Shown piece after piece: positions 1 through 64,000 of a stretch of DNA of 64,000 bases. Numbering within the stretch: the stretch's first letter is position 1; each line of letters begins with the position of its first letter. Where the stretch lies: positions 51,334 to 115,333 of the IMG/VR virus record IMGVR_UViG_3300047564_004641. The stretch is one strand, 5' to 3'. The position numbers were made by a program, and so were the translations under genes. The DNA comes from a virus. The notes below the pieces were generated by a model that worked only from the letters and a program-made list of their open reading frames with translations, did no database searches and had not been told where the DNA came from.

Positions 1-1
1 T

Positions 2-544
2 ATTTTTCAAAATCTAGCATACTTTGAAAAATATCAAATTATTGGAGATGAAAGACCCGATAATGTTGCATTCAAAATTTATGATGATGAAACCCTAGAT
101 TGGATAGTTCTTCTTTCCAATAACATACTTGACGTAAAAACAGAATGGCCCATGACTCAAAGAACATTTGATAAGTATGTCCTAGACAAATACAATGACT
201 ATAATACTCTTTATAATGGAATTAAATATTATAAGACTACAGAAATTATAGACTCCAATGGAACTATAATTATTCCAGAAGGTCTAATTGTTGATGAAAA
301 ATTCAGTCTTCAATACTATGATAACGGTGAATATAAGGATGCAAAAGATTTTGCGATTCCAGTCACAAATTACGAGTATGAAGTTGAGTTGGAAGAAAAG
401 AAAAGAAATATCTACGTTCTCAAATCAAGATACTTAAGTATTGTATTTGATGATATTGCAGAGATTATGCCATACAAAAAAGGTTCTCAGCAGTATGTTG
501 CTGAGAACCTTAAGAAAGGAGATAATATTAGACTCTTTGAATAA
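2..544 (+). CDS. gp53: Baseplate wedge subunit gp53, 5'-truncated by the window edge
   Basis: The frame is open from base 2 with no start in the window, so this is the C-terminal ~180 residues of a longer protein. It matches the T4 gp53 pattern: an LDWIVLLSNN segment like the T4 'LYWVLLMCN' region, a central insertion with YYKTTEIID, and the C-terminal KRNIYVLKSRYL block that gp53 proteins share before the end. gp53 is a late baseplate wedge protein that joins wedges together. It converges with gp32 with no spacer: its TAA ends at 544 and the gp32 stop begins at 545. Family call from recognisable motifs; fairly sure. Confidence 0.8.
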   Translation: MFQNLAYFEKYQIIGDERPDNVAFKIYDDETLDWIVLLSNNILDVKTEWPMTQRTFDKYVLDKYNDYNTLYNGIKYYKTTEIIDSNGTIIIPEGLIVDEKFSLQYYDNGEYKDAKDFAIPVTNYEYEVELEEKKRNIYVLKSRYLSIVFDDIAEIMPYKKGSQQYVAENLKKGDNIRLFE

Positions 545-1489
545 TCACTCTTCAGCAAGACGCTGGAAGTAAGAGAGAGCATCATCCTCATCATCATCCT
601 GAGCGATCTTAGGAAGTGAAGGAGACTTAGAACGAGCATAAGATTGCTCCAGTTCCTCTACGACACGACTCTCAGCAGTCGGTTTTTCTGCATAAGATTC
701 ATACTCATCTTCCTCCTCCATTACAGCACGGGAACGTGCAGGAGAAGAAGTTTGAAGACCCAGAACAACGTTCATACGTGCTTCCAGTTCTTCATAGGAC
801 TTAAACTGATCGGGAGCAGTTACTGCTGCCAGAGAATACTCTTTCTTCCAGATGGCTTCCAGAGCATCGTCATCATCCAGTAGTGGTTCAACAGAACCAA
901 ATTCTGACTTGTCGTAATTCCAGTACCCATCTTTCTTAACGATTTTGAGTTTGAAATTCGCACCCTGCCAGAAGTCAAAAGGATTGATAGGAGTTTCATC
1001 CTCAAACTCAGGTTGCATTGCTTCCATAATCTTGTCAAAGATCTTCTTGCCGTATTTAAACAGGAAGACTTTACCTTCGTTTTGAGGATTGGTAGGGTCT
1101 TTTACAACATAAATGTTGCTGTAATAAGACAGTTTACGCTTCTGCTTACGAACAGTTTCTTTATCTTTATCGCTACCACTGTTCCACAGTTTGCGATTGT
1201 ATTCGGAAACAGGATCTTTCTGACCTAGAGTAGTCAGAGAGTTTTCAATGTACCAACCACCAGGACCTTGAAAACCATGAGAATAAATCTTTGCCCAGGG
1301 AACATCTTCACCCTCAGGAGCAGGAAGGAAACGAATCACTGCAAAACCGTTTCCAGTTTTATCAAGTTCGGGTTTCCAGAGACGATCATCTTCACCACCG
1401 CTGGTGGCACTCATTTTTTCAACTTCTTTGACTAGTTTAGCAGTCAAAGAACCAAGTTTGGATTGCTTTTTTAGATCTGAAAAAGACAT
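545..1489 (-). CDS. gp32: gp32 single-stranded DNA-binding protein
   Basis: 314 aa from an ATG preceded by CGGAGAAATCTA; a longer in-frame start at 1582 has no ribosome site. The N-terminus (MSFSDLKKQSKLGSL) resembles the cooperativity domain, the core has FLPAPEGEDVPW, YIENS, NIYVVKDP and GKVFLFKYGKKI exactly where T4 gp32 has its OB-fold, and the C-terminus is an acidic tail (DDDEDDALSYF) that in T4 recruits replication proteins. gp32 coats ssDNA during replication, recombination and repair and helps gp59 load helicase. Odd: the protein contains no cysteine, so the Cys ligands of the T4 zinc site are all missing. It is followed upstream by gp59 and gp33, the usual cyanophage order. Confidence 0.95.
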   Translation of the reverse strand: MSFSDLKKQSKLGSLTAKLVKEVEKMSATSGGEDDRLWKPELDKTGNGFAVIRFLPAPEGEDVPWAKIYSHGFQGPGGWYIENSLTTLGQKDPVSEYNRKLWNSGSDKDKETVRKQKRKLSYYSNIYVVKDPTNPQNEGKVFLFKYGKKIFDKIMEAMQPEFEDETPINPFDFWQGANFKLKIVKKDGYWNYDKSEFGSVEPLLDDDDALEAIWKKEYSLAAVTAPDQFKSYEELEARMNVVLGLQTSSPARSRAVMEEEDEYESYAEKPTAESRVVEELEQSYARSKSPSLPKIAQDDDEDDALSYFQRLAEE

Positions 1490-1553
1490 TAGATTTCTCC
1501 GTATTAATTGGATTTGGCTTTTGGGACTTTGCTTAAGGGATCGTCCAGCCCAT

Positions 1554-1582
1554 ATTCTATCAGTCTGGGTCGTGCTTGTCAA
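1554..1582 (-). promoter_or_regulatory. sigma70-type promoter of gp32
   Basis: Minus strand TTGACA (1577-1582), 17-bp spacer, TAGAAT (1554-1559), overlapping the 3' end of the preceding gene and 65 bp ahead of the gp32 start. It would give gp32 its own transcript using the host polymerase. Confidence 0.75.
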
Positions 1583-1901
1583 TCTGTTCCTTCATCATCT
1601 CAAGCATCCTAGACATATTGTTAAGAATGATATTCATATCAGTACCCGGAGGCATACCCATCATCATTGCAGATTCAACAATACGATCTTTCATCTGCTG
1701 TGCTTCGGGGTCATCAGACAAACTCATTCTCGTATAGAGAACTTTTTGTTTTTCTAAAAGACGTTCAAGAAGTTCAACATGATCCAGTCGTTCTTCCTTA
1801 GTCATTGTAGGAAACTTGAAGATGTTCGAATAAATTTCTTCTTGCATCTCTGATATTTCAGTCATCTCAGCACGGACAACTTCTGAACTAAAGAAACTCA
1901 T
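1560..1901 (-). CDS. DUF1825-like conserved protein
   Basis: 113 aa, function unknown. It begins MSFFSSEVV, has a conserved middle (LLEKQKVLYTRMSLSDDPEA) and is predicted almost entirely helical, which is the look of the DUF1825 family found in cyanobacteria and their T4-like phages. The ATG overlaps the gp59 stop as ATGA (1898-1901), so it is probably translated by coupling to gp59. It sits between gp59 and gp32 in the replication operon, suggesting a replication or transcription accessory role, but nothing in the sequence proves this. Family name is from memory of motifs. Confidence 0.65.
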   Translation of the reverse strand: MSFFSSEVVRAEMTEISEMQEEIYSNIFKFPTMTKEERLDHVELLERLLEKQKVLYTRMSLSDDPEAQQMKDRIVESAMMMGMPPGTDMNIILNNMSRMLEMMKEQIDKHDPD

Positions 1902-2494
1902 GAACCCTCCAAAACGATTTCTTTTAAAATTTTACGAAACCGAAATACATCAATATTTAGAAATGGATTATATTTTTTAACCCTACGACTGACGGTTTCC
2001 CACACTGGATCCTTAAGTTTCTTATCAAAATTCTTTGAGTAAGAAAAGATTTTATCGTAGATGACAAGTGTTTCCAAACTTACTTTACCAGTTAGAAACT
2101 TTTTAAGAAGAGGAGGATGTCCTTTGGAACAACTAAAAACTTCTTGAAATTTATTTTCTTCAAATAAAGATTCACTTTCTTCTTTAAAGAGATAAGAAAG
2201 AGATTGAATTTTCTTTTGCCAATTTTGATATCTATCTTCTCCTTCTTTAATCATCTCACCAATCCAGAGAGTTTCTGGATCATTACAGGAGACGAAATTA
2301 GCAACAAAAAAATCTACAACTTCCTGATCTGTTTTTTGTCTTGCAACTTTCTCAAACCACATTCGGTCTTTTCGTTTGTAAAAAGATTGAAGAGTGGCAC
2401 GACTTTTACCACAATATTTAAAGTAATCATAACTGTCCTTGGTGAAATGATTCTTCAAGGACAGATAAGTTTTATAAGAATCGAATGGCATCAT
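1898..2494 (-). CDS. gp59: gp59 helicase-loading protein
   Basis: 198 aa, close to the 217 aa of T4 gp59. The N-terminal YKTYLSLKNHF, the KDRMWFEKVARQ block and the C-terminal DPVWETVSRRVKKYNPFLNID block align in order with T4 gp59 motifs (YKLYLMIKQHM, DKYFFQKL, DNLVWNNY, YRKILNID). gp59 binds branched DNA and gp32 and loads the gp41 helicase at origins and recombination intermediates. Two adjacent ATG codons (2494, 2491) are possible starts. It lies 3 bp after gp33 and overlaps the DUF1825-like gene by 4 bp. Confidence 0.9.
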   Translation of the reverse strand: MMPFDSYKTYLSLKNHFTKDSYDYFKYCGKSRATLQSFYKRKDRMWFEKVARQKTDQEVVDFFVANFVSCNDPETLWIGEMIKEGEDRYQNWQKKIQSLSYLFKEESESLFEENKFQEVFSCSKGHPPLLKKFLTGKVSLETLVIYDKIFSYSKNFDKKLKDPVWETVSRRVKKYNPFLNIDVFRFRKILKEIVLEGS

Positions 2495-2497
2495 TCA

Positions 2498-2755
2498 TCA
2501 AAGAGGTAGTTTTGCACGGGAACTCTTTTTTAAGAAGTTGAGTTCCATTGCTTCATACTTAATTTTTTCTTTCAGGGGTTTTGAAATGAGTTTAGGAACT
2601 GATTCCAAATCGATATTATTATGTTCGCAAAAATGAATAATCGCGTCAATATAATTCATTTCGATATTCACCTGAACGAGATTCTCAATCTCCTGAGCGA
2701 ACCGCGAAGGACAGAAAAATTTACTTTCTAGTACTTTCTCTAACTCATTCTCCAT
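2498..2755 (-). CDS. gp33: gp33 late-transcription co-activator
   Basis: 85 aa from MENELEKV; an upstream in-frame start at 2779 would overlap the previous gene by 35 bp and is less likely. In T4, gp33 binds the beta flap of host RNA polymerase and links it to the gp45 sliding clamp so that the gp55 sigma can fire late promoters. The middle (NIEMNYIDAIIHFCEHNNIDLESVPKLI) has the same helix pattern as T4 gp33 around 'MSYLEATTAFLEEN', and the C-terminus ends hydrophobic (AKLPL) like the clamp-binding tail. Its place beside gp59 supports the call. Confidence 0.8.
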   Translation of the reverse strand: MENELEKVLESKFFCPSRFAQEIENLVQVNIEMNYIDAIIHFCEHNNIDLESVPKLISKPLKEKIKYEAMELNFLKKSSRAKLPL

Positions 2756-3425
2756 CTGGCCTAGTACTGTGAGATACAAATTCTTTAATATAGCGAACTA
2801 GTAGTTTAATATACTCGCCTTTGTTTCTTTTGTCAAATACTTTCACTTCTCCACCAGGAGTCACCATTAATGTGATTAACTTTTTAATTGGTTTACCAGT
2901 CATTTCATAATAAGCAGATGCATAAAACATCTCTTGGACGAAATAGTTCTCAATCCATTCTTCTGGTTTAATTTTTTCTGAAGTTTTAAAGTCTATAACC
3001 GCAAGTTCACCTTCATACTCAGCGATACAATCAACTCGTCCAGCAAGTCCAAAATACTGAGAGTATAAAGTTCTTTCAATTGCGTGAATATTATTTATCT
3101 TATCAAGTTCAGGTTTCAAATGATGAAACATAAACTTTGTCAGAGGTTGATAATCATCCCAGTTCAGTTCTTTGTTTTCAAGATAGTCTTGACAGACTTG
3201 GTGAAAATCAGTTCCTCTTGTTGTTGCTCTCTTCGTAATACGATTTGCTTCTTCTAGTCCAACTCTCTTTCGCCAGTTAATAAAGATCTGACGATTATAA
3301 AATGAAGTGACCGAAGTGATAGAAGGCACCCACTGCCCGTCAGGAAGATGGTAGAGGCGGATGCCATTCTGTTCTTTCTTTTCTAATTCAATATCACCTA
3401 GAAAATTATGATGAATAAATGTCAT
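2745..3425 (-). CDS. PD-(D/E)XK family exonuclease
   Basis: 226 aa. The nuclease core is visible: GRVDCIAEYEGELAVIDFKTS gives the paired acidic residues and lysine of motif II/III (D...D-F-K), preceded by a conserved TRGTDFHQVCQDYL helix typical of RecB-like/MGME1-like exonucleases, and followed by Q-x3-Y (VQEMFYASAYY). Expected to degrade or process DNA ends, probably in host DNA turnover or phage recombination. The start overlaps the phoH stop (ATGA at 3422-3425) and its end overlaps gp33, so it is part of the replication operon. Exact substrate unknown. Confidence 0.8.
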   Translation of the reverse strand: MTFIHHNFLGDIELEKKEQNGIRLYHLPDGQWVPSITSVTSFYNRQIFINWRKRVGLEEANRITKRATTRGTDFHQVCQDYLENKELNWDDYQPLTKFMFHHLKPELDKINNIHAIERTLYSQYFGLAGRVDCIAEYEGELAVIDFKTSEKIKPEEWIENYFVQEMFYASAYYEMTGKPIKKLITLMVTPGGEVKVFDKRNKGEYIKLLVRYIKEFVSHSTRPDGE

Positions 3426-4177
3426 AGATTCATTTCCATTTTTGCAAGAATATATTCCTTCACGAATCCAGAGCGAACAATATCTTCAACACCAAATTCA
3501 ATAATATCAATCGAGGGCATCACCCGAAGAATCTTCATAAAGTCAACGATGCCATTCTTCTCATTTGACTTAATCAAGTCTGATTGAGTTGCATCACCGC
3601 AGAACATAATCTTGGAGTTTTCTCCAACACGAGTGATGATAGAGTCAAGTTCATGGAAGTTAAGATTTTGGAATTCATCTACGATTATAATTGCATTATC
3701 CAGAGTAGTTCCGCGAATAAAAGAAGTACTCCAAAAACTAATCGTTCCTTGAGTTTTGAGGTTTCCATAGAGCATCTCAAAATCTGCGTCTGTGGGGAGT
3801 TGGAACATATACTTCACCATATTCTTATAAGGAATTTGGTAAAGAGAGGACTTGTCTTCATGATCTCCAGGAAGAAATCCAATCTCACGGGTGGCAACAA
3901 GAGACCTTACGATATAAATTTTTTCATAAGGACTTCTTTCGTCCAATACATCACAGAGAGCATTATAGAGTGTGATGAAAGTTTTACCTGTTCCAGCACA
4001 TCCATAAGCAACGATATTTTGATTTGCTTCATATGCTTTGTAGAGAAGTTTTTGATTATCCGTAAGAGGTTCAATCTCTCGTATCAAATCAGCATTGATT
4101 GGTTTCTTACGCTTCATTTGTTTTGCGGTAAGTCCAACACCAATTGGTTGGTCTTCTACTCTTTTTCTTCTTGCCAT
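3422..4177 (-). CDS. phoH: PhoH-like P-loop ATPase
   Basis: 251 aa. Walker A GCAGTGKT at residues 59-66, Walker B IIIVDEFQN around 163-171, and the family motif MFCGDATQSDL follow each other as in PhoH proteins. PhoH is an ATPase of the helicase/RNase-associated type, common in marine phages and in some hosts tied to phosphate starvation; its role in infection is unsettled. The N-terminal ~40 residues are basic (MARRKRVEDQ). Overlaps the downstream exonuclease by 4 bp. Confidence 0.93.
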   Translation of the reverse strand: MARRKRVEDQPIGVGLTAKQMKRKKPINADLIREIEPLTDNQKLLYKAYEANQNIVAYGCAGTGKTFITLYNALCDVLDERSPYEKIYIVRSLVATREIGFLPGDHEDKSSLYQIPYKNMVKYMFQLPTDADFEMLYGNLKTQGTISFWSTSFIRGTTLDNAIIIVDEFQNLNFHELDSIITRVGENSKIMFCGDATQSDLIKSNEKNGIVDFMKILRVMPSIDIIEFGVEDIVRSGFVKEYILAKMEMNL

Positions 4178-4183
4178 ATGTAA

Positions 4184-4426
4184 TTAGATTTTTTTGACTT
4201 TTGAACCAGGCATCTTGGCAGCACGACCAAGAACTTCATTCCATCCAGGATTTTTGGAGATTAGCTTATTTTGCCAATCTCCAACTTCTCCTGGACTCGC
4301 ACATCCTTCAGACCAATCCCGTTGCCACTCTGGATTGTCTTTATACCATTGAGTAATTTCATGAACGCTCATTTCAATTACTTTCTTTTCACCCGTTTCT
4401 TTATGAATGATTGGATAAATTGCCAA
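4184..4426 (-). CDS. Small conserved hypothetical protein
   Basis: 80 aa, not recognised. Notable features are many tryptophans (QWYKDNPEWQRDW), a glycine-rich centre and a basic C-terminus (AKMPGSKVKKI). It begins like zinc-ribbon FmdB-type phage proteins (MAIYPIIHKETGE) but the Cys pairs that family needs are absent (only one Cys). Located 6 bp upstream of phoH in the same operon. Confidence 0.6.
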   Translation of the reverse strand: MAIYPIIHKETGEKKVIEMSVHEITQWYKDNPEWQRDWSEGCASPGEVGDWQNKLISKNPGWNEVLGRAAKMPGSKVKKI

Positions 4427-4455
4427 CTCTATTCCTCCATTTTATATGTCAGTAT

Positions 4456-5169
4456 TTAGTCTATACGAACTGATGGTTGAATACTTTCACAATCAGCACA
4501 GTTATCACGATTCCAATTAAGAGCAGCAGAAACTGCTGGGAATTGACAAGTAAAAATACAACGAATTGCCTCAGCAATATCCATATGTTCCTTCTGTGTA
4601 CCATGACCTGCTCTCAAATCAATGTAGTGAATCCAAGACCTCACAGAACCCGTCATATAGAGGCGTGTAGGGGTCGCTAAGGGTAGTACGAACCTAGCAC
4701 ACTCCTTTGCTACTCCCTTCTCCAGAAGGCGGTTGTAGACCCTCTGAGACTGTTCGAATAGAACGCGGATATCTTCCAGTAGAGTAAGCTTCATGTAGTC
4801 TGGAAGGTCGTCAATTGAGTTCTGACGGTTCTTCGTATCTTGACGACGAAGTTCAGGAAGAGGGATAGATTCGTTTAGAAGATTGGTATCAGCGTAGCGT
4901 TGAGAAAACTCCTGAAAAGTGAATGACCTATGACGCAAAATCTGAGCTGCAATACCTCTTGTAGTATTGATTTCTACAGTCATAGATGCTTGCTCGAAGA
5001 TACTCCAGTGCTGATGTTTAATACAATACTTAAGCAATCCATCAAAACTTTCATTGTCCTGATTCTTTGGGTTAGAAACGCGGGCACAATACGCCATGTG
5101 TTTCTCTGCATCTGGGGTAACAGACACCAGTTTTACCTCTGGTTTCATAAATTCGAATTCTTCAAACAT
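4456..5169 (-). CDS. thyX: Flavin-dependent thymidylate synthase ThyX
   Basis: 237 aa from ATG at 5169, with AAGG just ahead; a GTG at 5178 overlapping the previous stop is the alternative. The ThyX signature RHRSFTFQEFSQRY is intact, followed by FVLPLATPTRLYMTGSVRSW and the C-terminal HIDL-type region (WIHYIDLRAGHGTQKEHMDIA, cut here for length into its two halves), which together form the FAD/dUMP pocket. It makes dTMP from dUMP using methylene-tetrahydrofolate and NADPH, serving phage DNA synthesis alongside NrdAB and MazG elsewhere in the window. Confidence 0.95.
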   Translation of the reverse strand: MFEEFEFMKPEVKLVSVTPDAEKHMAYCARVSNPKNQDNESFDGLLKYCIKHQHWSIFEQASMTVEINTTRGIAAQILRHRSFTFQEFSQRYADTNLLNESIPLPELRRQDTKNRQNSIDDLPDYMKLTLLEDIRVLFEQSQRVYNRLLEKGVAKECARFVLPLATPTRLYMTGSVRSWIHYIDLRAGHGTQKEHMDIAEAIRCIFTCQFPAVSAALNWNRDNCADCESIQPSVRID

Positions 5170-5174
5170 GTCCT

Positions 5175-5414
5175 TCACAGTCCATCTCCATCATCGTCGT
5201 TTGTTAGTTTGTATTTTTTGTTGACCCTTACTGATCCAAATACATCATCTTCCTCTTCATCATAAAAGACTTCATCATAATCATCAATATAAGGAGCAAT
5301 CTCCTCATACTGAGGTTTATATGAATTAACATCAGAATAGACTTCTGACTTCAAACAGTCTACAAGAGACTCTAGGTTTCTGATGATTAACTTAAGATTT
5401 TCTTTATCCATCAT
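5175..5414 (-). CDS. Small acidic protein
   Basis: 79 aa, unknown. Two adjacent ATGs follow GAGGGTTAATC. The N-terminal third looks helical (LKLIIRNLESLVDCLKSEV) and the rest is very acidic and tyrosine-rich (YDEVFYDEEEDDVFG). It is the first gene after a terminator-promoter unit (5435-5473), and thyX follows with a 1-bp or overlapping junction, so the two are cotranscribed. Confidence 0.65.
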   Translation of the reverse strand: MMDKENLKLIIRNLESLVDCLKSEVYSDVNSYKPQYEEIAPYIDDYDEVFYDEEEDDVFGSVRVNKKYKLTNDDDGDGL

Positions 5415-5434
5415 GATTAACCCTCACAAAGGTA

Positions 5435-5463
5435 ATTATACATAAAAAAAGAGAGGGAGTCAA
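5435..5463 (-). promoter_or_regulatory. sigma70-type promoter embedded in a terminator
   Basis: Minus strand TTGACT (5458-5463), 17-bp spacer, TATAAT (5435-5440). The -35 box falls in the loop of the terminator hairpin at 5450-5473 and the U-tract forms most of the spacer. It would start the transcript for the acidic protein, thyX and the genes after them. Confidence 0.75.
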
Positions 5464-5473
5464 GTCCCTCTCT
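5444..5473 (-). terminator. Rho-independent terminator
   Basis: Perfect 9-bp stem (AGAGAGGGA / TCCCTCTCT) with a 6-nt loop followed on the minus strand by a run of seven T. It ends the two-gene riboswitch transcript. Confidence 0.85.
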
Positions 5474-5479
5474 GATTTA

Positions 5480-5581
5480 TTAAGCAACTTGTGGTTGCTT
5501 AGCCATATTCAATTGTGCGTTATGAAGGAGTTGTTCCTTCTTTGCTTTTTTCTTAAGGTAACGAACGAAGTAAGTGTTCAT
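5480..5581 (-). CDS. 33-aa basic peptide downstream of the riboswitch gene
   Basis: ATG at 5579-5581 preceded by AAAGGAGGGACACAA, one of the best ribosome sites in the window, and overlapping the previous stop as ATGA. The product starts MNTYFVRYLKKKAKKEQ and is lysine-rich and helical. It is the last gene before the terminator at 5444-5473. Not recognised; small peptides of this kind often follow the DUF4278-type gene in marine cyanophages. Confidence 0.6.
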   Translation of the reverse strand: MNTYFVRYLKKKAKKEQLLHNAQLNMAKQPQVA

Positions 5582-5715
5582 TTGTGTCCCTCCTTTACAA
5601 ACTTAACACCACGATAGGTTTCGTTGTATTGTTGGGGTTGTTGCATCATTTGCTGTTGATATGCAATACGCTTTTGCGTATCATATTCAACGCCACGATA
5701 TACTACTTTAGACAT
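5578..5715 (-). CDS. DUF4278-type small protein (PirA-like)
   Basis: 45 aa, ATG preceded by AAGGAGAAAACCT. It carries two copies of a Y-R-G-V motif (VVYRGVEYD near the start, ETYRGVKFV near the end), which is the signature of DUF4278 proteins. In cyanobacteria the DUF4278 protein PirA binds the PII regulator and modulates arginine synthesis under nitrogen control. The gene lies directly behind a glutamine-riboswitch-like leader and its own sigma70 promoter, so its expression is probably tied to the cell's glutamine level. Function in the phage is inference. Confidence 0.7.
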   Translation of the reverse strand: MSKVVYRGVEYDTQKRIAYQQQMMQQPQQYNETYRGVKFVKEGHK

Positions 5716-5747
5716 TAGGTTTTCTCCTTAGTTTTTTAGGTTAAAGA

Positions 5748-5834
5748 GCGTTCCTTCAGTCGGCGTTTGCGTCGGTTTCCCGATGAACGTTCCGTTCCGC
5801 GTCGGCTTACTTCCGTCCCATAGGGATGAACGTA
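5748..5834 (-). promoter_or_regulatory. Glutamine riboswitch (Downstream-peptide/glnA class)
   Basis: On the minus strand the conserved blocks occur in the right order: CGTTCATC (5825-5832), GACGGAAGTA (5808-5817), GCCGACTGAAGGAACGC ending at 5748. These are the shared core of the glnA and Downstream-peptide RNA motifs, both glutamine aptamers. The end block pairs with the first CGTTC to close the junction. A second CGTTCATC copy lies at 5782-5789. The element sits between a sigma70 promoter and a 45-aa gene, matching the Downstream-peptide arrangement. Confidence 0.85.
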
Positions 5835-5839
5835 GGATC

Positions 5840-5868
5840 ATTATAGACCCGTTGGTTTATATATGCAA
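5840..5868 (-). promoter_or_regulatory. sigma70-type promoter of the riboswitch leader
   Basis: Minus strand TTGCAT (5863-5868), 17-bp spacer, perfect TATAAT (5840-5845). Transcription would begin a few bases before the riboswitch core. Confidence 0.75.
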
Positions 5869-5886
5869 CTAACTTTGTAACATTTG

Positions 5887-6213
5887 TTACCGTTCTATGT
5901 AACTCAATGTATGATTAGATGCATAAAGTTGCTGAATGATAATATCACAACCAATCTTTGGATTACAATCACCACAAGTATAAACATCCACTGCTGCTTT
6001 ACCTTCCTCAGGCCATGTATGGATACTGATATGACTTTCAGACAACAAGCAAATCACAGTGACTCCCTGTGGATGAAACTTCTTTGAAATGGTCTGAACT
6101 ACAGTAGCACCACTTGCAGCTGCTGCGTTTTCTAATAAGTCTATAAGACAACGCTCGTCGTCCAAAAGGACAAACGAGCATCCATACAAGTTAAGTAAGT
6201 AATGCTTCCCCAT
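5887..6213 (-). CDS. speD: S-adenosylmethionine decarboxylase proenzyme SpeD
   Basis: 108 aa, the length of the short bacterial/archaeal class. The self-cleavage site is LLSES with Glu59-Ser60; Ser60 would become the pyruvoyl group. His65 (IHTWPE) and Cys80 (YTCGDC) match the processing residues of the Thermotoga enzyme. The product, decarboxylated SAM, donates the aminopropyl group for spermidine synthesis; polyamines help condense phage DNA. It starts 1 bp after the preceding stop, so is translationally linked to the upstream small genes. Confidence 0.92.
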   Translation of the reverse strand: MGKHYLLNLYGCSFVLLDDERCLIDLLENAAAASGATVVQTISKKFHPQGVTVICLLSESHISIHTWPEEGKAAVDVYTCGDCNPKIGCDIIIQQLYASNHTLSYIER

Positions 6214-6214
6214 T

Positions 6215-6427
6215 TTACAGTGGATTCTCCTCCGCTTCCTTAATCAATGAACTCACAATCTCTTCTGTGCCGTCCATTGTTTTAACAGCATATAAAGGAG
6301 ACTTCATATATTTTTTAATCTTTTTATATTTTTTTAGAACATGATCAATGTTATCTAAATCAATAGTAATTTTTGCATCCTTTCCAAGTCTACCTTGATT
6401 AGGATCTCCACCAAATCCAGCACTCAT
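6215..6427 (-). CDS. Small conserved hypothetical protein
   Basis: 70 aa, not recognised. It has a glycine-rich start (MSAGFGGDPNQGRLGKDA) and a central DNIDHVLKKYKKIKKYM helix with alternating lysines. ATG overlaps the upstream stop as ATGA (6424-6427). Lies between an unknown gene and speD. Confidence 0.6.
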   Translation of the reverse strand: MSAGFGGDPNQGRLGKDAKITIDLDNIDHVLKKYKKIKKYMKSPLYAVKTMDGTEEIVSSLIKEAEENPL

Positions 6428-6732
6428 TTTCTTTTCTTTTTCTCAGGTTGTTTATATCCCCAAAGTTTGGGATTTATTCTGCCATATCCAAAATCAATTT
6501 TTTGAACTGCACCTGGACCATATTTGTCATAGTACATATCAAATAAATTTACTCTTTTGGGGCATCTGACAAGATCTATATGAGTTTCTCCATCAGAAGT
6601 ATACCAAATTAAATATGCATCATTTGGAAAAGATGGATCCTTGACTTTATCAATAGTTGTTTTTTCAAGTAAAACTTCACATCCATACTCATGTGGCAGA
6701 ACTTGATTTTCTTTTTTTGATGATCCTGCCAT
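6424..6732 (-). CDS. Conserved hypothetical protein
   Basis: 102 aa from MAGSSKKEN, chosen because GGGGGAAAG precedes it and it avoids overlapping the previous gene; an upstream start at 6777 is possible. The centre (FPNDAYLIWYTSDGETHIDLVRCPKRVNLFD) looks like a compact beta-rich domain and the tail is basic (KLWGYKQPEKKKRK). No function recognised; this type of protein is shared among T4-like cyanophages. Confidence 0.65.
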   Translation of the reverse strand: MAGSSKKENQVLPHEYGCEVLLEKTTIDKVKDPSFPNDAYLIWYTSDGETHIDLVRCPKRVNLFDMYYDKYGPGAVQKIDFGYGRINPKLWGYKQPEKKKRK

Positions 6733-6758
6733 TTTTTTTCTTTCCCCCACAACTACTG

Positions 6759-7331
6759 TCATGAACGTCCTCCCCATTGAATGTCTGGGTATGCTTCGCT
6801 CACGATTTCTTTAGTGATCTTATATTTATCAGTCAACTTCTTATCCTTAACAAGAACCAACAAATCAGCTTCTCTGGGATGAAGACCTCTAAGAAGATTA
6901 ATAAACATCATTTCTCTACGGATAGAAGTAAGACTATTATTTCCACCTTTCACATAATGATAAAGATTTTGCCATTCTTTACGAAGAGATGTTTTTCCTC
7001 TGCCATCAAGATCTTGACCTGTGGCTAACTCACCTCCAGATGCTTCCATCCTAAGATTTTCAGAAAGAGTTCCTGAATATACAGACTGTTCATCTACGTT
7101 TGCATAAGGAACTTCTCCTTCAGGAAGTAGAGAAATAACACTATCATCAAAATTCCAAATAAAAATAGCCTTAAGAGAATCATGTTCGTATGTCTTAAGG
7201 ACTTCTACTTTTTTTGCATTACTTCTTTGCTTTGAGGCAAATTCTAGAACCTCAAATGCAAATGGATTTACTGGAAGAGTATTAACTGAGTTTTCAGTTG
7301 TCTTCTTCCTCGTCTTCGTCGGTGTAGTCAT
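6759..7331 (-). CDS. DUF6433-like conserved protein
   Basis: 190 aa from MTTPTKTRKK. The KVEVLKTYEHDSLKAIFIWNFDDSV block, LLPEGEV, REMMFINLLRGLHPREADLLVLVKDK and the C-terminal ITKEIVSEAYP follow the pattern I associate with the DUF6433 family of cyanophages and T4-like phages. Function unknown. The start overlaps the end of the membrane-protein gene before it by 38 bp. Confidence 0.65.
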   Translation of the reverse strand: MTTPTKTRKKTTENSVNTLPVNPFAFEVLEFASKQRSNAKKVEVLKTYEHDSLKAIFIWNFDDSVISLLPEGEVPYANVDEQSVYSGTLSENLRMEASGGELATGQDLDGRGKTSLRKEWQNLYHYVKGGNNSLTSIRREMMFINLLRGLHPREADLLVLVKDKKLTDKYKITKEIVSEAYPDIQWGGRS

Positions 7332-7524
7332 AATCGTTTTCAAATCTCACTGATACAATTTCGTCCGGTATTACTTGTCCGTTTTCATCAAAAAACTCTG
7401 GATGTAAATATGGAGGTCTTGATTCAAGTAAATGCCTATATGTTAACCAACCTATTATACTACCTACCATAAAAAAGAGCAAGGTAAACATTACGGTGAA
7501 TGTAATTACATATGCTGTTTCCAT
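7294..7524 (-). CDS. Small single-pass membrane protein
   Basis: 76 aa with one N-terminal transmembrane helix (AYVITFTVMFTLLFFMVGSII) and an acidic cytoplasmic-type tail (YDYTDEDEEEDN). Ribosome site GGAG 8 bp before ATG. Possible envelope-modifying or holin-like role, unproven. Confidence 0.65.
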   Translation of the reverse strand: METAYVITFTVMFTLLFFMVGSIIGWLTYRHLLESRPPYLHPEFFDENGQVIPDEIVSVRFENDYDYTDEDEEEDN

Positions 7525-7542
7525 TTGTTTTCTCCAGAGAGT

Positions 7543-7749
7543 TTATTTTTTCCTAACATCAAAGTGAAATTCTATAAAAAAATGAAACTCTCTACGGAAA
7601 AGAGAAATCATTTTACCAAATTTCACTTGAAAAGTCTTTGGTTTTTCTGATTTTCTTCTCCTATTCCTAAGTAATAACTCAACACCTCTATTAATTTGAG
7701 GTTCTGAGTTATTTAGTTTTCTTTTTCCGCCGCCCTGGTTTTTTGTCAT
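7543..7749 (-). CDS. Small basic protein
   Basis: 68 aa starting MTKNQGGGKRKLN; overlaps the end of the preceding gene by 41 bp. Strongly basic (RNRRRKSEKPK) with an aromatic C-terminal half (FRREFHFFIEFHFDV). It fills an otherwise empty stretch and its composition is coherent, but there is no family I recognise; an upstream start at 7773 is possible. Confidence 0.5.
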   Translation of the reverse strand: MTKNQGGGKRKLNNSEPQINRGVELLLRNRRRKSEKPKTFQVKFGKMISLFRREFHFFIEFHFDVRKK

Positions 7750-8068
7750 GGTCATATTTCCACGCATCTTCAAGTATATTATAAAGATAATTTCTTATTT
7801 TTCTTGCTTCTGGCTTTGGAATATGTCCGTAACCTTCACGAAGTTGTTTATGGATCTCGTCAGATCCTCCCTCTAAGTAATCATCTAAGTCCATTACAAG
7901 ACTACTTATTTCACTTGCGGTTGAGCTTTCAATAAACTCCTTTACTTCTATTCTTTTTGTTCCGCGAATTTTTAGATAATCATAAAACTTCAATACAAAA
8001 TGTCCTTGAAAGGCATAGTCGATTGCCTTTTCTACGTCATTATAAATTTCATTAAGAGTGCTTTCCAT
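7709..8068 (-). CDS. Conserved hypothetical protein
   Basis: 119 aa, largely helical with a basic end (KKPGRRKKKTK). Its ATG shares bases with the glutaredoxin stop (TAATG), so it is translated by coupling. No recognised domain; found here in the redox/small-gene part of the operon. Confidence 0.6.
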   Translation of the reverse strand: MESTLNEIYNDVEKAIDYAFQGHFVLKFYDYLKIRGTKRIEVKEFIESSTASEISSLVMDLDDYLEGGSDEIHKQLREGYGHIPKPEARKIRNYLYNILEDAWKYDHDKKPGRRKKKTK

Positions 8069-8304
8069 TAAACCAAATTTTGTTCCTTTAGATATTGAAC
8101 CGTGTCAGTGCATCCGCCAATATGTTGATCGTTTACAATTACTTGAGGGAAAGTAGATCCATGACCAAATTCTGCATAAAATTGATCTCTTGTAAAATCT
8201 TTATTAAGTTTATAAACAACATGATCAAGACTTGCTAATTGCAATACTTGTTGTACTTTAGTGCAATAAGGACAACCTTCTTTGGAATAAACTGTGAACT
8301 TCAT
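8068..8304 (-). CDS. grx: Glutaredoxin
   Basis: 78 aa, the normal size of a bacterial glutaredoxin. Active site CPYC at residues 11-14 (KEGCPYCTKV), the cis-proline TFPQVIVN and the glutathione-binding GGCTD motif are all present. It would pass electrons from glutathione to ribonucleotide reductase NrdAB, which the phage also encodes, as T4 NrdC does. Confidence 0.93.
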   Translation of the reverse strand: MKFTVYSKEGCPYCTKVQQVLQLASLDHVVYKLNKDFTRDQFYAEFGHGSTFPQVIVNDQHIGGCTDTVQYLKEQNLV

Positions 8305-8324
8305 ATTTCTTATTAATCTGAAAA

Positions 8325-8657
8325 TTATTTAGGATTTACTGGAATTCGTTGATCTTCTGGTAATTGTTTTTTAACTGGTTGCAAAGGTTGTCTCCCCCTT
8401 AAATTATAAGGATCAATACCCTCTGGGATTGGATCATCCCATTTACCACCTAAGTCAACAATTTCATTTGTTGGTAATGCTTTTGGTATTTCAATGTCTA
8501 CCACGGGTCCCATCAAAAACTTATTTCTAGTATAAGTTCTGTTTTGTGGATCAAGAGCAACCATTGCGAGTGCATCTTCCTCTAATCCACAATCAACAAT
8601 CTTTCTGCCAGTTTTGGTTTCAATTACAGAAAAATATTCTTCATTGTATTTTTTCAT
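8325..8657 (-). CDS. Conserved hypothetical protein
   Basis: 110 aa from MKKYNEEYFS. The end of the 41-aa gene overlaps this start by 17 bp. Contains ETKTGRKIVDCGLEEDALAM, then a proline-rich C-terminus (QPLQPVKKQLPEDQR). Function unknown. Confidence 0.6.
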   Translation of the reverse strand: MKKYNEEYFSVIETKTGRKIVDCGLEEDALAMVALDPQNRTYTRNKFLMGPVVDIEIPKALPTNEIVDLGGKWDDPIPEGIDPYNLRGRQPLQPVKKQLPEDQRIPVNPK

Positions 8658-8766
8658 TTTTAGAAGTCTTTTGGGTATTATAGGACGCTTGAGGTTTCCT
8701 GTAAAGACCAGGCCAAGTATCCCGAATAATCTCAGCAAGTTTATATGGTGTTGTTGATGTAATCAT
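8641..8766 (-). CDS. 41-aa protein coupled to gnd
   Basis: Too short for most gene callers. The ATG overlaps the gnd stop as ATGA (8763-8766) and the frame reads MITSTTPYKLAEIIRDTWPG then a basic tail to TGA at 8641. The tight junction on both sides (gnd before, 17-bp overlap after) supports a real gene. A TATAAT at 8677-8682 lies inside it but no -35 box was found. Function unknown. Confidence 0.55.
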   Translation of the reverse strand: MITSTTPYKLAEIIRDTWPGLYRKPQASYNTQKTSKNEKIQ

Positions 8767-9785
8767 CTAACGTGATGTCCTCCAAACATATACCTCATAC
8801 CATTTAGAATCTTGGCTGCGAAAGTACCCAGATTGCGTGAATTAAATCTTTCATAAAGAGCAGTGGTGATAACAGGAGCGGGAACCCCCAGATCCACAGC
8901 AGCATTAACCGTCCAGCGACCTTCACCGCTGTCGGATACCCCTCCAGAGAAGTTAGAAAGCTGTGGGCTGTGGCGCAACACAGAAGCAGTAAGGTCAAGT
9001 AACCAAGAACCAACAACGCTACCACGACGCCATAACTCAGCAACCTCAGCAACATCAATATCATAGCAGTAACTTTCTGGATCCGCCATAGGGGCAACTT
9101 CAGCGTCTCCTTCTCTAACATACTGTGCTCCATTATTAGCATTCTTGATAATGTTAAATCCTTCTGCATATGCTTGCATAATACCATACTCAATGCCATT
9201 ATGCACCATCTTTACAAAATGCCCTGCTCCTGGACCACCACAGTGCAACCAACCGTGCTCTGCTGAGGTTACAGGTGAGTCAAACTCAGTCCTCTCGGCA
9301 GCGTGTACTCCTGGAGCGAGGGCATTAAAAATGCTTTTACAAGTGGCGACTGCAGTATCTCCACCGCCAACCATAAGACAGTATCCACGATCCAGACCAT
9401 AAACACCCCCGCTAGTGCCACAATCAATATATTGGATACCCAACTTTGCCAAACGTTCTGCTCTCTTCCGACTGTCTTTAAAATTGCTATTGCCATGATC
9501 AATAATAATATCTCCTTCACCACAAAATCGTAGTAACTCATTGATTGTTTCCTCTACTGTTTCGGCAGGAACTACCATCTGGAAAATTCCTGGTTTATTC
9601 TCTGTTTTAACAACTCTAACTAAAGTTTCAATCGTTGTCGTAACCCCATTTACATATCCTTTCTCAAATGCTTCTTTTGCTTTCCCATAGTTCCTGCGGT
9701 ATCCCCAAACTTCAATACCTGCCTTCATCATACGACGAGACATTCCTTCTCCCATCCGTCCCAGTCCGATCATTCCTACTTTCAT
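8763..9785 (-). CDS. gnd: 6-phosphogluconate dehydrogenase (short form)
   Basis: 340 aa, shorter than the ~470-aa dimeric enzyme and like the short decarboxylating type. NADP-binding GLGRMGEGMSRRM at the start, substrate motif GTSGGVYGL, catalytic-lysine motif GAGHFVKMVHNGIEYG and the C-terminal SGGVSDSGEGRWT are visible. It oxidises 6-phosphogluconate to ribulose-5-phosphate, CO2 and NADPH. Follows zwf by 10 bp in the operon talC-PTOX-zwf-gnd, so the phage can run the oxidative pentose phosphate branch for NADPH and pentose supply to nucleotide synthesis. Confidence 0.95.
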   Translation of the reverse strand: MKVGMIGLGRMGEGMSRRMMKAGIEVWGYRRNYGKAKEAFEKGYVNGVTTTIETLVRVVKTENKPGIFQMVVPAETVEETINELLRFCGEGDIIIDHGNSNFKDSRKRAERLAKLGIQYIDCGTSGGVYGLDRGYCLMVGGGDTAVATCKSIFNALAPGVHAAERTEFDSPVTSAEHGWLHCGGPGAGHFVKMVHNGIEYGIMQAYAEGFNIIKNANNGAQYVREGDAEVAPMADPESYCYDIDVAEVAELWRRGSVVGSWLLDLTASVLRHSPQLSNFSGGVSDSGEGRWTVNAAVDLGVPAPVITTALYERFNSRNLGTFAAKILNGMRYMFGGHHVR

Positions 9786-9795
9786 AGTCTTTCTC

Positions 9796-11121
9796 CTATT
9801 TTAATTTGAGTGGATAATCCCACTTTGTAATTGCTTTTTCTTCTGGTCCCCAAACACCTTCCTTATAAGAATAAGGTCTTGTATTAATAGGGCAATAATC
9901 TCCCGTACAAAGAAGATCATCAACAATTCGCCAAGACTCCAGCACTTCATCCGCATGAACAAAGTGTGATTGATCTTCATTAATCGCATCATAAAACAGT
10001 TTCACATAACCATCAATTGCTTTCTCTACAGGATAATGATACTGAAGAAGTGCTGGTTCTACCATATCATTTAGTCCTGGAGATTTAATATCAATACGCA
10101 TATCTAGGTGTGGATCTGGTTGTAATCTCATTACAATTCGATCATTACATTCGTGACCCTCAAACAATTGTTGTGGAGGTGCTTTAAATTTAATCACAAC
10201 TTCCACACATCCAACTGGCATTTTCTTACCAGTCATAAAGTGAAAAGGAACTCCTTTCCATCTCCAGTTATCGATATACAACTCACCAGCAACAAAGGTT
10301 GGTGTTTGTGAGTCATACTTCACACCTTCCTCACTCTTGTATCCATCATATTGTCCTAGGACCACATTATCACCTAATCTGGTGGCTGCTAGAACCTTAA
10401 CTTTCTCTCTACGGATTTCCCTTGCATCATTTCTACAAGGTGGTTCCATAGCAATCAGTGCCAGAACCTGAAGCATATGGTTCTGGAGCATATCTCTTAC
10501 GGCACCAGCAGTATCGTAATACTGTGCTCGACCTTCACATCCAATTGTTTCAGTTGCGAAGATTTGGACTTCCTCTATAAAATTTCGATTCCATAGTGGT
10601 TCCAAAAGAATATTGCTAAAACGAGTGGCAAGAATGTTATTAACAGTATCTTTACCAAGATAATGGTCAATGCGATAAACTTGTTTTTCGCGTAGATATC
10701 CAGAAACCACAGATTGTAAATAATTAGCAGATTGAAGATCGGTGCCAAAAGGTTTCTCAATAATAACTCTAGATTTTTCTGCGTCATCTAACTTACCTGC
10801 TTCTTTTAGGTTTGTAATAGCATCAGCATATCGTTCTGGAGGAACTGACAGAAAGTATGTCATATCCCCATAATCGTGTAATGACTTAAGAGATTCGGCA
10901 TCACTTAAATCACAGGGAACATATTCAAGTCTTTTGATAAACTCTTGAGAATAGCTTCCCAATACTTCTACCCAACTTTCTTTGGTGTGTTGGGTTCTGG
11001 AGGCACCGATGATCTTTAGTCCTTTTGGCAAAAGACTTTTCTTATGTAAAGAATACAATGCTGGAATCAATTTCTTTTTACAAAGATCTCCAGTTGCTCC
11101 GAATATAACTAACCCCTTCAT
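9796..11121 (-). CDS. zwf: Glucose-6-phosphate 1-dehydrogenase
   Basis: 441 aa (hosts ~500). N-terminal nucleotide site GATGDLCKKKL, the family catalytic motif RIDHYLGKDTV, and FHFMTGKKMP near residue 310 identify it. It catalyses the first oxidative pentose phosphate step, making NADPH. Cotranscribed with the terminal oxidase (4-bp overlap of stop and start at 11118-11121) and gnd. Confidence 0.95.
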   Translation of the reverse strand: MKGLVIFGATGDLCKKKLIPALYSLHKKSLLPKGLKIIGASRTQHTKESWVEVLGSYSQEFIKRLEYVPCDLSDAESLKSLHDYGDMTYFLSVPPERYADAITNLKEAGKLDDAEKSRVIIEKPFGTDLQSANYLQSVVSGYLREKQVYRIDHYLGKDTVNNILATRFSNILLEPLWNRNFIEEVQIFATETIGCEGRAQYYDTAGAVRDMLQNHMLQVLALIAMEPPCRNDAREIRREKVKVLAATRLGDNVVLGQYDGYKSEEGVKYDSQTPTFVAGELYIDNWRWKGVPFHFMTGKKMPVGCVEVVIKFKAPPQQLFEGHECNDRIVMRLQPDPHLDMRIDIKSPGLNDMVEPALLQYHYPVEKAIDGYVKLFYDAINEDQSHFVHADEVLESWRIVDDLLCTGDYCPINTRPYSYKEGVWGPEEKAITKWDYPLKLK

Positions 11122-11618
11122 ACCAACTCCATTGCTTTTTTAAGTTCAATATAGTGGTTCATTTCATCTACAGCAATTTGAGAAATCTTTTCATCCTTTG
11201 GGTGGAACCAAAGATAGTTTAGATATGTTTCTGTTGCATGAAGTTCAACACCAGCATTCAGGTGATAAGCAGAAACAGGATCAAGAAGATAATAGACAAC
11301 CATAACCCAATAGTAGATGAGAACCAAATGATAAGCGAAAAAGCGATCAAACCAGCGATCTGCTCCACCACGTAACTCCATTTCCCTGAGGTGTTCCGTT
11401 TCATTGACTGTCTGCTCAAAGTGTTCTCTCATTAGATCATAATGCTCTTCTGTTCTAAGTCCCAGTGATTCTTTTAGATGAAGAACACTTAGAAAAGAAA
11501 AATAAGGCGCTCTTGCAATCGTTTCAAGAACCCAAAACCTTTCAATTGGTAATCCATAATAAAGAAAATCAATAATTCCTATTGTAATGTTAAGAATAAA
11601 ATTATTAAACTTCTTCAT
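11118..11618 (-). CDS. ptox: Plastoquinol terminal oxidase (PTOX/AOX family)
   Basis: 166 aa. The di-iron ligand motifs of the alternative-oxidase family are in order: LETIARAPYF (Glu), NETEHLREME (Glu and His), HATETYLNY (Glu) and AVDEMNHYIEL (Glu and His), with a hydrophobic interfacial stretch between (AYHLVLIYYWVMVVYYLL, shortened). PTOX oxidises plastoquinol with O2, relieving over-reduction of the photosynthetic chain, and is known from cyanomyoviruses. Its start overlaps talC by 14 bp. Confidence 0.9.
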   Translation of the reverse strand: MKKFNNFILNITIGIIDFLYYGLPIERFWVLETIARAPYFSFLSVLHLKESLGLRTEEHYDLMREHFEQTVNETEHLREMELRGGADRWFDRFFAYHLVLIYYWVMVVYYLLDPVSAYHLNAGVELHATETYLNYLWFHPKDEKISQIAVDEMNHYIELKKAMELV

Positions 11619-12267
11619 TTTTTAGTACCTCATTCCAATCTTTTTGAAACAATTCAAGACCTTTTTCAGTCATAATGTTCTTATACATTCCCCAAAATAC
11701 TGTCGGAGGAATCGTAACTACATCAGCACCAGCAAGAGCGGATTGTTCTACCTGCCTCACATCACGAAGAGATGCTGCAAGAATCTGTGTGCTAGTCCCT
11801 GAGTAATCAAATGCTTTACGAATATTCTTGATGAGTTCAATACCATCAATCGAATTATCCATCCAACGACCAACGAATGGTGAGATATACGTTGCTCCTG
11901 CCTTTGAAGCAAGTATTGCTTGTGCTACAGAGAACACCAGAGTTACATTTGTTTTGATACCTTGCTTTGATAAGAAGTTACACGCTTTCAGTCCTTCTAC
12001 AGTACAAGGAACTTTGATTGTAACTGCTGGTGCAATTGAGTAATACTTTTGTGCTTGTGAAAGCATTTCCTCTGCTTCATCTGCGACAACTTCTGCGGAA
12101 ATGCTTTCTAACTCTGGAAATGCTTGTGATATATTTTCGATAACTTCTTTTAATTGTCTTCCACTTTTAAGAATCAAAGTGGGATTTGTGGTGACTCCAT
12201 CCAATAGTCCAGTATCATATGCTGAACCAATTAACGAAACATCTGCTGTGTCTAAAAAGATCTTCAT
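11605..12267 (-). CDS. talC: Transaldolase TalC
   Basis: 220 aa from MKIFLDTAD; a start 6 codons upstream lacks a ribosome site. TalC-type motifs: GVTTNPTLI, VTIKVPCT (Schiff-base lysine), NVTLVFSVAQA, and TIPPTVF. It transfers a dihydroxyacetone unit between pentose phosphate sugars. Phage TalC is a hallmark of T4-like cyanophages, where it diverts carbon from the Calvin cycle to the pentose phosphate pathway. First gene of the operon talC-PTOX-zwf-gnd. Confidence 0.96.
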   Translation of the reverse strand: MKIFLDTADVSLIGSAYDTGLLDGVTTNPTLILKSGRQLKEVIENISQAFPELESISAEVVADEAEEMLSQAQKYYSIAPAVTIKVPCTVEGLKACNFLSKQGIKTNVTLVFSVAQAILASKAGATYISPFVGRWMDNSIDGIELIKNIRKAFDYSGTSTQILAASLRDVRQVEQSALAGADVVTIPPTVFWGMYKNIMTEKGLELFQKDWNEVLKNEEV

Positions 12268-12368
12268 AAAAGAAAAAGAACTCATAAGTAATTATAAGAA
12301 GTTATACCTATAATGCACTGTTATGTTTTGATCTGCAAATATATAATACTGAGTTTAAAGGAGTATCT

Positions 12369-12659
12369 ATGATTACACTCAAAGACTTCTTTTCAAAACT
12401 CAGACTTGGATGGTTATACGTATTTGCATCATTTAAATTGTGGTGCAATTATATGAAAAACGAATCTCAGTTTGACTTTTGGATAGATGGTTTTTATAAC
12501 TTCGATAATGGTCCAGAAGAACTTGAATTATGTTGGAGTAACTATGAAATTGCAATGAAAAATCAGAAGAAACCAAGAGGTAGAGGGAAACCAAAATATC
12601 CCAATAATATGGAAGGTTTTTTAAAGTGGCAAAGTGAGCGTAAAAACCGTTCAACTTAA
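12369..12659 (+). CDS. Hypothetical protein
   Basis: 96 aa, ATG preceded by AAAGGAGTATCT. Rich in aromatic residues (FKLWCNYMKN, FDFWIDGFYNFD) with a basic C-terminus (KNQKKPRGRGKPKYP). First plus-strand gene of the late block, divergent from talC. No family recognised. Confidence 0.6.
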   Translation: MITLKDFFSKLRLGWLYVFASFKLWCNYMKNESQFDFWIDGFYNFDNGPEELELCWSNYEIAMKNQKKPRGRGKPKYPNNMEGFLKWQSERKNRST

Positions 12660-12688
12660 TATATAATCTGTACACTCTATTGAAAATT

Positions 12689-12832
12689 ATGAATTCAAAA
12701 ACATTAGTACTTAAAGTACCAGACACTTACACTGCAGAACAAATTGCAACTTTACTTGCAAATACTAAATCTCAACTTCCAGAAGTATCAATTGTAGTAG
12801 TTCCTCGTGAAGTAGAAATTTCTTGGTTATAA
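12689..12832 (+). CDS. 47-aa hypothetical protein
   Basis: Short frame MNSKTLVLKVPDTYTAEQIA... ending VEISWL. The sequence looks like a small beta-alpha-beta protein and has good codon structure, but the ribosome site is weak (ATTGAAAATT). Ends 9 bp before a late promoter box. Confidence 0.5.
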   Translation: MNSKTLVLKVPDTYTAEQIATLLANTKSQLPEVSIVVVPREVEISWL

Positions 12833-12841
12833 TCTTATTTA

Positions 12842-12849
12842 CATAAATA
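12842..12849 (+). promoter_or_regulatory. T4-type late promoter box
   Basis: CATAAATA, matching the cyanophage late consensus NATAAATA. It is 229 bp ahead of the 275-aa protein gene and would produce a long leader. Confidence 0.65.
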
Positions 12850-12856
12850 ATCTTGC

Positions 12857-13077
12857 GAGGAGCAATCCTCTCATTAGAGATAAGATGTATTACTAAAAGA
12901 TTCCAAAAATGGTTCTTTCATTAATGCTTCATCTCTAATCGGGTAATACAGTCCGATTTCAAAGAGAAATAATCCCAGACGATTCACCTATGGTCGTCTG
13001 TGGGCTCGATTCGTCTGGCATTATGTCAGGGAGGAATTGGATTGTATTGCTCTCCGATTAACCTTTAGGAGAAAAAA
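12857..13077 (+). other. Structured late leader RNA
   Basis: This 220-nt untranslated stretch holds a chain of helices: GAGG/CCTC (12857-12870), ATTAGAGAT (12873-12881) with ATCTCTAAT (12931-12939), AATCGG/CCGATT (12937-12958), and CAGACGA (12976-12982) with TCGTCTG (12994-13000); a second TCGTCTGG near 13012 competes. No open frame is seen. It ends with the ribosome site TAGGAG of the next gene. Possibly a stability or regulatory leader. Confidence 0.45.
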
Positions 13078-13905
13078 ATGGCAGATCCAGTTTATATGCC
13101 CGATCCTTGGGCAGCACTCTCAGCACAGCACTCAGACATCCGTAGAGAAGGTTCTGTAGAGCGTGGTGAGATCCGTTACGATGTTGCTACTCGTTCCGCT
13201 GACAACCGTTATGCTAATGCTATCGGTCAAGGCGATATTCGTAGAGAATTAGCAAATGGTTTTGGTGATACCAGATACGCTATTGCTGAGCATTCAGAAG
13301 CAACCAACCGTGATGTTCTGAACGTAGGACATAACACAGCAGTTAAAGTAGACGAAGCTGCTGATAAAATTCAGCAAAGAGCTACTGATTTCTATATTTC
13401 TGGTCAGGCAAGAGATTTTGATCAATCCCGTGATCTTGCTGCTTTAAGAGCAACTCAAGACCTTGCTGCTCAGAAACTCAGCAGTGAAATTCTTCTTGCC
13501 ACTGAGAAGACTGCTACTGCTGCTGCACTTGAGTCCGCTAAGGTTGCTGCTGCTGTAGCACTTGGACAGTCACAACTCAGCAAAGAGATTGCTGAGAGCA
13601 AGTATGATCTCAGCAAGCAGGTTTCTTATGAAAATGAGAAGACCCGTGACCTCATCAATTCTCTCAAGAATGATGAACTCAATCGTATGCTGATTGAGCG
13701 TAACACTGACCTCAACCACTGCCGCCACGACTATTGGGGTGCCAGAGATGGTCTCTTCAATAGCCAGTTCGCAGCACTGTCTTCACAAGTTAACTCTCAG
13801 TTAAATGCTTTAAACAGTCAGATTGCTGAGACCCGTCAGGGTATGGTTAACTTCGGAACCATGGCTGGTGTTGGTCAGTCATCAACCAGCAATGCTGTAC
13901 GCTGA
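13078..13905 (+). CDS. Coiled-coil protein, probable virion component
   Basis: 275 aa, ATG after TAGGAGAAAAAA. N-terminal half has repeats of R-Y/D-x-A (NRYANAIGQGDIRRELANG), the middle is alanine-rich coiled coil (TAAALESAKVAAAVALGQS), and the C-terminus is glutamine/asparagine rich with GMVNFGTMAGVGQSS. It follows a late promoter and leader, so it is made late; structural or internal head protein is the best guess. Similar proteins occur in marine cyanophages but function is not established. Confidence 0.65.
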   Translation: MADPVYMPDPWAALSAQHSDIRREGSVERGEIRYDVATRSADNRYANAIGQGDIRRELANGFGDTRYAIAEHSEATNRDVLNVGHNTAVKVDEAADKIQQRATDFYISGQARDFDQSRDLAALRATQDLAAQKLSSEILLATEKTATAAALESAKVAAAVALGQSQLSKEIAESKYDLSKQVSYENEKTRDLINSLKNDELNRMLIERNTDLNHCRHDYWGARDGLFNSQFAALSSQVNSQLNALNSQIAETRQGMVNFGTMAGVGQSSTSNAVR

Positions 13906-13924
13906 TTTAGTTCAGTAGTTATCA

Positions 13925-13957
13925 GGGGGAGGTTTTTACCTTCCTCCCCCTTCTTTT
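13925..13957 (+). terminator. GC-rich hairpin with T-tract
   Basis: GGGGGAGG (13925-13932) pairs with CCTCCCCC (13943-13950), loop 10 nt, followed by TTCTTTT. Probably reduces transcription into the collagen-like gene or terminates the preceding transcript. Confidence 0.75.
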
Positions 13958-13971
13958 AAAGGAGAGTAACT

Positions 13972-14616
13972 ATGGACTCAGCAGAAAGAAGACTTATTGA
14001 TCTTTACAATCTTCTGGCACAATACCAGAGAAGTAATGATCCAAATCTGTTTGGAAACATTCAGTCTATTCGTGCAGAAATCACGGAGATGCTGAATAGT
14101 CGTGGTGGTGGAAATGACAACATTAATATTGTCATAGATGGTGATAACTGCCCCGATGAGTGCCCTCCAGGTCCACCAGGACCTCCAGGAGAGCAGGGAC
14201 CACCAGGACCTCCAGGACCCCAAGGAGAACCAGGAGAAGCAGGAGAACAAGGTCCTCCAGGGGAGCAAGGACCACCAGGACCACAGGGGCCCCCAGGGGA
14301 ACCAGGAGTGTGTACCTGCAAATGCAAAAGCATCTTGGTTTCAGATGATTATGCTGCTACTTGCGATGATTACTATATCGGCGTCAACAGCAACGAACCT
14401 GTTACTATTACATTACCTGAAAACTGTACCGATTGTTGTGAGATCATTGTAAAAGCAGAAATGGGACCACCACTAGGAAATCGTAAAGTTACCGTCACAA
14501 CTTCCGATGGAGCATTGATTGATGGTGCTGATGATTACATCATCACTACACCTTATGGCGTTATCACTGTTTTTTGTCGTGAAGGGGATTGGTATATTAT
14601 CTCAGCAAAATTATAA
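13972..14616 (+). CDS. Collagen-like trimeric fibre protein
   Basis: 214 aa. Residues 66-112 are an uninterrupted run of about fifteen Gly-X-Y triplets ([13 protein letters not shown]...) which would form a collagen triple helix. It is flanked by an N-terminal helical segment and a C-terminal domain with a Cys cluster (VCTCKCKS) and a beta-rich end ([17 protein letters not shown]). Such proteins form trimeric fibres or virion decorations in phages. ATG after AAAGGAGAGTAACT. It heads the protease and tyrosine-rich genes, likely one late transcript. Confidence 0.85.
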
Positions 14617-14618
14617 CA

Positions 14619-15401
14619 ATGAACTTCAACATCAAACCATCTAAACCAGATGAAAGAGATTACATTTATAGAAGTGATAGTACAAGTTCCTTTCGGGAAT
14701 ATGTAGATCTTCGTGAGTGGGATACGATTGTTGAATCGCAAGATTCATTAAGCAGTTGTTCTTCCAATGCACTCACTAATGCATATGAACTATCAGTAAA
14801 CCAATTATATCCAGAGTATTTCACACATCTCAGTCGGTTGTTTATTTACTATAACACCCGTGCTGAGTATGGAAATATTCAGGAAGATAATGGAATCTAT
14901 CTCAGAGATGGTTTGAAATCGTTAGCAAAGTTTGGAGTTTGTTCTGAATCTTTGTGGCCTTATGATTTAGACAAGTTTGATGATCGTCCAACAGATGAAT
15001 GCTATGAGGACGCAAAGAAAAGAACAGTTCTAAAGTATCAAAAACTTATCAGTGCTTATTATATTACTGAAGTGCTGAATAACAACAAACCTGTTGTATT
15101 TGGAATGCAAATTTATGATAGTTTTATGGATCTAAATGAACGTATTTCTACTATACATTTTCCTTCCAGAAAAGAAAAAAGTCTTGGTGGACACGCAATG
15201 TGTATGGTTGGTTATGATTTAGAAAAGAGATTATTCTTAGCAAAGAATAGTTTTGGAACTAGCTGGGGGGATAAGGGATACTGTTGGATTCCTTTTGAAT
15301 ACCTCAAACAAGAAGGATACGACATTTGGACTTTTGACATATCCAACCAAACAGGAGACTCAAATGTACTATCCGAGACCTTACTACCCATATTGCCATA
15401 G
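14619..15401 (+). CDS. Papain-like cysteine protease (family C1)
   Basis: 260 aa from MNFNIKPSKPD. The catalytic set is complete: Gln41 and Cys47 (SQDSLSSCSSN), His192 (LGGHAMCMVGYD) and Asn210 (LAKNSFGTSWGDKGY), the last followed by the GxxW...GY pattern typical of papain. The N-terminus has the propeptide-like YVDLREW entry strand before the Gln. No signal peptide is seen. Role could be virion protein maturation or attack on a host protein. The start is 2 bp after the collagen-like gene. Confidence 0.85.
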   Translation: MNFNIKPSKPDERDYIYRSDSTSSFREYVDLREWDTIVESQDSLSSCSSNALTNAYELSVNQLYPEYFTHLSRLFIYYNTRAEYGNIQEDNGIYLRDGLKSLAKFGVCSESLWPYDLDKFDDRPTDECYEDAKKRTVLKYQKLISAYYITEVLNNNKPVVFGMQIYDSFMDLNERISTIHFPSRKEKSLGGHAMCMVGYDLEKRLFLAKNSFGTSWGDKGYCWIPFEYLKQEGYDIWTFDISNQTGDSNVLSETLLPILP

Positions 15402-15501
15402 AAGATACTATGACTACTATGATCCTTATTATTATGGGCGTTATCCTTACTACGATAGATATTGCCCTTATTATCCTTATTATCCGTACTATCCTTACTA
15501 A
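15364..15501 (+). CDS. Tyrosine-rich small protein
   Basis: 45 aa of which 23 are tyrosine, with repeated YYP units (CPYYPYYPYYPY at the end). It starts inside the last codons of the protease gene in another frame. Low complexity, no signal peptide. Likely expressed late with its neighbours; a surface or adhesive role is speculative. Confidence 0.55.
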   Translation: MYYPRPYYPYCHRRYYDYYDPYYYGRYPYYDRYCPYYPYYPYYPY

Positions 15502-15515
15502 GTAGGAGATTCAAA

Positions 15516-15794
15516 ATGCAATACCACTATCAACCATATCCTTATTATATGAGATATTATAATATTGATCCTTATTATTATAGAAGATATTATTACAATC
15601 CATACTACAACTATCAAAAAAATATAATTGATAGTCAGATTGCAGATGTAGATCAAAGTATTAATAACTTTGGAGATATGACTGATGTAATTCAGGATTC
15701 TGTGATTAATCAATCAATGCATCCTGCTCCAGAATCTTCTAAGAATCCACCAGATGTTGTTCCGATAATAGAACCAATTCCTCCAGTATCTTAA
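15516..15794 (+). CDS. Tyrosine-rich N-terminus protein
   Basis: 92 aa from MQYHYQPYPYY, with TAGGAG 8 bp ahead. Sixteen of the first 33 residues are Tyr; the rest is an ordinary helical segment (NIIDSQIADVDQSINNFGDM) and a proline-rich tail. The preceding 45-aa gene looks like a duplicate of its N-terminal half, so these may form a pair. Function unknown. Confidence 0.6.
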   Translation: MQYHYQPYPYYMRYYNIDPYYYRRYYYNPYYNYQKNIIDSQIADVDQSINNFGDMTDVIQDSVINQSMHPAPESSKNPPDVVPIIEPIPPVS

Positions 15795-15801
15795 TACTTT
15801 A

Positions 15802-15836
15802 AAAGAGTGATGCTACAGCACCACTCTTTATTTTTT
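15802..15836 (+). terminator. Terminator between convergent genes
   Basis: AAAGAGTG (15802-15809) pairs with CACTCTTT (15822-15829), followed by ATTTTTT. It closes the plus-strand late block and may also act on the minus strand. Confidence 0.85.
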
Positions 15837-16146
15837 ATTTCATAAATTCTTCAAGACTTTCTGAAGAAGGTTCCTTATTCAAGGAAACACAATCATTTAA
15901 ATAAGTCTTTTCAAGTTCCATCATTTCTTTTGCATCAAGAATAACCCATTCTTTTTTAATATCAAGATAGGTTTCCCAAAGAGGTACTCCGTCAGATTCC
16001 ATTCGCCTATACAGTCTACCTTGATAAGGTTCAAAGTATTGCCCAGAGAAGTGTCGGGATACTTTGAGTTTTTGGTTTTTCAGTTCATCCAAAGTTTTTT
16101 GGAGATCCGAAATCTGTTGTTCGATTTGTTCAATAGTAAGAGACAT
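15835..16146 (-). CDS. Hypothetical coiled-coil protein
   Basis: 103 aa. The first 30 residues are a strong coiled coil (MSLTIEQIEQQISDLQKTLD), then a compact part with FEPYQGRLYRRMESDGVPLWE. No known family. Last gene of a three-gene minus-strand operon 16776-15835. Confidence 0.6.
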   Translation of the reverse strand: MSLTIEQIEQQISDLQKTLDELKNQKLKVSRHFSGQYFEPYQGRLYRRMESDGVPLWETYLDIKKEWVILDAKEMMELEKTYLNDCVSLNKEPSSESLEEFMK

Positions 16147-16150
16147 AATT

Positions 16151-16354
16151 TTATTTTGATGTAGTATGTTGCTTTAAGGATATAATGCGATTTTGTAAAT
16201 CTTCTATGTCCTTGTGAAGGACTTTTACTTCAGTTTCAAGTCTTGCAATATTTACAACATTAGTTGAAACAAATGAAGTCATAACACCAAACCATAACCA
16301 TAATAGAACTTGAAGGGTTCTAACAATTTCTTTTTGTTTTTTTTTCCATATCAA
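16151..16354 (-). CDS. Small membrane protein with coiled coil
   Basis: 67 aa: basic start (MIWKKKQKE), one transmembrane helix (LQVLLWLWFGVMTSFVSTNV) and a C-terminal coiled coil (ARLETEVKVLHKDIEDLQNR). Overlaps the upstream stop as ATGA. The layout resembles small phage spanin- or holin-associated proteins but this is only a resemblance. Confidence 0.6.
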   Translation of the reverse strand: MIWKKKQKEIVRTLQVLLWLWFGVMTSFVSTNVVNIARLETEVKVLHKDIEDLQNRIISLKQHTTSK

Positions 16355-16776
16355 TTGACCATTACTTCAAAAAGATTTGTGCTTTCGTCAATCACCAGTT
16401 CTTTATCAAATAGTTCTACAAGATCTTCAAAGTAATCTTGAATTGCTTGATAACCCAAAGAGCATCCCATATCCCAAGCCTTATTAAAAATCTTATCTGC
16501 TTTTGGATGCCCTGTCATTCCATATTCTTCAATGAGATCTCTACGAAACTCATCCTGCAATCTTTTGTTTTCTTCATGATAATGTTTCATATGAGCATTA
16601 AATGAAACCTCATCAAGAACCTTCTCTTCTACACATCCCTTTGGAGGTTCAAAATCATCTTCAAACTGTCTTTTCATTCCTACCATTACTCCCTTTCGGT
16701 AATAATAGATGGTCATATAATCGTCTTTCTTTGGTATTGATACCGAAGTCTCTTGATAATATGAAAAAGGTTTCAT
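16351..16776 (-). CDS. Hypothetical protein
   Basis: 141 aa, not recognised. N-terminal TIYYYRKGVMVGMKRQFEDDF, then helical and acidic. First gene behind two tandem promoters at 16834-16915. Confidence 0.6.
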   Translation of the reverse strand: MKPFSYYQETSVSIPKKDDYMTIYYYRKGVMVGMKRQFEDDFEPPKGCVEEKVLDEVSFNAHMKHYHEENKRLQDEFRRDLIEEYGMTGHPKADKIFNKAWDMGCSLGYQAIQDYFEDLVELFDKELVIDESTNLFEVMVN

Positions 16777-16833
16777 TTTTTTATCGTAAAGGACATAAAA
16801 AAGACACTACACTTGGTGCCCTTTCTTGACCAT

Positions 16834-16862
16834 AGTATAACAAACCTTTAGATATAGCGCAA
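16834..16862 (-). promoter_or_regulatory. Downstream member of tandem sigma70-type promoters
   Basis: Minus strand TTGCGC (16857-16862), 17-bp spacer, TATACT (16834-16839). Drives the operon 16776-15835. Confidence 0.55.
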
Positions 16863-16886
16863 GTCCCATTTGTGGGAAGTGTTGAT

Positions 16887-16915
16887 ATTCTATGCGATTT
16901 TTGCATAGTTGTCAA
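16887..16915 (-). promoter_or_regulatory. Upstream member of tandem sigma70-type promoters, with inverted repeat
   Basis: Minus strand TTGACA (16910-16915), 17-bp spacer, TAGAAT (16887-16892). The spacer and box edges form an inverted repeat CTATGC-N7-GCATAG, which could be an operator. Confidence 0.7.
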
Positions 16916-16917
16916 TA

Positions 16918-16983
16918 TCATATGAATGAAATTACAAACATAAAGATACCAAAGAGTATGAAGACTGTAAGGATGAAGAACAT
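16918..16983 (-). CDS. 21-aa hydrophobic peptide, tentative
   Basis: Frame MFFILTVFILFGIFMFVISFI, entirely hydrophobic, starting 5 bp after the 39-aa membrane gene. It may be a real small membrane peptide or chance. Confidence 0.25.
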   Translation of the reverse strand: MFFILTVFILFGIFMFVISFI

Positions 16984-16987
16984 ATGC

Positions 16988-17107
16988 TTAAAAGTACATC
17001 ATCGAAAGAGTGAATACAACAAACACAATAACTGTAAATATCATAATTCCTACACCAGCCCAAACCACCCAGGGCTCCATAGGTTCGTAATCGCGGTTAT
17101 GAGACAT
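16988..17107 (-). CDS. 39-aa single-pass membrane protein
   Basis: MSHNRDYEPMEPW followed by one transmembrane helix (VWAGVGIMIFTVIVFVVFTL). The start overlaps the end of the HNH endonuclease gene. The polar N-terminus and single helix resemble small photosystem subunits in shape, but no such family is recognisable. Confidence 0.55.
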   Translation of the reverse strand: MSHNRDYEPMEPWVVWAGVGIMIFTVIVFVVFTLSMMYF

Positions 17108-17675
17108 AAAATTTGAGGTTTTCTAAAAGTGTTTGAAGTTCTTGTAGGGTGGCGTCATTTTTGAGAGTGTTTGCTCTATTACTTATGACCCACACATTAC
17201 CTTTTATGTATCCCTTTGAGGGGTCAATACGATCTAAAGATGGAGAATTTCCTTGCTGACTTCCCTTACCACGATGACATTCTAATGGTATTCCAAGAAG
17301 AGGACACTTATCTGGAATAATAATATCTTTTTGTTCTATTGCGAAGTCTAATCCTTTCTGCTTTGCTCTATATTTTGCTCTAGACCACATGGCAGATACT
17401 TCATCAATACCTTTCTCCCTCCTTTCTTGATGAAGTTCTTTTAATCTACATCCACAAGATTTTATTTCTGCTTTAGATCCTATTATATAATCCTTACGAA
17501 TTTTGTCCTTTATATTACCACATTCACACTCACATTTAAAATAAATGCTTTTCTTATCACTATACTGTTCTAAAATAGTAAGTCTCCCACAAGTCTGACC
17601 GACATATGAGAGACTTGATTTAGGGCGACCCCCTTTTAATCGGGGGTCATTTTTTAATCCTTTATTCCAAACCAT
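17097..17675 (-). CDS. HNH-type homing endonuclease next to psbD
   Basis: 192 aa. N-terminal basic DNA-binding part with paired cysteines (FKCECECGN, SCGCR), then a C-terminal nuclease domain with CPLLGIPL, SLDRIDPSKGYIKGNVWV and NRANTLKND, the layout of NUMOD/HNH-like endonucleases found in phages. Lies 29 bp after psbD. Free-standing endonucleases of this type spread themselves or neighbouring photosynthesis genes between phages. Confidence 0.75.
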   Translation of the reverse strand: MVWNKGLKNDPRLKGGRPKSSLSYVGQTCGRLTILEQYSDKKSIYFKCECECGNIKDKIRKDYIIGSKAEIKSCGCRLKELHQERREKGIDEVSAMWSRAKYRAKQKGLDFAIEQKDIIIPDKCPLLGIPLECHRGKGSQQGNSPSLDRIDPSKGYIKGNVWVISNRANTLKNDATLQELQTLLENLKFYVS

Positions 17676-17704
17676 TAGCATTACCGCAAGTAATACTAAT
17701 TATA

Positions 17705-18769
17705 TCATAAAGCATTTCCTCGCGGCAATATTTCATCAGGAAACTGGAAGTTTTCGTGAGGTTGATCTGTAGGAGCCATCCAAGCACGGAGGCCTTCGTT
17801 TAATAATATATTTTTTGTGTAAAATGTCTCAAATTCCGGGTCTTCCGCAGCACGAATTTCCTGACTTACAAAATCATAGGCCCTAAGATTGAGAGCCAAA
17901 CCAATAATGCCAATAGAACTAGTCCAGAGACCCATAACGGGAACAAAAAGCATGAAAAAATGTAACCAACGCTTATTGGAAAAAGCAATTCCAAAAATCT
18001 GCGACCAGAATCGGTTTGCAGTAACCATCGAATAAGTCTCTTCCTCTTGAGTCGGTTCAAATGCCTTGAAAGTGTTTGCTTGTTCGCCATCTTCAAATAA
18101 TGTATTTTCTACAGTTGCTCCATGAATCGCACAGAGCAGTGCTCCACCCAGTATACCAGCAACTCCCATCATATGGAAGGGGTTGAGGGTCCAGTTGTGG
18201 AAACCCTGAAGAAACAGAAGGAACCTAAAGATAGCAGCAACACCAAAGGATGGAGCAAAGAACCAACTGGATTGACCCAGTGGATACATCAGGAATACAG
18301 AAACAAATACAGCGATAGGACCAGAGAATGCGATTGCATTGTAAGGACGGATGCCTACAAGACGAGCAATCTCAAACTGTCGAAGCATAAAACCTATAAG
18401 AGCGAAGGCTCCGTGGAGCGCCACAAAAGTCCAGAGTCCCCCAAGTTGGCACCACCTGACGAAATCCCCTTGAGACTCAGGACCCCAAAGTAGAAGAAGA
18501 GAATGACCCATAGCATCTGCAGGCGTCGAAACAGCTGCTGTGAGGAAATTAGCACCCTCAAGGTAACTAGACGCCAACCCGTGGGTGTACCAGCTTGTAA
18601 CAAACGTTGTGCCAGTAAGCCAGCCACCAAGGGCCAAATAAGCAGTGGGAAAAAGAAGTAGTCCAGACCAGCCCACAAATACAAAGCGATCTCGTTTAAG
18701 CCAGTCATCCAAGACATCGAACCACCCCCTTTGTGAAATTGGTTGTGAAAGTGTTGACGAAACCATCAA
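17705..18769 (-). CDS. psbD: Photosystem II D2 protein
   Basis: 354 aa, full host length. D2 landmarks include the [18 protein letters not shown] first helix, [15 protein letters not shown], the chlorophyll/iron-binding [13 protein letters not shown], and the C-terminal [19 protein letters not shown]2 pairs with D1 in the reaction centre; phage copies keep photosynthesis running during infection. Driven by a promoter whose -10 box is fused to a late box (18790-18823). Confidence 0.98.
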
Positions 18770-18789
18770 TCCTCCGTAATGATTTGTAA

Positions 18790-18823
18790 TATTTATTGTA
18801 ATGTTTCTTAATCAGGAAGTCAA
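18790..18823 (-). promoter_or_regulatory. Composite sigma70/late promoter of psbD
   Basis: Minus strand TTGACT (18818-18823), 17-bp spacer, TACAAT (18795-18800) overlapping AATAAATA (18790-18797) in the combined string TACAATAAATA. It should be readable by host sigma70 early and by the phage gp55-type sigma late. The -35 box lies in the end of the thioredoxin gene. Confidence 0.75.
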
Positions 18824-19092
18824 TCAGTATAGTTACCTAAAATCTTGGTAATGTTCTGTGTAATAGGAACTCCACCAATATACTCTTCGATTACTTCATC
18901 ATCTTTAATGACTAGAAGAGTAGGAGTTGCGGTAACTCCATATTTTTTAGCAAATTGAAGATCTTCTTCGGCACATCCATCATCAAGAAGAATTTCTTTA
19001 ATTTGTTCTGTCCTTGGGTCATTCATCGTTTTGAAATACTTTTTGACTAGAATACAAGGACCGCATTCCGTTTTTGAGAAAAGATAAAGCAT
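18820..19092 (-). CDS. Thioredoxin-like protein
   Basis: 90 aa with active site C10-G-P-C13 (SKTECGPCILVKK) and a cis-proline VTATPTLLV. It is shorter than host thioredoxin and lacks the N-terminal strand, like other phage thioredoxins. It could reduce ribonucleotide reductase or help D1/D2 turnover. Behind a terminator at 19093-19119. Confidence 0.85.
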   Translation of the reverse strand: MLYLFSKTECGPCILVKKYFKTMNDPRTEQIKEILLDDGCAEEDLQFAKKYGVTATPTLLVIKDDEVIEEYIGGVPITQNITKILGNYTD

Positions 19093-19119
19093 AAAAAAAG
19101 AGGGTTGTTATACCCTCTT
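19093..19119 (-). terminator. Rho-independent terminator
   Basis: AAGAGGGT (19098-19105) pairs with ACCCTCTT (19112-19119), then a T-run on the minus strand. It ends the endonuclease transcript just before the thioredoxin gene. Confidence 0.8.
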
Positions 19120-19145
19120 AATTATATCAGTTATTAAGTTTTATA

Positions 19146-19517
19146 TCAATAAGCATTTAGATATTCAATCATTTTTTGAAGTGTTTGAATATTATCTCCA
19201 ACAAGACCCAGTGCAGTATTGCAGTTATTGCAGAGGACACCGCGAACCTTATTTGTAGAGTGGCAGTGGTCTATACATTTCTTTGTTAGTTCCACATTAC
19301 ATATCTGACAGTTCTCATTTTTCATAAGTTCTGCGTATTGCTGTTCGGTAAGTTTGAACTTCCTACGCATAAATTCGTGAGGTTTATAGTATTGCCTACG
19401 ATTTTCAGTAGAACACTTTTTACATTTTGGTTGCAACCCAACACTACCAGAAGAATAAGTTCGTTTATGAAAAGAACTTTCTGGTAGAGATTGATTACAC
19501 TTAGAACAAACTTTCAT
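19146..19517 (-). CDS. Recombination endonuclease VII-like HNH protein next to psbA
   Basis: 123 aa. Zinc-binding CSKCNQSL and CKKCS pairs, KFKLTEQQYAELM, then the nuclease motif CIDHCHSTNKVRGVLCNNCN typical of the endonuclease VII family. It is a solo gene between psbA and thioredoxin with its own late promoter. In other cyanophages a free-standing endonuclease (F-CphI) sits in this spot beside psbA; this may be its counterpart. Confidence 0.82.
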   Translation of the reverse strand: MKVCSKCNQSLPESSFHKRTYSSGSVGLQPKCKKCSTENRRQYYKPHEFMRRKFKLTEQQYAELMKNENCQICNVELTKKCIDHCHSTNKVRGVLCNNCNTALGLVGDNIQTLQKMIEYLNAY

Positions 19518-19543
19518 TTTTTGTAATGCTTATTTTCTATACT

Positions 19544-19551
19544 TATTTATA
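19544..19551 (-). promoter_or_regulatory. T4-type late promoter box
   Basis: Perfect TATAAATA on the minus strand, directly after the psbA terminator T-run and 26 bp ahead of the endonuclease start. Confidence 0.8.
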
Positions 19552-19576
19552 AAAAAAGAGACCCTTTCGGGTCTCT
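19551..19576 (-). terminator. psbA terminator
   Basis: AGAGACCC (19557-19564) pairs with GGGTCTCT (19569-19576), loop 4 nt, followed by seven T on the minus strand. 22 bp after the psbA stop. Confidence 0.88.
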
Positions 19577-19597
19577 AAAAAACTTATGAAGTTTTTA

Positions 19598-20677
19598 TCA
19601 ACCGATTGTAGGAGCGGTAAGAGCAACAGGAGTTGCTTCTACGCTTGCAAGATCCAATGGAAAGTTATGTGCGTTTCTCTCATGGGACACCTCCATCCCG
19701 AGATTGGCACGGTTGAGTACATCAGCCCAGGTATTGATTACCTTACCCTGACTATCAACAATACTTTGATTAAAGTTGAAACCATTCAAATTGAAAGCCA
19801 TCGTAGAAACACCAAGAGCAGTGAACCAGATGCCTACAACGGGCCAGGCAGCGAGGAAGAAGTGCAGCGAACGAGAGTTGTTGAACGAAGCATATTGGAA
19901 GATCAGACGACCAAAGTAACCGTGTGCGGCAACGATGTTATAAGTCTCTTCTTCTTGACCGAACTTGTAACCATAGTTCTGCGACTCATTCTCAGTGGTT
20001 TCACGAACCAGCGAGGAAGTCACCAGTGAACCGTGCATCGCAGAGAACAGAGAACCACCGAAGACACCAGCAACTCCAAGCATATGGAAGGGGTGCATCA
20101 GAATGTTATGCTCTGCCTGGAACACAAGCATATAGTTGAAAGTACCAGAGATACCCAGAGGCATACCATCAGAGAAAGAACCTTGACCGAAAGGATAAAC
20201 CAGGAAAACAGCAGTAGCAGCAGCAACAGGTGCAGAATATGCTACGCAAATCCAAGGACGCATACCAAGACGATAGGAGAGTTCCCACTCACGTCCCATA
20301 TAAGAGAAAATACCGATGAGGAAGTGGAAGACTACCAGTTGGTAAGGACCACCGTTGTAAAGCCACTCATCAAGAGAGGCAGCTTCCCAGATGGGATAAA
20401 AGTGCAAGCCAATGGCGTTGCTTGAAGGAATAACAGCACCTGAAATGATGTTGTTTCCGTACATTAGCGAACCAGCAACTGGTTCACGGATGCCGTCAAT
20501 GTCTACAGGAGGTGCAGCAATGAAGGCGACGATGAAACAAATCGTTGCGGCAAGCAGCGTTGGAATCATCAGAGTACCGAACCAACCAACATAGAGGCGG
20601 TTGTTCGTTGAAGTAACCCACTCGCAGAATTGATCCCAAGTGGAAGTAGAACGTTGTTGTGAAATTGTAGCAGTCAT
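19598..20677 (-). CDS. psbA: Photosystem II D1 protein
   Basis: 359 aa with no intron. Key residues are in register with host D1: Tyr161, Asp170, Glu189, His190, His198, His337, Asp342 and Ala344 followed by a 15-residue C-terminal extension to be cleaved. Residue 130 is Glu (MGREWEL), the form linked to high-light D1 in cyanobacteria. Phage D1 replaces photodamaged host D1 so that energy supply continues. It has its own promoter (20842-20875), a ~160-nt leader with a CCCACAC/GTGTGGG hairpin, and its own terminator. Confidence 0.99.
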
Positions 20678-20841
20678 TTTTCGTTAAAGGGTAAGTAAAA
20701 GTCCAGGGGGTTCTGGATGTTACAATATTCCCCACACCACCCTCCAGTGTGGGTATGAGAGACGTGATTTACCCTCCCATAGGTCTCGGTTAACGGGAGC
20801 ACAAAGATTAAGAACCTGTTACATTTCTTAACCCGTTGATG

Positions 20842-20875
20842 TATTTATCATAACAGTTCGTGAAGAACCTGTCAA
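20842..20875 (-). promoter_or_regulatory. Composite sigma70/late promoter of psbA
   Basis: Minus strand TTGACA (20870-20875), 17-bp spacer, TATGAT (20847-20852) overlapping GATAAATA (20842-20849), forming TATGATAAATA. The same design is seen at psbD and the porin gene. Suggests transcription both early and late. Confidence 0.78.
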
Positions 20876-20910
20876 CCCCCCTAAATACTCTTGCATCATA
20901 AGGACTACTA

Positions 20911-21012
20911 ATGTCTAAGTCGCCTAACAAGAAGTCCAAGAAAGGACCTTCAAAACAAAATCAAGGTAATGCGACTGCGAAAAAAGCAAAAAATGGTGGT
21001 AAGAAAAAGTGA
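20911..21012 (+). CDS. 33-aa lysine-rich peptide
   Basis: Frame MSKSPNKKSKKGPSKQNQGN then KKAKNGGKKK. Very basic, likely nucleic-acid binding or disordered. Preceded by AAGGACTACTA. First gene of a short plus-strand cluster with the TTG-start gene and nuclease. Confidence 0.5.
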   Translation: MSKSPNKKSKKGPSKQNQGNATAKKAKNGGKKK

Positions 21013-21021
21013 GGTGTCACC

Positions 21022-21213
21022 TTGCCGCGAGAATGGAATACTCCCAAGCGTGAGCCTTGGAACGCACCGATACATAACATTCTAAAAGCAATAGATAATC
21101 ACACTCAAGAATACTTTAAGAGTGGTGATGTTTGGCATCTACATAAAGCAGATATGCTGAGACAATACTTACACGAACTTAAAACTTGGATTCATAAGCA
21201 AGAGGGAAAATGA
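21022..21213 (+). CDS. Small hypothetical protein with TTG start
   Basis: 63 aa. No ATG is available; TTG at 21022 has GAGGTG 6 bp ahead. Product starts with PREWNTPKREPWN and has DMLRQYLHELKTWI helix. Its stop overlaps the ATG of the next gene (ATGA at 21210-21213), supporting translation of this frame. Confidence 0.6.
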   Translation: MPREWNTPKREPWNAPIHNILKAIDNHTQEYFKSGDVWHLHKADMLRQYLHELKTWIHKQEGK

Positions 21214-21350
21214 AAGATGTCGTTTGGTCTGTTAATATTCTTCTTGGTATTTGTTTGGTTGGTGTTGCTTGGGCTATCTACAAAATCCTACTCATCGCAA
21301 ATCAGGAAAATGTATCAGTACAAAATAAAGAAGATTCACAGGGTCATTGA
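21210..21350 (+). CDS. 46-aa membrane protein overlapping the nuclease start
   Basis: ATG overlaps the previous stop as ATGA. One transmembrane helix (WSVNILLGICLVGVAWAIY) followed by a polar tail. Its last 41 bp overlap the nuclease gene in another frame. A hydrophobic N-terminal extension of the nuclease frame (21217) is probably only a frame-shifted shadow of this gene. Confidence 0.55.
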   Translation: MKDVVWSVNILLGICLVGVAWAIYKILLIANQENVSVQNKEDSQGH

Positions 21351-21651
21351 TGGAGACACTGTTGACGTTGATATTGATTTAGGATTTAGCATTACACTCA
21401 GACAAAGAGTTCGTCTCAAAGATATTGATGCAGCAGAGACAAGAACTAAAGACTTAGAAGAAAAGAAAAAAGGTATTGATGCAAGACTTTGGTTAGAAAA
21501 AGAACTTGCAAGAGAAGGTGACTGGATTATCGAAACACATAAAGAAGACAAGTACGGAAGAATACTTGGAGTTCTTTATTGTGTTGGAGATCCAGTCACT
21601 GTAAATGAAAGAATGTTAAATGAAGGTATTGCGTATCCTTACATACTATGA
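21310..21651 (+). CDS. Thermonuclease (SNase) family nuclease
   Basis: 113 aa from MYQYKIKKIHR, with AGGA just ahead. Staphylococcal-nuclease core: VIDGDTVDV with Asp16, then Arg35, Asp40 and Glu43 (RVRLKDIDAAETR) at the very positions they occupy in SNase, and Arg84 (KYGRILG). A Ca-dependent DNA/RNA nuclease, possibly for host nucleic-acid breakdown. It runs 13 bp into the end of the convergent PE-repeat gene. Confidence 0.85.
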   Translation: MYQYKIKKIHRVIDGDTVDVDIDLGFSITLRQRVRLKDIDAAETRTKDLEEKKKGIDARLWLEKELAREGDWIIETHKEDKYGRILGVLYCVGDPVTVNERMLNEGIAYPYIL

Positions 21652-22883
21652 GGTCCGTGATCGAAATGATCTGTAGGAAGATCAAAGTGATCGAAGTGAA
21701 CCTCTGGGAGATTATCTAATACAACATCAGGAATATGAGTATCAAAATTATCAAGAGGATGCTCGTTAGGAATTTCGTGAGTATTAATAACATTTAGATC
21801 TACTGGATTTTCTTCTAAGAATCTTCCAACAAAATCATCATAATGTTCACTTGGAGACTGATCATTTTCAGCGTTATTGTGATTGAGGGAATTACCTGGA
21901 GCATCATCATCTCCGTTCCCCCATCCATTATTTTGCTGTTCATCAGGTTTTCCTCCACCATTTCCAGCATTTCCTCCATTACCAGGAGGATCTTTTGGAT
22001 CATTATTTTGTCCTCCATCATTCTTTGAATCGCCTGGAGGTTGGTTTGGTTCGGGATCTTGTCCATCTTGGTGATTACCTTTGCCTGGATTGTCTGATGC
22101 TCCTGTCTCACCATCCCAAGGGGAATTGCCTACATCTTTATCATTACCAGGATTACCCCCACCAGGTTCCTCTGGATCTTCAGGTTCTTCAGGTTCCTCT
22201 GGATCTTCAGGTTCTTCAGGTTCCTCTGGATCTTCAGGTTCCTCTGGATCTTCAGGTTCTTCAGGTTCCTCTGGATCTTCAGGATCTTCAGGATCTTCTG
22301 GTTCCTCTGGTTCCTCTGGATCTTCAGGTTCTTCAGGTTCTTCAGGTTCCTCTGGATCTTCAGGTTCTTCAGGTTCTTCAGGTTCCTCTGGATCTTCAGG
22401 TTCTTCAGGTGGTGGAGGTGGTGGTGGATCTTCAGGATCAACTGGGGGGTCTACAGGAGGCTCTGGATCAACTGGAGGATCTACCACATCTTCTTCGATA
22501 GGTGGTCCATCACTATTGCTAGAACTATCAGGAACAATATTATTCCCAGGTAAACTGCTAATAACGACATTTGCGTTTCTTATAGGAGTTGTTGAATCTA
22601 TTCTTGTATTTTCAATCTCTGGAATATTTCTATTCGCAAAGGAAATATTGTCCCCAGAAGACCCATAAACGTCCTGAGGAATAATGTCGTTTAATATTGG
22701 AGATGTTACTTCTACTTCAGGAACGTTTACAGGATCAACCTGTTCGACTGGAGTATTATCTTCACCAATTCCTACAGGTGTATATCCATTAGGATACCTA
22801 GATGCAGCATTAGGATCATAAGGGATAGTATCCTGTATTTGCTGATTTGACTTTTGCAGTTCTTCAAGTTGAAATTCATCCAT
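21639..22883 (-). CDS. Acidic Pro-Glu repeat protein
   Basis: 414 aa. Residues 161-240 are about 27 PE(E/D) triplets, preceded by PPVDP repeats and a run of seven prolines, followed by a Gly/Asn/Asp-rich region and an Asp/His-rich C-terminus (HFDHFDLPTDHFDH). The N-terminal 120 residues look ordinary (LQKSNQQIQDTIPYDPNAAS). Such rods act as spacers or anti-fouling stalks, but no family is recognised. Preceded by a late box at 22914-22921, so a late, possibly structural, protein. Confidence 0.7.
   Translation of the reverse strand: MDEFQLEELQKSNQQIQDTIPYDPNAASRYPNGYTPVGIGEDNTPVEQVDPVNVPEVEVTSPILNDIIPQDVYGSSGDNISFANRNIPEIENTRIDSTTPIRNANVVISSLPGNNIVPDSSSNSDGPPIEEDVVDPPVDPEPPVDPPVDPEDPPPPPPPEEPEDPEEPEEPEEPEDPEEPEEPEEPEDPEEPEEPEDPEDPEDPEEPEEPEDPEEPEDPEEPEEPEDPEEPEEPEDPEEPGGGNPGNDKDVGNSPWDGETGASDNPGKGNHQDGQDPEPNQPPGDSKNDGGQNNDPKDPPGNGGNAGNGGGKPDEQQNNGWGNGDDDAPGNSLNHNNAENDQSPSEHYDDFVGRFLEENPVDLNVINTHEIPNEHPLDNFDTHIPDVVLDNLPEVHFDHFDLPTDHFDHGPHSM
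22164..22406 (-). repeat. Tandem 9-nt repeats coding (PEE/PED)n
   Basis: About 240 bp of tandem variants of a TCT-TCA-GG(A/T) unit on the plus strand, coding the Pro-Glu repeats. The third-base changes are few, which suggests recent expansion by slippage. Confidence 0.85.
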
Positions 22884-22913
22884 AATAATAACACCTCAAT
22901 AAAGTCTATTGTT

Positions 22914-22921
22914 ATTTATTT
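22914..22921 (-). promoter_or_regulatory. T4-type late promoter box
   Basis: AATAAATA on the minus strand, 30 bp ahead of the PE-repeat gene start. Confidence 0.65.
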
Positions 22922-23394
22922 TAAGTTCTTTTCCAAAGATCACCCTCTGCTTTTCTTCTTCTTGCTAATCCTGCCTCTACATTACTTCCAGGATTTCGGT
23001 AAAGATATAAAGCATCAGGAACTTTATCCCATTCCTTATTCTTTAATACTCTAGTTATGGTATTAAAATTGGGACCCCCGTAGAAATTAGCACCAAGATT
23101 ATAAGCAAAAGAAAGAAGTGCTCCTTGTTGATTTTCATTCATCTCATTCCAATAAGGGATTTTTTGTAGTGCAGGAATAAATTTTGTTTCAATATCAAAC
23201 ATTAACAGATCATCTGCTTCCTGTTGTGTAATGGTATTACCCATTATAAATCCAGTTCCATCTTTTCTGCTAGTAGAACCCCAACCTATTGTGATTGGAG
23301 CACCTCCAGTCAAAGGATCTGGATATGCTCTTAATTTACAACCTTCAAATACTTTTATCAGTTCTACCCCTTTAACTGGAATAGAACTAATTAC
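22921..23394 (-). CDS. GH24-type muramidase domain, reached by -1 frameshift from the peptidase gene
   Basis: 157 codons with no ATG, GTG or TTG before the catalytic region. The frame reads VELIKVFEGCKLRAYPDP then TGGAPITIGWG: Glu of FEG, Asp nine residues later (PDP) and Thr of ITIG form the E-D-T triad of T4-lysozyme-like muramidases, followed by the conserved FAYNLG and AGLARRRKAEGDLW. The first usable start (TTG at 23313) would lose the catalytic Glu and Asp. Entry is therefore most likely by -1 slippage at A-AAA-AAG just before the stop of the upstream peptidase gene, giving a ~390-aa fusion. A sequencing error in the A6 run is the main alternative. Confidence 0.8.
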   Translation of the reverse strand, partial: VISSIPVKGVELIKVFEGCKLRAYPDPLTGGAPITIGWGSTSRKDGTGFIMGNTITQQEADDLLMFDIETKFIPALQKIPYWNEMNENQQGALLSFAYNLGANFYGGPNFNTITRVLKNKEWDKVPDALYLYRNPGSNVEAGLARRRKAEGDLWKRT

Positions 23395-23400
23395 TTTTTT
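23360..23400 (-). promoter_or_regulatory. Programmed -1 frameshift signal
   Basis: On the minus strand: slippery heptamer A-AAA-AAG (23394-23400) in the zero frame GCA AAA AAG TAA, spacer TAATT (5 nt), then a stem AGTTCTATTCC (23378-23388) with GGGGTAGAACT (23360-23370), 11 bp including two G-T pairs, loop 7 nt. This is the arrangement of the E. coli dnaX frameshift site. No close internal Shine-Dalgarno stimulator was found. Confidence 0.8.
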
Positions 23401-24092
23401 GCATCAAAAATACGACCCCATCCAGTTCTATCTTTTCCTTTATCCAACCATCGTTGCATTAGATCTGATCTCTTATATACAGCACCTTTACCATTTGTAA
23501 CTGGTCCCGTATATCCATCGTTGAGAGAACCATAAGGATCATTTACAACATAATCATCACCTTTCTTACCGATCACTACAAGTAAGTGCCCGCCAGTAGG
23601 TGCAGATAAAGAACCGCGATGAAGAATCCCGATAACGACAGGTCTCCCAGCGGCAAGCTCACGATCAAGATCAGCAAAAGAAAGATTGTAAACAAATCGT
23701 GACTTAATACCATAACCTTCCAAAACTTTTGTTTGGACGGTGTGATCAGTCGTATCACCAATTGCGAATACCTTTTGAATATAGGCATCATCGCCTGTTG
23801 CTCCTTGAAGTGTGCCTGGTTTGAAATACTCTAGACACATCGCACAAGAAGATGAATTACAGGTTCTTTGTGCATCTCTGTAATTATCTGTTTGTGGGAA
23901 CCAAGGAACATTAAGAACTCCTGGAACTACTGGTTCTACTTTTGATCTATAAATTTTTATCCAACTCGTTTCATCATCAAGCAAGTCTGGATTTTTAGAT
24001 TCCAAATCCTTTTCAAACTGCTCTACTGCTGCAACGTGCTTTGGATTTTTAGGATCGTAGTGTAAAAAGAAATTATGGAGATCTATTTTCAT
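23391..24092 (-). CDS. C39-like (papain-fold) peptidase, N-terminal part of a probable two-domain endolysin
   Basis: 233 aa. After ~65 N-terminal residues comes NVPWFPQTDNYRD, the Cys region TCNSSSCAMCLEYF, then GGHLLVVIGKKGDDYVVNDPYG, giving the Cys-His-Asp order of the peptidase C39-like family. Such domains cleave peptide cross-links of cell walls or leader peptides. The frame ends ...FDAKK-stop right at the frameshift signal, and the muramidase domain continues in the -1 frame. So the gene may make both a short peptidase and a longer bifunctional enzyme. Late promoter box at 24115-24122. Confidence 0.8.
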   Translation of the reverse strand: MKIDLHNFFLHYDPKNPKHVAAVEQFEKDLESKNPDLLDDETSWIKIYRSKVEPVVPGVLNVPWFPQTDNYRDAQRTCNSSSCAMCLEYFKPGTLQGATGDDAYIQKVFAIGDTTDHTVQTKVLEGYGIKSRFVYNLSFADLDRELAAGRPVVIGILHRGSLSAPTGGHLLVVIGKKGDDYVVNDPYGSLNDGYTGPVTNGKGAVYKRSDLMQRWLDKGKDRTGWGRIFDAKK

Positions 24093-24114
24093 ATCTTTAC
24101 CTATTCAGTAAATT

Positions 24115-24122
24115 TATTTATT
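24115..24122 (-). promoter_or_regulatory. T4-type late promoter box
   Basis: AATAAATA on the minus strand, 23 bp ahead of the peptidase start and directly after the terminator T-run. Confidence 0.7.
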
Positions 24123-24148
24123 AAAAAAGGAGGGTTTTAACCCTCCTT
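24123..24148 (-). terminator. Terminator of the hli/peroxiredoxin operon
   Basis: AAGGAGGGTT (24127-24136) pairs with AACCCTCCTT (24139-24148), 2-nt loop, then a T-run on the minus strand. Confidence 0.85.
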
Positions 24149-24153
24149 CTAAA

Positions 24154-24729
24154 TCACACAAGTTCTTTTTCTAGAATTGTAGATTTCACATAATCCAGAA
24201 CTGCTGTTGGAGTTGTTTCCTCATAAGGATCAGTATCAGCATTATCACGCTGACCTGCTTCAACAAATAGTTTCTCAATCACACCATTATCTACCACAGC
24301 AGCGTAACGCCAACTGCGCTCACCGAAGCCAAGATTTGACTTACGGACGAGCATACCCATCGAACGGGTGAAGTATGCATTTCCATCGGGAATCAGTTTT
24401 ACGTTTTGAATATTTTGGTCTTGAGCCCAAGCGTTCATCACGAAACCATCATTCACAGAGATACAATAGATTTCATCAATACCAAGTGCTTTGAATTCCT
24501 CAAACTTCTCTTCAAAACCAGGGAGTTGGTATGCAGAGCAAGTAGGAGTGAATGCACCAGGAAGTGAGAAAATCACAACACGCTTTCCGTTGAAGAGTTC
24601 GGAAGAAGTGCGAGTTACAAACTCACCTGCCTCACGGAACACAAATTCTACTTGAGGAATTTGATAACCTTCGCTACGCATTTTAACCTCCATAGTATTT
24701 TCTTCTTTTTTATTGAAAAAATTAAACAT
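24154..24729 (-). CDS. Peroxiredoxin (Prx5-like)
   Basis: 191 aa; the enzyme proper begins about residue 17 (MRSEGYQIPQVEFVFR). The peroxidatic site is PGAFTPTCS with Thr/Cys, and GFGERSWRYAAVVDNGVI matches the Prx5/type II pattern. It reduces peroxides with thiol electrons, useful because photosynthesis continues during infection. Last gene of the hli operon. The first 16 residues (MFNFFNKKEENTMEVK) may be an extension or the true start may be at the second or third Met. Confidence 0.88.
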   Translation of the reverse strand: MFNFFNKKEENTMEVKMRSEGYQIPQVEFVFREAGEFVTRTSSELFNGKRVVIFSLPGAFTPTCSAYQLPGFEEKFEEFKALGIDEIYCISVNDGFVMNAWAQDQNIQNVKLIPDGNAYFTRSMGMLVRKSNLGFGERSWRYAAVVDNGVIEKLFVEAGQRDNADTDPYEETTPTAVLDYVKSTILEKELV

Positions 24730-24745
24730 AATTAAAATCTAGTAA

Positions 24746-24865
24746 TCAGAATACACCAGGAATGATTTGACCTGTCGTGAGATAAGAAGCGGTAGCAGCA
24801 ATGAAACCAATCATCGCAGCACGACCATTCAGTTTTTCAGCAGCATCAGTAAACAGTTTATTCAT
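24746..24865 (-). CDS. hli: High-light-inducible protein (short)
   Basis: 39 aa. Chlorophyll-binding helix motif LNGRAAMIGFIAATASYLTT with the E-x-x-N-G-R-x-A-M-x-G-F signature. Start overlaps the previous stop as ATGA. Hli proteins bind chlorophyll/carotenoid and protect photosystem II assembly under light stress. Confidence 0.92.
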   Translation of the reverse strand: MNKLFTDAAEKLNGRAAMIGFIAATASYLTTGQIIPGVF

Positions 24866-25137
24866 TTGTTTTCTCCTTGATATGGATGTTGTTGTTTAAG
24901 TTCTGGATTAGGTTGCGAGAAAACCATAGGACTTCTGGTTTTATTTTTAATCACAATGAAAGAATCATTTTGATATGTTACTGTCCCAAATGGTTTCGCC
25001 CACTTTGCATTAGCATCTGGATGAGTTGCAGTTCCAGTTACTGCTACACCACCGATTTCAACAGAAAGTTCATCATCGGTATCCCATCCAAGTTTTTCAA
25101 GGGCAAGAGCAAACTGCCCCAACATATTAGCACTCAT
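24862..25137 (-). CDS. Conserved hypothetical protein in the hli operon
   Basis: 91 aa, unknown. Contains EKLGWDTDDELSVEIGGVAV and TVTYQNDSFIVIKNK, beta-rich. Its ATG shares the A of the preceding TGA (TGATG), showing coupling to the 28-aa gene. It is placed between two hli genes, hinting at a photosystem-related role. Confidence 0.6.
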   Translation of the reverse strand: MSANMLGQFALALEKLGWDTDDELSVEIGGVAVTGTATHPDANAKWAKPFGTVTYQNDSFIVIKNKTRSPMVFSQPNPELKQQHPYQGENK

Positions 25138-25223
25138 CAGTAAGTTTCTACGACCTTCTCAACAGCATAACTCAGGAGGACTAAAAAAGCAACCCCTGTA
25201 AAGGTGAAGATTGTTTCAGTCAT
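25137..25223 (-). CDS. 28-aa single-helix membrane peptide
   Basis: Frame MTETIFTFTGVAFLVLLSYA then VEKVVETY. One transmembrane helix. Coupled on both sides (overlaps hli2 end and the 91-aa gene start), so very likely translated. Resembles small photosystem subunits in shape only. Confidence 0.6.
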   Translation of the reverse strand: MTETIFTFTGVAFLVLLSYAVEKVVETY

Positions 25224-25417
25224 CAGAAGACACCGAAGAAGAAGTTACCAGTGATAGCATAAGAAATAACACCAGCAACAAAACCGACCATCGCCCAGCG
25301 TCCATTAGTTCTCTCCTTGACTTGATTGGGGGTCAGCATTCCGTAGTTCTGATAGTACATTACGGGTTCTTTCGCCCACATATTTTGTTGGCCGTACTCA
25401 TTAGAAGTTACAGTCAT
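25223..25417 (-). CDS. hli: High-light-inducible protein (long)
   Basis: 64 aa. An N-terminal polar stretch (NEYGQQNMWAKEPVMYY) then the Hli helix ERTNGRWAMVGFVAGVIS with the conserved E-R-x-N-G-R-x-A-M-x-G-F. First gene of the operon hli-28aa-91aa-hli-peroxiredoxin, behind a strong sigma70 promoter. Confidence 0.93.
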   Translation of the reverse strand: MTVTSNEYGQQNMWAKEPVMYYQNYGMLTPNQVKERTNGRWAMVGFVAGVISYAITGNFFFGVF

Positions 25418-25443
25418 TTTCTTTTGTAACGATTTACAACAAT

Positions 25444-25472
25444 ATTATATAGGGATTGTTAAGAAAAGTCAA
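25444..25472 (-). promoter_or_regulatory. sigma70-type promoter of the hli operon
   Basis: Minus strand TTGACT (25467-25472), 17-bp spacer, perfect TATAAT (25444-25449), 27 bp ahead of the first hli start. Confidence 0.82.
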
Positions 25473-25496
25473 GTAGGTATTTGTTCGGATTTCCAC

Positions 25497-25523
25497 AAAA
25501 AAGCACCCCAGAAAGGGGTGCTT
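25497..25523 (-). terminator. Porin terminator
   Basis: AAGCACCCC (25501-25509) pairs with GGGGTGCTT (25515-25523), loop 5 nt, then T-run on the minus strand. 24 bp after the porin stop. Confidence 0.87.
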
Positions 25524-25546
25524 CCACTCAACCTATGAGTGTTTTA

Positions 25547-27019
25547 TCAGAACGTGAACTTGGTCTGGATTACACCACCCCACTTAGCAGAGTCCTGATA
25601 ACGCTGATTGTTATCAACGTAGAACAGAGCAGGAGTGATGCTGATGTTATCAGACACTTGGAACTTGTAGAAGATTTCAACAAGAGTGGCGTCATCTACA
25701 CCTTTGGTATCAGCAGTAGGTGCTTGACCCACAGCAACTCCAGCAGAGTTACCCTTGAGGAAGACATCGCTCCACTGAAGACCAGCCATCCAGGACTGAC
25801 TATCAGTAGCATCAGTAACACCAGTAGTACCATTAACCCAGTTGTAACCGTAACCAGCACTGATTGAAGGAATCCAACCAGACTGTTCGGGTTGCCAGTA
25901 AGCGTTAACTGCAAGACCATTAGAAGTCTGACCGTCTACAAGAGTACCAGTAGCACCCAGGAGACCGTTGTAGGAGCGAGGACGGGTGCCTTCAGTACCA
26001 TAGCGGTATCCAACACCAACACCCCAGTTCTTACCACGATAACCGACTTGACCCAGCAGGTTCAGAGCACCATCTTCATTGAAGACGCCAGTAGAAGAGT
26101 TATCACCGTCCTGAGCGACATAGTTCAGACCAGCAACAAATCCACCATTACCAGCATACTGAATACCGAAACCAGCACCGAGTGCCTTATTATATACACC
26201 AGGAGTACCAGCAGTAGCAAAGAAGTCAAGGATTTCCGACTTATATGCGGAAGGAACCCAAGCAATCTCAGTGTTACGGACTTTAGCACCAGCAGTGATG
26301 GTGGTAGTGTCGTTAAACACAGGGAACTGATAATACAGACGATCAATAACTACGTTATCGCCAACTTCGCTAGAAGTGTTATCTGCTTTATCCAGTTTGA
26401 AAAGGGAACCCGAAGAAGCAAAAGGATCCGTGCTGAAGTTAGAAGAACGCAGACGAGTACGGAGCAGGTCCTTACCAGTGAAGCTGGTATCGAAGTTCAG
26501 ACGGACATCATAATTAAATGCGGTGTCGCCAACGTTTCCACCGTCATTAGTTTCAAGTCCAGGAACTCCACCCAGAACAAAGGTAGCCTCACCACGAAGT
26601 TTCGTAGTGGTAGAGAACTGAGTTGCTTCCAGTTGACCGACTTGTGCTTCCAGTTTATCTACACGACCACGGATAACGGCAAGTTCTTGAGCGAACTCTG
26701 CCTGAAGACGCTTCAGTTCATCGGTAACTTCAGTCACACGATCCAGGCAAGCATTCAGAAGAGCAGCTGCCTCATAACGGGTCATTGACTGACCACCACC
26801 ATAAGTGCCGTTAGGATAACCAGCAACACAACCATAACGCTCTACAAGGTTGTTGAGTGCTTGATATGCCCAATCGGTAGGACGAACATCAGAGAACTGT
26901 GAGATGCTCGTAACTTGAGATTCTACATAAGGTCCATAAGTGCCATAGGGTTCTGCGAACGCAGCACCAGCGACCAGTGGAGTTGCAGCAAGGGTTGCTG
27001 CGAAAGCGGATTTAAACAT
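25547..27019 (-). CDS. Cyanobacterial-type porin with SLH domain (OprB/Som family)
   Basis: 490 aa from MFKSAFAATLAATPLVAGAA, a clear signal peptide ending AFA. Then an S-layer-homology domain (FSDVRPTDWAYQALNNL, CVAGYPNGTY, MTRYEAAALLNACL) that binds peptidoglycan, a coiled-coil stem (DELKRLQAEFAQELAVIRGR) and a long beta-barrel ending in Phe (GVIQTKFTF), as in outer-membrane proteins. This is the layout of host porins of marine Synechococcus. A phage copy could change nutrient uptake or mask the receptor. Codon usage is like that of the neighbouring host-derived psbA. A longer start at 27121 lacks support. Confidence 0.92.
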   Translation of the reverse strand: MFKSAFAATLAATPLVAGAAFAEPYGTYGPYVESQVTSISQFSDVRPTDWAYQALNNLVERYGCVAGYPNGTYGGGQSMTRYEAAALLNACLDRVTEVTDELKRLQAEFAQELAVIRGRVDKLEAQVGQLEATQFSTTTKLRGEATFVLGGVPGLETNDGGNVGDTAFNYDVRLNFDTSFTGKDLLRTRLRSSNFSTDPFASSGSLFKLDKADNTSSEVGDNVVIDRLYYQFPVFNDTTTITAGAKVRNTEIAWVPSAYKSEILDFFATAGTPGVYNKALGAGFGIQYAGNGGFVAGLNYVAQDGDNSSTGVFNEDGALNLLGQVGYRGKNWGVGVGYRYGTEGTRPRSYNGLLGATGTLVDGQTSNGLAVNAYWQPEQSGWIPSISAGYGYNWVNGTTGVTDATDSQSWMAGLQWSDVFLKGNSAGVAVGQAPTADTKGVDDATLVEIFYKFQVSDNISITPALFYVDNNQRYQDSAKWGGVIQTKFTF

Positions 27020-27128
27020 AAGTACCTCTATATTTTCTCGCAGAGTTTTCCTGCGGATGTAAGGAGTTTCGACATAACTCCGTTTATTCAGTGAGTCAAC
27101 AAGTATTTGAGGTATCGTCACCAGAACG

Positions 27129-27162
27129 TATTTATTGTACGCCAGATTTGATCTGGTGTCAA
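27129..27162 (-). promoter_or_regulatory. Composite sigma70/late promoter of the porin gene, with palindrome
   Basis: Minus strand TTGACA (27157-27162), 17-bp spacer, TACAAT (27134-27139) overlapping AATAAATA (27129-27136). The spacer is a perfect inverted repeat CCAGAT-CAA-ATCTGG (27141-27155), a possible operator. Confidence 0.75.
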
Positions 27163-27956
27163 GTGGTCTGTTGTGCTGCTGAGTTTTCAGTTATCCTCCC
27201 AAGGTAAGGATCATAATTCATATAGTCTTTAATATTAATATCAGATCCTGCTTGCTGCCAATAGTTCAACAGAGCATCGTGAGGTGCCTTATGGAAAATT
27301 CCAAGATGTTCTGGATGAATTGCAGATCCCATTTCAAGGTTATAAAGGAAAAGAGGAATAGTATAAGTTTTACCCGTCTCTAAAATAGTATCTTCAGAAA
27401 CCGCTCTAGGTTTTACACCATTATCCAATTTGTACTTATCGCCACGAATATGATGCTTCATCATCTTTGCAGCGTGGTGACGAGTAATCAAATAAATTGC
27501 AGCAGAAAAATCGTTGATGAATTTTAAGTGCAACTTAACATGGATATCTCCAGTACAAATTGTAGTTAACTGAACACAATCCCAATCATATGGCACTTCA
27601 ACAAAAAAATCAGTCCAGGTAAAATTCCAATACCTAACAATGTCAAAATTAACATCATCCTCAAGAATCAAGCAATAATCATCTGTACTATTTTCATAGA
27701 AATGTTTAATTGCTTTGAGATGTGACATACAACACCCCAATTCATTTTGTGACACATTATCAGGAATTCTTCCTTTTAAATGACTTGATACATCATCCTC
27801 TCTCCCGTCATATCCAGAAATACGAGTATGATTCTCAATTTGCCAATATTTAAATTGGGTTTCCATATACTCACGCCTGTGAGTATCTGCATCAAGGTTG
27901 ATCCAGTAAATTTGCGGAATTCCTTTAAGTTTATATGCAGACTTATTCTTGTCCAT
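27159..27956 (-). CDS. Glycosyltransferase family 25 (LPS type)
   Basis: 265 aa from MDKNKSAYKL. GT25 motifs: IYWINLDADTHRREYME, ELGCCMSHLKAI and LILEDDVNF. These enzymes add sugars to lipopolysaccharide or glycoproteins. Last gene in the glycan cluster; overlaps the preceding GT11 gene by 14 bp. Sugar unknown. Confidence 0.85.
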   Translation of the reverse strand: MDKNKSAYKLKGIPQIYWINLDADTHRREYMETQFKYWQIENHTRISGYDGREDDVSSHLKGRIPDNVSQNELGCCMSHLKAIKHFYENSTDDYCLILEDDVNFDIVRYWNFTWTDFFVEVPYDWDCVQLTTICTGDIHVKLHLKFINDFSAAIYLITRHHAAKMMKHHIRGDKYKLDNGVKPRAVSEDTILETGKTYTIPLFLYNLEMGSAIHPEHLGIFHKAPHDALLNYWQQAGSDINIKDYMNYDPYLGRITENSAAQQTT

Positions 27957-28767
27957 CAATAATTCTTGTCCAGTCATCGGGAATTAAATCTTTAGTATTG
28001 TGATCTTTTGTATATCCAGTTTTACCAAACCACTGGACGGGTGCAATAACTTTTTTATTCTCATTAGAAGATAACCAAGCAGCCCACCAAGAATAAGAAG
28101 AGTTTGCAATAATAAAATCATTGCAGAGAGACATCAAGCAAAGATCCACTCGATTATCAGTATTCTCAGAAACCATAAAACGATCATCTGAGAATATCTC
28201 TTGAGACTTACACCATTCAGGATCATCAGAAAAAATAATCACACTTCGATCATTATCAAAATGCTTTAATGCTGCTTTATAATATTCAAGTGGAAGATTA
28301 AAATGATTATCGCTATTTACAATATAGTCAGTTCTTCTTACGTGAAGTGCCAGAGGATTTTCAATAGAAGAAATCATTTCTTGGCAGGGTTTAAGAATCT
28401 CATCCTTAAAAGTAAAATCTTCGCGGATCTCCGACTCAATATGTTTAAAGTATTTTTCTGTCTGAAAATATCCCTGAAGACTCACATGATCCGGACACAT
28501 TGAAAAAAGTTCCTCATCGAAATGAAAATATCTTTCTTGAACGGTAGGGGAATGTCCGTTATTCAGAAGTCCAACATTAACTTTCAGATCAAAAGAATCA
28601 AAAAGTTCTGTTCTGAGTTTGTTGCCGATACCATCATCAACTGCTTGAGAATGATTTGGAATACAAATATCTGCTCCTACATTTCTCGCAATTCCTTTAA
28701 GTGAGGCATACTGAAACATTTGGTTTGCCAAACGTCCCATTCTACCTAGTGCATTAAAACCAATCAT
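27943..28767 (-). CDS. Glycosyltransferase family 11 (alpha-1,2-fucosyltransferase-like)
   Basis: 274 aa. GRLANQMFQYASL near the start and the HVRRTDY donor-site motif mid-protein are the signatures of alpha-1,2-fucosyltransferases, together with NDFIIANSSYSWWAAWL. It would transfer fucose (or a related GDP-6-deoxysugar) from the GDP sugars made by gmd and its neighbours. A second, related gene lies at 29567-30436. Confidence 0.85.
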   Translation of the reverse strand: MIGFNALGRMGRLANQMFQYASLKGIARNVGADICIPNHSQAVDDGIGNKLRTELFDSFDLKVNVGLLNNGHSPTVQERYFHFDEELFSMCPDHVSLQGYFQTEKYFKHIESEIREDFTFKDEILKPCQEMISSIENPLALHVRRTDYIVNSDNHFNLPLEYYKAALKHFDNDRSVIIFSDDPEWCKSQEIFSDDRFMVSENTDNRVDLCLMSLCNDFIIANSSYSWWAAWLSSNENKKVIAPVQWFGKTGYTKDHNTKDLIPDDWTRIIDGQE

Positions 28768-29570
28768 CGTATTTGACTTCTGCGATTTTTTACATAGTCC
28801 TGATTTTCATAATATCCCATCAATTGATTTCTGTCAAATGTTTTAATTTGATTCCAAAGATGGTAGTTATTATTAAAGTTGGGGTTGCTAAACCAAGAAT
28901 TATGAGTTCTTGAGTGTTCTAAATGGTAGACATAATTATCAATTCTTCCAATACGATTACCAAGAACGCTCATACGATAATAAAATTCATCATCCTCACA
29001 TCCCCAGGAAATAAAGTTTTCATTCATCATATAAGACTCAATATACTTCTTTCGGTTTACAAATTGAGTCCATCCAATAGTGGAGTTAGAAAGTGATTTA
29101 TTCTGATCTAAAATAGAGGTATCCAAAGTGCTTACAAATCTCTCATAGATCTCTGGACCGTATGATGCTTTCCATTGATAAATTCCGCATCCATAAGGAT
29201 AGACTACATCTACTCGATCCTCATTAATTGCAGTATATGCCTGATAATATGAATCGATTGGAAGAATACAATCAGCATCATAATTTGCAACAACTTTTGT
29301 AGATGATGCAACAATTAAATCATTTAAAACTTTACTTTTACAAAAAAGGGGTTCTTGAGACTCTTCATACAAATACTCAAGATTTGAAGTATCCACATAT
29401 TTTCTAATTTCAGGAACTGCTCTAAACTGAAATGTAGGACGACTTGAAACTTCTTTGACTATTACCTTTGCAGGAATATGTCTAAGCAAATAAGAGACTG
29501 AAGAAATGATATTTCTCAATCTATCTTCAGTCTCAATTCTAGTTGGAATTAAAAAAGTTAAGTCCATCAT
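28764..29570 (-). CDS. GT-A glycosyltransferase (galactosyltransferase-like)
   Basis: 268 aa. Begins with the GT-A nucleotide-binding strand (LTFLIPTRIETEDRL), has the metal-binding D-x-D in NYDADCILP, and a C-terminal WGCEDDEFYYRM motif like the galactosyltransferase C-terminal domain. Lies between two GT11 genes with 4-bp overlaps on both sides. Confidence 0.78.
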   Translation of the reverse strand: MMDLTFLIPTRIETEDRLRNIISSVSYLLRHIPAKVIVKEVSSRPTFQFRAVPEIRKYVDTSNLEYLYEESQEPLFCKSKVLNDLIVASSTKVVANYDADCILPIDSYYQAYTAINEDRVDVVYPYGCGIYQWKASYGPEIYERFVSTLDTSILDQNKSLSNSTIGWTQFVNRKKYIESYMMNENFISWGCEDDEFYYRMSVLGNRIGRIDNYVYHLEHSRTHNSWFSNPNFNNNYHLWNQIKTFDRNQLMGYYENQDYVKNRRSQIR

Positions 29571-30436
29571 TTTTGTATTCTCTCCTCTGGAATTGGTTCA
29601 ATGATCCAAGATTCTGGAATTAAATCTTTAAGATTATTAAATGAAAGATTTTTACCAAACCAAGGAGTTTGAGTAATAACTTTTTTGTTTGAATTTTTTT
29701 GCAACCAAGCACCCCACCAAGATAGAGAGCTATTTGCAATAATGGCATTACTACACATAGACATTAAACATAGATCATAAAATGGAACTAATGATCTTTC
29801 CATTTGTCCTGCACCATTTAAAGTTTGATGAGGATAATAAACCCTCGTTTCAGATAGATAAAATCTATCACTTTGAAATAGTTTTTGTTCCTTTACCCAG
29901 TCAAGATCATCAGAACAAATTAAAACTGGTTGATTGTCCGTGAAATATTTTTCAAAAAGATATTCATAATGTTCTATTGTTGGCATTGGATACCAATTTG
30001 GACGACCAGTATTATCTCCCCTACGAATGTGAAGTAAGGTAATATCTCCCTTAAACTGACTCATAAACTCAGCACAAGGTTCATAGATATCATCTTTAAA
30101 TTGATAGTCTTCACGAATAGACTCTTCAATATGTTTGAAATATTTTTCACTTTGACGATATCCATCAATATTTACATTATCAGGACAATCGTTAAATAGT
30201 TTTTCATCAAATTCAAATCCAGGTTCATCATAAGTTGGACCATTAACTAGACCTGTATGTTTTAAATTAGTAAGTTTAAATGCTTCAAAAAGACCATAAT
30301 TTGCATATGTAGGAGTATCCTCTGGAGGAATGCACCATTCCAAGTTATTGTTTGATGCAATTCCTCTCAGAGCAGCATATTGAAACATTTGGTTTCCCAA
30401 ACGTCCATTTGTTCCAAGACGATTATATCCAATCAC
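29567..30436 (-). CDS. Glycosyltransferase family 11 (second copy)
   Basis: 289 aa. GRLGNQMFQYAALRG, LLHIRRGDNTG and SNAIIANSSLSWWGAWL define the same alpha-1,2-fucosyltransferase fold as the neighbour at 27943. The two are clearly related but differ in the middle, so they probably have different acceptors. Confidence 0.85.
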   Translation of the reverse strand: MIGYNRLGTNGRLGNQMFQYAALRGIASNNNLEWCIPPEDTPTYANYGLFEAFKLTNLKHTGLVNGPTYDEPGFEFDEKLFNDCPDNVNIDGYRQSEKYFKHIEESIREDYQFKDDIYEPCAEFMSQFKGDITLLHIRRGDNTGRPNWYPMPTIEHYEYLFEKYFTDNQPVLICSDDLDWVKEQKLFQSDRFYLSETRVYYPHQTLNGAGQMERSLVPFYDLCLMSMCSNAIIANSSLSWWGAWLQKNSNKKVITQTPWFGKNLSFNNLKDLIPESWIIEPIPEERIQK

Positions 30437-30458
30437 AGTTTACTCTCTACTATTAATA

Positions 30459-31544
30459 TCAGAAGTTAGGAAGTGGTTCCCAATTAGCAAGTCTTTCCTT
30501 TTTTTCAATCTGGTATGAAATCCAATCATAAGTCTTGGCAATACCTTCCTCAAGAGACATTCCATAATCCCATTGAAGTTTTTCACGAATCAGATCATTA
30601 TTTGAATTGCGACCACGAACACCAAGAGGACCATCAATGTGCTTTTTGGTGATTGTCTTACCAGCAACTTTAGCGGCAATATCTGCTAGTTGATTAATCG
30701 TAACCATTTCCTCAGAACCAATGTTAATAGGTCCCAAGAAGTCAGACTCCATTAGACGACGTGTTGCTTCCAGACACTCATCAATATACAAGAATGAACG
30801 AGTTTGTTCTCCATCGCCCCAAATCTCAACTTCACCGCCATCTTCTGCATATGCCACTTTACGACACATTGCAGCAGGAGACTTCTCTTTACCACCTTCC
30901 CAAGTGCTCTCAGGACCATAGATGTTATGGAAACGTGCAATACGGCAAGGAATTTCGTGATTGCGATTAAATGCCAAGTACAGTCGCTCAGAGAATAGTT
31001 TTTCCCAACCATATTCAGAATCAGGTCCAGCAGGATAAGCATCCGATTCTTTTAGTCCAGGATTGTTTACATCCATTTGAGCGTACTCTGGATACATACA
31101 TGCACTGCTACTGTAGAAAATCTTAGTCTTATTAACTTCCTTTCGAGTATTAAGATTCAGTTGAGCTTTTAGAATATTGAGGTTGATAGTAGCAGAATTA
31201 TACATTACCTCAGAATCATTTTCTCCACTGAAAATATATCCAGCTCCACCCATATCAGCAGCATACTGATAGATCTCATCAAAAGAATCCACATATTTTT
31301 CCGGAACCAAATTGTGGAAATTACCAGACTCACCTTTATATTCAATAATTCTGGTAACAAAATCAAAATCAGTCAGATCTCCAACAATAAATTCGTTTGC
31401 TTGTGTTTTAGAATACTCAGGATACTTAATATCAACACCACGAACCCAGTATCCTTCCGAACGAAGTCTTTTAACCATATGACTTCCAATAAATCCACCA
31501 GCACCGCAAACAAGAGCAGTTTTTTTATATTGACCCATTTTCAT
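30459..31544 (-). CDS. GDP-mannose 3,5-epimerase-like SDR enzyme
   Basis: 361 aa. NAD site GAGGFIGSHMVKRL, ADMGGAGYIF, catalytic Y-x3-K region (DSEYGWEKLFSERL), GPESTWEGGKEKSPAAMCRK and GVRGRNSNND follow the pattern of GDP-mannose 3,5-epimerase. That enzyme converts GDP-D-mannose to GDP-L-galactose/gulose. ATG after GAGGTTTTATTTTTT; preceded by a promoter at 31565-31593. Confidence 0.85.
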   Translation of the reverse strand: MKMGQYKKTALVCGAGGFIGSHMVKRLRSEGYWVRGVDIKYPEYSKTQANEFIVGDLTDFDFVTRIIEYKGESGNFHNLVPEKYVDSFDEIYQYAADMGGAGYIFSGENDSEVMYNSATINLNILKAQLNLNTRKEVNKTKIFYSSSACMYPEYAQMDVNNPGLKESDAYPAGPDSEYGWEKLFSERLYLAFNRNHEIPCRIARFHNIYGPESTWEGGKEKSPAAMCRKVAYAEDGGEVEIWGDGEQTRSFLYIDECLEATRRLMESDFLGPINIGSEEMVTINQLADIAAKVAGKTITKKHIDGPLGVRGRNSNNDLIREKLQWDYGMSLEEGIAKTYDWISYQIEKKERLANWEPLPNF

Positions 31545-31564
31545 AAAAAATAAAACCTCTATGT

Positions 31565-31593
31565 ATAGTAATATGTAAAAGCAAAAATGTCAA
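31565..31593 (-). promoter_or_regulatory. sigma70-type promoter inside the glycan cluster
   Basis: Minus strand TTGACA (31588-31593), 17-bp spacer, TACTAT (31565-31570), 21 bp ahead of the epimerase start. Confidence 0.6.
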
Positions 31594-31601
31594 GAAAACA
31601 T

Positions 31602-32564
31602 TTAAATTATATTTATTTTTTCCTCAATGATGTCCATAACGTATTGTGTATCATTACAAAATCTTTCAAATTCACTGCAAAGAAAATAATCACATTCAAC
31701 ATCCAGATTATGTGCAAGAGAATCAGTGGGATTATTATTAAATGAAATTATATGTTTATTCTTATTCATAAAGTTATCCTTTGTGGCACAAAAACAAAAA
31801 GGACCAGATTGCTTTCCGATTATAAGATCACAAAAATTACTCAAATAAGAAATTTCATTCAAATCACAAATACCATTTGTTCTATCATTCCAAGGGATGT
31901 TAAGGCGAATAGGAATATCATATTTGACGGTAATGTCGTCAGTAAACAATATATTTTTAATTTCACTATCAAATTTCTTAGTACAAATAAAATCATACTC
32001 AGGATACTTTTCGGCAAAATACAAAATAATATCTTTCATATCACCAGGAATTGACTGTCCTGACATTGGAAATCCATTACAAAATAATATTTTCTTGGTG
32101 TTTCCTCTTTCTTCCAAAAACTTTTTATGATTTTCTAAATTAAAACATTCAAAGTTAATTTCAGGAACATAATTAGACTTTTCCTTTAACTTCAAAGAAG
32201 TCCCAAAAGTATCATTAATTTTCTGAAAAATAAACTCCCATTCCAGACAAAGAAGATCCAAACTTATTCCAATACCATCAACTTGAAAATATGGAGGTTC
32301 AAAAGAACAAGCTGGAGAATAAGCTCCACTCCAAGTATTAATATTGAGAGTATTCTCTTCTTCTACAAATTTATGTACGTTGTGTTCTAACTTATATTGA
32401 CCCAAACAAGGAATATTCAAATCCAATAAAACCTTTGGATGATTTTCGTGATAATATCCAAAATTGAATCCAGTTAATTCTGTTGTTATTTGTCTGACAA
32501 ATTCTTTACTAGAAAATAAATCACCGCAGTGAAATCCATTAAAAAAGTTTATAGTTTTGTTCAT
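31602..32564 (-). CDS. Unknown protein of the glycan cluster, possibly a glycosyltransferase
   Basis: 320 aa, not confidently recognised. Starts MNKTINFFNGFHCGDLF; the C-terminal half has a KKILFCNGFPMSGQSIPGDM segment and NFCDLIIGKQSGPFCF, reminiscent of the nucleotide-sugar half of GT-B enzymes. AT-rich and asparagine/lysine-rich like its neighbours. Confidence 0.6.
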   Translation of the reverse strand: MNKTINFFNGFHCGDLFSSKEFVRQITTELTGFNFGYYHENHPKVLLDLNIPCLGQYKLEHNVHKFVEEENTLNINTWSGAYSPACSFEPPYFQVDGIGISLDLLCLEWEFIFQKINDTFGTSLKLKEKSNYVPEINFECFNLENHKKFLEERGNTKKILFCNGFPMSGQSIPGDMKDIILYFAEKYPEYDFICTKKFDSEIKNILFTDDITVKYDIPIRLNIPWNDRTNGICDLNEISYLSNFCDLIIGKQSGPFCFCATKDNFMNKNKHIISFNNNPTDSLAHNLDVECDYFLCSEFERFCNDTQYVMDIIEEKINII

Positions 32565-32589
32565 GATTAATTTAGTTCAGATTTATATA

Positions 32590-33756
32590 TTATACATCCA
32601 TTATTGAAATTAATTTATCAATTCTTTCTTTGTTTACGAACTGACTATTACCAACATACACACCGTTTTGGTGAAGAGTAAGGACATTGGGAGTTTCTTT
32701 TTTGGTACAAAGTTTATAATTTTTAAATGCAGGATGTAGAAGAATATTTCCACTAATGATAGGGCGATATTCTATGCCACTCATTTTTAATTTTTCTTTC
32801 ACCAAGGAAATAGAAGAACTTTCTTTGGTGATAATAGGAAAACAAAAACTACTATTTCCCCTTTGGTATTCTGGGATAAAATAGGACTCGGATTTAAAAA
32901 TTTTTTCCCACCAATACTTAAAATTTTCTTTGCGAATCTGGATGTTTTTATCCAACTTTTTCAACTGAGACAATCCAAGAACAGCACAAACCTCATGATT
33001 TCTAAGATTAAACCCTTCTGTCATAAACAAAAAGGTTGGATCAATATCTGGATTTTCTTCGGAATACTTTTTAAACATATGAGGAGATGCTTCCCTTGCC
33101 ATACCATGACTACGCTTCATTCTCATCAACTCATAAAGTTCGGTATTATTCGTACAAACAACACCACCTTCGATTGTTGTAATATGATGTCCGAAATAAA
33201 AACTAAAAGTCGATCCTACAGAATTTATTCCACGTTTATTTCCATCAGGCCCTCGTACACCATGTGATTCGCATATATCTTCCATAACCAATACGTTTGG
33301 AAAAATTTCACGAACCTTTTCCACATTAGAAGAAAGTCCAATCAAATGTGTGATGAAGACTGCTTTAATATCCGGATGTTCGGATGCAATATACTTTAAT
33401 TCATCAATATCAAAAGAAAAATTTCTAAGATTAATATCACAAAAAATAGGTTGAAGATTTGCTTGAATTACAGGAGCAATATTAGTCATCCAAGTACAAG
33501 ATGGAACAAGAACTTTATCCCCATCCTTTAATCCATAATATTCCTTTACGGCAGAAACAAGCAAAGTATTTGCGGTGCTGCCGCTAGAAACATATAAAGA
33601 ATGTTTAACACCTAACCACTCAGACCACTTATTTTCAAATTCACGAACTTTTGGTCCATTAGTAAGTTTGTCACTAGTGAGAAGAAACAATGCCATCTTA
33701 AAACGATCAGAAAACGTAATCGTGTTTTCCATCAGTGGCCAAGTTGATTTAGACAT
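32590..33756 (-). CDS. ColD-like PLP-dependent 3-dehydratase
   Basis: 388 aa of the DegT/DnrJ/EryC1/StrS fold (SSGSTANTLLVSA, VPSCTWMTNIAPVI, MEDICESHGV). The PLP-lysine of the aminotransferases is replaced by His: FSFYFGHHITTIEGGVV. This is the signature of GDP-4-keto-6-deoxy-D-mannose 3-dehydratase, ColD, which removes the 3-OH in colitose synthesis. It is next to gmd, which makes ColD's substrate. Expected product: GDP-4-keto-3,6-dideoxymannose. Confidence 0.85.
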   Translation of the reverse strand: MSKSTWPLMENTITFSDRFKMALFLLTSDKLTNGPKVREFENKWSEWLGVKHSLYVSSGSTANTLLVSAVKEYYGLKDGDKVLVPSCTWMTNIAPVIQANLQPIFCDINLRNFSFDIDELKYIASEHPDIKAVFITHLIGLSSNVEKVREIFPNVLVMEDICESHGVRGPDGNKRGINSVGSTFSFYFGHHITTIEGGVVCTNNTELYELMRMKRSHGMAREASPHMFKKYSEENPDIDPTFLFMTEGFNLRNHEVCAVLGLSQLKKLDKNIQIRKENFKYWWEKIFKSESYFIPEYQRGNSSFCFPIITKESSSISLVKEKLKMSGIEYRPIISGNILLHPAFKNYKLCTKKETPNVLTLHQNGVYVGNSQFVNKERIDKLISIMDV

Positions 33757-34675
33757 AATTCTGATTTAAATGATTAACAATTTTTACAATACCTCCTCTT
33801 AAGGAAGTTTTTGGTTTCCACCCTAGAGAGTTCAATTTACTAACATCCAAAACTCTTCTTGGTGCTCCGTTTGGTTTTGATGTATCCCATACTATTTTAC
33901 CACTATATTCAATAATATTGCAAATCTCATCTACTAACTCCACAATACTAGTTTCAATACCAGTTCCAATATTAATAAACGAATCTGTTTTTTGAGTCAT
34001 TAAAAATATTGCAGCATCAGCGAGATCATCAGAATACAAAAACTCTCTTTTTGGAGATCCGTCACCAAAACATTCAACTTGAGGAACGTTATCTTTTTTT
34101 GCTTTCCAAATTCTATAGACCAAACTTGACATTACGTGTGCGTTTGGAGAATCGACTTTATTTTCTATTCCATATATGTTGCAAGGATTCACAGAAATAA
34201 AGTCAGATCCATATTGTTTTTGATATGCCTCACAAAGTTTAATTCCAGATACTTTAGCAATTGAATAAAACTCGTGAGTTTTTTGAAAGTTACCCATCAT
34301 TAGATTTTCTTCCTTTATGGGCATAGGACTTTCTTTAGGATAAACGCAGGAAGAAGCAAAAAACATTAACTTCTTAACATCATACTTATGAGAAGATGAA
34401 ATTACATTATTTTGAATGTTTAGATTATCCAACAAATAATTCACCGGATTGTTAATATTATCCAGTATTCCACCGCACTTTGCTGCAGTTAAAAAAACAT
34501 ACTCAGGTCTTACAGATTCAATAAAATCATCAGTTGCTTGTTGATTTGTAAAATCTACAAGATGACGGGTGCCTTTCATAATATTTGTGTAACCTTTACT
34601 TTCAAGATTTCGAACAATTGCAGAACCAACCATTCCGTTGGCACCAGCAACTAAGATTCTAGAATCACTTTTCAT
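33749..34675 (-). CDS. fcl: GDP-L-fucose synthase-like epimerase/reductase (Fcl or ColC)
   Basis: 308 aa from [14 protein letters not shown], overlapping the end of gmd by 11 bp. Motifs: [25 protein letters not shown], the catalytic Y-x3-K in [39 protein letters not shown], and [16 protein letters not shown]. These belong to GDP-fucose synthase. With ColD beside it, the enzyme may instead act as ColC, finishing GDP-L-colitose. Sequence alone cannot decide. Confidence 0.85.
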
Positions 34676-35669
34676 TGAGACACATATCCTTAACAAGTTC
34701 TTTGAAAGAAATTCTTGGTTTCCAACCCAACTTTTCTTTAGCTTTGGAAGCATCGCCTAGCAAAGTATCAACCTCAGCAGGTCTAAAATATTTTTCATCA
34801 ACAATAACTCTTACTAGTCCAGAATTTTTATCAACGCCAATTTCTGTCCCAACATCAGTAAATTGCCATTCAATATTCATATCAAAATAAGGTGCCGCTT
34901 CTTCAACAAACTCACGAACAGAATATTGTTCTCCAGTTGCAATCACATAATCCTCAGGTTCATCTTGCTGGAGCATTAACCACATTGCTTCTACAAAGTC
35001 CTTAGCGTGTCCCCAGTCACGTTTTGCGTTCAGGTTGCCAAGTTTAAGAACGGTTTGCCTACCCTCAGACATTGCCTTGAGACCTCGGGTAATTTTACGT
35101 GTTACAAATGTCTCTCCTCTTCTTGGAGATTCATGGTTGAAGAGAATTCCAGAGCAGGCATATATTCCATATGCTTCTCGATAATTTTTGGTAGTCCAAT
35201 ATGCATAAAGTTTGGCACAACCATAAGGTGAACGAGGATAAAATGGAGTAGTCTCTTTCTGAGGAATCTCTTGAACTTTACCAAACATTTCTGAAGTAGA
35301 TGCTTGATAGATTCTTGTTTTCTTTTCCATTCCTAGAAGACGAACTGCTTCAAGAATGCGGAGAGTTCCAAGACCATCAACCATACCAGTATATTCAGGA
35401 GTTTCAAAAGAAACTTTTACATGACTCTGAGCGCCAAGATTATAAATCTCATCTGGTTGAACATCCTGAATCACTCTAATAATATTGGTAGAATCATTTA
35501 GATCACCGTAGTGTAATGTAATTTTATTAAAAATATGATCAATTCTATCCGTGTTAATAGATGATGAACGTCTAATAATACCATGAACTTGGTATCCATT
35601 TGATAAAAGAAATTCCGCAAGATATGAACCATCTTGACCCGTAATTCCTGTAATAAGTGCAACTTTCAT
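34665..35669 (-). CDS. gmd: GDP-mannose 4,6-dehydratase
   Basis: 334 aa. [31 protein letters not shown], the catalytic Y-x3-K at [12 protein letters not shown], and [19 protein letters not shown] are diagnostic. Makes GDP-4-keto-6-deoxy-D-mannose, the branch point to GDP-fucose (Fcl) or GDP-colitose (ColD, ColC). Confidence 0.95.
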
Positions 35670-35678
35670 AAACTTAAC

Positions 35679-36773
35679 CTATGAGATAGTTTCTTCGCTT
35701 AAAAATTCCAACACGTCATCAAGTTTATCACATCTCATATCGTAGAAAAATTGTTTTCTATTTCTTATCTTTTGCATTTTTTCAAAGAAATGCACTTTTT
35801 GACATATAAAATCACTGTTGGTAACAACAATCTGATTAGTATCGCAATAATATAATGCCAAATCCTGAGGACCTGTGCCACTACTAATAAAGTTATTAGA
35901 CTTATTTGCTACTGTCATCAGAAGTCTGACATCAAGAAAATTAGTCATTGTCACATAATGAATGTACTCACTTTCAACATGAGGAAATTCAACCAGATCA
36001 TCAATGACAACTAAATTTATCTTGTTATCAATATGATACTTGACAATTTTACTATAAAGTTCAAATCCAACAAATCCAAAGTCAGCAGAACTTTCACTTT
36101 CAACTAAAAGATCTTCAATATTCGTTGAAGAATGTCTTCTAGTTTTCCAAGAATTTTTTACAAAAAAGCAATTGTAATTTTCAATATTAAGTTCTTCGCC
36201 CTTTATAAAATCAGAATCCCATAAGTCTAAATCCCAATTTGCCGTTCCCGTTCTGTTCCATTCTGTGTCTGGAGTATACCAAACACCATCTTCACCTTCA
36301 GCATACTTATATCCAGGACCAATAGGCCATCCCAAACTCCAATGCAGTTCCTTTCCTATTGGATACAAAACATTTTTAAATACATACCCATCAAACATAG
36401 AAACATAGGCATCTTCATCAAAATTACGAATAGTATGCCAGAAAGCAATTCCTCTATCAGATATGTTTTTAAAATTATTTAAAAGTAATTCTGTTTCTTT
36501 ATTGTCTTTATATGCCTTCGTAGTATCAATAAAACCATCGAGAGTAACTAAAATATCTACGTGTTTTTCATAAAATATTTCATGACCCGGAAAACAAAAT
36601 CCGATTTTTGGTCCCGTAGATTTAAAATAATCAATAAACATTTCATTGAACATCAATGCAAGAAAACCATATTCAGTCCAAATGTAGTTTACTAATGAAT
36701 ATTCTTCAGTATTAATCGAATTAAGAATCGGTTTTATCTGATCAATAGAACTAATTTTTATATACTTAGTCAT
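35679..36773 (-). CDS. Unknown protein of the glycan cluster
   Basis: 364 aa, no recognised family. Contains tryptophan-rich stretches (HWSLGWPIGPGYKYAEGED, TANWDLDLWDSDF) and a C-terminal half with IVVTNSDFICQKVHFFEKM. The ending ISSGTGPQDLALYYC resembles the SNSSF/GSSSN motifs of nearby glycosyltransferases. Overlaps the UDP-glucose-dehydrogenase-like gene by 4 bp. Confidence 0.6.
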   Translation of the reverse strand: MTKYIKISSIDQIKPILNSINTEEYSLVNYIWTEYGFLALMFNEMFIDYFKSTGPKIGFCFPGHEIFYEKHVDILVTLDGFIDTTKAYKDNKETELLLNNFKNISDRGIAFWHTIRNFDEDAYVSMFDGYVFKNVLYPIGKELHWSLGWPIGPGYKYAEGEDGVWYTPDTEWNRTGTANWDLDLWDSDFIKGEELNIENYNCFFVKNSWKTRRHSSTNIEDLLVESESSADFGFVGFELYSKIVKYHIDNKINLVVIDDLVEFPHVESEYIHYVTMTNFLDVRLLMTVANKSNNFISSGTGPQDLALYYCDTNQIVVTNSDFICQKVHFFEKMQKIRNRKQFFYDMRCDKLDDVLEFLSEETIS

Positions 36774-37942
36774 AAATTTATAATAAAAATTGATTCGGTA
36801 ACGTATTTTTTATCATCAACAAATTTAACTTTTTCCCCATACGTATCAAGTAAGTAATCACAGACTTGAGGAGTAACTCTACTATCATTAAGAATGTAAA
36901 CGGTATGTCCTCGATCTAGTAAATCAATACATAAACGATATTGCTGACTTTCGGTAAGAATATCAGTTCCTTTCTTATAAGTGATATATTCAAAATAGAA
37001 AGGTTTTCTATCAGAATTCATTTTTTCATAATAATCACAAATAAATCCTGCGTGTTGATTATTAATTTCATCAGTTACTGATCCTAAATTATACTCCAGT
37101 CCAACCTTTTTAGCAAATGCAGCAAAGGATCTATTATCCCTTGGAAGACAAGGACCACCATAACCAAATCCATATCCAAGATACTTTCTGCCAATTCTAC
37201 TATCAGTTCCTACAGCACTCAGAACAGCAGAAACTTCATCCCCACAACCAGAATGATGAAGAACATCACCAAGCATATTTGCGTAACTAATTTTAGTCGT
37301 CAGGAAACAGTTAATTGCAATCTTAGTTATTTCTGCTGCGGTTGTTGACATCGTACATACGATTGCACGAGTAGTCTGGATTTTATCGTATAACTTTTTA
37401 ATTTCAGATACAATTCTGTCATTATCTTCAAAAGGATTTGTCCCCAAAAGAACCATATCAGCGGTACGAAGATCGTTAATAATAGATCCTTGTGCGATAA
37501 ATTCTGGATTGTAGAAGACACTTACACAGGAAGGAAGTTGCTTTTTAAAGTTTTCACAGTCACCAGGATTAGTAGTACATCCAACAACAAAATATTTTTT
37601 CTTTGGATTTACTTCGATTTCTTCTTTAATATCTTCTACTACACTCCAAATAGCAGAAACATCATAAGAACCATCCTCAAGTGAAGGAGTTGCGACAAGT
37701 GTGTAAATTAAATCACACTCACGAATTACTTCTTTATTATCTGTAGTCGCTCTAAAGTTTTTAGCAACACGAAGAAGGTTTTCTACTTCTGGTTCATTTG
37801 TAATAATCTTGCGGTCATTTAGACCATTAACATAATCTTCCCTAATATCAGAAACTAAAACATCATATCCTGCTGCTTCACATAGAAGAGCAAAACAAAT
37901 TCCAAGTCTCCCAGCTCCAATTACTCCAATCTTCATACTCAT
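36770..37942 (-). CDS. Nucleotide-sugar dehydrogenase (UDP-glucose 6-dehydrogenase family)
   Basis: 390 aa. N-terminal NAD site GVIGAGRLGICFALLCEAAG, the linker TTAAEITKIAINCFL (with Lys/Asn typical of the family), and the catalytic Cys in GFGYGGPCLPRDNR. It oxidises a UDP-sugar (glucose or similar) to the uronic acid. The central catalytic lysine context differs a little from host Ugd, so the substrate could be another UDP- or GDP-sugar. Confidence 0.85.
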   Translation of the reverse strand: MSMKIGVIGAGRLGICFALLCEAAGYDVLVSDIREDYVNGLNDRKIITNEPEVENLLRVAKNFRATTDNKEVIRECDLIYTLVATPSLEDGSYDVSAIWSVVEDIKEEIEVNPKKKYFVVGCTTNPGDCENFKKQLPSCVSVFYNPEFIAQGSIINDLRTADMVLLGTNPFEDNDRIVSEIKKLYDKIQTTRAIVCTMSTTAAEITKIAINCFLTTKISYANMLGDVLHHSGCGDEVSAVLSAVGTDSRIGRKYLGYGFGYGGPCLPRDNRSFAAFAKKVGLEYNLGSVTDEINNQHAGFICDYYEKMNSDRKPFYFEYITYKKGTDILTESQQYRLCIDLLDRGHTVYILNDSRVTPQVCDYLLDTYGEKVKFVDDKKYVTESIFIINL

Positions 37943-38721
37943 TCTCCTTTAAGTTTCGCTGTAATTAATAAATGCCACCCCAATTTTTTTTCTAAAATTT
38001 CAAACATTTCATCAGGCATAACTTCAAACCAAGGTTGTTTTATATATTTTCCTTCCTTGTATGGTTCAATTTGATAAGGAAAAATATGATCTCTTTCTAT
38101 AGAAATTACATCAAAATCTTCTGAAAGTAAATCATAAATTTCTTCTTCAGTATATGTATAAGCAATAGGACATCCATATTGTGCTTCTGGTTGATCGAGT
38201 CCAATACTAATCATATAATTCTTCCAGGACTCGGATGCATACATCATCAACTTAAATACACCATCCTTACTCATATACTTACTAACTTCTTTGATTACTT
38301 TTTCAGGATGTGGAGTATGGTGGATTACTCCCCAAGAATAAACCAAATGATACTTTTCTTCCGGAAGAAAGTCAGAAAGATTTTCTGCATTTCCTTGATA
38401 GAACTCACCACGTTGATTGTAAACTTCAAATCTTCTTTGTGCCAATGCAAGACTTTCTTCGGAAAGTTCTACTCCAGTGTAATCTGCACCATACCTAGCA
38501 AAATTAATTCCTGCGGTAGCCAAACCACATCCAATTTCCAAAACCTTCTTACCATTCCATTCATTAAACTTGGAAAAAGATTTAATATGAGGTTCAACAA
38601 AAAATTTTTTATTTTCCACCTCATCAAAATATTCTTTAGTTCCAACTTCTTTTTTAGAATGCCTAACATTACAAGGTCTATTGTCCCAGAAGGACTTAAC
38701 TTCATTAATTGTAGGTTTCAT
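37939..38721 (-). CDS. SAM-dependent methyltransferase
   Basis: 260 aa of class I fold: VLEIGCGLATAGINFARYG (motif I), GVELSEESLALAQRRF, and YSWGVIHHTPHPEKVI. Probably methylates a sugar or small molecule of the surface glycan. Starts MKPTINEVKSFWDNRPCN, the usual beginning of such standalone enzymes. Confidence 0.85.
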   Translation of the reverse strand: MKPTINEVKSFWDNRPCNVRHSKKEVGTKEYFDEVENKKFFVEPHIKSFSKFNEWNGKKVLEIGCGLATAGINFARYGADYTGVELSEESLALAQRRFEVYNQRGEFYQGNAENLSDFLPEEKYHLVYSWGVIHHTPHPEKVIKEVSKYMSKDGVFKLMMYASESWKNYMISIGLDQPEAQYGCPIAYTYTEEEIYDLLSEDFDVISIERDHIFPYQIEPYKEGKYIKQPWFEVMPDEMFEILEKKLGWHLLITAKLKGE

Positions 38722-39641
38722 ATAATTTCAGTATAATCGTAGTTTGCTTTTAATGAATTAGGCACAAAAGGTCCATTTGTAAAATTATCTCTAACTATCT
38801 TTTGATTGCTATTTAAAAGAGATGCTATCCAAGAAAATGAACTATTAGACATTATGAATAAATCAGAATTTGACATATGATAGAGATCACTTATGGGATG
38901 ATCGTCAATATGAAGTTGAATATTAAAATCGTGAGTTTTAAATTCTAAAAATTCTTCAAAATTTGTCGTAAATCCTTGAGAATGAATGTGAAGAGTTGTT
39001 TTTTGATTTTCAGTATTTTTCTTTAAAAAATCAATGAGATTTTTATATCTAAAAAATTCACGTTCCCTAACATAATATTCTCTCAACGGAGAAGCAATCT
39101 CTGAAGGAATATCATTTGGATTTGATGTTCTAAGATGCAAACAAATATTTACACCATCATCAAAATACTTTTCTCCATCAAAAGATAGTTTTTCTCTAAT
39201 TCGATCAATTCTATCTTTAGTAAATATGTCGTCAAGTTTTTGGTGACATATATTTGATATTTGCCTATGACAATTAGAAAGATTGATTAATATTTTCCTA
39301 TCACTATTTTTGTGATTCTCGATCAAAGAAAATAATTCATAATTAATATCTGTAATATTATAAACTTCGTCCCAACTATTCTTTAAATTTGGAAAATTAA
39401 AAAAGGAATCAATCAAATTCATATATTCATTTTCAGAATATCCACTGTAAGAATGATGAGCAAAATTTGCAGAACCAGGATAAGTAAAATCTACCCCGAT
39501 GAGGTCTGTAAAAAACCTCAGGAGTAGATGATATTGCATCATGGAACCTATTCCTTCTGTTCCAAATCCGTCAATCAATGGAATAGTTTTTTTCCAACTA
39601 TCATCGGAAATTTTATTACTTAAAGTAAGACAAACACTCAT
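38718..39641 (-). CDS. Putative fucosyltransferase-fold glycosyltransferase
   Basis: 307 aa. NICLHLRTSNPND resembles the H-x-R-x-D/N donor motif of GT11/GT23 enzymes, and SDLFIMSNSSFSWIASLL matches their C-terminal SNSSFSW motif. Very AT-rich. Weak but consistent evidence for a nucleotide-sugar transferase. Confidence 0.65.
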   Translation of the reverse strand: MSVCLTLSNKISDDSWKKTIPLIDGFGTEGIGSMMQYHLLLRFFTDLIGVDFTYPGSANFAHHSYSGYSENEYMNLIDSFFNFPNLKNSWDEVYNITDINYELFSLIENHKNSDRKILINLSNCHRQISNICHQKLDDIFTKDRIDRIREKLSFDGEKYFDDGVNICLHLRTSNPNDIPSEIASPLREYYVREREFFRYKNLIDFLKKNTENQKTTLHIHSQGFTTNFEEFLEFKTHDFNIQLHIDDHPISDLYHMSNSDLFIMSNSSFSWIASLLNSNQKIVRDNFTNGPFVPNSLKANYDYTEII

Positions 39642-40378
39642 AGAGTAAAAGTAGGAATAGGATTCATTTTATGACTGTTTATAGCATTGAATTTTTTAAG
39701 AACTTCTACAGCATCACCTGTACCAAGTTCCATTGCTTCCTCTAAAGCAGAATAAGAAGCACCGAGTTGATCTTCATCAGTTCTTCCATCATCCCAGAGA
39801 CCATCAGTAGGAGAGGCATCAATAATGCGTTGATCTACACCAAAATGCCTACCAAGTTCCCAAACCTCAGTCTTATAGAGATCTGCGATAGGAGCAATAT
39901 CAACTCCACCGTCACCATATTTAGTATAAAATCCTACACCATAATCCTCAACTTTGTTTCCTGTACCAACAACAATACCACCAACTGAAGTGGCAACTTG
40001 ATACAATGTAACCATACGAATACGAGAACGTGTATTGGCAAGAGCATGAGTATCAGTACCGAATTCTCTCATCGTGAACTTAAAGGTCTCAAACACTTTA
40101 GTGAGATCATACTTTTGAACGATGACATTACTAAAGTTTGCTTGCAACCATTCAAGATGGGTATCAGAGAGTGATTCCTGTTCTTCCTTTTGAAGGATAG
40201 GCATTCCAAGAGCATAAACTGGAAGACCTGTTTTAGCAGCAAGAGTGGATGAAACGGCAGAATCAATCCCACCAGAAACACCAATTACAAATGCCTTAAT
40301 ATTAAATTTTTCGGCATATTCTTTTAACCAAGAAACAATGCGAGTTTCAAGATCAGAGTAATTTGTAATTCGATTCAT
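39638..40378 (-). CDS. nadE: NH3-dependent NAD+ synthetase
   Basis: 246 aa, typical for the ammonia-dependent enzyme. PP-loop VSGGIDSAVSST binds ATP; VGTGNKVEDYGVGFYTKYGDGGVD (deamido-NAD site) and LWDDGRTDEDQLG are conserved. It makes NAD+ from nicotinate adenine dinucleotide. Unusual inside a glycan cluster; the NAD-dependent sugar enzymes around it and the phage-encoded dehydrogenases would benefit from more NAD. Confidence 0.93.
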   Translation of the reverse strand: MNRITNYSDLETRIVSWLKEYAEKFNIKAFVIGVSGGIDSAVSSTLAAKTGLPVYALGMPILQKEEQESLSDTHLEWLQANFSNVIVQKYDLTKVFETFKFTMREFGTDTHALANTRSRIRMVTLYQVATSVGGIVVGTGNKVEDYGVGFYTKYGDGGVDIAPIADLYKTEVWELGRHFGVDQRIIDASPTDGLWDDGRTDEDQLGASYSALEEAMELGTGDAVEVLKKFNAINSHKMNPIPTFTL

Positions 40379-40423
40379 TTTTTTACTTAATACTTAATTG
40401 CAATTATAGTATGAAAAAATAAG

Positions 40424-40762
40424 TTATGCAACTCTACCGTAGTTATCTTCAATTCTTACAATATCATTTTCATCACAAACACCACGTTGAACTTCGATAA
40501 AAGTTAATCCTTCCGGACCAGCAGTTGCTCTATGGATGTTTTTTGGTGGAATATGAAACCTATCGCCAACAATACAATTTCTAACTTCAAAACCATCGTT
40601 AATTATACCACTACCTTGAACCACAATCCAATCTTCCCAACGATTATTATGGTACTGAAGAGAAAATGATTGATTTGGATTTACATATATTCGTTTTACC
40701 TTATAGGTCTCTTCATCACATAAGTTTTCAAAAATCCCCCAAGGTCTTTCTTCTACGTACAT
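40424..40762 (-). CDS. Cupin of the mannose-6-phosphate isomerase type II family
   Basis: 112 aa. RPWGIFENL, VYVNPNQSFSLQYHNNR-like core (IYVNPNQSFSLQYH), GDRFHIPPKNIHRA and FIEVQRG are the metal-binding cupin motifs of phosphomannose isomerase/GDP-mannose pyrophosphorylase C-termini. Supplies mannose-6-phosphate for GDP-mannose, the precursor of gmd products. Confidence 0.85.
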   Translation of the reverse strand: MYVEERPWGIFENLCDEETYKVKRIYVNPNQSFSLQYHNNRWEDWIVVQGSGIINDGFEVRNCIVGDRFHIPPKNIHRATAGPEGLTFIEVQRGVCDENDIVRIEDNYGRVA

Positions 40763-40766
40763 AGTT

Positions 40767-41492
40767 TTAATTATTTGGAATGTAAATTGGATTTGTATTT
40801 AGAAATGGAATGTGCTTCACATCATCATTATGAATTCCCTGATACATTAGATATTTCTCAGCTTTAATATCAAGAACATCAATCAGGTAAGGAACCGATG
40901 TATGTACTGTATGAATTTCTTTTGCATTTTCAAGTACTTTGCAATAGTCAAATAAACAATAATTAATATCGTTCTCTACAACTGGAAGATCAAATTCTGG
41001 AAATTTAAGAATGTTGTTTTTCTTGAGATCAGTGTTTGCATAACGATTAACGTACACATATTCAGAATCATCTTTCAGACCCAATACATCATAATAAAGA
41101 TAATTTTCTCTTTCTATGTTTCGTGTGAATTTAAATCCTTCAGACCATTTAGTCCAATCAAGAAAGAGTTGAAGATACTTTGCGTGCATACACATACACG
41201 TTTCAGACTCAGAAATTCCAAAATCATTTTTCCAAAAATGGATCATATCCATTCCAAGATAAACAAATTGAGGAGATTGAATAATTCCCATTTGTCCATA
41301 ATATTCCTTTCCAGGAAAATTATCATTTTGAGAGCAAAAATCAATATCAGTAATATAATCTTTAATCCAAAGAATACTTTCTCTTAACGGCCAAATAACT
41401 TTGTATCCCATTTCAAGATACTTTCTTGCAACATATTGCAGAAAAAATACATCACCAATTCCTGCTGGTTGATTAATTAAACAAATTTTCAT
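40767..41492 (-). CDS. GT-B (heptosyltransferase-like) glycosyltransferase
   Basis: 241 aa. The start (QPAGIGDVFFLQYVARKYLE) is the ADP-heptose-transferase-like N-terminal motif (GDxxx.Q). C-terminal part has ENAKEIHTVHTSVPYLIDVL, like the acceptor/nucleotide end of short GT-B proteins. Function in LPS-like sugar addition is inferred. Confidence 0.7.
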   Translation of the reverse strand: MKICLINQPAGIGDVFFLQYVARKYLEMGYKVIWPLRESILWIKDYITDIDFCSQNDNFPGKEYYGQMGIIQSPQFVYLGMDMIHFWKNDFGISESETCMCMHAKYLQLFLDWTKWSEGFKFTRNIERENYLYYDVLGLKDDSEYVYVNRYANTDLKKNNILKFPEFDLPVVENDINYCLFDYCKVLENAKEIHTVHTSVPYLIDVLDIKAEKYLMYQGIHNDDVKHIPFLNTNPIYIPNN

Positions 41493-41833
41493 TCAACACC
41501 TTTATAAAGTTTTACAGAATCTTCCCTCAAAGTTCTTCCCGTGGAAATTGCATTATCTACCATTAGATTCACAGCTTGAACCAAACGTGGTCTTTTAACC
41601 TTAAAGCAAATGTCAATTTTCTTTTTTAGTTCTGCTATTTCTGCATCTGTTTTTGCTTCTTGAATTGCATCTTCCAACATCCACATACGAGTATGAAGAA
41701 TTGAAAGTTTTTCAATTACTTCCCCAAGATTGTCAGTTTCAATGTATTCAACATCAGGAAGTTCTCTGCGAGAAAGAACTTCATTAATTGTTTCTTCAAT
41801 ACACTTATCAATCAGTTCTCCGAAATTACTCAT
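41489..41833 (-). CDS. DUF4254-like conserved protein
   Basis: 114 aa from MSNFGELIDKCI. HTRMWMLEDAIQEAKTDAEI and KKKIDICFKVKRPRLVQAVN resemble the DUF4254 family, often found in surface-sugar clusters. Function unknown. An upstream in-frame start at 41929 overlaps the previous gene and is unlikely. Confidence 0.55.
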   Translation of the reverse strand: MSNFGELIDKCIEETINEVLSRRELPDVEYIETDNLGEVIEKLSILHTRMWMLEDAIQEAKTDAEIAELKKKIDICFKVKRPRLVQAVNLMVDNAISTGRTLREDSVKLYKGVE

Positions 41834-41837
41834 AGTT

Positions 41838-42425
41838 TCACTCCACGTATGCAAATAGTTGATAATCATCGACAACTCGATGAGAAGTATATTCTGGAGC
41901 AATTCCAAAATATACGGGGACATATTCAATTTTATAATCTTTATTAATAGAAAAAATTAAATTTTCCAATTCTTCCTTCTTATCAGAAAAGTAAACTGGA
42001 ATATCATCGATCACAATTGTGTGATTTTTTATCGGATGATCTTTAATGAGTTGAAGTTCTTCAAATGTAGGAACTCCACCACCCTCATCATGAGCGTCTA
42101 ACCAAAAACATGCTTTATCATTCACTGCTTCCAGCATTTTAGGCATACATTCTAATGAAGTTCCAAGATAAAGATTTACATTATCATTTTTTGCAAACCT
42201 ATCCATACAATGCTGATATCTATCCTGCATGAACTCACAACTTAGAACATACTCAAATCCATGATCCAATGCGTACTGAACTCCATGTCCGAGATGTGTT
42301 CCAGTTTCAACAAAATATTTGCATCCAAGTTTAACTCCAAAATCCCTAAACAGAAAAGCGCAAGTTGGTATATTTTTAGACTCTTTTGCATATACCTTCT
42401 TGAAGTATTTGTTTTTATCAAACAT
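41838..42425 (-). CDS. Methyltransferase-like protein
   Basis: 195 aa. GCKYFVETGTHLGHGVQYAL (motif-I-like), SCEFMQDRY, and ACFWLDAHDEGGG resemble small class I SAM methyltransferases of sugar clusters. The D-x-H of LDAHDEGG may bind metal. No confident substrate. Confidence 0.6.
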   Translation of the reverse strand: MFDKNKYFKKVYAKESKNIPTCAFLFRDFGVKLGCKYFVETGTHLGHGVQYALDHGFEYVLSCEFMQDRYQHCMDRFAKNDNVNLYLGTSLECMPKMLEAVNDKACFWLDAHDEGGGVPTFEELQLIKDHPIKNHTIVIDDIPVYFSDKKEELENLIFSINKDYKIEYVPVYFGIAPEYTSHRVVDDYQLFAYVE

Positions 42426-43218
42426 AATAATTCTCCCAAATAAAATCTTCTAAAATTTCCATCTTTTTAGCACGCTCCAAATTGTCCTGAATTGCATCCA
42501 TTTTACTATAATAGATTTCTTCAGAAACATCAAACTCTTCACTCAATACAATAATACCATCAGTATTAAAATGACTACCAATATCTGGTGCTCCAAGATA
42601 AACAGGAATTGTTCCTGTTGCGAAACAATCAAGAAGTTTTTCTGTAAAGTATGTTTCATACTGACCGTTCTCAATTGCTACCGAGAACATATAGTCACAT
42701 AATCCTTCTTCTTTATCAGCAATTTCTTTAAATCCGCGACCATAAAGGTCAACTTGTTCTCCAATCCTCTCTACCCATTCCAACCTTTTAATATGCCCCT
42801 CACACATTCTTTTGTTTGAAGAGATCATTGAAATCATTTTTGATTTCTCATAAATTTTAGGTTCTTTAATCCAAAATCCCTGAGCGGGAACCCACTTAAA
42901 CTTATCACCAAGATTTAAAAGTCTCTGATCGTGAGTGAAAATAGTCTCATAAGTATTCTCAACTAACTCACGATTTTCAATAATACTTTCTACAAGTCCA
43001 GGTTTAATGAATTTAGATTCAAGCAACCAAAGATATTTTGGTCCCTTCATTTTATCATTAATCCCATTATTAATAGTATCATCGATGTAAAAAGTTCCAT
43101 CACCACCATCTTGAACCCACTCAATATATTTGGATTCTTTTCCATGAACGGAATATCCCTTGTTACCATTAGTAAGATGGGTAAAAGTATTACCAACTAA
43201 GTTAAACTTTTTTTTCAT
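42418..43218 (-). CDS. Glycosyltransferase family 10 (alpha-1,3-fucosyltransferase-like)
   Basis: 266 aa from MKKKFNLVG. The C-terminal motif FSVAIENGQYETYFTEKLLD followed by CFATGTIPVYLGAPDI is the classic GT10 signature. Would add fucose or a relative from GDP-fucose to the glycan. Third potential fucosyltransferase type in this cluster. Confidence 0.88.
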   Translation of the reverse strand: MKKKFNLVGNTFTHLTNGNKGYSVHGKESKYIEWVQDGGDGTFYIDDTINNGINDKMKGPKYLWLLESKFIKPGLVESIIENRELVENTYETIFTHDQRLLNLGDKFKWVPAQGFWIKEPKIYEKSKMISMISSNKRMCEGHIKRLEWVERIGEQVDLYGRGFKEIADKEEGLCDYMFSVAIENGQYETYFTEKLLDCFATGTIPVYLGAPDIGSHFNTDGIIVLSEEFDVSEEIYYSKMDAIQDNLERAKKMEILEDFIWENYYV

Positions 43219-43220
43219 AA

Positions 43221-44126
43221 TCAATATCCATCAGTAAAATAAAAAAGATCATATGAAACATCTGGGTTCATAGACAATGCAGAAAGAAACATATTACTAC
43301 TACTACCAATAATGAGATCGGTTTTACTGGATAAAATTACATCTAGAAAGGCATTCTGATATTCAATTGCATACTCATCATCAGTCATAGATTCCTGATT
43401 AGAAGGTCTTCCACCTTTCCAATCAATATCAGTAGAAAGTCTTGGTCTTTCAGCACAAATGCACCTATTACCAAAAACACTTTTAAACTCATCAACAAAC
43501 GGTTGAATCATTGTGGTTAAGAGAACAGCATCATAATCATCTATTTTACTCTTAACTGAGTCGATAGCATGTTCTACAACGTTGGTTATTCCTTGATAAT
43601 GCCCCGAATGCCTTAGCATAATAGACATTACTTTTTTTCCCTCTATTAGTTTTTCTTCTTCTTTTGCTTTTTGATTAAAATGATCCAGAAGTTTAAACTT
43701 ATTCCACTGTCGATTTAAAGCTACTCTTGTTTTGCTAATATTTTCCAGGTCAACATACTGCTCTTTTTTACTACCTCTACCATCATATTTTAGAGTATCT
43801 TCTGGATAAAATTTTAGTTCAGATTTTATATCTGCAGGATAAGCTTCAAAATAAGTAAACTCTTTTGGATATTCTTTTACCATATACTCATTTGGTTCAA
43901 AAAAATCAAAAAGAACGTTTTTTTCCAAAACCTCATCAAAATTATTTACTTCAGAAGACTTCAACCACCTATAGTTTGAATAGCTGCTACCGGGGTAATG
44001 AGTTTTATTTCTTGTGTGAAGTGAAAGATTTATTTCTCCATCTGATCTTTCTGCGGTTTCCATCCATGCAAGTTGCAGAAGAAATCCACTAAAAACTCCC
44101 GCACAATTTCCAGCAATTACATTCAT
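43221..44126 (-). CDS. Putative glycosyltransferase (O-fucosyltransferase/GT23-like)
   Basis: 301 aa. SIMLRHSGHYQG resembles the H/R-x-x-D/G donor site and LIIGSSSNMFLSALSM matches the GSSSN-type end of GT23/GT68 folds. Begins MNVIAGNCAGVFSGFLLQLAW, a Rossmann-like strand. First gene of the glycan transcript, 27 bp after a promoter -10 box. Confidence 0.65.
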   Translation of the reverse strand: MNVIAGNCAGVFSGFLLQLAWMETAERSDGEINLSLHTRNKTHYPGSSYSNYRWLKSSEVNNFDEVLEKNVLFDFFEPNEYMVKEYPKEFTYFEAYPADIKSELKFYPEDTLKYDGRGSKKEQYVDLENISKTRVALNRQWNKFKLLDHFNQKAKEEEKLIEGKKVMSIMLRHSGHYQGITNVVEHAIDSVKSKIDDYDAVLLTTMIQPFVDEFKSVFGNRCICAERPRLSTDIDWKGGRPSNQESMTDDEYAIEYQNAFLDVILSSKTDLIIGSSSNMFLSALSMNPDVSYDLFYFTDGY

Positions 44127-44152
44127 CGAAAATAACTAAACGCCATCTATAT

Positions 44153-44181
44153 ATGATACAAAAAAAGGAGGTTGTTGTCAA
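44153..44181 (-). promoter_or_regulatory. sigma70-type promoter of the glycan cluster, embedded in a terminator
   Basis: Minus strand TTGACA (44176-44181), 17-bp spacer, TATCAT (44153-44158). The -35 box is part of the terminator hairpin at 44167-44186 and the T-run lies in the spacer. It is the start of the 17-kb glycan operon. Confidence 0.72.
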
Positions 44182-44186
44182 CCTCC
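44159..44186 (-). terminator. Rho-independent terminator
   Basis: GGAGGTTG (44167-44174) pairs with CAACCTCC (44179-44186), 4-nt loop, then a run of T on the minus strand. Confidence 0.85.
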
Positions 44187-44191
44187 AATAA

Positions 44192-44323
44192 TTAATTCAG
44201 GCTCGCCACCAATTCTTTAACTGGAAATTGGAAACCAGGCGGAGAAAGAATTCCCCATCCGCACCACCAATTCTTGAGAGAAATTGGAAACTCAGAAAGA
44301 CATTTTTTTAGAAAGTCTCTCAA
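44192..44323 (-). CDS. 43-aa Trp/Pro-rich protein with TTG start, tentative
   Basis: TTG start at 44321-44323 inside the end of the preceding gene. The frame reads RDFLKKCLSEFPISLKNWW then CGWGILSPPGFQFPVKELVA, which looks like real protein, but there is no ATG and the ribosome site is weak. It may be a remnant domain. Confidence 0.35.
   Translation of the reverse strand: MRDFLKKCLSEFPISLKNWWCGWGILSPPGFQFPVKELVASLN
44206..44290 (-). repeat. Two direct repeats that are also small hairpins
   Basis: CCACCAATTCTT...GAAATTGGAAA occurs at 44206-44234 and 44264-44290. Each copy folds as CCAATT/AATTGG. They lie in the tentative 43-aa frame, just before a terminator. Confidence 0.6.
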
Positions 44324-44489
44324 TAAGATTATTAACCTTTGCTTCTAAAGCAGAAAGTCTATCTTCATCAATATTATCTGAACTAGAATCGCTGAACTTT
44401 TCTTCAAGATTTTGAAGACGAGTCTCAACACTTTTATCGTATTCGGACATATAAGGTTTATCCGAAGATGTTGATTTTTTAACTGTCAT
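44292..44489 (-). CDS. Small coiled-coil protein
   Basis: 65 aa: polar start (MTVKKSTSSDKPYMSEYD) and a C-terminal heptad region (LSALEAKVNNLIERLSKKM). No known family. Confidence 0.55.
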   Translation of the reverse strand: MTVKKSTSSDKPYMSEYDKSVETRLQNLEEKFSDSSSDNIDEDRLSALEAKVNNLIERLSKKMSF

Positions 44490-44555
44490 TTTTATTAGTA
44501 AAAAACTCTCAATTTATTTAGTTTTAAGGGGTCGTGTTGACTCCACCACTTAGTT

Positions 44556-44783
44556 TTATGAAACTAAGAAAAGTTGGGATAACTTTGATATTTCGGAGAT
44601 ACCAAAGAAAGCGCATAAGAATAGCACATCCCAAAGTTTAAGTTTAATTGCAAAAGGTACTGTGAGTAATCCCCCAACAACTTTTAACATTAAACCATAT
44701 TTAAAATCTCCCCATAACATAGTTTGATAACCAATAATGAGAAGAAGATTACCAAGATATCGTAAGATACTTGTTTTTGACAT
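44556..44783 (-). CDS. Small multi-pass membrane protein
   Basis: 75 aa with two or three hydrophobic helices (LGNLLLIIGYQTMLWGDF, KLWDVLFLCAFFGIS). Function unknown. Confidence 0.55.
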   Translation of the reverse strand: MSKTSILRYLGNLLLIIGYQTMLWGDFKYGLMLKVVGGLLTVPFAIKLKLWDVLFLCAFFGISEISKLSQLFLVS

Positions 44784-44830
44784 TAGGGGTTTGCTCCCGA
44801 CCAGTGCTGTTAAAGTCCATCCGTGACTAT

Positions 44831-45064
44831 TTAATCATCATCCCTTACATAACAAGGAACTCTATCTGGATCTAACCATTTCGCATACTCAATGTCTTCC
44901 ATAGCGGTAGTACATTGAAGACCATTATCAAAAAGATAAATGTCGTTCCAGCGTTTGGTATAGTAATTTTGTTTCTGTAAACGATAATCAGGTTTACCGT
45001 TGATTTCAAGGATACCTGCTTCCACGAAGCGATATCCTTCACGTTCCAGAAGAACTTTTGTCAT
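44831..45064 (-). CDS. Hypothetical protein
   Basis: 77 aa. Begins MTKVLLEREGYRFVEAGILE; beta-rich, ends acidic (CYVRDDD). Overlaps the upstream stop as ATGA. Cotranscribed with the next gene from the promoter at 45299-45327. Confidence 0.55.
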   Translation of the reverse strand: MTKVLLEREGYRFVEAGILEINGKPDYRLQKQNYYTKRWNDIYLFDNGLQCTTAMEDIEYAKWLDPDRVPCYVRDDD

Positions 45065-45276
45065 GCAACTTCAACGGATTCAAGATCGGCAAGAACATAT
45101 TCCATAAGCATTTCATAATCATCCAGAGGATCACCCGAGAACACTACACCTTCGTTTTCATAGTAACGGCGAACCTTTTTGTAGAGTTTCGGATTCTTTA
45201 CATCAAGGTAGAAATCACCATTTGCTGCACCGCGAAGGGTTTGAACGTCTTTCTTGAATTTAGAAGTGAGAGTCAT
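45061..45276 (-). CDS. Hypothetical protein
   Basis: 71 aa from MTLTSKFKKDVQTLRGAANG. Contains DFYLDVKNPKLYKKVRRYY and an acidic C-terminus. Conserved-looking, no function recognised. Promoter 45299-45327 lies 23 bp upstream. Confidence 0.6.
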   Translation of the reverse strand: MTLTSKFKKDVQTLRGAANGDFYLDVKNPKLYKKVRRYYENEGVVFSGDPLDDYEMLMEYVLADLESVEVA

Positions 45277-45298
45277 TGTTTTGATTGTTGACCTTGTT

Positions 45299-45327
45299 AT
45301 TATAGAGTGTTGATGTTTGAAAGTCAA
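45299..45327 (-). promoter_or_regulatory. sigma70-type promoter
   Basis: Minus strand TTGACT (45322-45327), 17-bp spacer, perfect TATAAT (45299-45304). Confidence 0.8.
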
Positions 45328-45352
45328 GTAGGACGCTTTGGGAAGTGTCTGA

Positions 45353-45425
45353 TGCTGGTTGTCGGGATCGAACCGACCTATCTTGCCTTATGAGGGCAGT
45401 GCTTTCGCCAGAGAGCTAAACCAGC
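45353..45425 (-). tRNA. tRNA with CAU anticodon (Met or lysidine-type Ile)
   Basis: Acceptor GCTGGTT/AACCAGC, anticodon loop CTCATAA, T-arm GTCGG-TTCGATC-CCGAC. One mismatch at the base of the anticodon stem. The first base pair is G-C, so not initiator. Its 5' end overlaps the end of the HNH gene. Confidence 0.85.
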
Positions 45426-45835
45426 GTTTGTAAAAACTCTCCCCAACTATCACCATAATGTAATATATGATGGCAGTTATGACAAAGAAGATCACATTTA
45501 TCTACTTCTTCTTTGATAGTGTCCCATTTCCTATTAGCAAAAGATCTTCCATCAAGTTTTAATTCTTTTTGAGAAGGATCTCTATGATGAAAGCATAGAG
45601 TTGCTGGCCTATCTTCACCACAAGTTTGACACTTAGCACCTTTATATTGAAGTGCTTTCCATTTATTGGAATATGCACGTTCTTTTTGTTCAGTATAAGT
45701 GTTTCTGTTCATAACACAAGGATCATTTCTATATCTCCATTTCATTCGGCAAGTTTCATTACAATAGAGTTTTGCTCTTCCACCTTTTCGTGGATGTTGT
45801 TCAACTTCTTTACCGCAGGATTTACAGATAATCAT
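45416..45835 (-). CDS. HNH endonuclease beside tRNA genes
   Basis: 139 aa from MIICKSCGKEVEQ. Two zinc-knuckle pairs (CKSCGKEV, KCQTCGED), then FHHRDPSQKELKLDG and CDLLCHNCHHILHYGD, an HNH nuclease domain. It ends within the tRNA at 45416-45425. Such free-standing homing endonucleases insert next to tRNAs in T4-like phages. Late box at 45862-45869. Confidence 0.8.
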   Translation of the reverse strand: MIICKSCGKEVEQHPRKGGRAKLYCNETCRMKWRYRNDPCVMNRNTYTEQKERAYSNKWKALQYKGAKCQTCGEDRPATLCFHHRDPSQKELKLDGRSFANRKWDTIKEEVDKCDLLCHNCHHILHYGDSWGEFLQTLV

Positions 45836-45861
45836 TTTGGTTATGAACGTATACATACACC

Positions 45862-45869
45862 TATTTATA
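45862..45869 (-). promoter_or_regulatory. T4-type late promoter box
   Basis: TATAAATA on the minus strand, 27 bp upstream of the HNH gene start. Confidence 0.7.
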
Positions 45870-45885
45870 ATAAATGTATGTTGGA

Positions 45886-46032
45886 GGAGAGATCCATACA
45901 GTGAAACAGAAGCGCAATACAAGTCATAGGTCTGTTTCGCACCGACTTGCAGCTGGGGTTTTTCACTCTCCTTTTTTCAAGTAGGTTTTCTGTTGCTTAT
46001 CCTAAAAAACCCACTACAAAATGGATAAGCAA
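45886..46032 (-). ncRNA. Candidate structured RNA with two pseudoknot-like folds
   Basis: No open frame. First fold: TTGCTTATCC (45993-46002) with GGATAAGCAA (46023-46032), 10 bp, and loop bases 46006-46015 paired with 45980-45989, 10 bp, which is perfect only on the minus strand with one G-U. Second fold: GAAACAGA (45903-45910)/TCTGTTTC (45931-45938) interleaved with CAAGTC (45920-45925)/GACTTG (45944-45949), inside an outer GGAGAG/CTCTCC (45886-45891, 45966-45971). It follows tRNA-Ile in the same transcript. T4 too encodes two stable RNAs of unknown function in its tRNA cluster. Confidence 0.55.
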
Positions 46033-46034
46033 AG

Positions 46035-46106
46035 TAGGACTGCTGAGACTTGAACTCAGTTCACACCGTTATAAGCAGTGGGCCTTAACCCATAGGCGAC
46101 AGTCCC
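46035..46106 (-). tRNA. tRNA-Ile(UAU)
   Basis: Acceptor GGGACTG/CAGTCCT, anticodon stem CACTG/CGGTG with loop CTTATAA (anticodon UAU), T-arm CTGAG-TTCAAGT-CTCAG. Reads AUA without needing lysidine modification. Own promoter at 46121-46149. Confidence 0.85.
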
Positions 46107-46120
46107 TTAAGACCAGATCT

Positions 46121-46149
46121 ATAGTAGCGGACCTGGAACGCTCTGTCAA
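46121..46149 (-). promoter_or_regulatory. sigma70-type promoter of tRNA-Ile
   Basis: Minus strand TTGACA (46144-46149), 17-bp spacer, TACTAT (46121-46126), 15 bp ahead of the tRNA. Confidence 0.7.
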
Positions 46150-46379
46150 GACCCTTCTTCGTGGTCTGTGTGAATCTTGACTATCTCTTCAAGATCCACA
46201 TTTGCTTCGTTACATATACTAACCACTTCTTTGTAAGGAACCATTACTGCATTTCCGTGTTGACTTTTGATGAGTAGTGTCTCACCGCTTTCTACTCTAT
46301 TCATAAGGTTATCAAAATCTGCTTGAAACTCTTCAATTGTAAAGGATGGAAGTTTTTCGATTTCTGGATTCATTTTCAT
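46146..46379 (-). CDS. Phd/YefM-like antitoxin-type protein
   Basis: 77 aa. FQADFDNLMNRVESGETLLI and HGNAVMVPYKEV follow the Phd/YefM DNA-binding domain pattern (F-x-x-x-L-x-x-x-V...G-x-x-V-V-P). No toxin gene is adjacent, so it is an orphan. It could neutralise a host toxin or act as a small regulator. Confidence 0.7.
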   Translation of the reverse strand: MKMNPEIEKLPSFTIEEFQADFDNLMNRVESGETLLIKSQHGNAVMVPYKEVVSICNEANVDLEEIVKIHTDHEEGS

Positions 46380-46395
46380 AAAGTGATTTTATGAG

Positions 46396-46469
46396 TCCGA
46401 GTTGCAGGATTCGAACCTGCGACCCTCTGCTCCCAAAGCAGATGCGCTACCAAACTGCGCTAAACCCGG
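46396..46469 (-). tRNA. tRNA-Pro(UGG)
   Basis: Acceptor CCGGGTT/AACTCGG with one G-U, anticodon loop TTTGGGA (UGG), T-arm GCAGG-TTCGAAT-CCTGC. Directly downstream of the 38-aa gene; promoter at 46492-46520. Confidence 0.92.
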
Positions 46470-46586
46470 TTACTTGTCTCTATGTATAAACATAATACCA
46501 GCAAATGGTACGATTGTCAACCCGCACCCGCAGAGAAAAAGAAAAAATGGATTTGCTGCGAGTGCTTCTACGATATGGAAAATCAT
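46470..46586 (-). CDS. 38-aa membrane protein
   Basis: Frame MIFHIVEALAANPFFLFLCG then CGLTIVPFAGIMF. Hydrophobic, ends in HRDK. Start overlaps the previous stop as ATGA, and the stop abuts tRNA-Pro. Confidence 0.5.
   Translation of the reverse strand: MIFHIVEALAANPFFLFLCGCGLTIVPFAGIMFIHRDK
46492..46520 (-). promoter_or_regulatory. sigma70-type promoter of tRNA-Pro
   Basis: Minus strand TTGACA (46515-46520), 17-bp spacer, TATTAT (46492-46497), inside the 38-aa gene. Confidence 0.7.
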
Positions 46587-46672
46587 TTTATATATGCGTG
46601 ATCTAGGGACCAAATGATTAACAATCCTATTATACCAAAGATTGTGAGTGCTGTATAGATGCGGTCATTCAT
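46583..46672 (-). CDS. 29-aa membrane peptide
   Basis: Frame MNDRIYTALTIFGIIGLLII then WSLDHAYIK; one transmembrane helix. Coupled on both sides by overlaps in a chain of five tiny genes (47118-46470). Confidence 0.5.
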   Translation of the reverse strand: MNDRIYTALTIFGIIGLLIIWSLDHAYIK

Positions 46673-46769
46673 CGTCTTCGTCCTCGTATGTAGAAGGTTC
46701 TTCAAAAAGTTCATTCATCTTTTGTTGTAAAACTCTTTTTAGTAGTTCTTCTAAATCTTCTTCTGACAT
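46665..46769 (-). CDS. 34-aa acidic peptide
   Basis: Frame MSEEDLEELLKRVLQQKMNE then LFEEPSTYEDEDDE. Helical and acidic; ATG shares bases with the previous stop (TAATG). Confidence 0.5.
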   Translation of the reverse strand: MSEEDLEELLKRVLQQKMNELFEEPSTYEDEDDE

Positions 46770-46969
46770 TAGTTTAACGTGATCTTAAGCCAAGGTAAGA
46801 GTGGGGGAATAATACCAATCAGTCTCAGTAGTCCCTCAGCAAATAAAGCAAGAACCACCCAACCGACGCACATACTAATGATAGAAGCATTACGGTTGTG
46901 TCGTCGTATTGCTGCATCAATCATCTCCTGAACTTCTGAACGAGTAATAAATTCGTCTTGAGGTTCCAT
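46769..46969 (-). CDS. Small membrane protein
   Basis: 66 aa from ATG at 46969 (a GTG codon lies just ahead). Polar N-terminus (EPQDEFITRSEVQEMI) and one or two hydrophobic helices (IISMCVGWVVLALFAEGLL). Start overlaps the previous stop (TGATG). Confidence 0.6.
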   Translation of the reverse strand: MEPQDEFITRSEVQEMIDAAIRRHNRNASIISMCVGWVVLALFAEGLLRLIGIIPPLLPWLKITLN

Positions 46970-47118
46970 CACTTCTCATCTCCAAGAAATTTTGCAAGAG
47001 GATCTCTACGGGTTTTAACTATCTCAACTGCTCTTTTATAGAACATATTATCAGTGTTACCAGAAGCCTCAAAAGTTTCTTTGATCTTCACCCAATTATC
47101 ATAGGTGCGTTGATCCAT
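46969..47118 (-). CDS. 49-aa hypothetical protein
   Basis: Frame MDQRTYDNWVKIKETFEASG ... RDPLAKFLGDEK. First of the chain of small coupled genes. A possible promoter (TTGACG then TATATA-like box near 47140-47170) lies upstream but is weak. Confidence 0.55.
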   Translation of the reverse strand: MDQRTYDNWVKIKETFEASGNTDNMFYKRAVEIVKTRRDPLAKFLGDEK

Positions 47119-47230
47119 TTTTCTAGTTCGTATTACTACTATATACTAGTTCTGGACTTTTGAACGTCAACGATTTGTGTTCAAAGAGTAACACTGTTGA
47201 AGAGAATCTTAAATTTTTAATGCTTCTTAA

Positions 47231-47315
47231 CGGAAAGGGTGGGATTCGAACCCACGGATGCTTTCACATCGCCAGTTTTCAAGACTGGAGCCTTCAACCA
47301 CTCGACCACCTTTCC
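47231..47315 (-). tRNA. tRNA-Ser(UGA)
   Basis: Acceptor GGAAAGG/CCTTTCC, anticodon stem CCAGT/ACTGG with UGA, long variable arm (CGATG...CATC), T-arm GTGGG-TTCGAAT-CCCAC. Confidence 0.93.
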
Positions 47316-47327
47316 AATATTCAGTTC

Positions 47328-47579
47328 TTAACGAACTTCAAAATCAAGACGCCTAACTTTACGCTGGCGACGTGCTTCTTGCCAAGCAATATCTTGAGAA
47401 GTCAGCACACCTTTTTTTTGATTTTCTTTTAAAGAGTTTAGCATAACAATGCGAGATAAGTCAAGTGCCGAAATCTTATCTCCACGAATTGTTGCCATAT
47501 TCGGACATCCACAAGTAACTGTTTTTGAGTGGTGTCCTGTTAGTTCTCTATTACAATCTTTGCATCTTATTGATAACAT
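47328..47579 (-). CDS. Zinc-binding small protein
   Basis: 83 aa. Four Cys pattern CKDCNREL...VTCGCPNM, a likely zinc ribbon, then a helical basic C-terminus (WQEARRQRKVRRLDFEV). Conserved-looking among cyanophages; function unknown. Confidence 0.65.
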   Translation of the reverse strand: MLSIRCKDCNRELTGHHSKTVTCGCPNMATIRGDKISALDLSRIVMLNSLKENQKKGVLTSQDIAWQEARRQRKVRRLDFEVR

Positions 47580-47594
47580 TGTTCTTCATCCTCA

Positions 47595-48029
47595 TCACTG
47601 TAAATGTGATCTTAATTGCCATACAAACTTACCGTGAGATTCCATTAAATCTTGAACTAGATTAGCAGTTGCATAAGACTTTTGTTGCTCTGCTTCTTCC
47701 GAAATCTCTACCATCAACTCACAAAACTTAGTGTTATTATCCAGAAGTTCTTGAAGCATATCTTTTGCTCCAGATGAACTTGCTGCCTCTTTAATTTGTG
47801 TAACCTCAAGCATTCTTGAAAGAGAACTTAATGGTTTTACATTTAAGTATCTCATATGTTCGGAGAGTCTGTCAATCTCTTCAAACATCGTTTCATACTG
47901 TCCGCCAAAGAGTTGATGTAGTTGAGTAAAATCTTCTCCAACTACATTCCAGTGAAACGCCCAAGTTTTATGAAATAAAACAAAAAGTGATGACTGAGCA
48001 TCACTTAAGAGTTTAAACAGTTTTTCCAT
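47595..48029 (-). CDS. dps: Dps-like ferritin-family protein
   Basis: 144 aa from MEKLFKLLSDAQ. FHKTWAFHWNVVGEDFTQLHQLF and QYETMFEEIDRLSEHMRYL give the H-x-W-x-x-H and D/E-x-x-x-E-H ligands of the Dps ferroxidase. Dps binds DNA and detoxifies iron plus peroxide. Last-part segment is helical as expected. In a cyanophage this may protect DNA from photo-oxidative damage. Late boxes at 48043-48054. Confidence 0.85.
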   Translation of the reverse strand: MEKLFKLLSDAQSSLFVLFHKTWAFHWNVVGEDFTQLHQLFGGQYETMFEEIDRLSEHMRYLNVKPLSSLSRMLEVTQIKEAASSSGAKDMLQELLDNNTKFCELMVEISEEAEQQKSYATANLVQDLMESHGKFVWQLRSHLQ

Positions 48030-48042
48030 TATACTCTTTTTG

Positions 48043-48054
48043 TATTTATTTATC
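48043..48054 (-). promoter_or_regulatory. Overlapping late promoter boxes
   Basis: AATAAATA (48043-48050) and GATAAATA (48047-48054) on the minus strand, 14-25 bp ahead of the Dps-like gene and within the spacer after tRNA-Val. Confidence 0.6.
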
Positions 48055-48059
48055 AAGTA

Positions 48060-48132
48060 TGCCCGATATAGGTTCCGCCCCTACCGATGCCTGCTTGTAA
48101 GGCAGGTCCCTTCACTAGCTGGGTCATCGGGC
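48060..48132 (-). tRNA. tRNA-Val(UAC) with unusual D- and T-loops
   Basis: Acceptor GCCCGAT/ATCGGGC, anticodon stem CCTGC/GCAGG with loop CTTACAA, T-stem GTAGG/CCTAT. All lengths fit a 73-nt cloverleaf. But the T-loop is GGCGGAA rather than TTCNANN and the D-loop has no GG pair (AGCTAGTGAA). Confidence 0.7.
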
Positions 48133-48137
48133 AAAAG

Positions 48138-48211
48138 GTCCTCTGTCTAGGAATCGAACCTAGTTTCCAAGTGCATTGTCTGCCTGTCCTTACCAATAGA
48201 CTACCAGAGGA
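48138..48211 (-). tRNA. Degenerate tRNA-like gene
   Basis: Acceptor TCCTCTG/CAGAGGA and T-arm CTAGG-TTCGATT-CCTAG are good, but one extra base lies between T-stem and acceptor and no clean 5-bp anticodon stem with a U at position 33 can be drawn. Either a decayed tRNA or a stable tRNA-like RNA. Confidence 0.45.
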
Positions 48212-48215
48212 TGTG

Positions 48216-48308
48216 GTAGGTGTTGGGGACTTTACCTATGTCCCCACTCTTTACATTCACCCAAGCACCAGTTTAAACATCGACCTGGGGAGAGGTTTTG
48301 GCACCTAC
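48216..48308 (-). ncRNA. tRNA-sized structured element
   Basis: Closed by GTAGGTG (48216-48222)/CACCTAC (48302-48308) with an inner GGGGAC/GTCCCC hairpin. 93 nt like a class II tRNA, but no TTC-type T-loop. Unknown. Confidence 0.35.
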
Positions 48309-48342
48309 GAAGGTTTCCAATAGCCGTTCTTATCTCCCATAA

Positions 48343-48411
48343 GGAAGATGTAGGTATCGAACCTACAAAGGACAGTCCCTAACGGAACTGCTGGGAATTC
48401 CACCCAGAACC
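48343..48411 (-). ncRNA. Second degenerate tRNA-like element
   Basis: Has a fine T-arm (GTAGG-TTCGATA-CCTAC), a CTGGG/CCCAG arm and a CAGTTC/GGACTG arm, but no partner for the 3' acceptor strand ATCTTCC. Confidence 0.35.
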
Positions 48412-48446
48412 AATATGAAAGAATCGGACATTTCCAACCCTTTCAA

Positions 48447-48518
48447 CTCCACAACCTGGATTCGAACCAGGGACCAAAAGATTAACAGTCTTCTGCGCTA
48501 CCGCTGCGCCATTGTGGA
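48447..48518 (-). tRNA. tRNA-Asn(GUU)
   Basis: Acceptor TCCACAA/TTGTGGA, anticodon arm AAGA-CTGTTAA-TCTT, T-arm CCTGG-TTCGAAT-CCAGG. Confidence 0.93.
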
Positions 48519-48538
48519 ATAAGAACCCGAAGGTTCAG

Positions 48539-48609
48539 AGCGGGTAACCGGAATCGAACCGGTGACTCCAACTTGGAAGGATGGCATTTTACCCCTAAAC
48601 TATACCCGC
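48539..48609 (-). tRNA. tRNA-Gly(UCC)
   Basis: Acceptor GCGGGTA/TACCCGC, anticodon loop CTTCCAA (UCC), T-arm ACCGG-TTCGATT-CCGGT. Own promoter at 48620-48648. Confidence 0.92.
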
Positions 48610-48619
48610 TTATGAGACA

Positions 48620-48648
48620 ATCATAAACCTTTTGAGTTTGATTGTCAA
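48620..48648 (-). promoter_or_regulatory. sigma70-type promoter of tRNA-Gly
   Basis: Minus strand TTGACA (48643-48648), 17-bp spacer, TATGAT (48620-48625). Confidence 0.75.
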
Positions 48649-48649
48649 G

Positions 48650-48734
48650 TGCCCGAAACAGGATTTGAACCTGTAAGCCGTCGTAGGGCGATAGGACCTA
48701 AACCTATTGCGTTTGCCAATTCCGCCATTCGGGC
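48650..48734 (-). tRNA. tRNA-Leu(UAG)
   Basis: Acceptor GCCCGAA/TTCGGGC, anticodon stem ATAGG/CCTAT with UAG, long variable arm, T-arm ACAGG-TTCAAAT-CCTGT. Confidence 0.93.
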
Positions 48735-48818
48735 AAGATGGAGTAAGTGTGATATACCTCATAAGGATATAACAGAGACTTACTCTCTATTACTTTTATA
48801 TATGGAGATAAACTCCAA

Positions 48819-48890
48819 CAGGCTCACCTGGAATCGAACCAGGGACATTCGCTTAGAAGGCGAAGGTTATATCCGCTTAACTATGAGCCC
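48819..48890 (-). tRNA. tRNA-Arg(UCU)
   Basis: Acceptor GGGCTCA/TGAGCCT with a G-U end pair, anticodon stem TTCGC/GCGAA with loop CTTCTAA (UCU), T-arm CCTGG-TTCGATT-CCAGG. Confidence 0.92.
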
Positions 48891-48898
48891 ATATAAGT

Positions 48899-48963
48899 TG
48901 GAAACGCATAAGACAGTGCCTTATGTATATTACCAGAAGTGTTAGAGGACTTCCGAACCAACA
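48899..48963 (-). ncRNA. Small three-way-junction RNA element
   Basis: Closed by GTTGG/CCAAC, with arms GAAGT/ACTTC and CATAAG/CTTATG. It is the first transcribed element after the promoter at 48969-48997 and just before tRNA-Arg. Not a standard tRNA. Confidence 0.35.
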
Positions 48964-48968
48964 AAACA

Positions 48969-48997
48969 ATCATACCAGGTTAGGATTTGATCGTCAA
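48969..48997 (-). promoter_or_regulatory. sigma70-type promoter of the distal tRNA group
   Basis: Minus strand TTGACG (48992-48997), 17-bp spacer, TATGAT (48969-48974). Confidence 0.7.
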
Positions 48998-49002
48998 GTG
49001 AG

Positions 49003-49083
49003 TGTCGCGTGGTTGTGAATCTAAATTAAACCTTTTTAATAAGTGCCCCACTGGATCTTATCTTAAGGTTTAAACCGCGACAT
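49003..49083 (-). other. Long imperfect hairpin after the membrane-protein gene
   Basis: TGTCGCG...CGCGACA closes a helix that continues as TTAAACCTT/AAGGTTTAA and AAGTG/CACTT. It lies just after the stop at 49087 and before the tRNA promoter; possibly a processing or termination structure. Confidence 0.4.
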
Positions 49084-49086
49084 ATT

Positions 49087-49524
49087 CTATTTTACAGGTT
49101 CTTCCTTACAGGTGTCAAGCCACGGAGCACAAAGTCTCATTTCTCCTCCTAGTTTCTTACACTCTTCAGTGTAACATATAGAAGCTTCTGGAGCCTTCTC
49201 TATCAACCGTGGCAAAGGTATTCTAGGGGTTCCAGAGTCCCCTGTCAAGCGTTCATAGTCATATATGGCTTGATCTACTTTGTTTTTGATGATAAAATCT
49301 AATAACTTCTCATCATTCCTAAACTTCTCATTCAAATCCTCTCCAAATTCAATTCCCAGTTCCTGTTGAATAAGCGTAATAAACTTCCAAAGATCTTCTT
49401 GAGATAATTTAAAATATCCCGCAATAGCAACTACAATACTTGATGTAATAAAAGCGATTACCATCGCCTTAGTAATACCGAATATATTAACTTTTCCACC
49501 TTTGATAGTGAAAAGTTTAATCAT
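49087..49524 (-). CDS. Membrane-anchored hypothetical protein
   Basis: 145 aa from MIKLFTIKGGKVN. One transmembrane helix (AMVIAFITSSIVVAIAGYF) followed by a helical domain and a C-terminal part with four cysteines (CYTEECKKLGGEMRLCAPW). Overlaps the next gene by 8 bp. Unknown. Confidence 0.6.
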   Translation of the reverse strand: MIKLFTIKGGKVNIFGITKAMVIAFITSSIVVAIAGYFKLSQEDLWKFITLIQQELGIEFGEDLNEKFRNDEKLLDFIIKNKVDQAIYDYERLTGDSGTPRIPLPRLIEKAPEASICYTEECKKLGGEMRLCAPWLDTCKEEPVK

Positions 49525-49798
49525 TATATTCCTCCAGAGACTTATCAATAACTCTATCTATACGATATTTTAATAACTCTTCATCTTGAATAATATAATC
49601 ATTAATAACATCAATAGTCCCGATTCTCAATTGAATCTCATCCATTAAATTAAAAGCCTTTCTTTTCTCAACTCCAGGAATCAAAGAAATCAAGTCTAAA
49701 GATCCGTGAATAATTGCACCTATCTTTATCCATTCCTTTAGAGATTTTTTTTCTTTACCAAACTTAAATTCAAAGATATTAAACTTACTGTTGCTCAT
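49517..49798 (-). CDS. Hypothetical protein
   Basis: 93 aa from MSNSKFNIFEFKFG. Helical; contains HGSLDLISLIPGVEKRKAF. Part of a small operon from 50078 to 49087 with overlapping ends. Confidence 0.55.
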   Translation of the reverse strand: MSNSKFNIFEFKFGKEKKSLKEWIKIGAIIHGSLDLISLIPGVEKRKAFNLMDEIQLRIGTIDVINDYIIQDEELLKYRIDRVIDKSLEEYND

Positions 49799-50078
49799 CA
49801 AAAAAATCCTCTAGAGCATCATCTAATATTTGTTCTGGATCAATTTTCTTTCTAGGTTCTCTCATCTTTTTGGTATCAAAAGTTAGAGTCGGCGTTATAG
49901 ACCCATCTGCTTCTACTTTTAACTTTGTTCCAAATGGAGTTCCTTTTGGTTGTATCTCTACCTGATTATAAGAGTTTAATTTAACTTCACCTATATCAGT
50001 TTCTACTTTTAAATATCCTGTTCTAGCAGCAATATTAACTATGTCTTCTGGTTCTTGTGGAAGATTATCAATAGACAT
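49785..50078 (-). CDS. Hypothetical protein
   Basis: 97 aa. Beta-rich N-terminal half (YLKVETDIGEVKLNSYNQVE) then acidic tail (DDALEDFFDEQQ). Late box at 50103-50110. Confidence 0.6.
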   Translation of the reverse strand: MSIDNLPQEPEDIVNIAARTGYLKVETDIGEVKLNSYNQVEIQPKGTPFGTKLKVEADGSITPTLTFDTKKMREPRKKIDPEQILDDALEDFFDEQQ

Positions 50079-50102
50079 AAGAGGAGAGCATACACTCCCC
50101 TC

Positions 50103-50110
50103 TATTTATT
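50103..50110 (-). promoter_or_regulatory. T4-type late promoter box
   Basis: AATAAATA on the minus strand, 25 bp ahead of the 97-aa gene, followed by a nearly self-complementary GAGGGGAGTGTATGCTCTCC stretch. Confidence 0.6.
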
Positions 50111-50113
50111 TTA

Positions 50114-50311
50114 TCAAGCAGATGCCTTTGCTTCTTTTCTGGCAGTCTTCTCTTCTGAGATTTCTGACCTACGTGCTTTTGCAAGTTTAGTCAGTTCTTG
50201 AAGTGCTTTACGGGCTCTGGTGCCAGCAGCACTGTTTCCATTCGCAAATTTTTCATCCTCAGATTGCCAAGTCGCAAATGCATCAGCAATTTGTTGTGCA
50301 GTTTCAGACAT
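50114..50311 (-). CDS. Small basic helical protein
   Basis: 65 aa from MSETAQQIADAFATW with GAGG ahead. Ala/Lys/Arg/Glu-rich (ARKALQELTKLAKARRSEIS). Conserved-looking, maybe DNA-binding. Confidence 0.65.
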   Translation of the reverse strand: MSETAQQIADAFATWQSEDEKFANGNSAAGTRARKALQELTKLAKARRSEISEEKTARKEAKASA

Positions 50312-50354
50312 AATACCCCTCAAAAAAATAATTAGGATTAAGTATATATGCACT

Positions 50355-50380
50355 AAAAAGGGGAGTGTATACTCCCCTTA
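50355..50380 (-). terminator. Rho-independent terminator
   Basis: AAGGGGAGT/ACTCCCCTT (50359-50380) stem with GTAT loop, then T-run on the minus strand, just after the lysozyme gene. Confidence 0.85.
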
Positions 50381-50383
50381 CAA

Positions 50384-51007
50384 TCAAACTTCTACCTGAA
50401 TCAGTCGGTTGGCATAATCATGAGCATACGAAGTGCGGGCACCATGATGCCCCCAACCAATCCAACTATACGCATAGTCCATATAACGATTGATAGACTT
50501 GCCAGGAGTTTTCATCCTTTCTTCAATTCGTCTCCATTGGACTTCAGTTGTAAGATAACGAAGTTGCGTATCAAGTGATGATGGAGAACCACCATACCTT
50601 TTAGCAAAATCACCCAATCCATAATAACGATCGGCAGATGTCCATTGAATCAGTCCATAACCGCGGCCGCAGTTATTCCAACTGGTTCTGCTACCACCTT
50701 CACAAATGTTAGGAATAAAAGTTGATTCCTGACGAATGTTACCCATGATGGTAGCAAGGGCGTTTCTGTCTTTAATACCACGGTCCTGGAAATATGCCAG
50801 GGCAGCATTTTCATGTTCATTACACCCTTTACAAATTAGCCTTTTCTCTTTTGGCTTTTCGGGAGCAACCTCTAGGATCGCTGTCTTCTCTGGTTCAAAC
50901 TCCTTAATAATAGAATATTTTGGAGCACTTGCAGATGATGGCAGTGTTGCCGTTATGGTTGTAACCGATGCCAGAAGGGGCAGGGCTACAGTAAAGACGT
51001 TAAGCAT
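50384..51007 (-). CDS. Secreted tail-lysozyme-type cell wall hydrolase
   Basis: 207 aa with an N-terminal signal-like helix (FTVALPLLASVTTITATLPS). The domain has ENAALAYFQDRGIKDRNALA, IMGNIRQESTFIPNICEGG (catalytic-type Glu), GYGLIQWTSADRY and GWGHHGARTSYA, the pattern of phage tail lysozyme (lysozyme-like superfamily). The signal sequence suggests export during lysis rather than packaging in the tail. Confidence 0.8.
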   Translation of the reverse strand: MLNVFTVALPLLASVTTITATLPSSASAPKYSIIKEFEPEKTAILEVAPEKPKEKRLICKGCNEHENAALAYFQDRGIKDRNALATIMGNIRQESTFIPNICEGGSRTSWNNCGRGYGLIQWTSADRYYGLGDFAKRYGGSPSSLDTQLRYLTTEVQWRRIEERMKTPGKSINRYMDYAYSWIGWGHHGARTSYAHDYANRLIQVEV

Positions 51008-51107
51008 TAAAATTAATAGAACTCTACATCCGTATAGAGAAAGCGCACATCCCCTTTCTCAAGGGGCAGTCTCCACGGCTCTAAATCAAGTATCAAAGTC
51101 TCATAAT

Positions 51108-51130
51108 AAAAAACCCTGCTCATAACAGGG
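51108..51130 (-). terminator. Hairpin with T-tract just after a promoter
   Basis: CCCTG (51114-51118)/CAGGG (51126-51130), 7-nt loop, then six T on the minus strand. It lies at the very start of the transcript from 51139-51167. Confidence 0.7.
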
Positions 51131-51138
51131 ATTTTAGC

Positions 51139-51167
51139 ATTATAAGTTTTTATTTAGAGTTTGTCAA
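51139..51167 (-). promoter_or_regulatory. Perfect-consensus sigma70 promoter
   Basis: Minus strand TTGACA (51162-51167), 17-bp spacer, TATAAT (51139-51144); both boxes match the consensus exactly. It faces the lysozyme gene 130 bp away, with the hairpin at 51114-51130 in between. Confidence 0.85.
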
Positions 51168-51337
51168 TCTTCTGGTTCTAAGGAAACAATTTCAAGTTCA
51201 TCTCCTTCTGGTTCAATCCACTCATAGAACTCAGCAAGAATTGCACGGGCATCTTCCTTTTCAATACTCATATCCGCAGCACGGTCAAGAGACCACCCTC
51301 GCACATGAGCAACAATATCTTCAGTCGTTGCGTTCAT
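51164..51337 (-). CDS. Small acidic hypothetical protein
   Basis: 57 aa from MNATTEDIVAHVRGW, overlapping the end of the GIY-YIG gene by 17 bp. Ends EGDELEIVSLEPED. A longer in-frame reading up to 51553 runs inside the nuclease gene and is a shadow. Confidence 0.55.
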   Translation of the reverse strand: MNATTEDIVAHVRGWSLDRAADMSIEKEDARAILAEFYEWIEPEGDELEIVSLEPED

Positions 51338-51764
51338 AATAATCTTTTCGGAAGTACCTGTTGAGGATGTTGCTATTGTAGTACCTTGGGGTTCCGTCGT
51401 CAAGTCCTTCGGTAAGGACGTTATGGGCGAATAACTGTCTGGTTTCCTCAAAGTTTGTTTTGCCCTTTGTTTTATGTAATGATAAGATAGTTCGACTAAA
51501 ATTTTCTCTGCCAAATTTGTCAATGTCTTCTTTAAGTTCCGGACAAGACCCATAATACTCCTTCCAGTTGGACTCGGATTTTACTTTTCGTTTTTTCCCC
51601 TTAGGAGTTCTAAAACTCCAAAAATATTTTCTACCAATATATTCCCTACCATTGAGATTGTTTTGAATATGATAAACAAAACCAAAATGATCTTGAATAT
51701 CACTAGACTCAAAAACCTTTCCATTATAGGTCCAAGGGTTTTCATAGTCAATATCTGTACTCAT
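51321..51764 (-). CDS. SegE-like GIY-YIG homing endonuclease
   Basis: 147 aa from MSTDIDYENPW. GFVYHIQNNLNGREYIGRKYF is the GIY-YIG variant motif, followed by WKEYYGSCPELKEDIDKFG and FEETRQLFAHNVL, the layout of T4 SegE-like nucleases. Overlaps small genes on both sides, typical of homing endonucleases wedged into compact regions. Confidence 0.8.
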   Translation of the reverse strand: MSTDIDYENPWTYNGKVFESSDIQDHFGFVYHIQNNLNGREYIGRKYFWSFRTPKGKKRKVKSESNWKEYYGSCPELKEDIDKFGRENFSRTILSLHKTKGKTNFEETRQLFAHNVLTEGLDDGTPRYYNSNILNRYFRKDYYERND

Positions 51765-51909
51765 CAATAATATCAAGAACTTCGTTCAGATATTTATGAG
51801 CGAGTCCTTTCATATCCATATCATGCCTAATATGTTCATTATACAAATTATTTTTTAGTTTTAAAACGCGAACTTTTAACTCATCTTTTGTAAGTTGATT
51901 CTTAGACAT
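51748..51909 (-). CDS. 53-aa hypothetical protein
   Basis: Frame MSKNQLTKDELKVRVLKLKN ... KYLNEVLDIIDEYRY; helical. Its ATG follows directly on a terminator T-run and its end overlaps the GIY-YIG gene. Confidence 0.55.
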   Translation of the reverse strand: MSKNQLTKDELKVRVLKLKNNLYNEHIRHDMDMKGLAHKYLNEVLDIIDEYRY

Positions 51910-51932
51910 AAAAAAAGGAGGTATAACCTCCT
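51908..51932 (-). terminator. Rho-independent terminator
   Basis: AGGAGGT (51916-51922)/ACCTCCT (51926-51932) stem, then a T-run on the minus strand that runs into the next start codon. Confidence 0.75.
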
Positions 51933-51936
51933 ATAT

Positions 51937-52086
51937 CTATTCATTTGCACCTAACCATTCCCTACAAAAGTCATAATCTCCAAACATAAACTCATCGCAT
52001 TCTGCTGCCTCTTTATAGGCATTTAGAATTGCTTCCTCGCACCATTCATCATAATTGGAATCCTGCGAAAGTATTTTTGGTAACAT
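51937..52086 (-). CDS. 49-aa hypothetical protein after nrdB
   Basis: Frame MLPKILSQDSNYDEWCEEAI ... FCREWLGANE. Acidic, three Cys. The start lies inside the last 38 bp of nrdB in another frame. Confidence 0.5.
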   Translation of the reverse strand: MLPKILSQDSNYDEWCEEAILNAYKEAAECDEFMFGDYDFCREWLGANE

Positions 52087-53245
52087 CCTGCTTAATGCCT
52101 CCAACTACATAGGATTCTACCTCAGTTTCCTGTGGAGCAACCTGAAGACCTTTGGAAGAAATCCAGTGCTGGGTCCAAGGAAGTGGGTTGTTATTTGCAG
52201 AAATATCATATTGGGGTTTAAGACCAATCGCTTTAAGTCTACGATTAGCAATCCACTCAACATATTGCTGAAGAAGTTTATCATTGAGTCCAATCATACT
52301 GCCATCTTTAAAAAGATAATCAGCCCACTTCTTTTCTTCATTTACAGCACGATCGAACATTTTATAAACCCATTCTTCCTCTTCTTTAGCAATTTGTTTC
52401 ATTTCAGGATCATCACCTTCTCTCCACTTATTCAGAATATTCTGAGTAAGTGCTAGGTGTTGATTTTCATCCCTTGCAATAAGAGAAATAATTTTTGCTG
52501 ATCCTTCCATGAGCTTGAGTTCACCAAAGGCGAAACTACAAGCAAAACTAACGTAGAAGCGAATGCCTTCAAGAATATTAACGTTTGCGACTGCTCTATA
52601 CAGTTTTCGTTTAACATCTGTGAGTGTCTCTTTTGCGGTTTGTACTCCCTCAAGTCTAAACATCCAATCACTGGATGTCCCATAAGTTTGTGCTGATTGA
52701 ATGAAGTCGTCATATGACTCTGTAACGCTTCTAGCACGCTCTAGAATGCGCTCGTCACCGATGATGGTATCAAAGACCTCAGAAGGGTCGGAATAAACAT
52801 TCTTGATGATGTAGGTATAGGATCGTGAATGGATCATTTCCATAAATCCCCACACTTCCATACAGGCTTCCAGTTCAGGAAGAGAACAGTAAGGAATAAA
52901 TGCCATACCAGGACCACGACCTTGAACGGAATCAAGCATAATCTGATACTTCAAATTGGAAGTATAGATATGCTTTTGTTCTGGTCGTAAAGTCTGATAA
53001 TCTCCACGATCCTTCTGGAGAGAAACCTCTTCGGGTCTCCAAAAGTATCCAAGTTGTTGAGTTGTTAATTTATCAAAGATAGGGTATTTGTATGAATCAT
53101 ATCTTTGAATTCCAAGAGGTTTGCCAAAAAACATTGGTTGTTTTTTGGTATCAACCTTTTCAGTATTAAATACCGTCATTCCTTTAATATTTGTTTGTTG
53201 GTCTTCCGTGGAAGAAACTTTAAAATCAAACTGCGCAGGATTCAC
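52049..53245 (-). CDS. nrdB: Ribonucleotide reductase class I beta subunit
   Basis: 398 aa with GTG start behind GAGGGAG inside the end of nrdA. Di-iron ligand motifs: LEACMEVWGFMEMIHSRSYTY, EGIRFYVSFACSFAF, and RDENQHLALTQ. Houses the tyrosyl radical cofactor and pairs with NrdA to make dNTPs. Near residue 60-70, RPEEVSLQKD is as in T4-like NrdB. Confidence 0.95.
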   Translation of the reverse strand: MNPAQFDFKVSSTEDQQTNIKGMTVFNTEKVDTKKQPMFFGKPLGIQRYDSYKYPIFDKLTTQQLGYFWRPEEVSLQKDRGDYQTLRPEQKHIYTSNLKYQIMLDSVQGRGPGMAFIPYCSLPELEACMEVWGFMEMIHSRSYTYIIKNVYSDPSEVFDTIIGDERILERARSVTESYDDFIQSAQTYGTSSDWMFRLEGVQTAKETLTDVKRKLYRAVANVNILEGIRFYVSFACSFAFGELKLMEGSAKIISLIARDENQHLALTQNILNKWREGDDPEMKQIAKEEEEWVYKMFDRAVNEEKKWADYLFKDGSMIGLNDKLLQQYVEWIANRRLKAIGLKPQYDISANNNPLPWTQHWISSKGLQVAPQETEVESYVVGGIKQDVTKNTFAGFQL

Positions 53246-55526
53246 ACTCTCCCTCCTCTACTGAACTTAACTCATTAAGAAGACTTTCCAATTCGGACTT
53301 CTTCTCTTCTACCACTTCATCAGTCTTAATATCATATGTATTTTGATAATAAGAAGTTTTCCATCCGTACTTGTATGTAGTCAGAAAATCATTTGCCATT
53401 ACTGAAGTAGGAACTTCATTGTTGGCATAATTTTCTGGATTATACGACCAGTTTCCAGAAATCGCTTGATCGAAGAATTTTTGCATAACTGCAACAATAT
53501 TAATATACCCACGGTTGCTAGGCATATCCCACAGAAGCGTATAATTGTTCTTAAGGGTTTGATACTGTGGAACAATCTGCTTGAGAGGTCCTTTTTTGGA
53601 CTTTTTAACGGACAGGTAATCTCTAGGTGGTTCGATTCCATTAGTTGCGTTTGACACAACGGAACTGCTCTCCGATGGCATCTGTGCGGACAGTGTTGAG
53701 TGCCTGAGACCGTGCTCCAGGATCGATGACCTAAGAGATTTCCAATCGTGTTCATAATCAATGGAAGTGATTTCGTCTACATCTTTTTTATAGGTATCAA
53801 TTGGAAGAATACCATCAGCATACTTAGTACGTCCAAAGTATTCACAATGACCTTTTTCTTTAGCAAGTTGATTGGATGCTTTCAGAAGGTAGTACTGGAA
53901 AGACTCAGAAAGTCCATGAACTGCATCCCATGCTTCTTGAGAATCATAATTAAATCCAAGTTTAGCAAGATAATGTGCCAATCCAATAAACCCAACACCA
54001 AGAGAACGACGTGCCTTAGTGGCGATTTCTGCCGCTGCTACGGGGTATTTTTGATAGTCAATCAACTCATCCAATCCACGAACAGAAAGATCACAGAGTT
54101 CTTCAAGTTCCTCATCAGACTTTACTTTGCCAACGTTAATAGCGGAGAGAATACAGAGAGCGATCTCACCCATATTATCATCAATATGCTGAATAGGATC
54201 TGTTGGAAGAGTGATCTCCTGACAGAGATTACTCATATTTACTTTATCCTTGAAAGAAGAGTGTGAATTGCAGTGATCGATATTCATAATGTAGACACGA
54301 CCCGTTTCCGCACGTTCCTTAAGGAGGTTAAGAATGAGTTCTTGCGCTTTAATAGTCTTTTTCTTAATGGACGGATCTTTTTCATACGAAACGTAGAGAT
54401 CATCAAAATCAGAGAATCCGAAACGATCATATAGTCCAGGTACATCATGTGGGGAGAAAAGCGTGATCTCACCATCCTGAATGAACCTCTCATAGAAGAG
54501 TTTGCTGATTTGAATGCTGTAGTCAAGTTTGCGAACACGATTATCCTCCGTACCTTTATTGTTTTTCAGCACTAGGATGTCTTCGATTTCTTGGTGCCAG
54601 ATTGGGAAGTGGACAGTTGCTGATCCACCACGGATGCCATTTTGAGTGCAGCATCGGACAGTTGCCTCAAACTTTTTGAGGAATGGAACAACACCTGTGT
54701 GCTGAACTTCTCCACCTCTGATTTTACTGTTGATGCCACGGATGCGGCCTGCGTTGATACCGATGCCCGCCCTCTGTGCAACATACCTACCAATTGCCAT
54801 ATCAGAGCTAAAGATAGAATCGAGGGTGTCATCAACATCAACAAGAACACAGCTAGCAAACTGTCGAAGTGGAGTTCTAACCCCCGCCATGATAGGTGTG
54901 GGAATGTTGATTTTGTGCTTTGAGATTGCGTCATAGTACCTCTTAACATATGACATACGGGTTTCTTTTGGATACTCTGCAAAAATAGTCAGAGCAATCA
55001 TCATATACATGAACTGAGGAGTTTCATATACTCCACCACCACTACGATCTTGAACCAAGTACTTATCAACTACTTGGCGAAGACCTGCATAAGTGAAGAG
55101 ATAATCACGACTATGATCGATATATGAATCGGCACGTTCAATTTCTTCTCTAGAGTATTTGTTAAAAATATCATCATCATACACTTGAGCATTTACACAA
55201 GTATAGATGTGTTGCTCTAGTGTTGGAATTTCTTTCATTCTTCCATACAATTGCTTTCGGACTGCAAATAAAAGCAGACGAGCAGCAACATACTGATAAT
55301 TTGGATGATCCAAATCAATAAGGTCAGAAGCAGAACGAATCAAAATTTCCTGAATTTCTGCTGTTGTAATTCCATCATAAAACTGAATACCAGAAGTCAT
55401 TTCAACTTGACTAGCAGAGACTCCAGCAAGACCCTTACACGCCTCTTCAACCATCAAATGCATTTTATCTAGGTCAAGAGATTCAATTCGACCATCACGC
55501 TTTTTAACTTTGGTTCCGTTGCTCAT
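53226..55526 (-). CDS. nrdA: Ribonucleotide reductase class I alpha subunit
   Basis: 766 aa from ATG overlapping the gp61 stop (ATGA). ATP-cone at the N-terminus (VKKRDGRIESLDLDKMH), PIMAGVRTPLRQFASCVLV (active-site region), MNIDHCNSHSSF, NLCQEI and LRHSTLSAQMPSESSSV motifs, and a C-terminal Cys pair (GECESCAV) that receives electrons from glutaredoxin/thioredoxin, both encoded here. Confidence 0.96.
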   Translation of the reverse strand: MSNGTKVKKRDGRIESLDLDKMHLMVEEACKGLAGVSASQVEMTSGIQFYDGITTAEIQEILIRSASDLIDLDHPNYQYVAARLLLFAVRKQLYGRMKEIPTLEQHIYTCVNAQVYDDDIFNKYSREEIERADSYIDHSRDYLFTYAGLRQVVDKYLVQDRSGGGVYETPQFMYMMIALTIFAEYPKETRMSYVKRYYDAISKHKINIPTPIMAGVRTPLRQFASCVLVDVDDTLDSIFSSDMAIGRYVAQRAGIGINAGRIRGINSKIRGGEVQHTGVVPFLKKFEATVRCCTQNGIRGGSATVHFPIWHQEIEDILVLKNNKGTEDNRVRKLDYSIQISKLFYERFIQDGEITLFSPHDVPGLYDRFGFSDFDDLYVSYEKDPSIKKKTIKAQELILNLLKERAETGRVYIMNIDHCNSHSSFKDKVNMSNLCQEITLPTDPIQHIDDNMGEIALCILSAINVGKVKSDEELEELCDLSVRGLDELIDYQKYPVAAAEIATKARRSLGVGFIGLAHYLAKLGFNYDSQEAWDAVHGLSESFQYYLLKASNQLAKEKGHCEYFGRTKYADGILPIDTYKKDVDEITSIDYEHDWKSLRSSILEHGLRHSTLSAQMPSESSSVVSNATNGIEPPRDYLSVKKSKKGPLKQIVPQYQTLKNNYTLLWDMPSNRGYINIVAVMQKFFDQAISGNWSYNPENYANNEVPTSVMANDFLTTYKYGWKTSYYQNTYDIKTDEVVEEKKSELESLLNELSSVEEGECESCAV

Positions 55527-56491
55527 ATTTTCTTCCAAGTAGTAAATTTTAGTTTTGCTTCTAATCCAGAATAAGTATTTAATTCTATCACAGACTGAAC
55601 GTCCAGTCCAGATAGTACCATCTCATTAATGTCTTTCTCTTTTATTGATGAAGGCCAGACAACGACCCTTTCTCCTCTGTCAATAACGCGGGAGATTCTT
55701 GAATGGATTTCTGCATTACGTGGTTCGTTATCGTAAATCCAAACACACCTGTCAATACCCCACTTACTAACATCACCATCAGCTCCACATAAAGCAATCG
55801 CGTTGCGAATGAATGTTGAGTCAAATGGACCTTCGGTGATGTAGACAGTTTCAGTTTTTTGTATTTCATCGAGACCATAGATTTTTGGGGCATCATCATT
55901 TAACATCACGGTGATATATTTAATCTTATTTGGACCAAGTGCTCTTCCTTGAAATCCGACTAGAGTATTTTGATAGAACAAAGGAATAATAATCCTTGGT
56001 TCATCTCTTTCTGTGCTGTCGAATGTTTGTTGGAGAGAATTAGTCCACTCCTTAAATTTGTCGGTATAATAAAATTTATCCGGATTTAATTTTCTCTTTT
56101 CTAAGTAAGATTTTGCTATGGAATTCTCAGATGCTTTCGGTAAATCTAACTTAGGTTTAAACTTCGGTGCTTCGAAATTAAATTTCGGTTCATCTACAAT
56201 AAAGTTTTTACCAGTATTTCCATCTTTAAATTTTTCGAATGTATATTGTTTGTAAATTACTGGATCTAATTGTTTGAGAAAATTATTAAAGGAAATATTA
56301 AGTCCGCAATTATGACACTTAAAGTTTGTATTACTTTTGACTTGATACAAATATCCCCGTGCTTTATTCTTATTCTTCTGCGAGTCTCCACAAATAGGGC
56401 AGCGAAAGTTGTAGAGATTGTGCTTTACTTTCTTAAACTTTTGAAATCGCGCAGAAATCAAATTGATGTACTTTACATCAACAAAGTCCAT
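55523..56491 (-). CDS. gp61: gp61 DNA primase
   Basis: 322 aa from MDFVDVKYINLI. N-terminal zinc ribbon CPICG...CHNCG (residues ~32-60), then a TOPRIM-like half with VYITEGPFDSTFIRNAIA and DRCVWIYDNEPRN. gp61 makes RNA primers with the gp41 helicase. It is transcribed with nrdA/nrdB from a promoter at 56516-56543. Confidence 0.92.
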   Translation of the reverse strand: MDFVDVKYINLISARFQKFKKVKHNLYNFRCPICGDSQKNKNKARGYLYQVKSNTNFKCHNCGLNISFNNFLKQLDPVIYKQYTFEKFKDGNTGKNFIVDEPKFNFEAPKFKPKLDLPKASENSIAKSYLEKRKLNPDKFYYTDKFKEWTNSLQQTFDSTERDEPRIIIPLFYQNTLVGFQGRALGPNKIKYITVMLNDDAPKIYGLDEIQKTETVYITEGPFDSTFIRNAIALCGADGDVSKWGIDRCVWIYDNEPRNAEIHSRISRVIDRGERVVVWPSSIKEKDINEMVLSGLDVQSVIELNTYSGLEAKLKFTTWKKI

Positions 56492-56515
56492 AATCAAACA
56501 GTATCCAGTTGATGT

Positions 56516-56543
56516 ATTCTACCAGTTTATTTGGACTTGTCAA
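56516..56543 (-). promoter_or_regulatory. sigma70-type promoter of the gp61-nrdA-nrdB operon
   Basis: Minus strand TTGACA (56538-56543), 16-bp spacer, TAGAAT (56516-56521), about 20 bp ahead of the primase start. Confidence 0.65.
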
Positions 56544-56660
56544 GGCAAAGTGAAGTGATGATTCCAGTCCACTTCACAACAGAATTTGTTGTTTTTTGTA
56601 GGGTGTAGAGAGTAACTTTCTTTTGAGTTTTCATTGGCTCTAACGCCAACACTCAACTAT

Positions 56661-57071
56661 TTATTTTTGTCGTATCTGTACTTGAGGTGTGTCTGGAGTT
56701 AAAAAATCAACAACCATATGAGATTGTGAAAATGCAAAAGAAACAACCGCAAAAACCCCAACTATTATCCAACGATATTTTACAAATTCTTCTAATTTAT
56801 TTTCTACCTTTTCTATTCTTTTTGATACTTCTTCGTGCTGATCTTTATTTTCAACTCTTAATTCTTCAATAACTCTACCAATATAATCATCTGTTTTGTG
56901 ACACTGCTCTATTCTTTCTTCATGAACGGCGAGCATCTTATTAATATTTTGACTTGCCTTTCCCATTATCTGTATTGCTTCATCAATCTTATTAATCATA
57001 GTTTCATAAGCGGAAAGGCGCTCTTCCAATACTGCAATTTTAGTGTCAGCAGATGTATTTTGATTAAACAT
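56661..57071 (-). CDS. Membrane-anchored coiled-coil protein
   Basis: 136 aa from MFNQNTSADTKIA. Long coiled coil (IAVLEERLSAYETMINKIDE) and one C-terminal transmembrane helix (WIIVGVFAVVSFAFS) with a short tail. Looks like a small T4-like phage membrane protein; role unknown. Confidence 0.6.
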   Translation of the reverse strand: MFNQNTSADTKIAVLEERLSAYETMINKIDEAIQIMGKASQNINKMLAVHEERIEQCHKTDDYIGRVIEELRVENKDQHEEVSKRIEKVENKLEEFVKYRWIIVGVFAVVSFAFSQSHMVVDFLTPDTPQVQIRQK

Positions 57072-57134
57072 TTTTTTGAGGTGATTATTTCTCCTACTAC
57101 CTCTATGAAACAAAAACCTCAAGTAGTATTGAAA

Positions 57135-57347
57135 TTATTTATCCTTTACCCATCTTCTATAATTTGGTTTGATTCTTCTAAAATCTACTGTTCCATCCTT
57201 CTTCTTTTTTCCCATCAAAGGATCAAATCCAGCAACAGGTCCCTTTGGATCCGCAGAACCAGAAAATCCACCAGAAGCACCTGGAGCATTTGCAACCATT
57301 TGCTCTCTTATAATTGAAACAATCCAATCAAGCTTCTTCTTTTCCAT
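57135..57347 (-). CDS. Hypothetical protein
   Basis: 70 aa. GASGGFSGSADPKGPVAGFD glycine-rich centre and basic C-terminus (RRIKPNYRRWVKDK). Overlaps the previous gene's end by 20 bp. Conserved-looking in cyanophages. Confidence 0.6.
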   Translation of the reverse strand: MEKKKLDWIVSIIREQMVANAPGASGGFSGSADPKGPVAGFDPLMGKKKKDGTVDFRRIKPNYRRWVKDK

Positions 57348-57720
57348 TGTAGATCTTATATAATTGTTCTAAGCAATATAAATCAACTTGGATGTTATGA
57401 ATATAACACTTGGGATACTCTGGAAGTTTATTCAAGAATATTATAAAACTTTTCATAGAAGACCAAAGATCTTTTTCTATTTTAAAAAACAACATTGGAG
57501 TTGCTGCTTCACCAAAGATATTATAAAGGACAATAAAATGATTTAAAATCAGGTGAGTTTTGAGCTCACCTGATTTTTTGTATCTCTTCAGCAACCTTTT
57601 GATATATTTAAAATGATTTAAATCTTTTTCAAAGTCTTCTTTTGTAACCGCTTGTGGGTTCTCATAATGTTTAATAGCAAATAAGAGAAAATTACTCTCA
57701 TTCAATTCATTAAAAATCAT
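57328..57720 (-). CDS. Hypothetical helical protein
   Basis: 130 aa. HYENPQAVTKEDFEKDLNHF, KRLLKRYKKSGELKTHLIL and NHFIVLYNIFGEAATPML are helical blocks. Gap of 6 bp to the virion-protein gene before it. Not recognised. Confidence 0.6.
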   Translation of the reverse strand: MIFNELNESNFLLFAIKHYENPQAVTKEDFEKDLNHFKYIKRLLKRYKKSGELKTHLILNHFIVLYNIFGEAATPMLFFKIEKDLWSSMKSFIIFLNKLPEYPKCYIHNIQVDLYCLEQLYKIYNGKEEA

Positions 57721-57726
57721 ATATTA

Positions 57727-58491
57727 TCAGACAGGAGTTGGATAAAGAATTCCGTCAGATCCAGTTGTAATTCCAGACATTGCAACTAAAGTTTCAGTCT
57801 TAACTCTGAAGTTTCCTTGGCAGTCAATGTAGGTTGTTACTCCAACCCATCCAGCGTGAGCGTACCCACTGTATCCAACTGCAACATAATCAGTTGTTGT
57901 AGAAATTCCATAAACTTGACGGTCATATCCATCAGTATATCTCTTAAATGTCAGAGTATCTCCCGTCGCAATTCCAGCAGAAATTGTAGATGCAAGAGTA
58001 ATGCTGGTAACTCCAACAACAGAAATGCGAATGTTGCTTGAGTTATTTAAAAGTAAATCGCCAGCAATCAAACCAGATGGAGGAACAACAGGAATAACTG
58101 AAGTTCCAATATTAGCATTTGTAGTTGCTGTTCCCGTAATAGCTAAAGTTGCTAATGATGGGGCAGCATCATTAGCATTACTAAAGGTACTGTCTAGAAC
58201 TGTGTAACTAGGAAGTTCGCTAATATAGAAAGATGTTCCTGCAATTGCTGCTCCACTTAGTCCTGCAGTAGATCCAATAGTTAATAATGTATCACTTGTA
58301 ATACCAACGATCACAGCATCTCCGAAGTAGGTGCCACCGCCACCACGAATACCAAATCTAATCACATCTCCAGTTGCAGCCGCACCAACTCTTCCGAAAG
58401 TAGTTCCGGTTCCAGTGACCTCAAGAGTACTATAATTTAATGATACTGTACCACCAGAACCAACATTGTCATTGTTTCCCCAGAGTGCCAT
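57727..58491 (-). CDS. Beta-rich virion structural protein
   Basis: 254 aa starting MALWGNNDNVGSGGTVSLN. Almost wholly beta with many Gly/Thr/Ser and repeated Ig-like strands (GDVIRFGIRGGGGTYFG, SITLASTISAGIATGDTL). Proteins with this MALWGNND start are structural components in marine T4-like phages. Perfect late box at 58525-58532. Confidence 0.75.
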   Translation of the reverse strand: MALWGNNDNVGSGGTVSLNYSTLEVTGTGTTFGRVGAAATGDVIRFGIRGGGGTYFGDAVIVGITSDTLLTIGSTAGLSGAAIAGTSFYISELPSYTVLDSTFSNANDAAPSLATLAITGTATTNANIGTSVIPVVPPSGLIAGDLLLNNSSNIRISVVGVTSITLASTISAGIATGDTLTFKRYTDGYDRQVYGISTTTDYVAVGYSGYAHAGWVGVTTYIDCQGNFRVKTETLVAMSGITTGSDGILYPTPV

Positions 58492-58524
58492 TCTTTTTAC
58501 CTTTTCTAAATTTATTCGTAGAAA

Positions 58525-58532
58525 TATTTATA
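58525..58532 (-). promoter_or_regulatory. T4-type late promoter box
   Basis: TATAAATA on the minus strand directly after a terminator T-run, 34 bp ahead of the structural-protein gene. Confidence 0.8.
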
Positions 58533-58562
58533 AAAAATAGAGACCCCAAAAATGAGGTCTCT
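58532..58562 (-). terminator. Rho-independent terminator
   Basis: AGAGACC (58539-58545)/GGTCTCT (58556-58562), loop 10 nt, followed by ATTTTTT on the minus strand. Confidence 0.8.
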
Positions 58563-58583
58563 TTAAGAGTTTATAAAGAAATA

Positions 58584-58769
58584 TCAAGGAGTTGGATCAA
58601 CTGCACCACCATCTTCCGCCTTTTTGCGAACTTGTTGCAAAATAAATGAAAGGATTCCGTTTGCTTTGACTTTTGGATTCGCGCCAAGAAACTCAGAAAT
58701 AATAAGTAGAATCGTTAAAATTGCTGCTTCATTTGCTTTATAAAAAGCAAGTAGTGCTCCAATTGACAT
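58584..58769 (-). CDS. Small membrane protein
   Basis: 61 aa with a hydrophobic helix (AAILTILLIISEFLGANPKV). Polar C-terminus. A holin-like size, but only one helix; function unknown. Confidence 0.55.
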   Translation of the reverse strand: MSIGALLAFYKANEAAILTILLIISEFLGANPKVKANGILSFILQQVRKKAEDGGAVDPTP

Positions 58770-58812
58770 AATGACCTCCTATAAGTATAACCTAAAACTA
58801 TTTAGGATTTTT

Positions 58813-60534
58813 TCACCCAAAACTAGATACTGAAGTTCCAGCTGGAGTTTGTCTAAGGGTTTGTAGTTCCTTCGTCTTAAGAGTTACTGCTGCTGATTTT
58901 GCTCTTTGTGCTGCTGCTTTTGCCTTTGCGTCCTGATTTGCTTGTTGAGACTGTTGAGGTTGAGCCTGCGTTTTTGGTTGAATTTCCATTGCCTGCTCTG
59001 CCATTCTTTTAGCCATTTTAGTAGCAGTAGCATACATCACTTCTTTACCACGACCAGGATATCTCTTTTCAAAGTCTGGTGCTTTTGACTTCATCGACTT
59101 TACAATTCTTTCCTTTTCTTTTGTTTCAGCAGTACTTAAGACCTTTTCATCAATCTGAACGCTTTCACTTCTTACAGATGCAAGCAAATCATCTAACTTT
59201 GACTTTCTCTTTCTTTTTGGTGCAGTAGTTGCCTTTGCCTTTGGTGCTGCTGCTTTTTTAGTTTTTGCTTTTGCTTTTGGTGGAGTTGTCTCACTTCCAG
59301 CCCAGGGATCTGGTGATTTTTCTGCTTTCTTTTTAGATGGTGGAGTATAAGATCCACTGCTTACTTTTTCCTTCTGACCTGCACCAGCACCACGATAGGT
59401 TGATGGTTTTCTTGCTGCAGTATGTGGTTTTTTGTCTCCGCCTTCCATCTTACGTGCAACACCCAATGCACCCTTAGCAACTTTTCTTGCACCAGTTGCT
59501 ACTGCTTGTTTTGCTGCTTTCTTAGCACCACGAACTTTACTAGAAAGTTTTTGTCTTGCAAGTCTTGCTACTGCTCCCACAAGATTTTTTCTCTTCTTCT
59601 CTCCAGTTGGAGTATCATGACCGTAGGTTACAGTTGCTTCAGTTAAAGCATACTCAATTGCCTCTTCAATATCATCTTCTTCATATCCTTCTTCTAGAAG
59701 TTCATCATAAACGCTTTCAACAACATAATCCATTTCATCAATCTCTACCATCTCAAGTAGAGTTCCACCAAGATTTTCTACTGCCTCACCCATAGATGGG
59801 TTAATCTTGATTTTATTATTTACTTTCTTTTCAGTAATTTTTTGATCGTTCTGCTCTTTATCAACGACATCCATTACTTCAGAAAGGTCTTGTCTCCAAT
59901 TTGAGAAACCTTCTTTAATTTTTTTCTTTTTCTTAAACTTACCAGATACTTCTCCTTCCTCATATCCCTTTCCATCACCATCATCATCCCACCATCTCTT
60001 CACTTCTTTTGCTTCGTGAGTTGAGATTGCCTTACCGATTGCCTTTCTACGGTTCTTAAGATACTTGTCGGCGTTGGTGTTCTTCTTACCATCATTATCA
60101 ACATCATCATCTTCGTGCCCTACGGGATCGAGTGCTTCGTCAAACTTCTTTGCTGCTGCTGCCGCCATGCTCTTATAAGCATCAGTCTTCTTCATATCTT
60201 CAACTGCCTTTTCGTTTGCTTCACGACGCTTCTTCATATCGGTCTCAAGATGTGAAGTTTCATCAACTACATTTTCCTCTTCTTTGATTGGAGAGACAGT
60301 AACAACTCTCCTCTTTGCTTGCTTACTATAAAGTCTTTCTGCTTGTGCTCTCTTCTTCTTTGCCTTTGCTGCTACCTTGGGATCACCACCACTCAATCCA
60401 GCAAGAATACCAGCTCTCTTTCCTGCTTCTTTTGATGCTCTTAGAGCAAGATCAGCAGAAACTTCGGTTACACAATCTGATGCAACCTGCTCCAGATACA
60501 CTCTGGAAATATCGTTCAGAGGATTAATAGACAT
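58813..60534 (-). CDS. Basic low-complexity virion-type protein
   Basis: 573 aa, lysine/alanine-rich. N-terminus NPLNDISRVYLEQVA, repeated acidic-basic stretches, a DVDNDGKKNTNADKYLKNRR motif, histone-like KAKAKTKKAAAPKAKATTAP region, and RYPGRGKEVMYATATKMAKR near the end, a motif frequent in cyanophage structural proteins. Possibly an internal head protein that meets DNA. 1 bp from the next gene. Confidence 0.7.
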   Translation of the reverse strand: MSINPLNDISRVYLEQVASDCVTEVSADLALRASKEAGKRAGILAGLSGGDPKVAAKAKKKRAQAERLYSKQAKRRVVTVSPIKEEENVVDETSHLETDMKKRREANEKAVEDMKKTDAYKSMAAAAAKKFDEALDPVGHEDDDVDNDGKKNTNADKYLKNRRKAIGKAISTHEAKEVKRWWDDDGDGKGYEEGEVSGKFKKKKKIKEGFSNWRQDLSEVMDVVDKEQNDQKITEKKVNNKIKINPSMGEAVENLGGTLLEMVEIDEMDYVVESVYDELLEEGYEEDDIEEAIEYALTEATVTYGHDTPTGEKKRKNLVGAVARLARQKLSSKVRGAKKAAKQAVATGARKVAKGALGVARKMEGGDKKPHTAARKPSTYRGAGAGQKEKVSSGSYTPPSKKKAEKSPDPWAGSETTPPKAKAKTKKAAAPKAKATTAPKRKRKSKLDDLLASVRSESVQIDEKVLSTAETKEKERIVKSMKSKAPDFEKRYPGRGKEVMYATATKMAKRMAEQAMEIQPKTQAQPQQSQQANQDAKAKAAAQRAKSAAVTLKTKELQTLRQTPAGTSVSSFG

Positions 60535-60535
60535 C

Positions 60536-61840
60536 TTAATAAGTACTTGCTTTCTTTGCCTTATACTTATTTATGAAATTGACTCCGTATGCCTTACCAC
60601 CTTTCTGAAGATACTGACTATTGGTTCCTATTACTCCTGGGGTCATTTTTGCATAATGCTTAAATGCACCCAAAGTTCCCACCAAAGTATTTGGATGCGT
60701 CTTATCTCTCATTGGACTATCCATTTTCACTTCAGTATATTCCATCAAATCCTTAATCCAAGATTTAAACATATAACCTTCTTCTGTTACACAGATTAAA
60801 TGATTGGTTCCTCTACGCATTACTTCACCAATCAACCCAGTATTTAAGTTCTCAACCTTATCTCCAATTCTAAAAATTCTACCTCTCACATAATTTTCAC
60901 GAAGATTTCTCATATCACATTTTGGAGCAATCTCCCAGAGATTATAACTCTCCTTTTTGACTTTTGATGCTTTCTTCGCACCCATTCCCTGACGAACTGC
61001 ATCAAAGAGTGTTTGAGTATCTCCATCATCCAATGTCTTTGGAGTTCCTCTACGGAATGATGCAAAGTCATTATCCATTACCGCCTTTCTCATCTTGGAT
61101 GCAGACATTCCTTCTACACCTTCAGCATCTGCATCACGAACACCGGCGGAGATTACACGAATTTGATCGAAGGTATAAAGATCTCCATTGTACTTTTGCG
61201 CTAGGTTCTCAAACTCTGCCTGACGATCAGAACCAACAACAATGTTTACACTTGTGTATCCATCTTCGTTAGCAGAAACAAGAACGTTAAAGATGGTCTT
61301 CATCTCATCATCGTTAATGATGTTATCCTTAAACTCAGGGAACATCCTCTTCATAAACGAAACTTTTTTATTTGGATCCAATGGATTTTTCTTTGGATCT
61401 TGAGATCTTGATGGATAGATCTTAATGTCTCCACCAGCAGAAATTCTCTTTGCAGACTTTAGAAGTTTTTCGTGTCCGACTGTTGGTGGATTAAAACGAC
61501 CAAATACGACAGTCAGTGGTGGAAGTTCCTGTTGTTGCTCTTGGTCCTGTGGTGCTGCTCCAGGTGCTTGAGGGGCGGCAGGAGCGGGTGCTTGTGCTCC
61601 TTGAGGTTGCTGAGGCATAGGGGCTGCACCTGACTGCCTTGGTGCTGCAGCGGGTTCCTGTGCTCCTGCTGCTTGGCGACCATCAATGAACTTCAGTTTT
61701 CCTTTATCAGTTCTTGCTACGACTTTACCAGAACGATCCAACCAACCGCCGTGACCGTCTCCTTTCAAACCCATTTTTTGAGCCTGCTGAGATGCTTGTG
61801 ATTGTGTTGCTTCTGATAAAAATGTAAAGAAACTCTTCAT
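60536..61840 (-). CDS. Nucleotidyltransferase-domain virion-type protein
   Basis: 434 aa. N-terminus MKSFFTFLSEATQSQASQ, the start typical of cyanophage structural proteins, then an Ala/Pro/Gln linker and a cytidylyltransferase-like domain: VVFGRFNPPTVGHEKLL (HxGH-type site) and GMSASKMRKAV (the ISSTxxR equivalent). The C-terminal ~130 residues are a separate domain with KCDMRNLRENYVRGRIFRIG. Related to NMN/pantetheine adenylyltransferases; substrate unknown. Late box at 61861-61868. Confidence 0.75.
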   Translation of the reverse strand: MKSFFTFLSEATQSQASQQAQKMGLKGDGHGGWLDRSGKVVARTDKGKLKFIDGRQAAGAQEPAAAPRQSGAAPMPQQPQGAQAPAPAAPQAPGAAPQDQEQQQELPPLTVVFGRFNPPTVGHEKLLKSAKRISAGGDIKIYPSRSQDPKKNPLDPNKKVSFMKRMFPEFKDNIINDDEMKTIFNVLVSANEDGYTSVNIVVGSDRQAEFENLAQKYNGDLYTFDQIRVISAGVRDADAEGVEGMSASKMRKAVMDNDFASFRRGTPKTLDDGDTQTLFDAVRQGMGAKKASKVKKESYNLWEIAPKCDMRNLRENYVRGRIFRIGDKVENLNTGLIGEVMRRGTNHLICVTEEGYMFKSWIKDLMEYTEVKMDSPMRDKTHPNTLVGTLGAFKHYAKMTPGVIGTNSQYLQKGGKAYGVNFINKYKAKKASTY

Positions 61841-61860
61841 ATTGTTTAATCTTATACCTT

Positions 61861-61868
61861 TATTTATT
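61861..61868 (-). promoter_or_regulatory. T4-type late promoter box
   Basis: AATAAATA on the minus strand, 21 bp ahead of the nucleotidyltransferase-domain gene, overlapping the end of the upstream gene. Confidence 0.65.
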
Positions 61869-63204
61869 ATTCTAACTTTATGTAAGGTGCTGAAAAACTT
61901 GCTTGAGAACTTGCGTAAAGATATAAATCCTTTACAACTTCATCTGCTTTATCTTTATTTGCATTCTTAATTGTCAATAGTAATCTCATAACCAAATACT
62001 TAGAATATCTATATTTGTTTGATTTGGATTGAATTGTTGACGCCATAGCATCAAGATCTCCACTTTTTATCAATCCATAATCCACCATCATTTTTGATAT
62101 ATCTTTGGCGTGTTTCTCAGTATTTTGTTCCGCTAACCTAGCAGACTCTTGCGATGAAGGTAGTTCTTTAAATCCGTGTCTTTTTAAAATATAGTTTAAT
62201 GGACCAAGAGAAACTTTACCTTGATTTGCAGACGCTCCTTTAATTTCTCCCTGCCATCCAGTCAATGAAGTTTCTCCACCAAAACTTCTAAATTGAATTT
62301 TTTCACTTGGAGCAGATCCCCATTGAATATAACCATCCATAGCATCTAAATTTGTAGTAGTTCCTTTAAATGATGCTGTTGTTATTTTTTTATCTGTTGG
62401 AAAATTTTTTGGTGTTATTTTTGCCTTACCACTTTCATTCTTCTTCAAAGAAACTCCTATCACCTTTTTACTTTGAATGTACTCAAACATTTTTTCATTC
62501 AGTCCCTTAAGAGTTTTTTCTTCTGATATATCTCTGATGGCAGAAGAATCCGAAATCATGTATATATCAGCAGGACTCCATTTATTAAGATTACCAAAAG
62601 CACGTTCTTCTCTATTAATTTTAGTAAACGTATTTTCTATAATTTCTACAGATTTTGATCCTCTATGAAAAGTATATTTTCCACTTCCACCATACATCTT
62701 AAATAAGGCATTAGCACCTGCTATAGATGACTCTATCCAATCATCAGGTAAATCATTCACCATTTTTTGAAAACTTTCATCAGTATCAGCAGTTGCGAGT
62801 GCTTTTTGAAAGTTTTCTTTTGTTAAATCTTTATTTGTAATTTCCCTTTTCAAAACATTAAATGCCATCGCAGCATACAAAGCCTGAGATGATTCGGCTA
62901 ACTTAGTTACTGCTGCACCAGCACCTGATCCACCACCTGCACCTTTTTTATATATTAACTTTATAATAGATTTTGATTTTTTTAATTCTATTTTAGTTAC
63001 TGGAAAAGAAGATTCGCTTTTATCAATTTCATTAACAAATTGAACTCCTCTTTTCTTAAGTTCTTTGGATATAAGATCTTGTGCTTCTGCTCTCTGAGAA
63101 GCAATTATTCTGATTTTATCTACCTTTGGACCAGCTTTAACTACTTTAGTTTGGTAGTTTTTTAAAGCAATATTTACAGCTAGCAATACTTCAGTATCTG
63201 TCAT
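61867..63204 (-). CDS. Large conserved hypothetical protein, probable virion component
   Basis: 445 aa. N-terminal third contains KKGAGGGSGAGAAVTKLAES, the middle DIYMISDSSAIRDIS and QWGSAPSEKIQFRSFGGETS, the end RYSKYLVMRLLLTIKN. Similar long proteins occur in other T4-like phages next to structural genes. No enzymatic motif recognised. Confidence 0.65.
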   Translation of the reverse strand: MTDTEVLLAVNIALKNYQTKVVKAGPKVDKIRIIASQRAEAQDLISKELKKRGVQFVNEIDKSESSFPVTKIELKKSKSIIKLIYKKGAGGGSGAGAAVTKLAESSQALYAAMAFNVLKREITNKDLTKENFQKALATADTDESFQKMVNDLPDDWIESSIAGANALFKMYGGSGKYTFHRGSKSVEIIENTFTKINREERAFGNLNKWSPADIYMISDSSAIRDISEEKTLKGLNEKMFEYIQSKKVIGVSLKKNESGKAKITPKNFPTDKKITTASFKGTTTNLDAMDGYIQWGSAPSEKIQFRSFGGETSLTGWQGEIKGASANQGKVSLGPLNYILKRHGFKELPSSQESARLAEQNTEKHAKDISKMMVDYGLIKSGDLDAMASTIQSKSNKYRYSKYLVMRLLLTIKNANKDKADEVVKDLYLYASSQASFSAPYIKLE

Positions 63205-63233
63205 TTTTAATGACTATTTACTTATATTTAGAA

Positions 63234-63306
63234 TGGAGAATAGGGGACTCGAACCCCTCACCCCCGCCGTGCAAAGGCGGTGCTCTACCAAATGAGCTAA
63301 TTCCCC
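63234..63306 (-). tRNA. tRNA-Ala(UGC)
   Basis: Acceptor GGGGAAT/ATTCTCC, anticodon stem CCGCC/GGCGG with TTTGCAC (UGC), T-arm AGGGG-TTCGAGT-CCCCT. 11 bp after a strong promoter. Confidence 0.94.
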
Positions 63307-63316
63307 GAGTTCAGAT

Positions 63317-63345
63317 ATTATAAAACCCTCTCGACTAAAAGTCAA
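63317..63345 (-). promoter_or_regulatory. sigma70-type promoter of tRNA-Ala, embedded in a terminator
   Basis: Minus strand TTGACT (63340-63345), 17-bp spacer, perfect TATAAT (63317-63322). The -35 box lies in the hairpin at 63324-63352. Confidence 0.8.
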
Positions 63346-63352
63346 GAGGGTT
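63320..63352 (-). terminator. Terminator hairpin overlapping the tRNA-Ala promoter
   Basis: AACCCTCT (63324-63331)/AGAGGGTT (63345-63352) plus an inner GAC/GTC, followed by a short T-run on the minus strand. Ends the mazG transcript. Confidence 0.7.
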
Positions 63353-63375
63353 AGAGCAACCTTCCGATTTATTTA

Positions 63376-63561
63376 TCAAACACCAACTACAGCACCAATA
63401 CTATCATCAAGTTGTTGAATGACTTCACGAACATCAGCAATTCGCGGAGGAACACTTACTTCATCATATGTGTATCCTTTTTGTGCTTCAAAAAGAATTT
63501 GACGAACTGCTGCTGCTTGACGAGCATCCATTTTAATAGTTACTTGTTTTTCTTTAGTCAC
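63376..63561 (-). CDS. Small conserved hypothetical protein
   Basis: 61 aa. MTKEKQVTIKMDARQAAAVRQ then EAQKGYTYDEVSVPPRIADV. Start overlaps the mazG stop (63558-63561). Seen next to mazG in many cyanophages, to my recollection; function unknown. Confidence 0.65.
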   Translation of the reverse strand: MTKEKQVTIKMDARQAAAVRQILFEAQKGYTYDEVSVPPRIADVREVIQQLDDSIGAVVGV

Positions 63562-63971
63562 AGGTCTCCCTCCACACGATTTTCGGAACGATAAACATCA
63601 AAAGTACCTTCAGGATAACGAGCACTCAGTTTCTCATAGTTCATTTGAAGAATTTCTTCAAAGTTAGTATCAAGAGCCATAAATGCTTGAGAGAGATACC
63701 AACAGATATCACCAAGTTCACGCTTCAGGTGAAAAGCATTCTCTTCGTTATAAGGTTTACCTTGAAGAACAATCTTTTTAACAACTTCAGTAAACTCACC
63801 TGCTTCTGCACTCATACCTAGTGCAGCAGTCAGAAGACGAGGAACATCAGCATCTGCAGTTGCTTCCAGTTCCGCAATACGAGCAAGAAGTGCTGCTAGA
63901 TCACTACTTGCAGGACTTGTAGTTTGACGAACGAATTCAATATATTTGTTTGTATCAATAACTTGAGTCAT
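63558..63971 (-). CDS. mazG: MazG-type nucleotide pyrophosphohydrolase
   Basis: 137 aa from MTQVIDTNKYIEF. The all-alpha NTP-pyrophosphohydrolase core is present: GMSAEAGEFTEVVKKIVL (E-x-x-E-F) and KRELGDICWYLSQAFMAL (E-x-x-D). Phage MazG was first thought to cut ppGpp but is now known to prefer dGTP/dCTP, cleaning or remodelling the nucleotide pool. An upstream in-frame Met at 63992 exists. Confidence 0.93.
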   Translation of the reverse strand: MTQVIDTNKYIEFVRQTTSPASSDLAALLARIAELEATADADVPRLLTAALGMSAEAGEFTEVVKKIVLQGKPYNEENAFHLKRELGDICWYLSQAFMALDTNFEEILQMNYEKLSARYPEGTFDVYRSENRVEGDL

Positions 63972-64000
63972 ATTAGAATTTAAATCCTTCAAATGATTTT

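Follow-up and report, generated by a model that had tools for sequence, protein, structure and literature searches.

The 64,000-nucleotide stretch of viral DNA analysed here (the window) carries on its minus strand psbA (19598–20677), encoding the 359 amino acid photosystem II D1 protein (PF00124, E = 2e-91), psbD (17705–18766), encoding the 353 amino acid D2 protein (Photo_RC in Pfam) from an ATG that follows GGAGG, and a gene (25547–27019) for a 490 amino acid OprB-family porin with an SLH domain (OprB, E = 4e-15), 70.5% identical to the annotated porin of phage S-SRM01. These Pfam matches agree with the gene identities in the original prediction from which this work began. The psbA 5′ leader contains a PhotoRC-II structured RNA (RF01717; 20717–20811, minus strand; 80.1 bits, gathering score 39). 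Also on the window's minus strand are a wcaG RNA (RF01761; 44195–44295) and a glutamine riboswitch (RF01739; 5745–5834), and between psbA and the thioredoxin and psbD genes lies an endonuclease VII-like gene (19146–19517, minus strand) with a late box of its own.

Upstream of psbA, psbD and the porin gene, on the same strand, are three sites in which a sigma70-type promoter and a T4-type late box overlap. The psbA composite (20842–20875) comprises a -35 hexamer TTGACA (20870–20875), a 17-bp spacer (20853–20869), a -10 hexamer TATGAT (20847–20852) and a late octamer GATAAATA (20842–20849) that has 3 bp in common with the -10 element. At psbD (18790–18823) the corresponding parts are TTGACT (18818–18823), the spacer (18801–18817), TACAAT (18795–18800) and AATAAATA (18790–18797), and at the porin gene (27129–27162) they are TTGACA (27157–27162), the spacer (27140–27156), TACAAT (27134–27139) and again AATAAATA (27129–27136). 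The full sites thus read TTGACA-N17-TATGATAAATA for psbA, TTGACT-N17-TACAATAAATA for psbD and TTGACA-N17-TACAATAAATA for the porin. Each has the elements of a sigma70-type promoter (a TTGACA-like -35, a TANNNT -10 and 17 ± 1 bp between them), with 17 bp in all three and 18 bp in a few composites of relatives. Each also ends in a late-promoter box, NATAAATA or CTAAATA close upstream of a phage gene, both of which are enriched in such positions in seven cyanophage genomes (see below).

The geometry is fixed: numbering from the first base of the -10 hexamer, the hexamer occupies positions 1–6 and the late octamer positions 4–11. By standard spacing, sigma70 would start transcription at position 13 and gp55 about 4 nt further on, at position 17. 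On the minus strand this predicts starts at ~20840 (sigma70) and ~20836 (gp55) for psbA, ~18788 and ~18784 for psbD (leader ~20 nt) and ~27127 and ~27123 for the porin (leader ~105 nt). As both predicted psbA starts are upstream of the PhotoRC-II RNA, either would yield the same structured leader.

The coordinates originally proposed for the sites proved exact, all three matching the pattern TTGAC-N18-TAYRATAAATA on the minus strand. Dinucleotide shuffles of the window gave an expectation of 0.01 matches against the 3 observed, and none of 100 shuffles reached 3. The three sites are the only matches in the whole 115,333-base record, in which the reversed control pattern has none. It had also been proposed that the late extension is missing from other early promoters of the window, and this is the case: AAATA follows 3 of the 28 TTGAC-N17..19-TANNNT matches and none of the other 25. 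Conversely, no -35 element accompanies the window's remaining promoter-proximal late boxes, where the sequence at the equivalent distance differs from TTGACA at 2–6 positions. At 19550 and 24121 (minus strand), a late box comes straight after an intrinsic terminator, with its hairpin and T-run; examples of this arrangement are GACCCGAAAGGGTCTCTTTTTTTATAAATA, before the endonuclease VII-like gene, and AAGGAGGGTTAAAACCCTCCTTTTTTAATAAATA, before a peptidase C39-like gene. The same is seen at porin loci of relatives where sigma70 site and late box are split (CCCCAGAAACATCTGGGAATTATAAATA), and terminator and late promoter look to be built as one unit.

The late promoter of T4, TATAAATA, is recognised by gp55 acting with gp33 and gp45 (PMC2988020); in phage Aeh1 the late box is CTAAATA (PMC1524935). 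Each of the six complete cyanophage genomes examined encodes a gp55 homologue, two of these proteins being confirmed as late sigma factors (phrog_234). No gp55 was found in the 115-kb record, which is a fragment; in S-SRM01 gp55 lies ~65 kb upstream of psbA, and the same place would fall beyond the end of our record. Among the possible late-box forms, only ATAAATA and CTAAATA are enriched 5–80 nt before open reading frames in the seven cyanophage genomes, and not GTAAATA or TTAAATA. In Syn9, for example, 19/38 A forms and 13/25 C forms are so placed, against 4/43 and 3/26 for the G and T forms, and in T4 the A form alone is enriched (30/65 versus 1/31 for the C form). Since ATAAATA is palindromic its own reverse is useless as a control, and reversed CTAAATA and the opposite letters were used instead. 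CTAAATA is a second late-box form beside ATAAATA in all cyanophage genomes examined, though not in T4. The downstream half of the composite thus resembles the late boxes of both T4 (A form) and Aeh1 (CTAAATA), cyanophages using the two together; canonical T4 late promoters, however, have no -35 element, unlike the composites in the window.

To what extent are the two halves bound to each other? Across 3.4 Mb of cyanophage DNA there are 124 unique sites with TTGAC exactly 27 nt ahead of ATAAATA, against a mean of 1.58 at other offsets, and 47 with it at that distance ahead of CTAAATA, against a mean of 0.83. No such peak exists for GTAAATA (0 sites) or TTAAATA (1 site), which rules out a composition effect as its source. 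In the same DNA, the five bases that follow unique TTGACA-N17-TANNNT sites are AAATA in 91 of 423 cases, the second commonest 5-mer being found 10 times. Hexamer position 5 is A or C in 156 of 157 composites, but G or T in 85 of 506 other sigma70-like sites (Fisher P = 9e-10), and TA is found at hexamer positions 1–2 in 16 of 17 exact-register sites; among late-only boxes the figure is 31 of 283, the background level. Together with the enrichment of the A and C forms in cyanophages, the A/C rule means that the downstream half of the composite obeys the rule for late boxes in the phage itself; the upstream half obeys sigma70. Spacers diverge whilst both elements stay fixed, giving 33 psbA, 14 psbD and 25 porin classes that differ by more than 3 nt. 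Because the loci are related, simple counts overstate their independence and these spacer-distinct classes are the fairer measure. The claim that host sigma70-type and T4-late (gp55-type) elements overlap is thereby upheld, in a single register that is conserved in relatives, and shuffles, whole-record scans and the register peak together rule out a chance origin.

In relatives, the composite does not occur at random positions but is concentrated before psbA, psbD and porin genes. It is found at 46 of 54 T4-like psbA loci and at none of 17 T7-like ones (Fisher P = 1e-10). Three T4-like psbA loci (L158, L187 and L195) have sigma70 elements without the late extension. None of 77 cyanobacterial psbA loci has the composite, ruling out a host origin for the psbA promoter. 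The composite tracks the transcription machinery rather than the gene.

At psbD, the composite is present upstream in 45 of 73 loci. A further 22 loci have neither signal, and in 13 of these psbA ends no more than 160 nt upstream, so that psbD may there be read from psbA. The psbD gene of P-HM2 has no composite of its own. In several relatives (L204, L229 and L275, for example) the spacer of the psbD composite contains a direct repeat, TGTTAAG-N3-TGTTAAG, with its halves one helical turn apart, which may be a regulator site. A Pho box was considered, as TAAG-N6-TAAG is close to the reverse complement of the cyanobacterial box, but was not adopted because the published box has N7.

Among 77 porin loci, 48 have the fused form and in 22 the sigma70 site and the late box stand separately; both signals are thus present in 70 of 77, compared with ~4% of random windows. 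At some split loci a sigma70 promoter farther upstream (L295 at -370, L310 at -309 and L325 at -293) bears a near-perfect inverted repeat, TTGACATAATACTCATTATGTCTTATAAT, across its -35 element and spacer, which looks like an operator.

Loci fetched by way of psbA, psbD or porin genes are biased by design with respect to gene specificity, and for this question we therefore used whole records and a gene-blind scan of IMG/VR. Twenty-two whole records (19 cyanophages plus T4, RB49 and Aeh1) contain 29 strict composites, with none in T4, RB49 or Aeh1 and no match to the reversed pattern. The downstream genes are psbA (13), psbD (5), an outer-membrane protein family (5), porin (1), talC (1) and others (4), with only 1–3 composites per genome. 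The outer-membrane family is of the T4-GC241 type, annotated as DUF680 in P-HM2, P-SSM4 and S-SSM7, and corresponds to Pfam PF24653 ('Cyanophage outer membrane protein like beta barrel'). With N17 spacing, two gene-blind scans each gave at least 120 matches; among the matches listed, at least 80 have psbA downstream, at least 26 a PF24653-type gene and at least 15 a porin gene. The wrong-spacing control (N20) gave 26 matches in all, with none of these genes downstream of the 16 classifiable sites. In five gene-blind matches the site lies inside a tail-sheath gene, where the PHROG match starts at profile position 295; these are probably chance matches within the gene. In some phages the composite precedes the gene for the single-strand DNA-binding protein gp32 (phrog_224; IMG/VR loci L671, L674 and L589). 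To tie the composite to host-derived genes alone is too narrow, as the class also takes in the T4-like gp32 gene and a few hypothetical genes. Both elements are nonetheless selectively conserved before a small set of genes, in phages that bear gp55.

Taken together, the register, the letter rule and the distribution make it likely, in our judgement, that each site is a dual-specificity promoter, serving one gene in one direction and read by host sigma70 polymerase and then by gp55 polymerase. Before or midway through infection, host RNA polymerase with a sigma70-type factor would read TTGACA-N17-TAnnnT. Once replication starts, polymerase carrying gp55, with gp33 and the gp45 clamp, would read the late octamer N[A/C]TAAATA, which takes the final three bases of the -10 hexamer as its own first three. 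With starts ~4 nt apart, essentially one mRNA would be made either way. The effect would be that D1, D2 and outer-membrane proteins are still expressed when gp55 takes over transcription from host sigma. A late box alone would suffice for late expression, given that T4 late promoters need no -35, and the fusion need not work in both ways everywhere. More broadly, T4-like cyanophages may have a distinct class of hand-over promoter, a proposal to which we give even chances. Such promoters would serve replaceable membrane proteins (D1, D2, a large porin and the PF24653 barrel) along with gp32 and a few others, fusing sigma70 and late sites in one register so that output is handed from host to phage sigma within one start region, and evolution would alternate between fused and separate forms with both signals kept.

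When would the two halves act? In a 2016 study of Syn9, middle genes reportedly had host-like promoters and early genes another element, which makes 'middle' a better term than 'early' for the sigma70 half. The original prediction that these genes stay on throughout infection is probably too strong, and a middle-to-late hand-over is the safer wording. In a rival reading, the overlap is a middle-mode promoter in the sense of RB49, early-type and late boxes together defining one intermediate time class rather than continuous expression. Overlapping early and late promoters have been proposed for middle genes of RB49, S-PM2 and Syn9, and cyanomyoviruses have neither motA nor asiA (reviewed in PMC2984593). 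Those promoters and our sites alike place one gene under elements of sigma70 and gp55 type, in phages without MotA and AsiA. In the relative P-HM2, moreover, every auxiliary metabolic gene, among them psbA and psbD, belongs to the middle expression cluster (PMC5082946) and none to both middle and late, which also weighs against the dual-specificity reading. Against this, most middle genes have no composite, there being only 1–3 per genome, and psbA transcripts of S-PM2 are still measurable late in infection and increase in high light (PMC5931967). The RB49-type overlap concerns homologues of T4 middle genes, whereas the fused form described here is mostly on host-derived and membrane-protein genes. 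We regard the middle-mode reading as possible, if somewhat doubtful.

The overlap itself could have another purpose. With 3 bp shared, the two elements cannot be occupied jointly, and the site might act as a mutually exclusive switch, in which gp55 polymerase replaces sigma70 transcription on the shared DNA and confers a different level or light response late in infection. That the two elements are fused, and not in tandem, at 48 of the 77 porin loci fits this reading; the 22 that manage without fusion show that exclusivity is not essential, and we think such a switch unlikely.

Another reading is a plain sigma70 promoter, never used by gp55, in which AAATA acts as an A/T-rich discriminator and adjusts promoter opening or initiation. 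A/T-rich DNA just downstream of the -10 element eases melting, hexamers and spacing are good at all three window sites, and three T4-like psbA loci have sigma70 elements alone. The extension is, however, one specific 5-mer, with position 5 confined to the phage late-box alphabet; it is missing from T7-like and host psbA, and the same heptamer stands as a separate box at unfused porin loci. A discriminator is in consequence a very improbable account. Least credible of all is a plain T4-type late promoter with a -35 element by chance, for although late boxes are common (549 [AC]TAAATA in the seven genomes), the single sharp register peak, the TA at the start of the hexamer and the gene specificity all speak against it.

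The fused sigma70/gp55 motif at psbA is not new. Puxty et al. (2018, ISME J, PMC5931967) found that psbA of cyanomyoviruses is preceded by sigma70 -35 and -10 motifs, the latter containing a gp55 site. Their psbA promoter motifs 3 and 6, from S-PM2d and relatives, are like those reported here, and both early and late expression were proposed for them. The psbA site in the window and those at the 46 T4-like psbA loci have this arrangement. Unlike the present analysis, that study treated psbA only, by motif discovery, with no psbD, porin or other genes, register statistics, A/C rule or split form. As far as the literature searched shows, what appears to be new is the presence of the composite at psbD, at porin genes and at PF24653-type genes for a small outer-membrane protein, the quantified register, the A/C rule, the lack of the composite at T7-like and host psbA, and the alternation of fused and split forms at porin loci.

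If both halves of the dual-specificity promoter are used, the phage would have a simple means, at the level of DNA, of maintaining the supply of envelope proteins and of those for photosystem II repair while one sigma factor gives way to the other, and would need no further regulator for it. The pattern of the site is predictive, flagging host-derived genes that may be under dual control in metagenomic viral DNA. The predictions made at base level, of starts ~4 nt apart that would be separable by late-only and -35-only mutations, bear on how cyanomyoviruses carry out middle transcription without MotA and AsiA.

Follow-up and report, generated by a model that had tools for sequence, protein, structure and literature searches.

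Programmed -1 ribosomal frameshifting is well described for dnaX of E. coli, the gene of tau and gamma. There, ribosomes slip at A AAA AAG, a stem-loop lies a few nucleotides downstream, and slippage truncates the protein. The condition that makes this heptamer highly slippery in E. coli is the presence of tRNA-Lys with anticodon UUU without one with CUU. Transposases of the IS3 type employ a -1 shift as well, often at A AAA AAG followed by a downstream structure, and produce OrfAB besides OrfA alone. Among phage genes, those for tail assembly proteins are the best-known cases of programmed frameshifting. Some endolysins obtain two products from one gene by internal initiation, in which a second start codon yields a shorter product beside the full-length one. 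In phage SPP1, a putative -1 shift at UUUUUUC has been assigned to 17.5/17.5* and another shift, at CCCUAA, to 17.1 (PMC6316719).

Here we describe a cyanophage lysin gene that is, with high probability, expressed in a comparable manner, namely as a two-product lysin run by a dnaX-type programmed -1 ribosomal frameshift. It resembles dnaX in the heptamer A AAA AAG, in the nearby downstream stem-loop and in a host tRNA-Lys with UUU only. It differs in that slippage in dnaX truncates, whereas in our locus and in most of its relatives it would extend translation into a second enzyme, in a phage lysin. As in IS3-type transposases, the -1 shift would join two open reading frames into a two-domain enzyme, but those are transposon genes that serve no lysis, and there is no homology. 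Lambda G/GT-type tail chaperones and SPP1 share with our locus conserved frameshifting in tailed phages, but they concern tail proteins and not a lytic enzyme. Endolysins with internal initiation rely on a second start instead of recoding; moreover, the shorter product is here the N-terminal half.

The gene lies on the minus strand of a 64,000-nt stretch of DNA (the window), whose source is a 115-kb virus record (IMGVR_UViG_3300047564_004641) with cyanophage genes including psbA. The zero frame (23391..24092) encodes 233 amino acids, an N-terminal module followed by a C39-like peptidase, and is closed by TAA (23393-23391). The slippery heptamer (23394..23400) directly precedes this stop, so the frame ends GCA AAA AAG TAA, as the initial annotation had it; after a -1 shift the codons read AAA AAA GTA ATT. 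The heptamer follows the X XXY YYZ pattern and lies within the overlap of both frames. The -1 frame continues through a linker and a GH24 muramidase (22921..23394, 157 codons, stop 22923-22921), and both frames joined give a computed fusion of 390 amino acids. A TGA (23404..23406) closes the -1 frame one codon 5´ of the heptamer and thereby confines slippage to the heptamer or the preceding codon; 82 of 94 relatives likewise leave the -1 frame only one open codon upstream of the heptamer. The length of the muramidase frame, its complete Glu-Asp-Thr triad, the absence of a start before Glu and the sizes of both products thus all agree with the initial annotation.

In the model we propose, ribosomes would read the N-terminal module and the C39-like peptidase and arrive at A AAA AAG before the stop, where the stem-loop 5 nt past the heptamer would stall them. 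A share of them would terminate and leave the 233-aa peptidase. The others would slip one base back, tRNA-Lys UUU re-pairing from AAA/AAG to AAA/AAA, cross a flexible linker and enter the GH24 muramidase, giving the 390-aa two-domain enzyme. The muramidase domain could then be produced only when joined to the peptidase. During lysis, the fusion would attack both peptide and sugar parts of peptidoglycan. We infer the occurrence of slippage from sequence signals and, by analogy with E. coli dnaX, expect an efficiency of tens of percent. Both enzymes presumably act in lysis, and possession of both products may be a selected trait.

The tRNA complement of possible hosts fits this scheme. A tRNA-Lys pattern search in six picocyanobacterial genomes matched anticodon UUU in each and CUU in none (one pattern only), and ARAGORN found tRNA-Lys(UUU) in all six. 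The window carries ten tRNA genes of its own (45353-48891 and 63234-63306, minus strand), with no Lys tRNA among them; its His tRNA has, according to ARAGORN, the unusual anticodon ATG.

Chance occurrence of a heptamer followed by a stop is not rare in AT-rich DNA (the decamer AAAAAAGTRR occurs three times in the window against 2.9 expected), so the evidence rests on conservation and not on rarity. Relatives were collected from named phages, by DNA and protein searches, and from IMG/VR; this gave several hundred loci, tallied by distinct junction. Of the junctions, 103 distinct ones carry a canonical slippery heptamer, which is A AAA AAG in 100 (179 loci) and U UUU UUU in three from the S-CAM7 group, all of the -1 class. 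The remaining arrangements are an overlapping NTGA start (27 junctions, and six more that also retain the heptamer), an in-frame fusion without the heptamer (15), an in-frame fusion whose slippery heptamer is soon followed by a stop in the -1 frame (9), peptidase and muramidase as separate genes (49) and the muramidase-first order (2). The nine include one locus (L283) that fits the pattern of inverted logic but that we discount, its heptamer lying in a different linker. Among relatives that overlap in -1 without an NTGA start, the heptamer occurs in all but two junctions (L234/L514 and L520), and these two have their own ATG with GGAG before it. By comparison, the first ~290 loci contain 689 further long open frames, and none of these ends in A AAA AAG plus stop. 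The putative slip site is thus common across one cyanomyovirus lysin family and not peculiar to the window phage.

The second element is the stem-loop (23360..23388), whose 11 bp (23388-23378 with 23370-23360) enclose a loop of 7 nt (23377-23371). It begins 5 nt past the heptamer, within the ~5-9 nt typical of stimulatory structures at -1 sites. The initial annotation had described the stem in this form; it can be extended to 14 bp (23391-23357), and this is the form found by RNAfold (-17.1 kcal/mol, z -5.0), with none of 200 shuffles equally stable. Its 5´ arm falls in the linker region, and its 3´ arm in the codons of GVELIK or its equivalents. The family has three main stem groups with unrelated sequences and registers whole codons apart, yet at similar distance after the heptamer; in a few members the stem is weak or atypical. 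Clade stems differ and yet stay complementary, and pairing is abolished when arms are swapped among phages. In an alignment-free test with 39 representatives, each phage's 5´ arm was paired with other phages' 3´ arms; native pairs score 23.2, permuted ones 14.6 +/- 0.9, and the best of 2000 permutations reaches only 17.7. Within two of the stem groups, with arms anchored on the heptamer and the Glu codon and no fitting to structure, the covariation score is reached by 0 of 500 shuffles, and double changes include G-C/A-U and U-A/C-G exchanges. Because the stem groups were picked by best register, percentages of paired cells are favoured, and the permutation test is the safer measure. Conservation of heptamer plus stem at homologous cyanophage loci, proposed earlier as a check, is therefore borne out by 103 distinct junctions with a heptamer and by compensatory changes in the stem, and the reading as a programmed -1 frameshift is supported by them.

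A search of the junction against Rfam gave no family match, only hits at chance level. Sites of the dnaX subtype have an upstream Shine-Dalgarno-like stimulator; none is established for the window site, where the purine-rich GGGG stretch upstream of the heptamer coincides with conserved GWGR codons and is not separated from protein constraint.

The only serious rival to ribosomal frameshifting is transcriptional slippage. Phage or host RNA polymerase would slip on A6, or on T8 in the S-CAM7 group, and a share of the mRNAs, with one extra base, would encode the fusion in frame, with no shift by the ribosome. A homopolymer is indeed present at the site, the S-CAM7 site is T8, and in-frame A7 variants exist (L185/L400, L207/L396-L399). 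A run of six A is short for efficient slipping, however. Further, all 79 junctions with a stop immediately after the heptamer show the phasing xxA AAA AAG (with no near misses in the class), although GCA, GTA, AAA and AAG account for only 36, 28, 61 and 39% of the codons for their amino acids in these genes. This phasing partly follows from how the class is defined, but slippage on DNA would not require it. Finally, a conserved, covarying RNA stem at a fixed distance is a ribosomal signal. We thus regard transcriptional slippage as improbable.

Even less probable is the production of two separate proteins and no fusion, the muramidase being initiated alone, by reinitiation at a non-AUG or unseen start. 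Such an arrangement has a natural counterpart in a sister class (L057-L102 and others), where an ATGA/GTGA stop-start overlap replaces the heptamer. In the window, however, no ATG, GTG or TTG precedes the catalytic Glu codon (FEG, 23344..23346) in the -1 frame; the first comes after it. The locus hence lacks the start codon before the second active site that marks an endolysin with an internal translation start. The same absence is found in 44 of 94 relatives. Among relatives with the heptamer, roughly half carry GTG or TTG (rarely ATG) somewhere ahead of Glu in the -1 frame; internal initiation may occur in these, but it is excluded for the window. Moreover, most members of the overlap class have no heptamer, which suggests that overlap and heptamer largely replace each other. 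Several stop-start overlap sisters (L002, L161, L174, L189, L190) retain a heptamer, possibly a useless one. Because sisters manage with an overlap, with separate genes or with a heptamer-less fusion, frameshifting would not be indispensable.

Next to ribosomal frameshifting, an error in the A6 run, hiding a single A7 gene, has only a minute probability. One added A would restore a single frame, and A7 does replace A6 in two groups of relatives (L185/L400 and L207/L396-L399), giving in-frame fusions with stems retained. The L207 form is identical in contigs from four metagenomes, so it is probably no assembly error either. The A6 run of the window recurs in near-identical independent assemblies (L011 and L012), in 179 loci or 100 distinct junctions in total, and in two S-PM2 records with the identical junction A AAA AAG TAA; the earlier caution about this run is thereby answered for the family. 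Compensatory stem changes cannot arise from errors, and conservation and covariation exclude a sequencing error at family level. According to the initial annotation, homologues that are simply fused in frame, or whose muramidase has an ordinary start codon, would speak against the site. Some do exist, but they form distinct arrangements, and since several of them keep or re-evolve the slip site, the window site is not refuted by them.

Both halves of the predicted product are recognizable enzymes. The peptidase matches Pfam PF13529 (Peptidase_C39_2; E 4e-13, 50.5 bits against a cut-off of 24), with C78, H169 and D185 conserved and the Cys-His-Asp motif shared by all 94 relatives; searches with it in NCBIfam and, by phmmer, against PDB gave no match. 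The muramidase matches PF00959 (Phage_lysozyme, GH24; E 1e-22, 81.2 bits against 22.3). PHROG 3617 is one profile of 405 positions spanning both halves, that is, of in-frame relatives. In 11 relatives, dN/dS (Nei-Gojobori, with dS near saturation) is ~0.17 for the -1 frame of the muramidase and 0.14 for the peptidase, values which indicate that the -1 frame is under purifying selection. A decaying gene, whose muramidase half was lost to a frameshift mutation, has almost no probability left, since it is suggested by the frame change alone, against a Glu-Asp-Thr motif intact in 94 of 94 relatives, a dN/dS of this size in the -1 frame and a junction common to diverged lineages; conservation and covariation exclude a pseudogene at family level.

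The AlphaFold2 model of a natural in-frame A7 relative (L207) has two well-folded domains; the linker between them (residues 231-241) is disordered and coincides exactly with the shift point. In a fold search, the best matches for the muramidase are GH24 lysozymes, and the peptidase retrieves C39-like proteases including 3erv. A module of ~55 amino acids without a Pfam match (DLHNFFKYYDEKNPKH...W..IYR) heads peptidases and also stand-alone muramidases (L005, L006). Frameshifting may give the muramidase access to this N-terminal module.

Part of the family appears to use frameshifting with inverted logic. In these phages the zero frame leads into the fusion, and a -1 slip is predicted to hit TGA one codon later and leave the peptidase alone. 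Heptamer and stem are kept in both instances, the ACG-2014f clade (L008, L009, L379-L382), with A AAA AAG TCTGA and a GGAGGG/CCCTCC stem, and L401 and L477, with A AAA AAG TCTGA or CCTGA and a stem of the type found in normal-logic relatives. Here the likeness to dnaX is closer, as slippage would run straight into TGA. A single base separates the two forms: L041 has A AAA AAG TCT TGA (normal) and L401 has A AAA AAG TCT GA (inverted). If efficiency is near 50%, both forms are equivalent, and a one-base indel would flip the logic and leave the products unchanged.

On the peptidase tree, the arrangement classes need at least 18 changes (a quick method, with many weak branches). The overlap class arises repeatedly among frameshift lineages, perhaps through recombination. 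The U UUU UUU site of S-CAM7 and L104 has its own stem, and its position within a set of in-frame fusions suggests that it arose independently. One explanation would be that cyanomyoviruses need a fixed ratio of free peptidase to fusion to time lysis, a ratio that frameshifting would maintain in three ways: by A AAA AAG plus stop extension, by an independently evolved U UUU UUU extension and by dnaX-like truncation. We offer this tentatively and would put its chances slightly below even. Across the relatives, the same gene is arranged for normal or inverted frameshifting, as an in-frame fusion, with a stop-start overlap or as two separate genes, and this natural series makes the reason for a phage lysin ratio directly testable.

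Frameshifting as such and its parts are known, but the open-access literature we searched contains no description of a lysin as its target, nor of one gene family that combines two slip motifs with two opposite logics. The remark that no phage lysin made by frameshifting is known likewise holds there, although a search limited to open-access papers is weak evidence of absence. If our reading is true, frameshifting governs the infection-ending enzyme in viruses of Synechococcus that recur across many aquatic metagenomes. It would also mean that annotated lysins of reference genomes can be wrong. In S-PM2, the "putative lysin" S-PM2p154 (L003 2457-2675) starts 204 nt past the catalytic Glu codon, and it stands in the database without an active site because the putative frameshift was missed. 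In S-CRM01 (L288, 369-1678), the muramidase is broken mid-domain by a frame change into "endolysin" and "hypothetical protein", with no canonical slip site at the break, possibly as a result of a sequencing error; by eye, a YkuD-like L,D-transpeptidase domain follows.

The surroundings of the gene show several features of their own. Upstream of it is a terminator-like hairpin, AAGGAGGG-TTAAAA-CCCTCCTT, followed by a T run (24127..24148, minus strand), which is also found upstream of the lysin in several relatives. About 30 nt 5´ of the ATG lies a late-promoter-like sequence, AATAAATA (24115..24122, minus strand). It fits NATAAATA, which we take to be the late-promoter motif of T4-like phages and cyanophages and which is present at most 70 nt upstream of the lysin gene in 53 of 94 distinct relatives. 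Downstream of the lysin, at 21639-22883 (minus strand), the window encodes a protein in which (E/D)(E/D)P is repeated over a long tract.

Follow-up and report, generated by a model that had tools for sequence, protein, structure and literature searches.

The window analyzed here, a stretch of 64 kb, covers positions 51334–115333 of a 115-kb T4-like cyanophage contig whose megablast matches are mostly Synechococcus phages. At 44153–44186 two gene groups are separated by ~35 bp that appear, judging from the sequence, to hold both the stop signal of one group and the start signal of the next. All features of this element lie on the minus strand, which the earlier note on this DNA had left unstated, and they are given here with their neighbors from upstream to downstream:

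45327–45299, minus strand: strong promoter TTGACT-N17-TATAAT, the nearest upstream, ahead of several small ORFs
44292–44489, minus strand: upstream small ORF, 65 aa, phrog_35121, function unknown
44295–44195, minus strand: wcaG RNA (RF01761; Rfam cmscan 95 bits, gathering cutoff 42, E 8e-17)
44186–44167, minus strand: predicted terminator hairpin GGAGGTTG(ACAA)CAACCTCC, from folding and from its retention in relatives
44181–44176, minus strand: -35 hexamer TTGACA, within the hairpin; TT invariant in 72 wcaG-linked composites
44166–44160, minus strand: T7 tract filling the promoter spacer, from sequence; six T (near-)invariant in the 72 composites
44158–44153, minus strand: -10 hexamer TATCAT, exactly 17 bp from the -35; TATCAT, TATGAT or TATAAT in relatives
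43221–44126, minus strand: first gene of the glycan cluster, 301 aa, start codon ~27 nt after the -10
30459–43224, minus strand: remaining glycan cluster, from Pfam

The arrangement that had been claimed for this site, with TTGACA in a hairpin, a T-tract filling the spacer and TATCAT at exactly 17 bp, is present in full. Folded as RNA, the hairpin reaches -13.0 kcal/mol (z -5.3), which none of 200 shuffles equalled, and the call of a sigma-70-type promoter at 44181 is a match to the consensus. In 10 relatives compared, the composite precedes this same downstream gene eight times, once with a diverged -35, and is missing twice; in L014 the hairpin is retained with a different stem and with TTGCAT replacing TTGACA.

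On the upstream side the wcaG RNA begins at the stop codon of the small ORF, and 8 unpaired bases lie between its end (44195) and the terminator hairpin (44186). The promoter at 45327–45299 is likely the start of the upstream transcript that would end in wcaG and the hairpin. Two more conserved intergenic motifs, at ~44530–44560 and 44770–44810, flank a small ORF at 44556–44783 (minus strand); they read ACTGGTCGGGAGCAAA(A)CCCC before the ORF and AACTAAGTGGTGGAGTCAA...GACCCC after it, and many cyanophage loci show this pair, too, upstream of wcaG. A wider family of wcaG-like intergenic modules had been suspected; the two motifs that we examined occur only once to a few times per genome.

Downstream, the product of the first gene has no Pfam or PHROG match. 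Pfam domains at 30459–43224 comprise glycosyltransferase family 10, NAD synthase, methyltransferase, UDP-glucose/GDP-mannose dehydrogenase, GDP-mannose 4,6-dehydratase, epimerases and DegT aminotransferase, and the name "glycan cluster" given in the earlier note is well earned by the dehydratase, epimerases, nucleotide-sugar dehydrogenase, aminotransferase and glycosyltransferase among them.

Sister sites in the window

The same design had been reported at two further places in the window, and both exist, the second with a weak T-tract:

5473–5435, minus strand: second composite, AGAGAGGGA(CTTGAC)TCCCTCTCT, T-tract and TATAAT, spacer 17, -15 kcal/mol
63352–63317, minus strand: third composite, AACCCTCTTGACT(TTT)AGTCGAGAGGGTT and TATAAT, spacer 17, -19.8 kcal/mol, ahead of tRNA-Ala

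The site at 63352–63317 is predicted to be a weak terminator because the T-tract before its -10 is short, though the stem is strong; this composite (63345) is conserved in L584, L595, L601 and L659. The composite at 5463 adjoins the thymidylate synthase gene in most relatives, and in cyanophage contigs it is conserved on the upstream side of that gene. A uniform scan for a terminator stem and T-tract with a -35 (at least 5 of 6 positions) in the hairpin and a -10 (at least 5 of 6) at 17 bp finds exactly these three composites in the 64-kb window (44181, 5463 and 63345); applied to both strands of 60 dinucleotide-shuffled versions of the full window, it finds none. The design is present in only 3 of the ~20 strong minus-strand promoters of the window.

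Other regulatory signals lie on the same strand. A glutamine riboswitch aptamer (RF01739, 43 bits) at 5745–5834 is upstream of a small ORF at ~5480–5580, which is followed by the composite at 5473–5435. A PhotoRC-II RNA (RF01717, 80 bits) lies at 20717–20811, with a strong promoter, TTGACA-N17-TATGAT, just upstream at 20875. A perfect promoter, TTGACA-N17-TATAAT, at 51167–51139 has a terminator-like hairpin with a CCCTG(TTATGAG)CAGGG-type stem and T6 directly after it (51130–51114), so that a transcript from there would end almost immediately.

Distribution of the composite behind wcaG

Viral contigs were scanned with strict wcaG core patterns and combined with known loci, which after removal of near-identical downstream sequences gave at least 103 non-redundant wcaG RNAs with enough downstream sequence; the loci come from one collection and are not fully independent. 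Among the matches listed, an intrinsic terminator directly follows 86 of 103 of these RNAs, its hairpin usually starting 11–16 nt past the conserved GTGGCGN of wcaG, and a -10-like hexamer is found at 83 of 103, in 77 of those 83 at 17 bp. A strict full composite follows 73 of 103 among the matches listed, as against 0 of 1030 dinucleotide shuffles, 0 of 101 positions upstream of wcaG and 0 of 94 positions 800 nt downstream. The gene families tested downstream of these composites are mostly epimerases, cytidylyl-/nucleotidyltransferases, glycosyltransferases and the like.

Isolates with the arrangement include DSL-LC03 (whose hairpin is the same as that of the window), S-SRM01 and S-SM2, and S-CREM1 has it ahead of a tRNA, the T-tract being short. 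The arrangement is absent in the isolates Syn9, S-PM2, S-CAM1 and S-CAM3; Syn9 has a wcaG RNA without an adjoining composite and a separate TTGACA-N17-TATAAT further on.

Relation to known composite elements

Promoter early stem-loops (PeSLs), composite promoter-terminators of T4-like phages, have reportedly been described by Arbiol in 2010 and Comeau in 2014; RB49 and Phi1 are said to be the phages where they were first found, and KVP40 is presumably among the phages of the Comeau study. We scanned the geometry of 681 terminators pooled from 11 public T4-like genomes and this contig, and found a spacing of 17 bp in 30 and of 18 bp in 11, versus 1–6 at spacings of 13–16 and 19–24 bp. KVP40 has ~10 clear composites, whose hairpins hold TTG and whose -10 follows at 17–18 bp; in RB49 and Phi1 there are only one or two sites of the exact composite geometry.

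Like a PeSL, the window element combines an apparent intrinsic terminator stem-loop and a sigma-70-type promoter in one short intergenic element that separates genes of variable regions, shares the KVP40 geometry (-35 in the hairpin, 17–18 bp spacer), and belongs to a type that marks junctions of probable gene exchange. Unlike PeSLs, composites of the window type have few copies per genome (three in the window) with stems unlike one another, occur in a different host and phage family (Kyanoviridae), and have a fixed coupling to the wcaG RNA. By its predicted anatomy the element is a composite of the already known PeSL kind; this and the wcaG RNA on its upstream side are two points that the earlier note did not have. 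PeSLs have a low density in cyanophage S-PM2 (PMC4503421), and the present composites would extend PeSL-type elements to the Kyanoviridae.

Selection on both signals

In 72 wcaG-linked composites with 17-bp spacing, among the matches listed, there is little or no variation in the two T of the -35, in six T of the tract or in TA...T of the -10, and stem positions vary in paired fashion. The -35 falls into three classes, TTGCAT (the commonest), TTGACA and TTTACA; in the TTGCAT class 217 of 225 stem cells are paired, versus 130–159 with the partner slid. The strength of promoters of this commonest class is uncertain, because TTGCAT matches the -35 consensus at only 3 of 6 positions. The classes TTGACA and TTTACA resemble the early -35 of T4-type phages, GTTTAC/GTTGAC (PMC1524935).

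The thymidylate synthase site forms a family independent of the wcaG one, in which 35 distinct arm pairs frame a TTGAC that hardly varies, and a hairpin covers the -35 in 43 of its 46 distinct promoters with a T-run spacer, among the matches listed. Across viral contigs, among the matches listed, such a hairpin is found in 70 of 118 T-run promoters versus 1 of 112 A-run promoters. A chance juxtaposition of the two signals was rejected on the empty shuffles, the empty wcaG controls, the contrast between T-run and A-run promoters and the spacing peak at 17 bp.

Stem covariation together with fixed promoter spacing points to selection on transcription signals. The composite is widespread in cyanophages, in both the wcaG-linked and the thymidylate synthase families, and the predicted termination and promoter functions are both under selection in the same ~35 bp. 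The note's central claim, that a terminator carries the -35 box of the next operon, is strongly supported by the wcaG set, its covariation and the thymidylate synthase site. It is very improbable that the hairpin is a terminator with an accidental promoter match, or a non-terminating palindrome serving as a protein operator over the promoter. For such a reading speak that either half alone would be ordinary, that the T-tract of the third site is weak and that some wcaG terminators lack a -10; against it, the 17-bp spacing is strict (77 of 83 among the matches listed), TA...T and the T-tract are invariant while the stem varies freely, and the T-tract is strand-specific.

Function of the composite and of wcaG

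Weinberg 2010 (PMC2864571) rates wcaG as probably cis-regulatory for exopolysaccharide or high-light genes and as a possible riboswitch, and later papers repeat the cis-regulatory proposal. The wcaG of the window is the same RNA in the same setting, with exopolysaccharide genes in a cyanophage. Neither the accessible text of Weinberg 2010 nor the later papers mention a terminator or promoter between wcaG and the supposed target genes. Among the matches listed, 73 of 103 wcaG RNAs have both of these ahead of the next gene, and read-through transcripts would still carry wcaG; with a terminator and a fresh promoter so placed, a 5'-UTR riboswitch model would fit only such transcripts. The simplest reading is that most copies of wcaG form the 3' end of the RNA of the upstream unit, where one module borders on the next, which would change how this RNA is understood, most copies being cut off from their supposed targets. 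That wcaG might be an independent small RNA transcribed from a promoter of its own was considered and rejected, a promoter lying within 200 nt upstream in only 1 of 100 cases among the matches listed.

We hold it to be quite probable that the element is a PeSL-type terminator-promoter behind wcaG, at the boundary between a small-gene operon and an exchangeable glycan module. Sequence and comparison establish the anatomy of the element, how it is conserved, its association with both wcaG and glycan genes and the loss of homology at the junction (below); from these we infer actual termination and initiation, their timing and any regulatory effect. A polymerase from the upstream promoter would transcribe the small genes and wcaG and halt at the T-tract; the same DNA as a duplex would offer a -35 in the hairpin and a -10 after the T-tract, 17 bp apart, to the host sigma-70-type RNA polymerase, which would begin the glycan operon ~20 nt ahead of the first gene. 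On this reading most glycan mRNA would carry no wcaG RNA; that RNA would have its effect at the 3' end of the upstream transcript, or else only on polymerases reading through. Most likely the composite isolates the glycan module and gives it an early promoter of its own, and isolation of adjacent operons, as had been proposed, is the most economical function.

The main rival is that wcaG and the terminator together regulate transcription by attenuation or antitermination, either in the manner of a riboswitch or as a processive antiterminator resembling the EAR RNA of Bacillus eps operons. In that case wcaG would decide whether upstream transcription continues into the glycan genes, with the embedded promoter as a second entry. 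EAR and other processive antitermination RNAs are structured RNAs upstream of exopolysaccharide genes and of terminators; wcaG is like them in both respects, antitermination by wcaG being hypothetical. The position of wcaG directly before the terminator in most copies speaks for this rival, as does the published rating of wcaG as cis-regulatory; against it, the terminator is part of the minimum-energy fold in 73 of 76 wcaG loci among the matches listed, wcaG and the arms of the terminator show no pairing covariation, and such control would be circumvented by a promoter placed behind the terminator. A classic antiterminator pairing of wcaG with the terminator arms was rejected, own-versus-swapped duplex energies giving no signal (p ~0.06 for the 5' arm and the opposite sign for the 3' arm). 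The mutually exclusive pairing of aptamer and terminator that defines a terminator-type riboswitch was not found in these comparisons, and indirect mechanisms could still operate. We regard this rival as rather unlikely.

A second rival sees the element as maintained chiefly for recombination, as a joint or mobile regulatory cassette with a secondary effect on transcription, a role that works cited in PMC4503421 propose for PeSLs. Among 62 wcaG-composite loci from the matches listed, 321 pairs are alike on the upstream side only, 37 on the downstream side only and 85 on both, the pairs being non-independent events. In five aligned pairs that share the upstream side, identity is mostly 80–100% through most of wcaG and drops to background level across the composite, and upstream and downstream gene families are freely mixed. 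Homology is thus lost at the junction in loci alike upstream, as the rival would have it, and the composite appears to mark the edge of an exchangeable glycan module, with exchange probably at the element itself; phages may use such modules to alter host surfaces. Exchange at operon boundaries, however, requires no special sequence, the composites within the contig are not near-identical and so offer little homology for recombination, and fixed promoter spacing and stem covariation speak for selection on transcription signals. We consider this rival improbable. The likelihoods of the rivals overlap with that of the terminator-promoter reading, since either of them, control of read-through or recombination, could operate alongside it.

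The earlier note had also suggested that polymerases at the two signals might influence each other. Single-molecule work shows that a terminated RNA polymerase can remain on the DNA and start anew, and it suggests a sense promoter close by as a means of coupling (PMC6978322), so that mutual influence is, by analogy, physically plausible. The composites should be good, compact natural test beds for the idea, suggested in that work, that a just-terminated polymerase may restart at the promoter beneath it. A bolder and rather doubtful proposal is that wcaG and the composite are one switch, wcaG setting read-through while terminated polymerases stay and restart from the promoter beneath; upstream transcription would then feed the glycan operon in two ways.

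Other settings of the wcaG RNA

Some wcaG RNAs lie right before a gene without any terminator, as in L173, L208 and Sf-FS3, so isolation is not the sole setting of wcaG. In L173, L208 and L378 the RNA has neither terminator nor promoter and ends ~15–20 nt before a 2OG-Fe(II) oxygenase gene, possibly a true 5'-leader form. In L382, L379, L154 and L201 wcaG lies ahead of tRNA genes and is accompanied by a hairpin, for example GGGGATTGACCTCCCC, that often has neither T-tract nor -10, and some of these loci have a second wcaG-like stem unit in between. In two public records the wcaG RNA is annotated as coding, as a hypothetical protein in S-SRM01 (L373, 2493–2699) and as the first part of GDP-mannose dehydratase in DSL-LC03 (L374, 2494–3660), and both annotations are probably wrong.
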